IMG/VR virus record: IMGVR_UViG_3300037345_000079
Coordinates: 1 to 27,384 of that record
Strand: one strand, 5' to 3'
Origin: a virus
Length of the DNA: 27,384 bases
The translations under genes were made by a program, and so were the position numbers. The notes below the pieces were generated by a model, which had not been told where the DNA came from, made no database searches, and saw only the letters and a list, made by a program, of their open reading frames with translations. Positions 1 through 27,384 of the stretch are shown piece after piece. Within the stretch, counting starts at the first letter, position 1. Each line of letters begins with the position of its first letter.

Positions 1-1
1 C

Positions 2-229
2 TCATTTGTTTTTTTCTTTTAATTTGGCTTCGACAATTGCCGCAACATCGGCAAACGTAAAGTCATTAACAATGTACGGCACACGTGGCCGCATTGAGTC
101 GTAGTCTTCTGGTGTTAGCCCAACCCAAGCCACGGACATCGCCGCTGCCCGAGCTGTCTTTTCGTCCATTGCTTCATTCCATCCGGTTTGATAGCCCTCT
201 GCATAGCCCACACAATATTCTTCGTTCAT
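2..229 (-). CDS. small phage protein with GYxxGW motif
   Basis: 75-aa protein of unknown function, complete with its stop at the very left edge of the window. Its start codon overlaps the stop of the upstream gene in an ATGA, typical of translational coupling. The N-terminus carries the pattern GYAEGYQTGWNEAMDE. A related EGYxxGWxEGR pattern occurs in the 73-aa protein at 1032-1253, so the two may share a short helical module. No signal peptide, membrane segment or catalytic motif is visible. It is the last gene seen of a minus-strand run of small early genes; more genes may follow to the left. Confidence is in the gene being real, not in any function. Confidence 0.7.
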   Translation of the reverse strand: MNEEYCVGYAEGYQTGWNEAMDEKTARAAAMSVAWVGLTPEDYDSMRPRVPYIVNDFTFADVAAIVEAKLKEKNK

Positions 230-411
230 AAACTGCGCTCCTTCAACGATACAGGCTCATCCTCTGGCTGCTCAAGCCGTGAGCGCAGTGCGGTGATGGC
301 GTCTTTTACGGCAGACGATCCGCCCAGCCGCCAAACAGCAACTCCGCCCGAGTCGCCGAACAATCCTTGCAGCGTATCCAGCGCTTGCTGCATTATTTCT
401 TTGTCAGTCAT
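226..411 (-). CDS. small conserved phage protein (ALRSRLEQPE type)
   Basis: 61-aa protein beginning MTDKEIMQQALD. I chose this internal ATG over one five codons upstream because it makes a 4-nt ATGA overlap with the stop of the preceding gene and has GGAG about nine bases upstream. The sequence ends in a helix with AITALRSRLEQPEDE, a pattern I recall from many short proteins in phages of Burkholderiales. No function is known to me. It is coupled by overlap to genes on both sides, so it is part of a polycistronic early transcript. Confidence 0.7.
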   Translation of the reverse strand: MTDKEIMQQALDTLQGLFGDSGGVAVWRLGGSSAVKDAITALRSRLEQPEDEPVSLKERSL

Positions 412-674
412 ATAAACAGGCTCCATAAAAACATCCCCGACATGGCCATAAGCGCCACCCAGAGAAACAAAAACACCTTGATGGCCACGATCAAACGGCG
501 GGCGATCTTTGAGCCCTCGTCGCGGTCAGGTTCACTCATATCCGTCGGCGCGACGTGGGGGTATGGCTTGAGGCGGCGCAGCACCACGGCATCATTAAAC
601 TCACAAGAAACCGTGCAGTCTTCGGGGTGTGGGCACGGCGTTAGCGCCGTTGTGCCGTCACAGTATTTAGTCAT
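408..674 (-). CDS. small Cys-rich protein with C-terminal membrane anchor
   Basis: 88-aa protein starting MTKYCDGTT. The start is the ATG preceded by AAAGGAGACAGC, a strong ribosome binding site; a longer reading frame upstream lacks one. Residues 1-26 contain Cys5, Cys14, His16, Cys20 and Cys24, which could bind a metal ion. Residues from about 66 to the end are hydrophobic (VFLFLWVALMAMSGMFLWSL) and look like a single C-terminal transmembrane segment following a basic stretch, so the Cys-rich part probably lies in the cytoplasm. I do not recognise the family. The stop overlaps the next gene by 4 nt. Confidence 0.65.
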   Translation of the reverse strand: MTKYCDGTTALTPCPHPEDCTVSCEFNDAVVLRRLKPYPHVAPTDMSEPDRDEGSKIARRLIVAIKVFLFLWVALMAMSGMFLWSLFI

Positions 675-721
675 GCTGTCTCCTTTATCCGGCTGGGTGA
701 AGTAGGTTTTAAACATGAAAG

Positions 722-1042
722 TCAAAACTTCTTCTTGTAAAACTTGCCGATAGCCTCGGCCAGCTCGTCAATATGAAAGTCACCGCCCTCGCCCCCAGCG
801 TCGCTAATCCAGATCATGCCCGGCTGCAGGCCTGGGGACAGCACCCATCCGGCCACATGCACTTCAAAGCGCTCGCGGCCATCCTTCATGCCTTGGTCAT
901 AGGCCACCTGCGCCTTGCACGCCTCTTCAATAGACATCAAGGTGTGCTGCTGGCATTCTCCCCAGACAAACTTGGCAGACTCGAGCCCCAAGTGTTTTTG
1001 TTCGCGTGTGCTCAATTGATCCCACCATTTCTTAAAAGTCAT
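722..1042 (-). CDS. small phage protein, unknown function
   Basis: 106-aa protein beginning MTFKKWWDQLSTREQKH. The open frame extends further upstream, but that extension is Arg/Ser-rich read-through of the overlapping gene at 1032-1253. The ATG at 1042 overlaps the end of that gene and gives a sensible N-terminus. The C-terminal half contains GGEGGDFHIDELAEAIGKFY, a glycine turn followed by a helix. No membrane segment or catalytic motif is seen. No good Shine-Dalgarno sequence precedes the start, so translation probably depends on coupling to the upstream gene. Confidence 0.6.
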   Translation of the reverse strand: MTFKKWWDQLSTREQKHLGLESAKFVWGECQQHTLMSIEEACKAQVAYDQGMKDGRERFEVHVAGWVLSPGLQPGMIWISDAGGEGGDFHIDELAEAIGKFYKKKF

Positions 1043-1253
1043 GGCGCTGTGCTTTGAAAAGCCCCGTGAGCCGTGACCAGGCCATCTTGCGCAGTGACAA
1101 GCCTGCCAGCTCACGCTGCAACGCGAAGAGCTCTTGCTCGCTCTCCGAGCGACCTTGCTCGCGGCCCTCGCTCCATCCGCGCGCGTAGCCTTCTGCATCC
1201 AACTCCTTGTTAGAGCGGCGGCGTGAGTAATTACGGGCATTAGCGGTTGCCAT
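1032..1253 (-). CDS. small charged phage protein with GYxxGWxEGR motif
   Basis: 73-aa protein starting MATANARNYSRRR. It overlaps the 3' end of the upstream 88-aa gene by 14 nt, and the first base of the downstream gene lies inside it. The centre, EGYARGWSEGREQG, resembles the N-terminal motif of the 75-aa protein at 2-229. The rest is a charged, probably helical stretch (SESEQELFALQRELAGL) that could form a short coiled coil. No function recognised. A longer upstream start in the same frame was rejected because it would run across most of the neighbouring gene. Confidence 0.6.
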   Translation of the reverse strand: MATANARNYSRRRSNKELDAEGYARGWSEGREQGRSESEQELFALQRELAGLSLRKMAWSRLTGLFKAQRHDF

Positions 1254-1506
1254 AGTGGTTTTCCATTTGGTCAAAGATAAATTGTTCGAGCCGGGATTGC
1301 TCGTCGGGGCTGGTGGCCAACTTCTTGGATAGCCACGGTGCGGGGCGGCGCTTGAGGTCAAGGATTTCCCAGTCTCCACTGCCGCCCTCTGCCGGGCAGC
1401 AGTCCTCCGGCGGTCCGTGGACCTTGGCGCTTTGGTAGGTGTCCCAGTTGCTCACCCGGATGGTGCAGGGTATGCCGCAGACGCGGGCTTCAAGGTCCGT
1501 GGTCAT
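1240..1506 (-). CDS. conserved small phage protein (PAPWL family)
   Basis: 88-aa protein beginning MTTDLEARVCGIPCTIRV. A beta-rich N-terminal half contains paired cysteines (CGIPC, and DCCPAEGG in the middle). The signature GDWEILDLKRRPAPWLSKK is a pattern I know from many short hypothetical proteins in phages of Gram-negative bacteria, where it sits in accessory gene clusters like this one. The start overlaps the preceding stop by 4 nt (ATGA). Molecular function is unknown. Confidence 0.75.
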   Translation of the reverse strand: MTTDLEARVCGIPCTIRVSNWDTYQSAKVHGPPEDCCPAEGGSGDWEILDLKRRPAPWLSKKLATSPDEQSRLEQFIFDQMENHYGNR

Positions 1507-1697
1507 GCCTGCACTCTCAGCAGTTCTTTGTCCCCGTCCAATGAGGATTGCGTGGAGTACAGGGAGATTTCAAACACCCCTTCAGGTGTGGTGATCTCTA
1601 TGGTCCGTGACACGTAGACGGTGCTCTCTCCCCGGCTCTCGGATACCGGACCGATAACAATGTCCGTGACGCGGTGAATGTTTAAGCTGAAGCTCAT
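1503..1697 (-). CDS. small early phage protein, unknown function
   Basis: 64-aa, predicted all-beta protein beginning MSFSLNIHRVTDIVIG. It is the first gene after a strong sigma70-like promoter (1730-1759). Its leader is a purine-rich AGAAAGAGAGAAAGAG run directly before the ATG, seen in variants before several other early genes of this phage. Alternating hydrophobic strands (TVYVSRTIEITT, VFEISLYSTQSS) suggest a compact beta-sheet fold. No family recognised. It is coupled to the next gene by a 4-nt overlap. Confidence 0.7.
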   Translation of the reverse strand: MSFSLNIHRVTDIVIGPVSESRGESTVYVSRTIEITTPEGVFEISLYSTQSSLDGDKELLRVQA

Positions 1698-1729
1698 CTC
1701 TTTCTCTCTTTCTAGTTGGTGAGAATTTA

Positions 1730-1759
1730 ATTGTACAGGTACCGGTTAAATACCTGCAA
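1730..1759 (-). promoter_or_regulatory. sigma70-like early promoter with inverted repeat in spacer
   Basis: Reading the minus strand, TTGCAG (1754-1759) and TACAAT (1730-1735) are separated by 18 bp, close to the sigma70 consensus. The spacer contains a perfect 6-bp inverted repeat, CAGGTA at 1736-1741 and TACCTG at 1751-1756, which touches both promoter boxes and could be an operator. Transcription would start near 1723 and give a short leader into the gene at 1503-1697. This is the only sizeable gap in this part of the cluster. Confidence 0.6.
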
Positions 1760-1771
1760 GTGTTTTTTAGA

Positions 1772-2209
1772 CTAACGAGGGTTACCTTTTAAACGGTCAG
1801 CAACCAAAGTAGCATATCCGGCAACGTCTAACCACGAATCTACCTTGTCGGGGTTGCCGTTAACGATGCGCGCCATCTTGTGCACGATCATCTCCAAGGC
1901 TTCCCACTGGTCATCGGCGAACGTCTTGTTGTGCCGCGCTGCGTGGTCCGCGAGCAGTCGTTTGATACCCTGCATCAGTTCTGCGCCATCCTTGAAGCGA
2001 CCGTACTCTTGCGCGCGCTCGTTGAGCGTGTCGTCCACAGAGATCTCCTTGACTGCAGGGGCCGCAGTCACTTCTACCGCCGCTACGCTCACTTCTTTGC
2101 GTAGCTTGTAGACCATGGGCCGTGGCGCGTCAAACTTGTTTGCCACTCCAATCGGCGTAGCGTCGGGATGCTTGCGAAAGTACTCGCGTATCTTGTCTGA
2201 TTTGGTCAT
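1772..2209 (-). CDS. DUF6378-like phage protein with N-terminal HTH-like segment
   Basis: 145-aa protein. Residues 1-40 (MTKSDKIREYF, then GVANKFDAPRPMVYKLRKE) look like a short helix-turn-helix. A variable Val/Ala linker follows, and then a helical domain from about residue 60 with LNERAQEYGRFKDGAE, WEALEMIVHKMARI and DKVDSWLDVAGYATLVADRL. That arrangement matches what I remember of DUF6378, a phage-associated domain of unknown function related in pattern to small all-alpha nucleotide-hydrolase-like domains. Start preceded by AAGGAAATCAC. It is the last gene before the promoter at 1730-1759. DNA binding by the N-terminus is inferred from pattern only. Confidence 0.75.
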   Translation of the reverse strand: MTKSDKIREYFRKHPDATPIGVANKFDAPRPMVYKLRKEVSVAAVEVTAAPAVKEISVDDTLNERAQEYGRFKDGAELMQGIKRLLADHAARHNKTFADDQWEALEMIVHKMARIVNGNPDKVDSWLDVAGYATLVADRLKGNPR

Positions 2210-2248
2210 GTGATTTCCTTGGTGGTTTGAACAACTGATTGAGACTTT

Positions 2249-2473
2249 TCAATATCTCAGGGTAAAGGTGGCGAACAAGATCAAAAAGACCCCGAGCAAA
2301 AGCAGCGCCAAAGTAACGTGGCGCGACAGGCCCCAGATCAGGGGGGTACCCTTGTTTAGCAGCGCAGCTTGGATAAGCTCACTGTCTTTGGACATCGCAG
2401 GCATGCGGGCTTGGAAGGCGCAGCCGATCAACACCTTGCCGGTGTTGTAGTAACGTGCTTTGCCGTTGTTCAT
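2249..2473 (-). CDS. small phage membrane protein (NNGKARYYNTGKVLIG type)
   Basis: 74-aa protein starting MNNGKARYYNTGKVLIG. The chosen ATG follows AAGGGG at a good distance and overlaps the stop of the 33-aa ORF upstream in an ATGA. The N-terminal motif is one I recognise from many short phage proteins of unknown function. Residues about 50-72 (RHVTLALLLLGVFLILFATF) form one strong transmembrane segment, so it is probably anchored in the inner membrane with its N-terminus in the cytoplasm. Confidence 0.75.
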   Translation of the reverse strand: MNNGKARYYNTGKVLIGCAFQARMPAMSKDSELIQAALLNKGTPLIWGLSRHVTLALLLLGVFLILFATFTLRY

Positions 2474-2571
2474 AACGAGCCCCTTAGGGGAGGTTCGTGG
2501 GTCAAGTTCCTCGGCTCTTTGTTGCACAGCGTCTTCCCCTCAAGCCCCTGAAAATTTAAAGTATCAGTCAT
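2470..2571 (-). CDS. possible 33-aa micro-ORF
   Basis: A 33-codon frame starting MTDTLNFQGLEG fits exactly between its neighbours. Its ATG overlaps the last codons of the upstream gene by 8 nt, and its stop TGA overlaps the ATG of the downstream membrane-protein gene by 4 nt. It is preceded by a purine-rich AGAAAGAAGAAAGAG run like other early genes here. The peptide is polar and Pro/Asn-rich with one Cys. Without it there would be an unusual gap of about 90 nt in this otherwise gapless cluster. Function unknown; the evidence is positional only. Confidence 0.45.
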   Translation of the reverse strand: MTDTLNFQGLEGKTLCNKEPRNLTHEPPLRGSL

Positions 2572-2767
2572 TGGTCTCTTTCTTCTTTCTGTGTTGGTTC
2601 TGTGATAGTAGCATACTCACCTCACTTGTCAACAGGTCAACTTTATTTTCCGCTATCAACCACGCCTCACGCCAATAACGCTGGTCCTTGAGTGCTCGTA
2701 TCGCTGCTTCTAGCGCGGGGCACGGGCTCGCCGTGTACATCTGTTCTAGCTCTTCGATCAGTTTCAT
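2564..2767 (-). CDS. small helical phage protein, unknown function
   Basis: 67-aa protein starting MKLIEELEQMYTASPCPA. The chosen ATG has TGGAG just upstream. Nearly the whole chain is predicted helical (ALEAAIRALKDQRYWREAW, ENKVDLLTSEVSMLLSQ), with a basic C-terminus ending KKKETND. The first 101 nt lie inside the 3' end of the acetyltransferase-like gene in another frame, an unusually long overlap. No family recognised. Confidence 0.55.
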   Translation of the reverse strand: MKLIEELEQMYTASPCPALEAAIRALKDQRYWREAWLIAENKVDLLTSEVSMLLSQNQHRKKKETND

Positions 2768-3194
2768 TTTCACTCCATGGATGCGATAAGTAGTCCTCAC
2801 GCAGTAGCCCATACAGAACCAAGTCCTCGCCATCGGGGAAGGCCTTGCGCATGCGCCCTTCGTATTGAAACCCCAAGCGGGAGACAAAGCCTTGGGCCGT
2901 GAGGTTTCCCCCGCGTATCAGGCCCGTGACGCGTGGCACTTCCAGCACCAAGAAGGGCAGCTCAAAGGAGGCGTGAAAAAATCGTCGTGAGGCCCATGCG
3001 TTGCTGCGCTTGGCAGCGATGTGCATGTCGATGTTTGTGCCGGTGTAGGCGGAGAACACGGTGACGGCCAAGAACTCATCGTTCTCGTCGACCAAGCTGA
3101 CGGAGGTAACGGTTCCCGTCAGCCCTTCAATACCGATGACTTTTTTGGCCCACGCCACTGCCTCGTCGTTGCGTTCACAGCGCAGTATCTTCAT
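2667..3194 (-). CDS. GNAT-like acetyltransferase (phage type)
   Basis: 175-aa protein starting MKILRCERNDEAVAW; the ATG lies 20 nt inside the upstream gene. The segment from about residue 75 to 140 (ELPFLVLEVPRV, then GFVSRLGFQYEG and KAFPDGEDLVLYGLLRED) has the strand-helix-strand ending with RLGFxxEGxxRxAF typical of GNAT acetyltransferases related to RimJ/RimL. Phages often carry such genes between structural or accessory genes. The substrate is unknown; family members acetylate amino groups using acetyl-CoA. After about residue 140 the chain turns into a low-complexity charged tail that overlaps the next gene by 101 nt. That tail may be dispensable, or it may reflect loss of an original stop. 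Confidence 0.65.
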   Translation of the reverse strand: MKILRCERNDEAVAWAKKVIGIEGLTGTVTSVSLVDENDEFLAVTVFSAYTGTNIDMHIAAKRSNAWASRRFFHASFELPFLVLEVPRVTGLIRGGNLTAQGFVSRLGFQYEGRMRKAFPDGEDLVLYGLLREDYLSHPWSENETDRRARTDVHGEPVPRARSSDTSTQGPALLA

Positions 3195-3417
3195 GAGGGT
3201 AGGTCTCGCTGATCTCATCTTCAAGCAGCATGATTTGGTCCTCCTCAAAGCTCTTGGTGACGTCGACCTGGCGGGGCTTGCCACTGGGGCCGATGATCGT
3301 GAGAAATATCTTGGTGATGTCAAGTTGGGCAGGCAGCTCAACGTCTTCCACCCTCATTGCAGGGAGCACTTCAAAAGTGAGTTCGACGGGGAACATCATC
3401 TGTGTTTGGTGTTTCAT
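3175..3417 (-). CDS. small phage protein, unknown function
   Basis: 80-aa protein starting MKHQTQMMFPVELTFEV. The ATG at 3417 is preceded by a purine run GAGAGAAAGAAAAAA; a longer frame upstream begins in the preceding gene and is not needed. Predicted beta-strands with an acidic C-terminal half (FEEDQIMLLEDEISETYPHED). It overlaps the AT-hook gene upstream by 47 nt and the GNAT-like gene downstream by 20 nt. No motif recognised. Confidence 0.55.
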   Translation of the reverse strand: MKHQTQMMFPVELTFEVLPAMRVEDVELPAQLDITKIFLTIIGPSGKPRQVDVTKSFEEDQIMLLEDEISETYPHEDTAL

Positions 3418-3766
3418 TTTTTTCTTTCTCTCGGGTCTTGGCAATGCGCTCAAGGGTCAATGACTCTTGGTAGGCGTGATCAAAGGCGGGGAGGATTAGG
3501 CTGTACAGGTACACGCCCAAGGCCACGTTGTAAAAGGCAGAAACCTCCTGGAGCATGAAGTACGTATCTTCGGTAACGGAGACACTGCGCCACCGCACCC
3601 CAGCGCGTTTGGAGGGAGACGCACGAGTAGCCTCCTTGTTTTTTCTGGGACGTCCTAGCTTGCGCGGCCGACCTCGTTTGCGTGCCGCGACCTTAGAGGA
3701 CTGACGTATGTATGGCTCCGGGTATGCCGGAACTACTTCAGTGCGTTCTTTTAATGGTCGACCCAT
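3371..3766 (-). CDS. AT-hook plus ribbon-helix-helix-like DNA-binding protein
   Basis: 131-aa protein starting MGRPLKERTEV. Residues 29-44 hold two back-to-back AT-hook cores (RGRPRK at 31-36, GRPRKNK at 38-44), and the N-terminal MGRPLKER is a third, weaker match. AT-hooks insert Arg-Gly-Arg-Pro into the minor groove of A/T-rich DNA. Residues 59-100 (RSVSVTEDTYFMLQEVSAFY, then VALGVYLYSLILPAF) have the strand followed by two helices seen in ribbon-helix-helix repressors. The rest is a charged tail. It is the first gene after a terminator-promoter junction (3794-3832), so it is placed to regulate the accessory operon. Regulatory role is inferred; a nucleoid-like or host-takeover protein is also possible. 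Confidence 0.6.
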   Translation of the reverse strand: MGRPLKERTEVVPAYPEPYIRQSSKVAARKRGRPRKLGRPRKNKEATRASPSKRAGVRWRSVSVTEDTYFMLQEVSAFYNVALGVYLYSLILPAFDHAYQESLTLERIAKTREKEKNETPNTDDVPRRTHF

Positions 3767-3793
3767 ACAGTTCTTCTTTCTTGTGGAATTAAC

Positions 3794-3822
3794 AGTGTAT
3801 CGAAAAAAGGAGCCGGGAACAA
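3794..3822 (-). promoter_or_regulatory. sigma70-like promoter overlapping a terminator
   Basis: On the minus strand, TTGTTC (3817-3822) and TACACT (3794-3799) are spaced by 17 bp. The -10 hexamer is identical to that of the promoter at 10638-10667. Transcription would begin near 3787 with the leader CACAAGAAAGAAGAACTGT directly before the ATG of the AT-hook gene. The -35 box lies mostly in the loop of the intrinsic terminator of the upstream operon, so the two elements share DNA. Confidence 0.5.
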
Positions 3823-3832
3823 GCCCCGGCTC
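3803..3832 (-). terminator. Rho-independent terminator of replication operon
   Basis: Reading the minus strand after the DNA polymerase stop, GAGCCGGG (3825-3832) pairs perfectly with CCCGGCTC (3810-3817) around a 7-nt loop, followed by C and six T residues (3803-3808). This is a textbook intrinsic terminator, 49 nt past the polymerase stop. A weaker GC stem (GGGGC/GCCCC, 3853-3873) lies between the stop codon and this hairpin. Confidence 0.85.
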
Positions 3833-3880
3833 AAGACTACAAGGAGACACAAGGGGCAACTGCAAAGCGCCCCAAGCCAA

Positions 3881-5758
3881 TTATGCCGCTTGTCCCCAGC
3901 TCGGTCCAGTCTCCACATCCACGCGGGACGGTACCTCCAAGCGCACGGCATTAACCATGATGTCAGCCGCAGCGCGGGCCTCTTCCACAGTCTTGACAGA
4001 CAGCGCAATCTCGTCGTGCACCTGCAGCAGGAGCTTAAAACCGGCCTTGTGCAGCGCTACCATGCCCGCCTTGGTCTGATCAGCAGCAGAGCCCTGGATC
4101 AGCTTGTTTAGGCCCTTGTACGCGCCTGCACGCTTGACCCGTGCGCCGTAGGCAATGACCGCCTGCTCGTAAGGCAGCGCCTTGTTCACGCCCCACTCGA
4201 TGGGCTCCCAAAGCGGGAAGCGCCCCTTGCGGCCCAAGAGCGTGCGAATAGCGCCGCCCGAGGATGGGTGCTCAATGCGTTTCATCACCGCGTCCACAGT
4301 GCCCTTGAGGAATGGAACCTTGCTGTGAAAGGTGGCGATCAACTCGCTGGCCTCGTCCATGGGCAGATCCAAGCTGTGGGCCAGCTTGGCCTTGCCCATG
4401 CCGTACATCAACCCCAGGCCGATCGTTTTTGCCTCTTTGCGTTTGATGCCTGCCATGTCCGCGACCATTTGGTGAAAGTCCGTGTCCGGGTTGTTGCGGT
4501 AGGCGTCGGCCATCTTCTCTGCGCCCGGCAGGCCCAAGAGCGCGGCGTAATGCACCAAGATCCGTGGTTCTTGCGAGCTGAAGTCGTTGGCGGCCCACAG
4601 GTCGCCCTCTTCTGGCAGAAACAAGCCTCGCACCATGGGGCCGATGATTTCGTGGCGCGCGGGCACTTGTTGGAGGTTGGGGTTGGACGCAGACAGGCGG
4701 CCTGTGACGGTCCCACCATCCTCGTTGCGCATCTGGTTAAAGTGCGTGTGGATGCGCCCGTCCTTGGCGCTGTGCCTGAGGTAGGGCTCCAAAAACGTGC
4801 CGTGGGTCTTGTTCAGCTCTCGCGCCTCCAAGATCATCTTGGCCATGGGGTGCTCGTGGCTGTCCAAAAAGCTCTTGGTAAAACTCGGAGCGCCAGCGGT
4901 GGTCTTGGGGTACTGAATGCCCAAGCGGTCGAATGCAGAGGCAATGGATTGCGCGGCCCAGATGTCCACCTGCATGCCTGCTTGGCTTTTTAAATACTTC
5001 AAAATCTCCACTTCCTTGCGGCGCATCTCACCCATTTTCTGCTCACACTTGACGCGGTCAAAGCGCACGCCATTCAATGTGAGGTCGACCAGCACTGGCA
5101 GCACTTCAGTCTCCAGCTTAAAAATGGACTCGACCTCCTCTTTGCGCAGCAGCACTTGAAAGTGATGCCACAGCTTTAAGGTCAGAGCCGCGTCCTGCTC
5201 GGCGTATTCACCGACGTACATGGCGGGGAGCTTCCAAAGCTCCTTCTTGGCGTGCACACCGAAGTCCCTAGCGGCTTCCTTCAGGCCCTGCTCAGATTTA
5301 ATTTCCTTGAGGTAGTCAAAGCCTAAGGAGTTGAGGCTGTAGGCAAAGCGGTTCTCGTCCAGCAGGGGCGCTGCCAGCATGGTGTCGTAGATCGTGCCGT
5401 TTACCTCAAACCCGCAGGCTCTGAGCCATCCGAGATCGTAGGCGGCGTTGTGCATGATCTTGTCTGCGGGCGTGGCCAAGACATCCTTGATCCACCGCTC
5501 TACGATGCGCTTGTCCAAGTTCCCCCCGCCTGCGTGGGCCACGGGGAAGTATCCTGCCCACCCGTCAACAGCAACAGCGTAGCCCACGATGTAGCCATCA
5601 TGGCGCGGCCATCCCGGGCCCATGGATTCCATGTTGGGGTCGCAGGTCTCAAGGTCAATTGCAATCTCTTTCGCCTCACTGAGATTGGGAAAGGACTGGG
5701 GCGGCAGCCACTCGGACTGGCGCGGGAACATGGGCATGGTGCGTGCGTCGCGCTTCAT
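3881..5758 (-). CDS. family A DNA polymerase with 3'-5' exonuclease domain
   Basis: 625-aa replicative polymerase. Residues about 30-200 form the DnaQ-like proofreading exonuclease: ExoI Asp35/Glu37 (AIDLETCD), ExoII Asp108 (HNAAYDLGW), ExoIII Tyr185/Asp189 (YAEQDAAL). The polymerase domain has TGRLSASNPNLQQVPAR near 352, motif A Asp392 (DFSSQEPR), motif B Arg440-Lys444-Tyr452 (RKEAKTIGLGLMYG), NKLIQGSAAD near 551 and motif C Asp582 (VHDE). There is no 5'-nuclease domain, as usual for phage enzymes. The residue matching E. coli Pol I Phe762 is Leu448. The start overlaps the helicase stop in ATGA; an alternative start is Met8. Last gene of the replication operon, followed by a terminator. Confidence 0.97.
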   Translation of the reverse strand: MKRDARTMPMFPRQSEWLPPQSFPNLSEAKEIAIDLETCDPNMESMGPGWPRHDGYIVGYAVAVDGWAGYFPVAHAGGGNLDKRIVERWIKDVLATPADKIMHNAAYDLGWLRACGFEVNGTIYDTMLAAPLLDENRFAYSLNSLGFDYLKEIKSEQGLKEAARDFGVHAKKELWKLPAMYVGEYAEQDAALTLKLWHHFQVLLRKEEVESIFKLETEVLPVLVDLTLNGVRFDRVKCEQKMGEMRRKEVEILKYLKSQAGMQVDIWAAQSIASAFDRLGIQYPKTTAGAPSFTKSFLDSHEHPMAKMILEARELNKTHGTFLEPYLRHSAKDGRIHTHFNQMRNEDGGTVTGRLSASNPNLQQVPARHEIIGPMVRGLFLPEEGDLWAANDFSSQEPRILVHYAALLGLPGAEKMADAYRNNPDTDFHQMVADMAGIKRKEAKTIGLGLMYGMGKAKLAHSLDLPMDEASELIATFHSKVPFLKGTVDAVMKRIEHPSSGGAIRTLLGRKGRFPLWEPIEWGVNKALPYEQAVIAYGARVKRAGAYKGLNKLIQGSAADQTKAGMVALHKAGFKLLLQVHDEIALSVKTVEEARAAADIMVNAVRLEVPSRVDVETGPSWGQAA

Positions 5759-7254
5759 AGTCGAAAGCCTTTTTGTTCATTCTTTGGCAGCACGATGTGC
5801 AGCGTTTGTTTGGCGCGAGTGATGCCTACGTAGAGCAGGCGATTGATGTCGTCGGAGTTCTTGTCGTAGTCCTTGGAAAACTTGGTGGACAGGTCTGACA
5901 AAAGCAGCACATTGTCGGCTTCTCCTCCCTTGGCCCCGTGGATCGTGGACAGCTTGATAGGCACGTGGCCCGTGAGCCGTGTGTTGCGGCGCAACAGCGA
6001 GACCAAGTAGTCCCGTCGGTCCTCACTGATCTTGGTCAGCACTTTGTGCCAAATGTCCGTGGTCAGCAAACCGTGGTGGTCGATTAGTTTTTGCAGGGAA
6101 AAGCTGTCGGCCGTGCTGGCCGTGCGCAGCATCTTGTGACCGTGCTTGATGAGGCTGCTGTCCATGTACTTGTAGATCATCTTGAGCACGTGGTAGGGCA
6201 CCTCTCCTTCCTTGCGCAGCTTCTCCCAGCCCAAGACAGCGATGAGGACGTTCTCGCTCACGCTGCGTTGTCCGTGGCGCTCAAACAACAAGCCTTGGCT
6301 TTTGATCCAGTCATGCATGTCTGTCAGCATGTAGTTGGCGCTGGCCATGATGAGCCAGTTGCCCTTGCTGATGTCAACCTGCTCAAAGGTGTTGTAGTAG
6401 CTGATGCTGCCCCCCTCTTCACGGGCTTTCCAGATTTTGGGTTGTCGGTTTTTTATGCGTGTGACGACACGGTTGGCCAAGGCGTGAATTTTGGCAGGCA
6501 CGCGGTAGGACTGATCCAACACTTTGACCTCTCCGGCAAAGGTCAGAAAACTGCTGACATCGGCCCCGGCCCATGTGTAGACGGCTTGGTCATCGTCCCC
6601 GGCTATGAAGCAGCGCTGTGCGCGGTGGGCCAGCTGTTCAACCAACTTCCACTGCAGGCGCGACAGGTCTTGTGCCTCGTCAATGATCAGGGCTTCCAGC
6701 TGCGGCAAGCGCTCAGGAAACGCAAGCGCGTGTTCAAGCAGGTCGGTGAAGTCTAGGAGACTGCGAGACGTCTTGTAATGACGATAAGCGCGCTCGACGT
6801 ATTCAAAGTGAAACCACTCAATGGCCATCTTGGAATGGTTGTAGTGGGTGCGCAGGTCCATGCCCCGGATGCGCGCGATGTTGATCTCGTTGAGGATGGG
6901 GTTGTCGACCTTGACAGCGAACTCTTCGTCGCCGCTCTCGATGCCTAGCTCAATCCCTGCTTCAAGCGCAAACTCCCGGTAGTGCGCGGTGGACATCATG
7001 TCCTTAACGCTGATGCCCAAGCACCGATAGGCCAGGCTGTGCAGTGTGCGAAACCACGGGAAGTCTAAGTCCGGCTTCAGGGCGGGAAACTTGGCAATGC
7101 CCCGGTCGCGCGCCTCAGTGGCGGCCTTCTTGGTGAAGGCGAAGTAGCCGACCTTTGTCGGGTGCACGCCGCCTGCCAGCTCCGTCTCAACGATGTTGAG
7201 CAGGTAGGACGTCTTGCCACTGCCGGGGGGTCCGAATACTTTGGTGATGCTCAT
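5755..7254 (-). CDS. UvrD/Rep-like superfamily 1 DNA helicase
   Basis: 499-aa ATP-dependent DNA helicase. Visible motifs in order: Walker A GPPGSGKT (8-15), Ia AFTKKAATEA (39-48), Walker B IDEAQD (191-196), III AGDDDQAVYTWAGA (218-231), IV-like SYRVP (249-253), V STIHGAKGGEAD (436-447) and VI YVGITRAKQ (475-483). This is the UvrD/Rep/PcrA set, shorter than the bacterial enzymes (about 670-720 aa) because the accessory subdomains are reduced. Family members move 3' to 5' on ssDNA. Start codon overlaps the primase stop by one base (TGATG) and its stop overlaps the polymerase start, so the three are translationally coupled. Likely the fork-unwinding or recombination helicase. Confidence 0.93.
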   Translation of the reverse strand: MSITKVFGPPGSGKTSYLLNIVETELAGGVHPTKVGYFAFTKKAATEARDRGIAKFPALKPDLDFPWFRTLHSLAYRCLGISVKDMMSTAHYREFALEAGIELGIESGDEEFAVKVDNPILNEINIARIRGMDLRTHYNHSKMAIEWFHFEYVERAYRHYKTSRSLLDFTDLLEHALAFPERLPQLEALIIDEAQDLSRLQWKLVEQLAHRAQRCFIAGDDDQAVYTWAGADVSSFLTFAGEVKVLDQSYRVPAKIHALANRVVTRIKNRQPKIWKAREEGGSISYYNTFEQVDISKGNWLIMASANYMLTDMHDWIKSQGLLFERHGQRSVSENVLIAVLGWEKLRKEGEVPYHVLKMIYKYMDSSLIKHGHKMLRTASTADSFSLQKLIDHHGLLTTDIWHKVLTKISEDRRDYLVSLLRRNTRLTGHVPIKLSTIHGAKGGEADNVLLLSDLSTKFSKDYDKNSDDINRLLYVGITRAKQTLHIVLPKNEQKGFRL

Positions 7255-8789
7255 CAGAACGGGCTCCCTTGACTCTTCTTTTGCTCGGGTGTGTCAAACG
7301 GTGCGTCTTGACGGCTAAAGCGTGGAATCTTCCAGCACCGCGCAGCGCGGTTCTTGAGGAACAGGCTGATGGGCTCGCCGCTCAGGTCCCGCAGGCGCTG
7401 GGCCATCTTGGGGTGCGTCATGCCCTTGAAGTTGTTGCGGATCAGGTGCGCTTCCAAGTCCTTCATCCGGAAGTACGTCTTGGCCTCGTTCTCATCTGTC
7501 CATGGCCGTCCCATGAGGATCTCATCGCGATCCATTGCTTGCTGCAAGTGGGTGCAGAACTCTTCAAGCAGGTCGTTAAATCGGCCGGTGATACTGGTGT
7601 CTTCACTCGCCTCAGTGATCTGTTCGGTTTCAACCATCTCTTTGAGCAGCGCGTTAAGCATCAACTCCCAATCTTGCTTGCGCAGCGTGGGCGGCAGCAA
7701 ATTCAACTTTTCAACGCAGGCTTTTTGGAACGCCACTTGGGCGAACAAGCTCTCAGTATCTAATTCAATGCGCTTACCGTTGATGTCAAGAAACCACAGG
7801 GGCGGCTCGGAGTTGTACTTCGACAGCGATGACATCTGCGGGCTGTCCGGGCCGCTGGCTCCGATCCCGTGCTTGCGGGTACGGCACAGGCCGCTGTTGC
7901 AAAAGCTGTTGAGCGGCGCGTCCTTGCACTTGTAGCGGTACTCCTTCTTGCCCAGCTGCTTGACCAACACTTGGACCTCGTTGTTGGGCAGGGGCGGGGA
8001 CACGTACTTCATGTTGTGCTCTACCAAGGCGTCGTCCCAGTGTATGGGGTTGACCTTCTTGAGGTAGATGCCAATGTTAAAAAGCGCATTGTTTCTGGTG
8101 CCCTCGGGTATGCCCTGTGAGCACAGTGCCTGTAGGCAAGGCGGGCCGTCCTTGATGGGATGGTCCGGTGCCGTAGGCTCTTCAGGGAACTTCAGTTCAG
8201 GGCCTTGGACCCACTGCTCGTAGAGCTCGTAGAACTCTTCCAATGTCGCAGCAGTCCCGTCGTCCCGAATGGCATAGCGCATTGTTTGATCACCACCGAA
8301 GTACGGCAGGTTCAAAAAGTTTCCAATGTCGCCACGGTCAACCAATATCTCGGATTGCTTGGGAAAGATCTCTCGCCCTGCTTCGCCCAAAAGAGCGGCA
8401 CAGGCCTTAAGAAACCGCTGCATGTCAGCAGCGGGAATGGGTTCTTTGGTGAATAAAAAGGCATGTGCTCCGCCAGACTTGCTGCGGCACACGACCATGG
8501 GAAGCTCCAAGCTCCTGACCTTCTTTATGAGGCCAACGTGGTCCAGTGGATACTGGTCAATGTCAATACAGCCCCAGATGCAGGAGTTATCCGCCCGGAT
8601 TGGGATAATTCCCAAACTCGGCTCAACGCCTTCGAGGTGTTTGACCCACAGGTCGTCAGTCGGTGGCTTGCGCACCACGACGGCCTTGCCAGCTTGCTTC
8701 CCGTCTCCTCGGGATGATTCAATTTTGTATGTTCCATATGCGATGTCTAGACCGGAGAAAATCGCTTTGAACCGGGTTATGTCAGTCAT
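7254..8789 (-). CDS. archaeo-eukaryotic-type primase (TOTE-like AEP)
   Basis: 511-aa protein starting MTDITRFKAIF. The frame is open upstream to a GTG at 8894, but that stretch has no ribosome binding site and overlaps inverted repeats, while this ATG follows GAGAAAGAAGAA. Residues 70-160 carry AEP hallmarks: the metal-binding pair Asp76/Asp78 (CIDIDQY), the SKSGGAHAF motif with His109, and the GNFLNLPYFGG block near 156-166. Residues 288-302 hold Cys288, Cys297 and Cys302 (YKCKD, FCNSGLCRTRKHG), a probable metal-binding knuckle that I recall in TOTE-type AEP proteins. The C-terminal 200 residues are helical and unassigned. It would make primers for the neighbouring PolA. Confidence 0.82.
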   Translation of the reverse strand: MTDITRFKAIFSGLDIAYGTYKIESSRGDGKQAGKAVVVRKPPTDDLWVKHLEGVEPSLGIIPIRADNSCIWGCIDIDQYPLDHVGLIKKVRSLELPMVVCRSKSGGAHAFLFTKEPIPAADMQRFLKACAALLGEAGREIFPKQSEILVDRGDIGNFLNLPYFGGDQTMRYAIRDDGTAATLEEFYELYEQWVQGPELKFPEEPTAPDHPIKDGPPCLQALCSQGIPEGTRNNALFNIGIYLKKVNPIHWDDALVEHNMKYVSPPLPNNEVQVLVKQLGKKEYRYKCKDAPLNSFCNSGLCRTRKHGIGASGPDSPQMSSLSKYNSEPPLWFLDINGKRIELDTESLFAQVAFQKACVEKLNLLPPTLRKQDWELMLNALLKEMVETEQITEASEDTSITGRFNDLLEEFCTHLQQAMDRDEILMGRPWTDENEAKTYFRMKDLEAHLIRNNFKGMTHPKMAQRLRDLSGEPISLFLKNRAARCWKIPRFSRQDAPFDTPEQKKSQGSPF

Positions 8790-8941
8790 TTCTTCTTTCT
8801 CGGACGGGTGGGGGACACGGTGCGGTTTACTATCCTCTTGCTGCCGGGGTAATTGCAAATCCCCTGGACCAGCCTTTCGGACAAGGTTAGACACATGCTA
8901 AACCCGGGTGGGCTAACGAGCCGCATGTGTCCCCCAAAAAC
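8790..8941 (-). other. primase 5' region with alternative inverted repeats
   Basis: This 152-nt gap lies between the SSB-like gene and the primase. GACACATGC (8890-8898) and GCATGTGTC (8923-8931) form a perfect 9-bp inverted repeat enclosing a smaller GGCT/AGCC hairpin. The adjoining GTGTCCCCC (8927-8935) is also the exact reverse complement of GGGGGACAC (8810-8818). The two pairings share bases and cannot coexist in one RNA. No intrinsic terminator U-tract follows. No coding frame in this gap has a ribosome binding site. Confidence 0.5.
8829..8858 (-). promoter_or_regulatory. possible promoter for primase-helicase-polymerase
   Basis: On the minus strand, TTGCAA (8853-8858) is 18 bp from GATAGT (8829-8834). 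The -35 half and spacer length match the better promoters at 1730-1759 and 10638-10667, but the -10 box is only 4/6 to consensus. Transcription would start near 8822, about 30 nt before the primase ATG. Confidence 0.35.
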
Positions 8942-9712
8942 TTAAAACAGAGTCGAACCCGACGATTCTTTGCCTTCACTCTCATGCTTAACTTTTACAT
9001 CGCCAGCGCCGATCGACTGCGCAAAGGACTTCGCTGCGTTGTATATCCCGGCTGAATCTACTGCACCAATACGCTCAATCTCCCAGCCATACCACTTGCC
9101 CTTGTCGTTGGACTCGGCTACTGAGGACAGACGATACTGCTGGCTGTACATCGGAGGCGTGAACATCCCATTCTTGCCGCTCATTTTGACCGACTGCATC
9201 ATGCTGTTCCACTTGCGGCTCTTTTTGAGCTGCGTGGACTTCATCGTGATTAACGCTGGCTCGGCTACGCCGTCGGTGCCCACAATCATGACGTAGTAGT
9301 TGGCCGTGTTCTCGATGTAGTTGCCGTTGTCCAGATAATCCTTGTTATCGCCTGGTTCCTTGTGGGTCTGGGACAGGATGTCACTGGTAGCAGGATAGAT
9401 GTGTGTGGGGGCACCGCTTCCTTGGCCACGAGGTGCCCACTCGATGTACTGGCGCACATAGGCGCAGGGCACCACAGTGATACCTGCCTTGCCGTCAAAC
9501 AGCTCTCCCGTTACCGAGTTGAGCATCATGCCTGGCAATGCACCGTTAACTTCACCGACCTCAGGACTGGTGCTTGTCAGCAAACGCAGGAAGGGCAGTG
9601 CATAGTCCTCTTGCGTCATACCATCAAAACCAGCGCCTGCATCTTGCTCCAATTCGCCCATGATTGCCAAACCAGCGTTCATGTTTTTCTCTGCAATTTC
9701 GTTCTTAGCCAT
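8942..9712 (-). CDS. conserved phage replication-module protein, possible ssDNA-binding protein
   Basis: 256-aa protein starting MAKNEIAEKNMNAGLAIMG with AAGGAA upstream. The central part is beta-rich with blocks DYALPFLRLLTSTSPEV, GMMLNSVTGELFDGKAGI, RQYIEWAPRGQGSG and NYYVMIVGTDGVAEPALI. I recognise these from proteins that sit beside polymerase and exonuclease genes in many phages, some annotated as single-stranded DNA-binding proteins. The C-terminus is Glu/Ser-rich and ends in hydrophobic LF (KESSGSTLF), loosely like the acidic tail of SSB proteins. Position upstream of the primase supports a replication role. The assignment rests on context and a faint resemblance. Confidence 0.55.
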   Translation of the reverse strand: MAKNEIAEKNMNAGLAIMGELEQDAGAGFDGMTQEDYALPFLRLLTSTSPEVGEVNGALPGMMLNSVTGELFDGKAGITVVPCAYVRQYIEWAPRGQGSGAPTHIYPATSDILSQTHKEPGDNKDYLDNGNYIENTANYYVMIVGTDGVAEPALITMKSTQLKKSRKWNSMMQSVKMSGKNGMFTPPMYSQQYRLSSVAESNDKGKWYGWEIERIGAVDSAGIYNAAKSFAQSIGAGDVKVKHESEGKESSGSTLF

Positions 9713-9729
9713 GATTCATTTTCCTTGTT

Positions 9730-10284
9730 TCAGTTTGATTTGATAATTGCTTTTTGGCCAATAAATACGCCAAAGAGCTCCGTATCGACGGACTCACCCT
9801 TCTCGACACGTTCCTTCACCCAAGCCTTTAGGGTCTGGGCTTCTATCTTTTGGGCCTGCTCGGCAGGGAAGCCTTGCGTGCCCAAGAGATTGAGTAGACG
9901 AACGCAAAGTTCGTCTTCGTTGCGGCCAAATCGCACGCTAACGGTGTTCTTGATAATGTCGTCAAAGCCGTGGTCGCGCAGCCATTGGAATGCCTCAGCT
10001 TGACGAGCTTTTGGAATGCTCGCACCGTAGAACGGCTTGATGTCAATGGACGAGCCATCTTCCATCACAAACTTCTTCATTCCGCTCTCGGCCATAGCCT
10101 CGGGGATGGTCTGCTCGGTCAGCTTGCGGTACTGATCGCTGCGATCGGAGAGATTTTGCTCCATTTCAGCGATCTCTTTTTCAAGCATCTTGGCACGTTT
10201 TGCAAGGCCCGCGATACCAGATACCTGCTCGTCAGATACTTTTAAAGCACCTGCGTCGTCTTCAAACATAGTCGTAAGACTCAT
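9730..10284 (-). CDS. conserved phage protein with coiled coil, replication operon
   Basis: 184-aa protein starting MSLTTMFEDDAGALK, with a strong AAAGGAG site upstream. Residues 25-65 (LAKRAKMLEKEIAEMEQNL, SDQYRKLTEQTIPEAM) form a coiled coil. It is followed by a compact domain with FVMEDGSSIDIKPFYGASIP, QWLRDHGFDDIIKN and SVRFGRNEDEL. The layout of coiled coil plus small alpha/beta domain superficially recalls Gam-type nuclease inhibitors, but I see no specific Gam motif. Conserved in many phages as a hypothetical protein near SSB or exonuclease genes. It overlaps the upstream gene by 23 nt. Confidence 0.6.
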   Translation of the reverse strand: MSLTTMFEDDAGALKVSDEQVSGIAGLAKRAKMLEKEIAEMEQNLSDRSDQYRKLTEQTIPEAMAESGMKKFVMEDGSSIDIKPFYGASIPKARQAEAFQWLRDHGFDDIIKNTVSVRFGRNEDELCVRLLNLLGTQGFPAEQAQKIEAQTLKAWVKERVEKGESVDTELFGVFIGQKAIIKSN

Positions 10285-10606
10285 CTAATTCTCCTTTCTT
10301 GAAAAGATCAACCTCCAACGGGATGTAGCGTCTTTCACGCTTGTCCCACTTGAGGCACTTAAAGCGTCCGTTGTTTTTCGAGGCCGCCACTGCACAGGCA
10401 ATGCCTATAGCAGAGGGATCACCGATGAGCAACAAGAAGTCGTCATCCGTGAATTTGTCCAGCTTGCGCTGAATGCGACGCACTGTTGGCACCACGGAGA
10501 AAGCTATCTGCGCATTAGGCGGCAGAATAGTTTCAATCTGGCCGTAGTCCAGAGCGCTTGCAATGTTGTGTTGGGTCGTCTCAGAGACGACATATACCTT
10601 TGGCAC
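10262..10606 (-). CDS. conserved phage protein, first gene of replication operon
   Basis: 114-aa protein with a GTG start preceded by AAAGGAG at normal spacing, beginning MPKVYVVSETTQHNI. The pattern LLLIGDPSAIGIACAVAASK then NGRFKCLKWDKRERRYIPLEVDL is one I recognise from widespread phage hypothetical proteins located at the head of early or replication clusters. The fold looks alpha/beta with a nucleotide-binding-like GDPSAI turn, but no catalytic residues can be assigned. It is the first gene transcribed from the promoter at 10638-10667. Confidence 0.7.
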   Translation of the reverse strand: MPKVYVVSETTQHNIASALDYGQIETILPPNAQIAFSVVPTVRRIQRKLDKFTDDDFLLLIGDPSAIGIACAVAASKNNGRFKCLKWDKRERRYIPLEVDLFKKGELDESYDYV

Positions 10607-10637
10607 TTGAATTTCTCCTTTCTGAATTTGAGATGGC

Positions 10638-10667
10638 AGTGTACACTACATTTTCAGCGGCATGCAA
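10638..10667 (-). promoter_or_regulatory. promoter of the replication operon, with symmetric -10 palindrome
   Basis: On the minus strand, TTGCAT (10662-10667) and TACACT (10638-10643) are spaced by 18 bp, giving a start near 10631 and a short leader with the ribosome binding site of the gene at 10262-10606. The -10 lies in a perfect 10-bp palindrome AGTGTACACT (10638-10647), so the plus strand also shows TACACT at 10642-10647. A weak TTTCTG 17 bp upstream of that copy could drive the divergent helicase-exonuclease genes. The palindrome may instead be, or also be, an operator. Confidence 0.55.
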
Positions 10668-10691
10668 GCCCTGCAAAGAAAGAGAGAACAC

Positions 10692-12143
10692 ATGAACCGG
10701 TTTCTTGAAACCTACCCTTTTAAAAACAAGCCTTATGTCCATCAACAGGCCTACCTTGAGCGCTTTTGGGAGCGTCCTGTAGCCGCACTTTTCGCGGATA
10801 TGGGAACTGGAAAAAGTTTCATGCTGATCAACAACGTCGCCATGCTTTACGATAAGGGCAGGCTCAACGGGTTTTTGATCGTAGCGCCAAAAGGGGTGTA
10901 CCGCAACTGGTATGACACGGAAATTCCAAAGCACATACCGGCCCATGTCGTGTACCGCATGGCTATTTGGAACCCGACACCTCGCAAGGCCGAGCAAAAG
11001 GCCATGGACGAGTTGTTCACGGTCACCGAAGACTTAAAGATTTTGGTGATGAACATTGAGGCGTTCAGCACGGCCAAAGGCACGGCCTACGCCAAGCGCT
11101 TTTTGCTTTGCCACAACGCCATGATGGCGATTGACGAAAGCACCACCATCAAAACGCCGGGCTCGGCTCGCAGCAAAAACACTGAAAAAACGGGCCGTGG
11201 TGCGCGGTTCAGGCGCATCCTCACGGGCTCCCCTGTCACCAAGAGCCCGATGGATCTTTACCAGCAGTGCGCCTTTTTGTCGGACGGATGTTTGGATGTG
11301 AGTAGCTACTACGTCTTTCAGGCCCGCTACGCGGTGACGGTGGAGCGCCAGCTCAACACGCACACGTTCAAACAAATCGTAGGCTATAGGCGTCTTGACG
11401 AACTCAAAGAAAAGCTCGATCGCTTCGCCTACAGGGTCAAGAAAGAGGAATGCTTGGACCTTCCTGACAAGCTCTACGTCAAGCGCGAGGTGGACCTGAC
11501 GCCCGAGCAGATCAAAGCCTACAACGAGATGAAGTCCATGGCCTTGGCCCAAATCAATGGCGGCTTGGTGAGCACGGTCAACGCCTTGACGCAGCTTATG
11601 CGCCTGCACCAGATCGTCTGCGGCCACGTCAAGCTGGACGACGGCACTGTGGTGGACCTGCCCAACAAACGCATGGACGAGCTCATGGCAGTCGTGGAAG
11701 AGACTGATGGCAAGATCATCATATGGGCCAACTATCGTCACGACATTGAAGCGATTAAATTGGCCTTGGCCAAGGAGTACGGCATGAAGAGCGTGGCGAC
11801 CTATTACGGCGACACGGAGTCGCTTGAGAGGCAGCGCATCGTCAACGATTTTCAAGACATGAACAGCGAGCTGCGGTTCTTTGTGGGCAACCCCAGCACG
11901 GGCGGGTATGGGTTAACCCTAACTGCCGCGCACACGATGGTCTACTACAGCAACAGTTTCGACTTGGAAAAGCGCCTGCAGTCGGAGGACCGCGCACACC
12001 GCATTGGCCAGACAAAAAACGTCACCTATATTGACTTGATCTCCCCTGGCACGGTGGACGAGAAAATTGTCAAGGCGCTTCGCGGCAAAATTAACATCGC
12101 AACTCAAGTGCTTGGAGAGGACTTTAAACAATGGCTCATTTAA
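10692..12143 (+). CDS. SNF2-type superfamily 2 helicase/translocase
   Basis: 483-aa protein starting MNRFLETYPFKNKPYVHQ; the ATG follows AAAGAAAGAGAGAACAC. A slightly earlier ATG ten codons upstream was rejected for lack of this site. SF2 motifs: Walker A DMGTGKS (36-42), Walker B AIDES (146-150, DES in place of DEAH), III LTGSPV (177-182), V-region GNPSTGGYGLTLTAA (399-413) and VI EDRAHRIGQTKNVTYIDL (432-449). The RAHRIGQ signature is characteristic of SNF2-family translocases. Phage members occur in replication and recombination modules. It is the first gene of the only plus-strand cassette and overlaps the exonuclease gene by 13 nt, so the two likely work together. Confidence 0.92.
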   Translation: MNRFLETYPFKNKPYVHQQAYLERFWERPVAALFADMGTGKSFMLINNVAMLYDKGRLNGFLIVAPKGVYRNWYDTEIPKHIPAHVVYRMAIWNPTPRKAEQKAMDELFTVTEDLKILVMNIEAFSTAKGTAYAKRFLLCHNAMMAIDESTTIKTPGSARSKNTEKTGRGARFRRILTGSPVTKSPMDLYQQCAFLSDGCLDVSSYYVFQARYAVTVERQLNTHTFKQIVGYRRLDELKEKLDRFAYRVKKEECLDLPDKLYVKREVDLTPEQIKAYNEMKSMALAQINGGLVSTVNALTQLMRLHQIVCGHVKLDDGTVVDLPNKRMDELMAVVEETDGKIIIWANYRHDIEAIKLALAKEYGMKSVATYYGDTESLERQRIVNDFQDMNSELRFFVGNPSTGGYGLTLTAAHTMVYYSNSFDLEKRLQSEDRAHRIGQTKNVTYIDLISPGTVDEKIVKALRGKINIATQVLGEDFKQWLI

Positions 12144-12829
12144 TCCCGTGGTCTACCCAGTTTACCTACGAAAAGATCAAGAGGATTGACGCGCCTTCTG
12201 GCCGTGTTTATGTCCTGCCCAGCGGCAAATCGGTCCCTTCTGTGACGGCTATTTTGGGGCTTACAAAAGACAAAAAGGGCCTTGAGCAGTGGGCCGAGCG
12301 AGTCGGTCAAGCGGAGGCAGAAAGGCAAAAGAACGAAGCAGCCTACGTCGGCACAAACATGCACGAGACCTTAGAGTGCATCCTGGACGGTGAGCCGTTG
12401 TCCGTGGGCCGTGACTGGTTGGCCATGAAGGGCCATCACATGGCTTTTGCCTTGGCTAACCGCTACTTCGGTGCAATCTCCGAGATCCACGGCTCGGAGG
12501 TGCATCTGCACTTTGGGGGGCGCTACGCGGGCACGACCGACTTGGTAGCCACGTACCGTGGCAAGCTGGCCATTGTGGACTTTAAACAGTCCGTTCGGCC
12601 CAAGCGCTACGAGTACATCACCGACTACTTTCATCAGCTCGCAGCGTATGCCGTGGCCCACGATGAGATGTATGGCACCGAGATTGACTTCGGTGCGGTG
12701 CTGGTTGCGGTGCAGGACGGGACGACGCAGGAGTTCACCATCACGGGCCGAGAGTGGCAAAACTTCAAGGCCCAGTGGATGGAGCGGCTTACTGCGGCGG
12801 AGGCTGCTGTGCTCCCATCATCGGACTGA
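12131..12829 (+). CDS. PD-(D/E)XK exonuclease (RecB/Cas4-like)
   Basis: 232-aa nuclease. Motifs: VGTNMHETLECIL with His78 (helical motif I), Glu123 (SEVHLHF), YAGTTDLVA with Asp137, LAIVDFKQS with Asp150/Lys152, and the QLAAYAVA helix with Gln169/Tyr173. These are the complete catalytic set of RecB-, Cas4- and lambda-exonuclease-like PD-(D/E)XK enzymes. I see no Cys cluster like the iron-sulfur site of true Cas4, so it is a Cas4-like phage exonuclease rather than Cas4. It follows the SNF2 helicase with a 13-nt overlap. Its last 41 nt overlap, tail to tail, the end of the late operon on the other strand. Confidence 0.9.
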   Translation: MAHLIPWSTQFTYEKIKRIDAPSGRVYVLPSGKSVPSVTAILGLTKDKKGLEQWAERVGQAEAERQKNEAAYVGTNMHETLECILDGEPLSVGRDWLAMKGHHMAFALANRYFGAISEIHGSEVHLHFGGRYAGTTDLVATYRGKLAIVDFKQSVRPKRYEYITDYFHQLAAYAVAHDEMYGTEIDFGAVLVAVQDGTTQEFTITGREWQNFKAQWMERLTAAEAAVLPSSD

Positions 12830-15800
12830 CGCTGTCAAACGGAAACAGCGCTTGGTATTGGTCCCGAGCGTTGGCGTTGGTCGGAGGCCCAGACGATGCA
12901 GCGCCTTGCCCCGCAGGAGGAGGCTTGTTAAGGCCCGGCACGCCCCGTGTGCTTGGGGCTGCAGGCATTTGGCGCAGCTGACGGGCCGCTTGCCCCTGTG
13001 AGGTGAACGGAGACGTTTGAGCCGGTTTTTTCTCTTCTGCGTCAAGGTAGTTTAGAGCGGGGGTGACCGCGCTCTTGCCGACTGAGACACCCAAAGATCC
13101 CAAGTAGTTGATCAACCCGTTGGCAATGTTGCGCTGCTCTTTCTCGGTGCGACCTTTTTGCAGCAGCAGGGCCATGGCTTCAGGGTCTTTGACTGCTTTT
13201 TCCAAAACGGTACGCACAGTGGCGTTGGGCAGGGCGTCAAAAACTTGCCGGACCGCTCTAGAGCCTGCAGAAGCAGCAATCAAGGCCCCCGGACCGGATG
13301 GCGCGGCCGCCGAGCCGATACTTGAGCCGAGAATACGCAGACCCAGTTCAGTAACCGCATCAGCCCCTTGAATTACATCCTCTACAGGGAGGTTGTTTTT
13401 GAGTGCCGTTTCAATTCGGGCCATGGGCGTTAAGAGCTTCTTGTAGTTTGAAAGCTCTTGCAAAGTCATCATGCCGTTGCTGCGCATGATGTTGGCAATG
13501 GAGGGCTGGTTGCGTGAAATTGGATCGAACAGCGCGGCGGTGTATGCGTCGACGCTGAACCTGCTGCTGGGTGTATTGCCACCCGCCTTTGTGTAGGCGT
13601 AGTCGAACAGGGAGGACTTGAACCCCTCCACAGCGTCAGGGCCGCCTTTCTTGGCCAAATCGGTCAAAGCACGAATGTCCCTGACGGGAAAGCGCCCGCC
13701 CAAGCTGTCCGCAATCACTTTGGTAGGGCTCTCCGCCGTCAGCAACTTGGCAAATGCGAGCTGGTTGTTAGCGGTCTTAGCCAGCGCGCTGGTTTCCTTG
13801 GTCACCTGGGTGAGCAAGTTAGCTGCGTGAGCCGCGTCGCGCAGGTCGCCCATGATGCCCATTCTCTCCAGCAACGGGGCATTTTGCTGCGCAAACTTTG
13901 TCAGCTTGGGGTAGTTGAGCTTTTGGACATAGTTCCCCGTGGCCTCATCACGGACCGTGGTCACCGCATCTGCCGCCGCCAACCGCAGAATCCGATTGTG
14001 GGCGTCACGCACAGAGGCCACGTTGCCTGTTGCGGCAACGGCAAGAGGCTTGAGCTCCAAGGCCCGAGGGCTGTCTTTGCCAAATTTAGCAACGGCATCG
14101 CGATATTGTGTGCGAAGAAACCCCACGGAGTCCTCGATCTCCTTCATGCGCATTGCGGTCTGGTCCGCGCTGCCGCCAAAGGCACTTTGAACAAGTGTCT
14201 CTATTGGGACCCGTTCCCTGCCGGTACCCGTCACCCCTGTGACTGAGCTGGCATAGGTCCGTGTAAAGGTGTCGTTCAAGGCGCGGGAAAACTCCCGCGC
14301 TTGATCGTACATAGGGTCCTTGAGTGTGTCCAAGTCCCGCATCATGCCGTCGGCTAAGTTGCTGTAAAAGTCCGCATTGCTACGATCGCCTTTTCCTGCC
14401 GCATCCCGGCCCATTTTCAGCAAGGTGGAGCGATAGCTCACCAGGTCTTGTATGGGCTGCTCCGTGATCCGTGGGGCAAAACCTGGGGGCACTTGCCCTG
14501 TCTGAAGAAACTGGTCGGTTACTTTACCTCTGCGAAACTGATCCACAGCCGCTTCGTCCACGCCAAACGACTTCATGATCTTACGAACCTGTGGGGGAAT
14601 GTCGTCAAAAAGCGCAGGCCCCATTTCAGAGGCTCTTTGGAGAAAGGAGTCTGCGGTCGCTGTGGGTGTCAGGGTGGGGGCTTTTAGCACCGCTTGGTTG
14701 CCCACCACGGGCCTAGTCATGTTCCGCAGGGTCTCGGTCCACAGCTGGGACTCCACGTCACGCGCTTGCAACAACGCCTGCTCCGTCTCGCTTTTGACAA
14801 TCCCGCCAATCTGCTGGCGAGCGCCAGGCGTGTCTGGGGTGATCTTAGCGATCTTGCGCGCAGCGTTGGCATCAGCCATTGAAAGCCGAGTCTCCAAACC
14901 GTTGGCAAAACGGTCGTAGCGCAGCTTGCTTGCCGCGACAAGGCCCTCGGGGCCGGTCTTGCCTATTGCCTCAACAAGTTCTTGATATGCAGCCAAGGCC
15001 TCCCTTCCTTGAGCCGCTGTCTCTCCGCCAAACTGAGAGCGATGGGTACTGAGTGACGCCTCCAGATCCATGAGAGCCTTGTTGCCCGTCTTTTGCCCGG
15101 ACGTGGGAAACACATCCGGCGGCAGCTGCTGGCGTAAAGCTGCAATCAATTTCTTTGGGTCTTCGCCAGACTTTTCCAAAACATTCAAGAGGATGTTGGC
15201 AGCGCGCTTTTCCTGAGACGCGGGACCTCCTGCAAAGGAGGAATTAATGGCCCTAACAGTTGCTTTGCTGGCGTCGACTGCCGTCGTAAAGACCTTCGTC
15301 ACGGGGGTCAGGCCTGCGGCAAACTCAGCCCCAAACCGTACGCCTGCTTGCCCAGGGAAATAGGTCTCGGAAGTGCCCCCAGCTACGCCTTGCGCACCTG
15401 CGCTAACAGCTTCTGCCCCCAAGAACACCTTGGGGTTGCGGCGAGCCGTCTCTCCCATGGTCGACAAAAACTGAGATACGCGCCCTGCCGTAGGGCCAGC
15501 GGCGGGCAAAAAGAACGCAGCAGGGGCGGTGGCAATGGCCGAACCAAAGGTCGTGCCGCCCTCAAAGTAAGGCTTGAGGCGCGGATCGGCCTCTTCGGGA
15601 ACTACGCTGGAAGCGCCCTGCCCTGCCTCGTAACCAAGGTAGCCGCCCAAGGCGGTTGTGACCAATGGGATGGCTCCTGCGAGCGGCCCAATAAAGGGGG
15701 TGGCAGCGGCGGCCATAGGCATGCCAAGCCTAAACCCCGTCAAGGCACCGCCCACGACAGGGGAGTCACGAAGCGCTCCTTTTACGGCCCCCTTGCCGAT

Positions 15801-16022
15801 GGAAGCGGCCATGTCCCCAGCGTCGGGAGCCGGTGGTCCGCCAGAAGGATAGAGATCGTCAATCGTTTGTTCCTTGGGAGACGCTGCTGTGGGCCCATCT
15901 CCGCGAGCTACTCTCGGGTAAAAAGAGGGACGGCTTGCCGCTTCAATTTCCGCTGCAGTAAGGGGTGCCTCAGGCTTTTGGCCAGAAGGGAACAAGTCGT
16001 CAATGGTTGAAGCGGTTGCCAT
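12789..16022 (-). CDS. giant internal virion / DNA-ejection-like protein
   Basis: 1077-aa protein starting MATASTIDDLFPSGQ, with AAGAGGTAACTAG upstream and the upstream stop inside that leader. The N-terminus has two copies of a short motif, TIDDLFPSG (6-14) and TIDDLYPSG (53-61). Residues 88-180 contain Gly/Ala-rich hydrophobic stretches able to insert in membranes (GMPMAAAATPFIGPLAGAIP, AIATAPAAFFLPAAGP). Then comes a long helical body, and a Pro/Gln-rich tail ending DQYQALFPFDSVSPMM. Size, hydrophobic N-terminal region, helical body and position after the tail genes resemble internal or ejection proteins of podoviruses (roles like T7 gp14-16). No lysozyme or RNA polymerase motif was found. 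Last gene of the late operon. Confidence 0.6.
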   Translation of the reverse strand: MATASTIDDLFPSGQKPEAPLTAAEIEAASRPSFYPRVARGDGPTAASPKEQTIDDLYPSGGPPAPDAGDMAASIGKGAVKGALRDSPVVGGALTGFRLGMPMAAAATPFIGPLAGAIPLVTTALGGYLGYEAGQGASSVVPEEADPRLKPYFEGGTTFGSAIATAPAAFFLPAAGPTAGRVSQFLSTMGETARRNPKVFLGAEAVSAGAQGVAGGTSETYFPGQAGVRFGAEFAAGLTPVTKVFTTAVDASKATVRAINSSFAGGPASQEKRAANILLNVLEKSGEDPKKLIAALRQQLPPDVFPTSGQKTGNKALMDLEASLSTHRSQFGGETAAQGREALAAYQELVEAIGKTGPEGLVAASKLRYDRFANGLETRLSMADANAARKIAKITPDTPGARQQIGGIVKSETEQALLQARDVESQLWTETLRNMTRPVVGNQAVLKAPTLTPTATADSFLQRASEMGPALFDDIPPQVRKIMKSFGVDEAAVDQFRRGKVTDQFLQTGQVPPGFAPRITEQPIQDLVSYRSTLLKMGRDAAGKGDRSNADFYSNLADGMMRDLDTLKDPMYDQAREFSRALNDTFTRTYASSVTGVTGTGRERVPIETLVQSAFGGSADQTAMRMKEIEDSVGFLRTQYRDAVAKFGKDSPRALELKPLAVAATGNVASVRDAHNRILRLAAADAVTTVRDEATGNYVQKLNYPKLTKFAQQNAPLLERMGIMGDLRDAAHAANLLTQVTKETSALAKTANNQLAFAKLLTAESPTKVIADSLGGRFPVRDIRALTDLAKKGGPDAVEGFKSSLFDYAYTKAGGNTPSSRFSVDAYTAALFDPISRNQPSIANIMRSNGMMTLQELSNYKKLLTPMARIETALKNNLPVEDVIQGADAVTELGLRILGSSIGSAAAPSGPGALIAASAGSRAVRQVFDALPNATVRTVLEKAVKDPEAMALLLQKGRTEKEQRNIANGLINYLGSLGVSVGKSAVTPALNYLDAEEKKPAQTSPFTSQGQAARQLRQMPAAPSTRGVPGLNKPPPAGQGAASSGPPTNANARDQYQALFPFDSVSPMMGAQQPPPQ

Positions 16023-16026
16023 CTAG

Positions 16027-18060
16027 TTACCTCTTTGGACCGTCATACTTTATTTGCACTTGCTTAAACCCAGTTTGCGGGTTGATCACAATGTACTCGC
16101 CGGGGGGCAAGGTCTTCCACACGGACGGATCAATGATTGTGCGCTGTTGAATGCCCAATAGGTCTCGCACCGCGCTGATTTCTTCGAGTTTTTTGGTTGC
16201 GTCCTTGCGAGCCTGAACCCCGGTTCTTTCCTGAGATTGAATGTTAAAGGTTTTATTCTCAATCCCTTCAATCACGTTGTCCAAAGCAATGATCTTGTTG
16301 ATGTAGCCGTTCTTGTTGGAAAACACCGCTGGAGCCAGTTTAAGCTCCTTCAAAATCTGCTGTCGTTCTGCATCAGCAAAGCGAGGGTTCTCCTGCAAGG
16401 TGTTGACAACTCGGTTGGTCATGCTGTCCAGCATTGCAGTGCTCTGCTGAAACTCAGGCCCAATGCTGCCCGCTACATCCAAAGGCACGTTGCGTGCAAT
16501 CCCCGACACCAGCACGGGCACAAAGCCTGTTCCGGTCGCAGCCAAATCAAAGAAACTGGACTTTGGCGCAGTGCTGGCTATTTGGAATATCTCCGGCTCA
16601 GCCGCAGCCGAAGTCAAGCCACTAGGCACAACAGGGCGCGTTGGGGTAGATCCGCCCACAGGAGTCGTGTTGCTCGGAGGAGCAGTACCGCTTACCGGCA
16701 CTTTTTGTCCCAAGGCATCCTTTACAAAATCCGGCAGTTGGTTTCGCTGGGTACGGATTGACTTGAGCCCTGTTTCAGGGTCAGTAAATTCAATCGCCGT
16801 AGGTTGCGTGTAATCCGTGACTGCGGTCATAAAGGTGTTGCTCTGCTCAGGCGTCAAGGAACCTGCTGCGTACAACGGAGCGAATTGAATAAGGCTGTTC
16901 AAAATGTCGCCTTTGTTGCCACTGCCAAGAGGCCCTTTGTCCGTGGCCCCTGCCTTTTTAGCATCGACCCGAGACTGAGCGGCGAGCACTTGGTTAATCA
17001 AAGCGCCCTTGCGCTTTTGCAATTCAGCGTTGCTGGCGGTGACCTGATCAATATCCTTCTCACCCTGTTGCAGTGCCAACACTTTGAGCTGGCGATCGAT
17101 CTTGGAGATCTCGTCAATACGCTTGCCCATGGCGGCAGGCAATGTACGGGTCGCTCCTGCAAGGCGCGACATAAAGCTGCCGCGCAAAGGGCGGCCCGCG
17201 TCGTCCACGTTTCCTGCAAAGGCAAAGGCCCGTTGTCCGAGTTCCAGCAGCATCTGCGCCTCGGATGCACCCCTGTCTTGGCCCAAAAGGGTTTGGTACT
17301 CCGGCAAGCGAGAGGCCGTGGCCTGTGACAAGGAAGGCGCGGTAGCAGGCTGCTGATTAAATAGATCCATTGATGACTTTCTGGCAGCAGCCACCATGTC
17401 AGCAGGAAACATCATCAAATCTTCAGGAACGGCAGTGTCTCCAACAGGGGTCACACCGTTCTCATCAGACCCTGCTTGAAAATTTTGGACATAGCCTCCC
17501 CGTGCCATCGCAATCGGAGGCTGGCCGGGGGGCATGCCCGGTGGCATTCCTGGGGGCATGCCCGGAGGTGCGCCACTCGGAGGACCGCCGCCCATACCAG
17601 CCATCAACTCGGCAATGCCGCCTTGCGCTGGTGGCGGAGGCATACCCGCATCCGGAGGCATCGGGGGCATGCCCGGAGGAGGCATTCCCGGGTCGCCGCC
17701 CATCATCGGGGGCTGAGGCCCTTGGGCCATTTCCGCAGAGGCAGGCAACGCGCCAATGCCGCCCCCGCCTTGTTGTGACAAGACAGTTTGCAGCATGGCC
17801 AGCACGGTCTCTGGCGTCTCAGTGGCGGCTTGGTAGCCCACCAGATCAGCCAGTTCATCGCGCCGTGCGTCGATGGAGCGCATGTCACCGCGCAGATTGT
17901 TCATCAGTATTTCAGGAGAGTCCGGGCGACGCTCCATCATCGACTCAGGGCTATCCTCGCCTTCATCGCCCACGTCTTCCCCGTCATCCATGGAATCCAT
18001 GAAACCCTGCATGATGCCGCTGTTCTCAACGTCATCTTCCACCATCATTTTGTTTTTCAT
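16027..18060 (-). CDS. large virion protein with Pro-Met-Gly-rich region
   Basis: 677-aa protein starting MKNKMMVEDDVENSG, with AAGAGG five bases upstream. Residues 17-50 are acidic. Residues 115-183 are a Pro/Met/Gly repeat built on GMPP units (GAPPGMPPGMPPGMPPGQPP), followed at 185-198 by MARGGYVQNFQAGS, a short motif I have seen in phage structural proteins. Residues 290-370 are charged helices likely to form a coiled coil. The C-terminal half mixes low-complexity linkers and helices. It is immediately downstream of the 854-aa protein gene (9-nt gap) and is probably a virion component. The exact role is not identifiable. Confidence 0.55.
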   Translation of the reverse strand: MKNKMMVEDDVENSGIMQGFMDSMDDGEDVGDEGEDSPESMMERRPDSPEILMNNLRGDMRSIDARRDELADLVGYQAATETPETVLAMLQTVLSQQGGGGIGALPASAEMAQGPQPPMMGGDPGMPPPGMPPMPPDAGMPPPPAQGGIAELMAGMGGGPPSGAPPGMPPGMPPGMPPGQPPIAMARGGYVQNFQAGSDENGVTPVGDTAVPEDLMMFPADMVAAARKSSMDLFNQQPATAPSLSQATASRLPEYQTLLGQDRGASEAQMLLELGQRAFAFAGNVDDAGRPLRGSFMSRLAGATRTLPAAMGKRIDEISKIDRQLKVLALQQGEKDIDQVTASNAELQKRKGALINQVLAAQSRVDAKKAGATDKGPLGSGNKGDILNSLIQFAPLYAAGSLTPEQSNTFMTAVTDYTQPTAIEFTDPETGLKSIRTQRNQLPDFVKDALGQKVPVSGTAPPSNTTPVGGSTPTRPVVPSGLTSAAAEPEIFQIASTAPKSSFFDLAATGTGFVPVLVSGIARNVPLDVAGSIGPEFQQSTAMLDSMTNRVVNTLQENPRFADAERQQILKELKLAPAVFSNKNGYINKIIALDNVIEGIENKTFNIQSQERTGVQARKDATKKLEEISAVRDLLGIQQRTIIDPSVWKTLPPGEYIVINPQTGFKQVQIKYDGPKR

Positions 18061-18069
18061 AGTGACCTC

Positions 18070-20634
18070 TTAGAAAAGACCGGCTTTTTTGGCCCCGGCG
18101 GCGGTGGATGCAACCCCAAGGCCGATGCCAACAGCTTGTTGGAACGGGCTGGCCGTCGGCTGGCTGGCCACCTGCGTGGACATTTGCGTAGACGGAGCGC
18201 CCTTGTAGATGTCGGACAAGAACCCGGCCTGCTGGTAGGGCGCATAGACCTGCTGCAGTTCCGTGGCGCGTTGTGCGTCCAAAGCCTGCTGGTTGAACGC
18301 TTGCTGCGCTTGGCCCGTGTTGTACAAGAAGTTGATGTCGCCTTGCTGTAGCGCCTGAGCGGTTTGGCCCAATGCGCCTTGCTGCACGCCAAGTTGCCCG
18401 AGCTGACCGGCCATCTGACCAAGGCCCTGCGCTTGCTGTTGGCCAATGCCGAACTGCTGCGTGGCCAACTGCCCGATGCCTTGGCCAAGGCCCTGCATCT
18501 GCTGCGCTTGTTGGCCGTAAATGCCAGCGGCAGTCTGCGCGGTTTGGTTGCGCGCTTGAGACTGCTGCATCAGCAAGTTGGAAATGTTTTGGTTGATCGA
18601 AGCCTCTTGGCCTGCCAATGCACCGCCCTGAGACGCCAAGTTGCCGTACTGTTGCGCGGCTTGGCTGTAGATGCCAGCGGCACCCTGTCCAAGTTGTGCC
18701 TGCTGCACCCCAAGCTGACCCAAGCCTTGGCCAGCGGCCACTTGGTTTTGAGCCAAATTGCCGTAGAGGCCCGCTGCAGATTGGCCCAGTTGAGCCTGCT
18801 GCGCGGCTTGCGAGCCGACCTGCTGCCCGATGTTGGCCAGTTGCGATGCTCCAGCTTGACCCAATTGAGCGCCCTGCGCTGCAAAGTTACCCAGTTGTGA
18901 GCCTGCCTGGACGCCGAGTCCCGCTTGTTGGGCGGCCAACTGCGCGGCGTTTTGTTGAAGGCCCGCTTGCTGCGCTGAAGCGCTAATCTGACCTTGGCCC
19001 GCTGCCATAAACTGCTGAGCGGCGTTCTGCCCAAGACCAGCTTGCTGCGCTGCAAGACTACCTAGTTGTGAGCCTGCTTGGAGACCGAGGCCTGCTTGTT
19101 GGGCGGCCAACTGAGCGGCGTTTTGTTGAAGGCCCGCTTGCTGCGCTGAAGCGCCAATCTGACCTTGGCCCGCTGCCATAAACTGCTGAGCGGCGTTCTG
19201 CCCAAAGCCTGCTTGCTGCGCTGCGACCTGCGCCTGCTGCGCGCCTAATTGCCCAATGCCTTGGCCCACCTGCATCTGGCGCTGCTGTTGCTGCTCAAAG
19301 GAGGACATGGCTTGGGCTTGGGCTTGGCTGTAGCCTTGAGACAGTAAGTTGGCAATGGTGGAGGACTTTTGATCCAGCAAGTTGCGCTGCATCTCAGCGC
19401 GCTGAACACCCTCTCGCTCACCGCCAAACGCCCCCGATCGGACTGCTTGTGCTGCCGCGCCTTGGCCCGCGATCAGGCTTTGGCGGTCCATCTGCCTCAT
19501 CGTCTCGTCGATGACTTGCTGGCGGTAAGGGTCCATGAAGGACTGAGCCGAAGCGGGGTCATAGCCCTGCTGCGCCCCGCCTAAGGTCCCAATGCCTTGG
19601 CCAAGCGCTTGCTCGGCCGCGCCGAACCCCGGCTGGTTGGCGGCTGCCGCCGAGGCCATCGCGCCACCATACAGGGCATCGACCCCTTGCCGCATGCCGG
19701 GAGCCTGTGCCGCTTGTGCTGCCATTCCGACAGCCTGTTGGCCTTGACCAAGTCCTTGCCCAATGGCTTGCTGCGCCGCGCCGAATCCCGGCTGGTCGAC
19801 TGCTGCCGCCGAGGCCATCGCGCCACCATACAGGGCATCGACCCCTTGCCGCATGCCGGGAGCCTGCGCCGCCTGTGCGGCCATTCCAACGGCCTGTTGG
19901 CCTTGACCAAGTCCTTGCCCAATGGCCTGCTGCGCCGCGCCAAAGTTAGGTTGTGCACTTTGGAGTTGACCGGCCGCCTGCCCCATAAGAGCCTGAGAGC
20001 CCCTGAAGTCAGCGCCTCCCGAGCCAAGTGCCAGCTGCTGCGCTTGCGTCAAACCGCCAATGCCCTGGGCAATGGCTGAAGTTGCGGGCTGCAAGTTGGC
20101 TTGGCTGGACATTGCCGCCATGTTTTGGGCCGTGGCCAGCGAGCCGAGGCCCGTGCCTATGTCTTGGCGAGCTGCGCCAAACTGGCCGGTGGTGTCGGAT
20201 GCTACTGCGCGCTGCGCGGCGGCATCCAAGTAGCCGAGGCCCTGGTTTAACTGGCCTATGCCCGAAGTGATGTTGCCAGCGGCCTGCCCTGCTTGGCCCA
20301 TGGCCTGTTGGGCGTCCGTGAACTGGTTGCGCGTGTCCGCTCCGCGCAATACATCGGCTGCCTCGCCGGTGGTCCGATATGCCGTGCCTAACGCTTGGTT
20401 GGCCGCCGTCATGTAGGGTGTAAAAGACCCCACCCCCATGTCGGAGGTGGCCTGCATGGCTTGGCGCTGTGGGTCGGTAAACCCGGCAACTTGGTAGCCC
20501 GGCAGCTGTTGGGCGAGGGTTTGACCACCACCCGTGTTAAACGCGAGTTTCTGCGCTTCTTCAAGCAGCTTTAACTTGTACGCTTCGATCTCCGGGGCTT
20601 CCCGGACTATCTGCTGTGTGGTTTCGGTTGCCAT
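18070..20634 (-). CDS. Gln/Ala/Gly-repeat virion protein
   Basis: 854-aa protein starting MATETTQQIVREAPEIEAYK, with AAAGGTAAATAA upstream. No Cys, Trp or His was found on reading. A conserved island at 365-440 (SFMDPYRQQVIDETMRQMDR, GAFGGEREGVQRAEMQRN) is one I recognise from structural proteins of many aquatic phages. Flanking it is a very long Gln/Ala/Gly-rich array with variants of AAQQAGLGQ. Two exact-register internal duplications are present, 53 aa (228-280 and 281-333) and 57 aa (471-527 and 528-584). The C-terminus ends in an Ala/Gly helix (GIGLGVASTAAGAKK). The composition suggests a long helical or coiled protein ejected with, or lining, the tail channel. Function inferred. Confidence 0.6.
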   Translation of the reverse strand: MATETTQQIVREAPEIEAYKLKLLEEAQKLAFNTGGGQTLAQQLPGYQVAGFTDPQRQAMQATSDMGVGSFTPYMTAANQALGTAYRTTGEAADVLRGADTRNQFTDAQQAMGQAGQAAGNITSGIGQLNQGLGYLDAAAQRAVASDTTGQFGAARQDIGTGLGSLATAQNMAAMSSQANLQPATSAIAQGIGGLTQAQQLALGSGGADFRGSQALMGQAAGQLQSAQPNFGAAQQAIGQGLGQGQQAVGMAAQAAQAPGMRQGVDALYGGAMASAAAVDQPGFGAAQQAIGQGLGQGQQAVGMAAQAAQAPGMRQGVDALYGGAMASAAAANQPGFGAAEQALGQGIGTLGGAQQGYDPASAQSFMDPYRQQVIDETMRQMDRQSLIAGQGAAAQAVRSGAFGGEREGVQRAEMQRNLLDQKSSTIANLLSQGYSQAQAQAMSSFEQQQQRQMQVGQGIGQLGAQQAQVAAQQAGFGQNAAQQFMAAGQGQIGASAQQAGLQQNAAQLAAQQAGLGLQAGSQLGSLAAQQAGLGQNAAQQFMAAGQGQISASAQQAGLQQNAAQLAAQQAGLGVQAGSQLGNFAAQGAQLGQAGASQLANIGQQVGSQAAQQAQLGQSAAGLYGNLAQNQVAAGQGLGQLGVQQAQLGQGAAGIYSQAAQQYGNLASQGGALAGQEASINQNISNLLMQQSQARNQTAQTAAGIYGQQAQQMQGLGQGIGQLATQQFGIGQQQAQGLGQMAGQLGQLGVQQGALGQTAQALQQGDINFLYNTGQAQQAFNQQALDAQRATELQQVYAPYQQAGFLSDIYKGAPSTQMSTQVASQPTASPFQQAVGIGLGVASTAAGAKKAGLF
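18883..19224 (-). repeat. tandem duplication, 171-bp unit, in the 854-aa gene
   Basis: Two adjacent copies (19054-19224 and 18883-19053) encode 57-residue units beginning AAQQAGFGQN and AAQQAGLGQN. They differ at only a few residues (F/L, G/S, L/V, SL/NF) and are also very similar at the DNA level, so the duplication looks recent. Confidence 0.85.
19636..19953 (-). repeat. tandem duplication, 159-bp unit, in the 854-aa gene
   Basis: Two adjacent copies (19795-19953 and 19636-19794) encode 53-residue units beginning QPNFGAAQQAIGQGLG and QPGFGAAQQAIGQGLG. They differ at only three residues, and a partial third copy (QPGFGAAEQALGQGIG) follows. The central DNA around the words VDALYGGAMASAAA is identical in both copies. 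Confidence 0.9.
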
Positions 20635-22782
20635 TTATTTACCTTTCACCGGCCCGCCTTCGAGCATTTTCATGAGCTTGTACATACGCGCTGCGCCTTT
20701 ACGGCGGCTGCCTTTCCCGGCGTTGCGCACGGCCTTTGCTGTAAACACAAACTCGCCGTCCGACAGCATGGCAGGGATGTCATCCGAGGTTCCCGTGCCG
20801 GGTCCGTTGATTGGACCGTTCTTGCGGGGGAACTCTCGCATCGACATCTCGCCGCCTTTGGCGCGTCCAACAGGGTAGATCGTCGGGACCCCGTACAGGC
20901 CTGCGACGTTGTAGGGCTGTGCGACACCCCCTGGGGACATTGTCGCCCCCATGGGTAGTGCTTGCCCCGGCTGGCCCATAAGAGTAGCCCGAGAAAAGTC
21001 TGTTTGAACCACAGGGCTTCGAGGTGTTGCAGGTGTCCTATAGCCAAAGTCTAAGCCGCCTCTGAACTGATCAGGGTTGTCCCTGAGGTAGTCAGTGCCG
21101 GTGTAGGCTCGGTCAAACGCTGGATTTTCCTCAGCAGGCGAGCCTTCCATGCCGCCCGCCGCTGCCGCCGCTGCGGTTCCTGCCAAGGCCAACGGGGCGT
21201 ATTTCCGAAGAAGACCCGCGTCTGCGGGTAGACCCGGGCGACTGGGGGACAAGTACTCGTTGTACACGTCCTTGGCCCCTGTTGCCATCTTGTCAAAAAA
21301 GCCTTGAGTCGGTGGCGTTACAGTACTGGCCATGCCGTAGTTGGCTCCACCGGAAGCGTTGGTCAGAGGAGAAACGCCAGGCTGGAGCCCTGCTGAAGAA
21401 GTACCCATCCGTAAGCCCATGCCCGGTGAACCGCCCATGCCCGGTGCACCGTACGTCCCTGCAGCAGCAGGGGAAGCGCCTCCCAAGCTGTAATCGCCGG
21501 AGAAACTGCCTGCAGCAGCAGGGGAAGCGCCACCCAAGCTGTAATCGCCGGTGAAATTGCCTTGAGCATCGAATCCGGAGCTTTGGCCCATGGCGGGCAT
21601 TTTAAAGCCGCCGCCCGGGCCTTGGCTGGCCAACAGACTTTGCGCATCCCCGATCGGACCCGGTGCCCCTGTCTCGGCTTGCGCCATTTGGGCGCTTGCA
21701 TCGCCCTGCGCGGGAGCGCCTTGCGAGTTTTGAATTCCTTGCATCGCCGCCGCCGATGCACCAGAGGTCACGCCCATCCGCAAAGCGTCCTCCGTGCTCA
21801 TGCCGGATACCTTGCCGATGCCCGCACCGATTAAACCTGTAGACAGGCCCGTGTTCAGCGCACTGCCTGCCGCGCCGGGGAGATACCCGCCAACAGCCGA
21901 GACAGGGCTTACACCCATGATTGTGCCGCCGCTGCCAACGTAGCCCATGGCACCTGCAATAAGGGCGTCCTTGAGGGAGCCTCCGCTTGCAAGGGTCACG
22001 CCTGCACTTGCCGCCCCTGCCGCAGTACTTAAAGAAAGGCCCACGCCCGCAGGCCCGAGGACCGTGGCCAACGCAATGGTTGCAAGAATACGTCCAACAG
22101 GACTTTTCCGGATCTTTTGAATAACATTGACCGCGCTTTTAAAAATCTTTTTAACGCCCCCCCACAGCTTCTTAAGGAAAAACTCTGGTAAGCCTGTTTC
22201 AGGGTTAATGGTGCCCGAGCCGCCACGGCGCTTGAGCAGCGCGGCCTCTTCTGGGGTGATGTGCGCCAGCATGGTGTCGCCGTTGCGGCCCCTTGAGGCA
22301 AGGTAGCTAGCCACATCTGCCAAGCCGCCTTCAGCCATGCCCATTGGGGGAAGACCCTCTATGGTGGGAGACATCTGCATGGGCTCCATGGCCCCTTCGC
22401 CCTGCATTATCTGCATTTCGTTAAGGACGGACAAAATCGCGCCCAAGAACTCAGGGTCGTATTGCTCTGGCAGGTCTTCCGGGTCAATATAGTCGTTGTC
22501 AATCAACTGCTGTCGAGTGGCGGGGTAGCCTCTCGGGTCTTGCGACAGCATCTCCACCGCAGTGATAAGCATTTCAAGCTCTTGCGGCGACATTTGCTCG
22601 TCAGCTAGGTTCTCGCGAATGCTTGCCCGCAGCATCTCTTGACCGGCAGGATTGACCATCCCAAGCGCCGTTTGCGCGGCGTCGTATGACTGCGCGCTGG
22701 TCACGCTGGGTTGTTGATTTTGGGCTTCTTCGCCCTGCATAGCTGCACCCTGTGGGAGCGCCATGATTCCTTCATCCACCAT
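20635..22782 (-). CDS. large virion protein with hydrophobic region and TSDDIPAMLSDGEF motif
   Basis: 715-aa protein starting MVDEGIMALPQGAAMQ. This ATG follows GGAAAGG; a TTG five codons upstream lies inside that site and is rejected. Residues 1-130 are acidic and helical. Residues 229-265 form a Gly/Ala hydrophobic region (RILATIALATVLGPAGVGLS) and further Gly-rich stretches follow to about 350. Residues 412-445 contain two copies of a 17-aa repeat (GDYSLGGASPAAAGSFS). The C-terminus has GPGTGTSDDIPAMLSDGEF then AKAVRNAGKGSRRKGAARM, a motif known from tape-measure-like and other phage structural proteins. First of four giant late proteins, it follows its own likely promoter. Confidence 0.6.
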   Translation of the reverse strand: MVDEGIMALPQGAAMQGEEAQNQQPSVTSAQSYDAAQTALGMVNPAGQEMLRASIRENLADEQMSPQELEMLITAVEMLSQDPRGYPATRQQLIDNDYIDPEDLPEQYDPEFLGAILSVLNEMQIMQGEGAMEPMQMSPTIEGLPPMGMAEGGLADVASYLASRGRNGDTMLAHITPEEAALLKRRGGSGTINPETGLPEFFLKKLWGGVKKIFKSAVNVIQKIRKSPVGRILATIALATVLGPAGVGLSLSTAAGAASAGVTLASGGSLKDALIAGAMGYVGSGGTIMGVSPVSAVGGYLPGAAGSALNTGLSTGLIGAGIGKVSGMSTEDALRMGVTSGASAAAMQGIQNSQGAPAQGDASAQMAQAETGAPGPIGDAQSLLASQGPGGGFKMPAMGQSSGFDAQGNFTGDYSLGGASPAAAGSFSGDYSLGGASPAAAGTYGAPGMGGSPGMGLRMGTSSAGLQPGVSPLTNASGGANYGMASTVTPPTQGFFDKMATGAKDVYNEYLSPSRPGLPADAGLLRKYAPLALAGTAAAAAAGGMEGSPAEENPAFDRAYTGTDYLRDNPDQFRGGLDFGYRTPATPRSPVVQTDFSRATLMGQPGQALPMGATMSPGGVAQPYNVAGLYGVPTIYPVGRAKGGEMSMREFPRKNGPINGPGTGTSDDIPAMLSDGEFVFTAKAVRNAGKGSRRKGAARMYKLMKMLEGGPVKGK
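21448..21549 (-). repeat. 51-bp tandem repeat (17-aa unit) in the 715-aa gene
   Basis: Two adjacent units encode GDYSLGGASPAAAGSFS and GDYSLGGASPAAAGTYG. The words around GCAGCAGGGGAAGCGCC are repeated nearly base for base on the plus strand. Confidence 0.8.
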
Positions 22783-22856
22783 GATAGCCCTTTCCAATTG
22801 TTGCCAGTAGCCCTAAAGCGGGCTGCGCGCCGGGAAAGGACGCGATGATGGCTGAA

Positions 22857-22886
22857 ATTATCCAACAAAAAGTCAAGTTTTGTCCA
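22857..22886 (-). promoter_or_regulatory. sigma70-like promoter for the giant virion genes
   Basis: In the 109-nt gap before the 715-aa gene, the minus strand has TGGACA (22881-22886), an 18-bp spacer and GATAAT (22857-22862), each 5/6 to consensus. Start would be near 22850, giving a leader of about 70 nt. The leader contains a small hairpin AGCCC/GGGCT (22809-22824) ahead of the ribosome binding site. No intrinsic terminator was seen in this gap. Confidence 0.5.
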
Positions 22887-22891
22887 CTTAT

Positions 22892-23224
22892 TTACGTCCT
22901 GTCCATCTCTAAATAGGATAGATAGAAGTCAACGTCAGAAGCGCTTGCAGTGACTTTTAAAATATCTCCCCCCTGCAAGACGCATGGCACGCCGGAGAAA
23001 ACGTCCAAAGTCTGGCTGATAGGCAGCGTGTAGGACTTAAGCAGCTTGTACGGGGTCGCGCCGCCTTCGGGGTAAACAGCTACCGTTAAAAGAGCCGTAC
23101 TGGCGCTGTCGTTGGTTGCGCGCAGGGATGACACCACGGCGCCGTTCGCGACAGGGACGGTGTAGATGGTCGTCTCAGTTGCAGCGGTCGGGGTGATGTA
23201 CTTGCGTAGATATTTATTGGCCAT
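22892..23224 (-). CDS. small virion-associated protein
   Basis: 110-aa protein starting MANKYLRKYITPTAATET. The ATG is one base after the stop of the fibre-like gene, and an in-frame upstream start inside that gene was rejected. All-beta pattern: TTIYTVPVANGAVVSSLRAT, LLTVAVYPEGG, LLKSYTLPISQTLDVFSG, VLQGGDILKVTAS. I recognise it as a small protein common in uncultured aquatic phage genomes beside tail fibre genes, with an Ig-like or jelly-roll-like appearance. Probably a tail or capsid decoration component. Its exact location in the particle is unknown. Confidence 0.6.
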   Translation of the reverse strand: MANKYLRKYITPTAATETTIYTVPVANGAVVSSLRATNDSASTALLTVAVYPEGGATPYKLLKSYTLPISQTLDVFSGVPCVLQGGDILKVTASASDVDFYLSYLEMDRT

Positions 23225-23225
23225 G

Positions 23226-23939
23226 TCACACTGCCGATACAAAGTTAACGGTCAAGATGACCGAGGGGATTTCAGGCCTTGTCGGCGTGCTCTCGGCCGC
23301 GTAGTGCTCAATGTACACATCCGTGCTGCTGGCCCACCATGCGATTTCCAAGTAATCGGTGCTTGGCTCGTTGACCGTGAAGATGCCTGTAATGGTAGGG
23401 ACGACGTGTGAATAAATGGAGACGCTCTTGCGCGTCGGCACATCAAAGCGCGTGCGGCTTGACGGGTAGTTGACCCCGGCAGCCTTGGCCCAAACCTCAA
23501 ACTCCTGTATCGCGTTGCTGCGATTGGAGACCTGCAAGCTGAAGGTGACCAAATACTGCCCGCTGCAGGGTAGGTAGATCTTGCTGTTGTCGACCACCCG
23601 AACACCATTGGAAAGGGCCACAACGTCGTAGGTCAGCAGCTCCTCTGTGGTGATGCTGGTCAGCTCTTGATCCACGTTGGATACCAGCATGGCGTTAGGC
23701 AAAAGGATGCCGTTGCTGTTCTGAAAGCCCCGGATGCCGCCAGAAAAACCTCCGCCTGCGCCCGAGTTTGCCGACATCCAGGCGCTCGCAGCGGCAATGT
23801 CATCGCTGACAACGGGCGTGTAGGTATTGTTAAGCTGAAAAACAATTTGCTCAAGCGAACGCACAAGCTGATTAAACTGGGAAGGGTCATACCCCGACGG
23901 CGAGGCGTTAGGCAGGCGGACATTGTTGATCTTGCTCAT
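23226..23939 (-). CDS. tail fibre-like protein with C1q/TNF-like domain
   Basis: 237-aa protein starting MSKINNVRLPNASPSGYDPS. Residues 17-45 (QFNQLVRSLEQIVFQLNN) form a short helix suited to trimerisation, followed by a Gly-rich hinge (NSGAGGGFSGGIRG, 59-71). Residues 95-237 are beta-strands in the order seen in C1q/TNF-like jelly rolls: KIYLPCSGQYLVTFSLQV, EFEVWAKAAGV, SVSIYSHVVPTITGIFTV, DYLEIAWWASSTDVYIEHY and a final PSVILTVNFVSA strand. Such domains form receptor-binding or capsid-decorating trimers. Located between the tail stabilization protein and a small beta protein. Fold assignment is by pattern. Confidence 0.6.
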   Translation of the reverse strand: MSKINNVRLPNASPSGYDPSQFNQLVRSLEQIVFQLNNTYTPVVSDDIAAASAWMSANSGAGGGFSGGIRGFQNSNGILLPNAMLVSNVDQELTSITTEELLTYDVVALSNGVRVVDNSKIYLPCSGQYLVTFSLQVSNRSNAIQEFEVWAKAAGVNYPSSRTRFDVPTRKSVSIYSHVVPTITGIFTVNEPSTDYLEIAWWASSTDVYIEHYAAESTPTRPEIPSVILTVNFVSAV

Positions 23940-23949
23940 GGGGGCTACC

Positions 23950-25797
23950 CTACCTTATGCCATCAGCTTGGATGTCGACACGCATGGTTCCGAAGCGCCA
24001 CCGGCTGCCCAGTTCACCACCTTCAATGCGCAATTGAATCTGCCTGCCGCGTGCGCGCGTATCCACTTTTTCCGTGGCCGGTGTGATGACGTACGGATTC
24101 AGCGAGCTGGGCGTTGCACTGGTTTGTGGATACAAGCGAAGCAGCAGCCGGACCGTCAAGTCCCCTATTTGGTTTTTAAAGTCGGGGATAAAGCGCTTCA
24201 TAAACAGCACCTGATCTCCATCGCCAATGTCAAAGTAGCCCGAGTAAATAAAAGCCTCAATGGCCTCGCCATTGGCATCTGTCCCCGTCTCTTGGTGGTA
24301 CAAGAGGCTGCGCCCTGCCGTCAGCCCGTAAATGGGGGTAAGCGTCGCATCATTTGCCAGCGGGTCGTATTCCGTGGCCAATGGTTTTTCAAACGTGCCC
24401 GCATCCGCCCAAGCAGTGCGCGCCAAGGTGCCAATGGACCACACGTTTTCCATGTAGTTGTAGGTCACAAACCGGTTCACATAATCACTGCTCAGGGTCG
24501 GGTAATACCATGTCAATTCGTTGAACTGGGTGTTGAGGCCCACATTCACCGATGTAGCCTGAACAATGTTGATGTCTTGGAACACGTAGTCCTGCACGGT
24601 GCACGGAATCTTTTTGACAGTGCCGTCAAAGACAAAGAACGCGTCCTTGCTCATCCAATACGCTACGCCGTTGACGTCGGCCGATGCGTGCGGACCGATG
24701 ATGCCGCAGTTGGCCCCCAGCTGCTGAAAACCGAAGGTGTAGGGCGGTCCTAAGTACTGCTGGCCGTGCAGCGCTGTGTCCGTCCAGATCAGGATCTGGC
24801 CCCGTGAGCGCAGCGCGGAAATAATCTCATTACCGTCCGTGAGCCGTTGTCCGCCAGCCGTGTTGATGGCAGTGGCCACAAAGTCGCCAATGTCCTCTTG
24901 CCCTGAGAAGCGCACAAACATCGGGTCCTGAGAGCTCGGGTCGCCCAAAACGGACTCTGTTCCAAGGCACACCAGATGCCTGTCTGGCGTGGACACGAGC
25001 GCGTACTTGCTTTTTGTGGGCGCTCCTGCAAGGGCCGTGGCCCGCGTGCCGAGGCCCCCGCTGGGCAGCCACTCATAGATGCCGCCGTCCACCAACTGCA
25101 GAATAAGGTTTTCGCCGTAGCTGTCAAACTGCCAGACCTGCGCCAAGAGAGATAAAGAGGCGCTTGGTGGGCGTGCGGTGCCCCAAGTACTCAAGCCCCA
25201 CGTGCCTGTGCCCCAGCCGAAGTCAAAGTAGCTTACGTCGCTGCCCACGCTGATTTGATAAGCCGCGTTGGCCGTTCCCGCTGCCGCCGTGCTGGTCGCT
25301 TGCGTCGGGGAGACGATCGTGTATTCGCTGTCGCTTAGGACTGCTTGGATTTCAAATTCGTTGTTTAAGTCCGCATTGGGGATGCCGCCCGGATTGCCCG
25401 TGGTAGTGCCAAAAGTTACAAAGTCACCCTTGATCGCCCCATGCGCAACTGCGTTGACAGCCACCGTCGTTGAGCCGTCGAGCGTGCCAAACGTCACGGT
25501 GCCCGTGTCTCGAATTGGGGTGATGTCGGCCCACGAACCGCCGTAAAAGGCGTAGACCTTGCGGTTTGTGCCAAGGGCCATGTACGGAGAGCCGTCCAAG
25601 CCGTTCCAGTTAAAGAGGTCGCTGGTTGAGCCCACAAAATGCAACTGGGGGGAGTTAAATGCTTCCCAGCCTCCCAGTTTTTCCGGCAGGCCGTAGCGAA
25701 AACGAACAAAGTCGCAGTCCACCCAGCCGCCCTCAGCCCCGTATTCAGTGTTCTGTTTGTCAATGCCCGGTTTCAGGGCGAGGCGAAGGAGGGGCAT
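23950..25797 (-). CDS. tail stabilization / nozzle-like protein
   Basis: 615-aa protein starting MPLLRLALKPGIDKQNTEYG, with ATAGGT upstream. The N-terminal block AEGGWVDCDFVRFRYGLPEK then LGGWEAF is the hallmark of a family commonly annotated as phage 'stabilization protein'. The body is beta-rich with many Gly/Trp turns (YFDFGWGTGTWGLSTWGTAR, MALGTNRKVYAFYGGSW), consistent with a beta-propeller or beta-barrel tail tube as in P22 gp10 or T7 gp12. Its role would be to close the portal and form the short tail. It is the clearest evidence for a podovirus-like particle. Functional match to P22/T7 proteins is inference. Confidence 0.75.
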   Translation of the reverse strand: MPLLRLALKPGIDKQNTEYGAEGGWVDCDFVRFRYGLPEKLGGWEAFNSPQLHFVGSTSDLFNWNGLDGSPYMALGTNRKVYAFYGGSWADITPIRDTGTVTFGTLDGSTTVAVNAVAHGAIKGDFVTFGTTTGNPGGIPNADLNNEFEIQAVLSDSEYTIVSPTQATSTAAAGTANAAYQISVGSDVSYFDFGWGTGTWGLSTWGTARPPSASLSLLAQVWQFDSYGENLILQLVDGGIYEWLPSGGLGTRATALAGAPTKSKYALVSTPDRHLVCLGTESVLGDPSSQDPMFVRFSGQEDIGDFVATAINTAGGQRLTDGNEIISALRSRGQILIWTDTALHGQQYLGPPYTFGFQQLGANCGIIGPHASADVNGVAYWMSKDAFFVFDGTVKKIPCTVQDYVFQDINIVQATSVNVGLNTQFNELTWYYPTLSSDYVNRFVTYNYMENVWSIGTLARTAWADAGTFEKPLATEYDPLANDATLTPIYGLTAGRSLLYHQETGTDANGEAIEAFIYSGYFDIGDGDQVLFMKRFIPDFKNQIGDLTVRLLLRLYPQTSATPSSLNPYVITPATEKVDTRARGRQIQLRIEGGELGSRWRFGTMRVDIQADGIR

Positions 25798-25800
25798 AAA

Positions 25801-26031
25801 TTACCTATAGCTAGAAGTTTTTTTAGCCACGGACTTGGGCTGTGCTACGAACTGCTTGCCCTTAGCGTTGCCCCTTGCTTTTGCACGGTTTGTGGCCGCT
25901 TTTTCCCCCGGACTCAACGCGCTCCAAGCCGCCTCCGGCAAGTAGCGTTTCTTGCCCTTGCTGGGTTTGCCATCAGAAGTTTTCCACTTCTGGTCTGACC
26001 ACGTCTTAAGAGACTGCTGAGGGGCTTTCAC
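25801..26031 (-). CDS. small basic protein (DUF5872-like)
   Basis: 76-aa protein with a GTG start that overlaps the stop of the preceding gene (GTGA) and follows GGAGG nine bases upstream. Beginning MKAPQQSLKTWSDQKWKTSD, it continues with GKPSKGKKRYLPEAAWSALS, then a Lys-rich C-terminus ending VAKKTSSYR. The W-x-K-SGKPS...RYLP pattern matches what I remember of DUF5872, found in cyanophage-type podoviruses and related phages. It is strongly basic, about one fifth Lys, so nucleic-acid binding or packaging in the virion is possible. Function not established. Confidence 0.7.
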   Translation of the reverse strand: MKAPQQSLKTWSDQKWKTSDGKPSKGKKRYLPEAAWSALSPGEKAATNRAKARGNAKGKQFVAQPKSVAKKTSSYR

Positions 26032-26222
26032 GAAGTGTACCCTCCGCCTTTTTTCTTGTACTCCACCGCCAGCAGTTGTGCCTTGCGCGCGGACCACTCG
26101 CCTGGATCACCACCTTTGGTCCCTGCTTTGATTCGCTCAAAGAGAGCCTTGCGCATTGTCGGCTTGCTGTAATTTCCAGCGGCGTTGACTTTGGACTTGG
26201 ATGAGGGTTTTTTGACAGGCAT
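26028..26222 (-). CDS. small basic conserved phage protein
   Basis: 64-aa protein starting MPVKKPSSKSKVNAAGNYSK, preceded by a strong AAGGAG. The middle, TMRKALFERIKAGTKGGDPG then EWSARKAQLLAVEYKKKGGG, is a pattern I recognise from short proteins next to the DUF5872-like gene in many T7-like and aquatic phages. It is Lys-rich with no membrane segment. The pair is translationally coupled (GTGA overlap), which suggests a joint role, perhaps in virion DNA condensation, but no experiment known to me supports that. Confidence 0.7.
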   Translation of the reverse strand: MPVKKPSSKSKVNAAGNYSKPTMRKALFERIKAGTKGGDPGEWSARKAQLLAVEYKKKGGGYTS

Positions 26223-26232
26223 GTGTTTCTCC

Positions 26233-26697
26233 TTAGGCCTGCAACCCGTTAAGGTACACGGTTTTACCGGCTTGCTTTACAGCCGTAAGGTCCTGCTTTT
26301 TGAGGTTTGCAGGGTCGTAGGACACGTGCACCCATCCAGAGTCGGGAACGCCCTTGGTGTAGAACTCCAAGATCAGCTGTGTGTAGGACAGATTGTCCTT
26401 GATCCACTCGGCCAACTCAGCGTTGGGTACACCGGAAATTTCAATGTCAGCGGCTTGGCCCTTGCAGTGATCAGAGGTCTTGGAGCCACCGACCTTGGCG
26501 TTGACATCAGGACTGCGGTAGCCGCTGTTGACCCTGACACCCTTACCGTAATGGTCACGCACGGGCTGGAGCACTTTAACCGCCAAGGTCAACATGCTTT
26601 TAATGGCTGTTTGATCAGGCGTGTTGTATATGTTGTGGCGCAGCGCAGTCTCGCTCTTGGTCATCTCCGACAGGGTAAAGTTCTTGGTGAGGTTCAT
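26233..26697 (-). CDS. M15-family peptidase endolysin
   Basis: 154-aa zinc peptidase of the M15 group (D-Ala carboxypeptidase / L-Ala-D-Glu endopeptidase type). Visible features: N-terminal NFTLSEMTKSETALR, the RVNSGYRSPDVNAKVGG block (55-71), zinc ligands His77 and Asp84 (SDHCKGQAADIE), and His124 (GWVHVSYD), with Glu111 a possible extra active-site residue. It would cut the peptide part of peptidoglycan during lysis. There is no signal peptide, so export should depend on the holin encoded two genes upstream. It lies in a holin-lipoprotein-endolysin cluster. Confidence 0.9.
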   Translation of the reverse strand: MNLTKNFTLSEMTKSETALRHNIYNTPDQTAIKSMLTLAVKVLQPVRDHYGKGVRVNSGYRSPDVNAKVGGSKTSDHCKGQAADIEISGVPNAELAEWIKDNLSYTQLILEFYTKGVPDSGWVHVSYDPANLKKQDLTAVKQAGKTVYLNGLQA

Positions 26698-26700
26698 TTT

Positions 26701-26919
26701 CTAGCTTTCATGTCCAATTAATTTTTCAGTCTTGGAACGGGCGCCTGCTTTTACACCCTCACCAAATATGTAGCGCATCAACCCCATCAGCTCTTTTTCA
26801 GTCCAAACTGAGCAGCCCTGTGCCTGGCACTCCTTGGCCTCTGCTTCAGTCATAGATACCCCCTTCGGGATGCTGGTGCAACCGGATAAGAGCAGCAATG
26901 CGAGTATGGCGGCTTTCAT
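26701..26919 (-). CDS. small lipoprotein in lysis cassette (possible o-spanin-like)
   Basis: 72-aa protein starting MKAAILALLLLSGCTSIPKG. Residues 1-13 are a short signal sequence ending in the lipobox LSGC with Cys14 as the lipidation site. The mature chain contains CQAQGCSVWTEKELMGLMRY and a basic helical end. Its place between holin and endolysin genes suggests a lysis role such as an outer-membrane spanin (Rz1-like). However, it lacks the Pro-rich stretch common in Rz1, and no inner-membrane spanin partner is visible here. The start overlaps the holin stop by 4 nt. Confidence 0.6.
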   Translation of the reverse strand: MKAAILALLLLSGCTSIPKGVSMTEAEAKECQAQGCSVWTEKELMGLMRYIFGEGVKAGARSKTEKLIGHES

Positions 26920-27323
26920 TTGTTGCGTATTTCCATAATCTTCTCAGCGCCGCGTGAGGTGAAGTAAGCGCCGAAGATGATGATTCCCCATTGACCAAGC
27001 AGCGTAACGTAGGATTCATTCACGGCATACCCAAATGCTGACATCGTGGCAAACAACACGTAAGCGCAAAAGATTGCAACCAGTGACAACGGGCGGATGT
27101 TTTTAGACAGCCAAGAGTCGCTGCTCATGTCCGCTTTCCAGCGTTCGGTAACGTTGTTTTGGTCAGATTTGAATAGCTCAGTCTCGTTGGCCATCTTAGC
27201 CAGCTCACCATCCTGCGCCATCTTGGCCAGTTCCAACTGCGCAATTGCTTTTGCTTCTGGGTCCGGTATAAGTTTGTCAATCAGCTTTGAGCCGATGCCG
27301 AGGAGTGCGGTAAGTGGAAACAT
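26916..27323 (-). CDS. holin, 3TM-like
   Basis: 135-aa membrane protein starting MFPLTALLGIGSKLIDKLIP. The N-terminal stretch is amphipathic and is followed by a charged helix with a duplicated ELAKMA unit (ELAKMAQDGELAKMANE). Two clear transmembrane segments follow at about 78-98 (PLSLVAIFCAYVLFATMSAF) and 104-122 (SYVTLLGQWGIIIFGAYF). The RWKADMSSDSWLSKNIRPL sequence before the membrane part is typical of the gene-transfer-agent-type 3TM holin family. It would form the inner-membrane lesion that releases the endolysin. The 61 nt to its right up to the window edge show no convincing promoter. Confidence 0.8.
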   Translation of the reverse strand: MFPLTALLGIGSKLIDKLIPDPEAKAIAQLELAKMAQDGELAKMANETELFKSDQNNVTERWKADMSSDSWLSKNIRPLSLVAIFCAYVLFATMSAFGYAVNESYVTLLGQWGIIIFGAYFTSRGAEKIMEIRNK

Positions 27324-27384
27324 ACAGGCTCGCTTTAAATGTGACTAACGTCGTATTGATTAAGCCGTCTTGTCCGCCAGCGCA

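Follow-up and report, generated by a model that had tools for sequence, protein, structure and literature searches.

Sequence features of the locus

The window, by which we mean the whole 27,384-nucleotide stretch of viral DNA analysed here, is a genome fragment without capsid genes. On its minus strand, an open reading frame with an ATG start codon (18070..20634) encodes an 854-amino-acid (aa) protein that, from its reading frame, its relatives and the match of relatives of 260–405 aa to phrog_4287, is predicted to be a Gln/Ala/Gly-rich hairpin protein and the first protein of an ejection-protein operon. It shares operon and strand with proteins of 720, 677 and 1,077 aa. Residue counts (181 Gln, 175 Ala and 133 Gly, with no Cys, Trp or His) bear out the composition given in a preliminary description of this DNA.

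Relatives were collected from IMG/VR in five protein scans, four of them queried with family members and the fifth with the 294-aa protein of phage DSL-LC04, giving 143 distinct full-length sequences of 260–1,405 aa. Their 93,616 residues include no Cys and a total of six Trp or His. Three domains are constant across the relatives, an N-terminal domain of ~80 aa, an island of ~90 aa with a GAFGGxR motif and a C-terminal domain of ~90 aa, and the variable parts are the two arms between them, which measure 2 and 19 aa in the smallest forms. The claim that the protein grows by in-frame unit duplication and differs strongly in length among relatives thus holds, and it looks as though evolution has stretched the protein from ~260 to ~1,400 aa with its fold unbroken. 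Host assignment from the genome contigs was not trusted, its four matches lying in metagenome bins that belong to unrelated phyla.

In the window protein, the conserved N-terminal domain (residues 1–80; 20395..20634, minus strand, as for all features below) and the island (residues 359–445; 19300..19560) are HMM anchors in the relatives; the island carries the motif GAFGGxREGVQRAE, is common to the 294-aa DSL-LC04 protein and is the predicted hairpin tip. Arm 1 (residues 81–358; 19561..20394) consists of putative helical segments interrupted at Pro-Gly, with prolines at residues 183, 229, 259, 282, 312 and 335, and co-varies in length with arm 2. Arm 2 (residues 446–767; 18334..19299) is free of proline, has a polar-residue period of 3.56 and is predicted to be one continuous helix. 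The conserved C-terminal domain (residues 768–854; 18073..18333) is 61% identical to its DSL-LC04 counterpart over 109 aa and ends in a hydrophobic Gly/Ala tail; the last 45 aa hold the most hydrophobic stretch in 90% of relatives. The older repeat background and the non-repeat island at ~359–445, both reported before, are real.

Two in-frame duplications in the window protein

Tandem Repeats Finder recovered both of the in-frame tandem duplications noted previously, with period 159 at 19595–19941 and period 171 at 18874–19224, in each case with 92% matches and no indels. The 53-aa duplication lies in arm 1 (copy 1, residues ~231–283, 19786..19944; copy 2, residues ~284–336, 19627..19785) and the 57-aa duplication in arm 2 (copy 1, residues ~470–526, 19057..19227; copy 2, residues ~527–583, 18886..19056). 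The 53-aa copies differ by nine synonymous and two nonsynonymous changes (pS 0.22, pN 0.017) and the 57-aa copies by ten and five (pS 0.24, pN 0.039), which indicates that the two duplications are of similar age and have been under purifying selection.

An assembly artefact was considered as their source and rejected as very unlikely, because the copies have diverged mostly synonymously (at ~22–24% of synonymous sites) and because an independent contig, L002, which shares 12.3 kb with the window at 99.35% identity (68 mismatches), encodes an identical protein including both duplications. The nearest shorter relative (L008, 745 aa) differs in length from the window protein by the 53- and 57-aa duplications plus one residue and by nothing else. 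Both duplications are private to the window phage, and relatives of equal length lack them; six other relatives examined come within one residue of the window arm lengths through inserts that bear no sequence relationship to the duplications. The 53- and 57-aa duplications would represent one matched pair, with one member in each arm.

Paired length change of the two arms

Both arms changed in the same direction in 48 of 49 disjoint close pairs (core identity ≥70%, change ≥7 aa). In the short clade A, arm 1/arm 2 lengths are 2/19, 9/26, 16/33, 27/44 and 38/55, a series with steps of 7, 7, 11 and 11 aa in each arm, and one member has 11/26. Clade B runs from 59/80 to 497/521 (slope 1.001, r = 0.9999, residual 1.9 aa) and clade C, which contains the window, from 133/162 to 483/522 (slope 1.055). 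Independent contrasts, computed on a constant-domain tree, gave r = 0.98 for all 140 sequences and, for the window group, r = 0.9996 without four outliers and 0.988 with them.

The 26 pairs with >85% core identity contain 37 indels in arm 1 and 33 in arm 2, against a single one in the constant domains. Several pairs differ by one indel per arm: L043 and L044, which are 97.4% identical (+46/+50), L138 and L137 (+54/+54), L137 and L133 (+51/+51), and L015 and L008 (23 and 25 aa). One clear exception to paired change was found in the close relatives L033 and L046 (+11 in arm 1, 0 in arm 2), and L072/L074, in which arm 1 is longer, does not fit the rule. We found no description of paired arm growth in the open-access literature text.

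These counts bear on neutral length drift, in which low-complexity repeats would slip and length would have no function. Gln/Ala/Gly-rich repeats do expand readily, and close relatives differ greatly in total length; yet slippage would be expected to strike one arm at a time, and the change of both arms in nearly all close pairs is therefore evidence against drift, as are the purifying selection on the duplicated copies and the helical phase of arm lengths described below. We consider drift quite improbable, while it is possible that absolute length is neutral and that selection acts on arm equality only.

Helical phase and antiparallel register

In clade C, arm 2 lengths fit a 3.565-residue period (R = 0.964, reached by none of 2,000 random sets), and in clade B one of 3.615 (R = 0.83, P = 0.001). 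The arm 2 sequences themselves, by Fourier analysis, have the same periods, 3.56–3.57 in clade C and 3.61 in clade B. Arm 2 lengthens in whole helical turns, of 3.56 or 3.61 residues. Arm 1 shows a helical period clearly in clade B only, and no length phase was found in arm 2 of clade D. There is no proline in arm 2 of clades C and B (17,467 and 5,859 residues, respectively). Folded at its period, the clade C arm 2 presents three faces, one of Gln/Asn that lacks large hydrophobics, one of large hydrophobics and one of Ala/Gly, a pattern that resembles close helix packing. The helical period and residue faces of arm 2 correspond to a regular alpha-helix and not to a beta-type or silk repeat, and the suggestion of an antifreeze- or silk-like protein was rejected on these grounds.

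The relative direction of the arms can be read from modules that occur together. The arm 1 motif AGPSDF and the arm 2 motif AGFDAQTAMQ are found together in 32 sequences, alone in four and five, and absent in 99, and their distances to the base correlate at r = 0.976 in antiparallel register versus 0.34 in parallel register (kinship ignored in both analyses). Indels in close pairs are likewise nested: L031 and L050 differ by 21/25 aa at the base and 75/82 aa at the tip, and the same order is seen in L177/L179, L055/L003 and L067/L022. The indels of L152/L124, also a multi-indel pair, depart from this nesting, which may reflect alignment ambiguity. AlphaFold2 runs on the 551-aa and 854-aa forms gave nearly all helix but no usable model (pLDDT 42, pTM 0.2), and a search of solved structures with the family profile returned only a designed helical repeat (E = 0.86). 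From the paired arm lengths, the helical phase and the register, the protein is very probably an antiparallel helical hairpin.

Apparent matching of physical length and the departure of clade D

The arms exchange residues at 1:1 in clades A and B and at ~23:25 in clade C, whose arm 1 is interrupted at Pro-Gly. In clade D, which departs from the near-1:1 rule (slope 1.43, residual 34 aa), the exchange is ~1:2 in some close pairs: the two-indel pair L206 and L184 differs by +33/+66, and L028 and L054 by 96 for 198. The matched quantity seems to be physical length and not residue count. If arm 2 is helical (0.15 nm per residue), then the clade D arm 1 inserts, which contain proline, have a rise of 0.30 nm per residue, the value of an extended chain.

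Post hoc, the proline count in arm 1 was correlated with arm 2 excess (r = 0.90; 19 sequences, kinship ignored), while the first Pro-rich-region pattern for clade D, also post hoc, gave only a moderate correlation (r = 0.59). That an extended, Pro-rich arm 1 explains the departure of clade D is a post hoc idea. Members of this clade (L113/L177, L028, L054, L184 and others) have a variant island (SADAFMSPYMQSVVQAQ-like) that is linked to Pro-rich modules of 32–37 aa in arm 1 and 66–77 aa in arm 2, and island and modules together may constitute a distinct stalk architecture.

Probable relationship to phage ejection proteins

The family phrog_4287, annotated as 'DNA ejection protein', was matched by 11 of 14 short relatives (best E value, 8.5e-11). 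The 294-aa DSL-LC04 protein (P0001) aligns over residues 10–288 to positions 16–314 of the 392 in the profile, and gp81 of the cultured pelagiphage HTVC023P also matches (2.3e-10). The window protein had no match in PHROG at E = 0.01, nor in Pfam, and Pfam and NCBIfam searches gave nothing useful; its N-terminal, island and C-terminal domains are 48–61% identical to those of P0001, and the ejection label would reach it through its short relatives.

Gene order points the same way. DSL-LC04, a 61.5-kb genome assembled from a lake metagenome, is syntenic with the window and has genes for proteins of 759, 294, 645 and 1,068 aa in that order, preceded by a stabilisation protein. The window operon resembles the P22 order gp14-gp7-gp20-gp16, and also the T7 ejection operon; the run of 854, 677 and 1,077 aa follows gp7-gp20-gp16 and DSL-LC04 in position only. 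By synteny, the upstream 716–720-aa virion-type protein (20635..22785) is the putative positional counterpart of P22 gp14, the 677-aa protein (16027..18060) that of P22 gp20 and T7 gp15 and the 1,077-aa protein (12789..16022) that of P22 gp16, the last being 41% identical over 92% to a DSL-LC04 homologue annotated as 'DNA transfer protein'. The same family occurs in phage CV-1-33, two genes ahead of an SLT internal virion protein. At the profile level no match was found to P22 gp7, gp20 or gp16, and hhalign against gp7 gave a probability of 0.1%, with a single-sequence target of low power. Synteny and the PHROG match of the short relatives together suggest that the 854-aa protein is probably an ejection protein.

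Other repeats and length classes were seen in this part of the window. The 720-aa gene contains a 51-bp tandem repeat at 21458–21562 (2.1 copies, 94%, FSGDYSLGGASPAAAG-like units) and the 677-aa protein a collagen-like GMPPGMPPGMPP run arising from a 12-bp tandem repeat at 17524–17565. Homologues of a 237-aa virion-type protein (23226–23939) fall into two size classes, ~235 and ~470 aa, unrelated to stalk length.

Capsid, portal and neighbouring genes

The lineage is short-tailed, as indicated by the gene set of DSL-LC04 and by its relationship to pelagiphage HTVC023P, since phages of the HTVC023P type belong to the Podoviridae (PMC9599517). While arm 2 runs from 208 to 447 aa, the major capsid protein remains 90–93% identical and portal frames stay at ~780 aa, apart from one of 847 with an internal stop. 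These portals were found with the DSL-LC04 portal as query, a search of the relatives with the P22_portal family having found none. Arm length showed no convincing correlation with the lengths of neighbouring genes.

A tail-length ruler, or tape measure, had been put forward in the preliminary description. The protein is indeed predicted to be alpha-helical, is length-variable and lies in an internal virion gene cluster, and its 716–720-aa upstream neighbour has a short C-terminal motif common to tape-measure PHROGs. However, the relatives are podoviruses, capsid and portal are nearly equal in long- and short-stalk phages, and a ruler does not need two arms of equal length; moreover, the tested virion proteins of DSL-LC04 show portal, capsid, phrog_3287 and fibre-type families, and no tail-tube gene was recognised among them. 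We regard a ruler as highly improbable. What stands of the original interpretation is growth by units and variable length; the ruler, antifreeze and silk analogies are unsupported, and the rule that emerges is that the arms are matched.

The same lengths bear on whether the arms are matched to each other. They could instead be unpaired within the chain, each being matched to a third object, be it DNA, a partner protein or an adjacent subunit: co-variation fits intra- and intermolecular matching alike, and the 677-aa partner is weakly correlated in length with arm 2 (Pearson 0.52, Spearman 0.19). But the lengths of partner, portal and capsid are nearly constant, and specific module pairs co-occur in antiparallel register, which makes matching to a third object improbable. 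A hairpin domain-swapped between neighbouring subunits is possible.

A model for stalk growth

The explanation that we favour, and consider fairly likely as a whole, is that the protein acts in podovirus ejection, as a pilot protein, and folds into an antiparallel alpha-helical hairpin with paired growth. The N- and C-terminal domains would jointly form the base and the island the tip, with arms 1 and 2 running up and down as a single stalk, ~48 nm long in the window protein on the assumption of a straight arm 2 helix. The stalk would grow or shrink when an in-frame duplication or deletion in one arm is paired with one in the other, so that both arms stay equal in physical length and arm 2 retains a whole number of helical turns. 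Several such hairpins might then line the passage that carries DNA across the envelope, or extend it, their Gln/Asn faces turned toward DNA or solvent. T7 gp14 and the phiX174 H-tube are the models for this helical-conduit function, which is put forward only tentatively; the one feature seen that might bear on membrane or pore activity is the hydrophobic Gly/Ala tail. A further and rather doubtful extension is that hairpins ejected before the DNA form a collapsible tail, a Gln/Asn-lined alpha-helical tube of ~3–100 nm that is set by module number and tuned to the host envelope; it is a guess that stalk lengths differ because phages adapt to host envelopes.

The hairpin could alternatively serve inside the head, as a core or scaffold rod surrounding the portal, and not as an ejected conduit, much as the T7 ejection proteins build an internal core before ejection (PMC8954989). 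Straight stalks of 78–104 nm (522 and 692 aa at 0.15 nm per residue) are, however, unlikely to fit the head of a ~61-kb phage, and the longest forms at least would have to bend or unfold there. This is an argument from size and not a test, and on it we judge an internal core unlikely.

The ejection hairpin, if correct, would be an unusually clean experiment of nature in protein mechanics: lengths alone reveal the fold of the stalk, its register and even its rise per residue, since evolution alters the two arms jointly. Stalk length is also the main difference between close relatives whose capsids are almost identical, and the family therefore offers a handle on how podovirus ejection proteins span envelopes of differing thickness.

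Comparison with known systems

Tail tape-measure proteins are helical and repeat-containing, with length set by unit number. The window family differs in that its phages are short-tailed, its arms must match and it shows no link to tail length. The coiled-coil arms of SMC and Rad50 share with the window protein the order base, arm, tip, arm, base, and SMC arm lengths obey periodic constraints (PMC5344682). The window protein has no ATPase or hinge domain and no homology to them, and we saw no description of paired duplications with differing residue ratios for SMC or Rad50 arms.

The phiX174 pilot protein H, which forms the H-tube, is alpha-helical and delivers DNA, as the window family is predicted to do, and its lumen is lined mainly by Asn, Gln and Arg (PMC7354561), which may be compared with the hydrophobic-free Gln/Asn face of arm 2. 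In contrast, H is a decameric tube of 17 nm with no reported modular growth and no known sequence relation to the window family. T7 gp14, which forms a helical channel after ejection (PMC8954989), and P22 gp7 are, like the window protein, Gln/Ala/Gly-rich and encoded first in a three-gene ejection operon; P22 gp7 has no detectable sequence match to the family, and any membership of the gp7/gp14 family would be by position. Whereas those proteins change little in size, with gp14-like proteins elsewhere spanning 181–240 aa (PMC8954989), the window family extends from 260 to 1,405 aa through paired arms.
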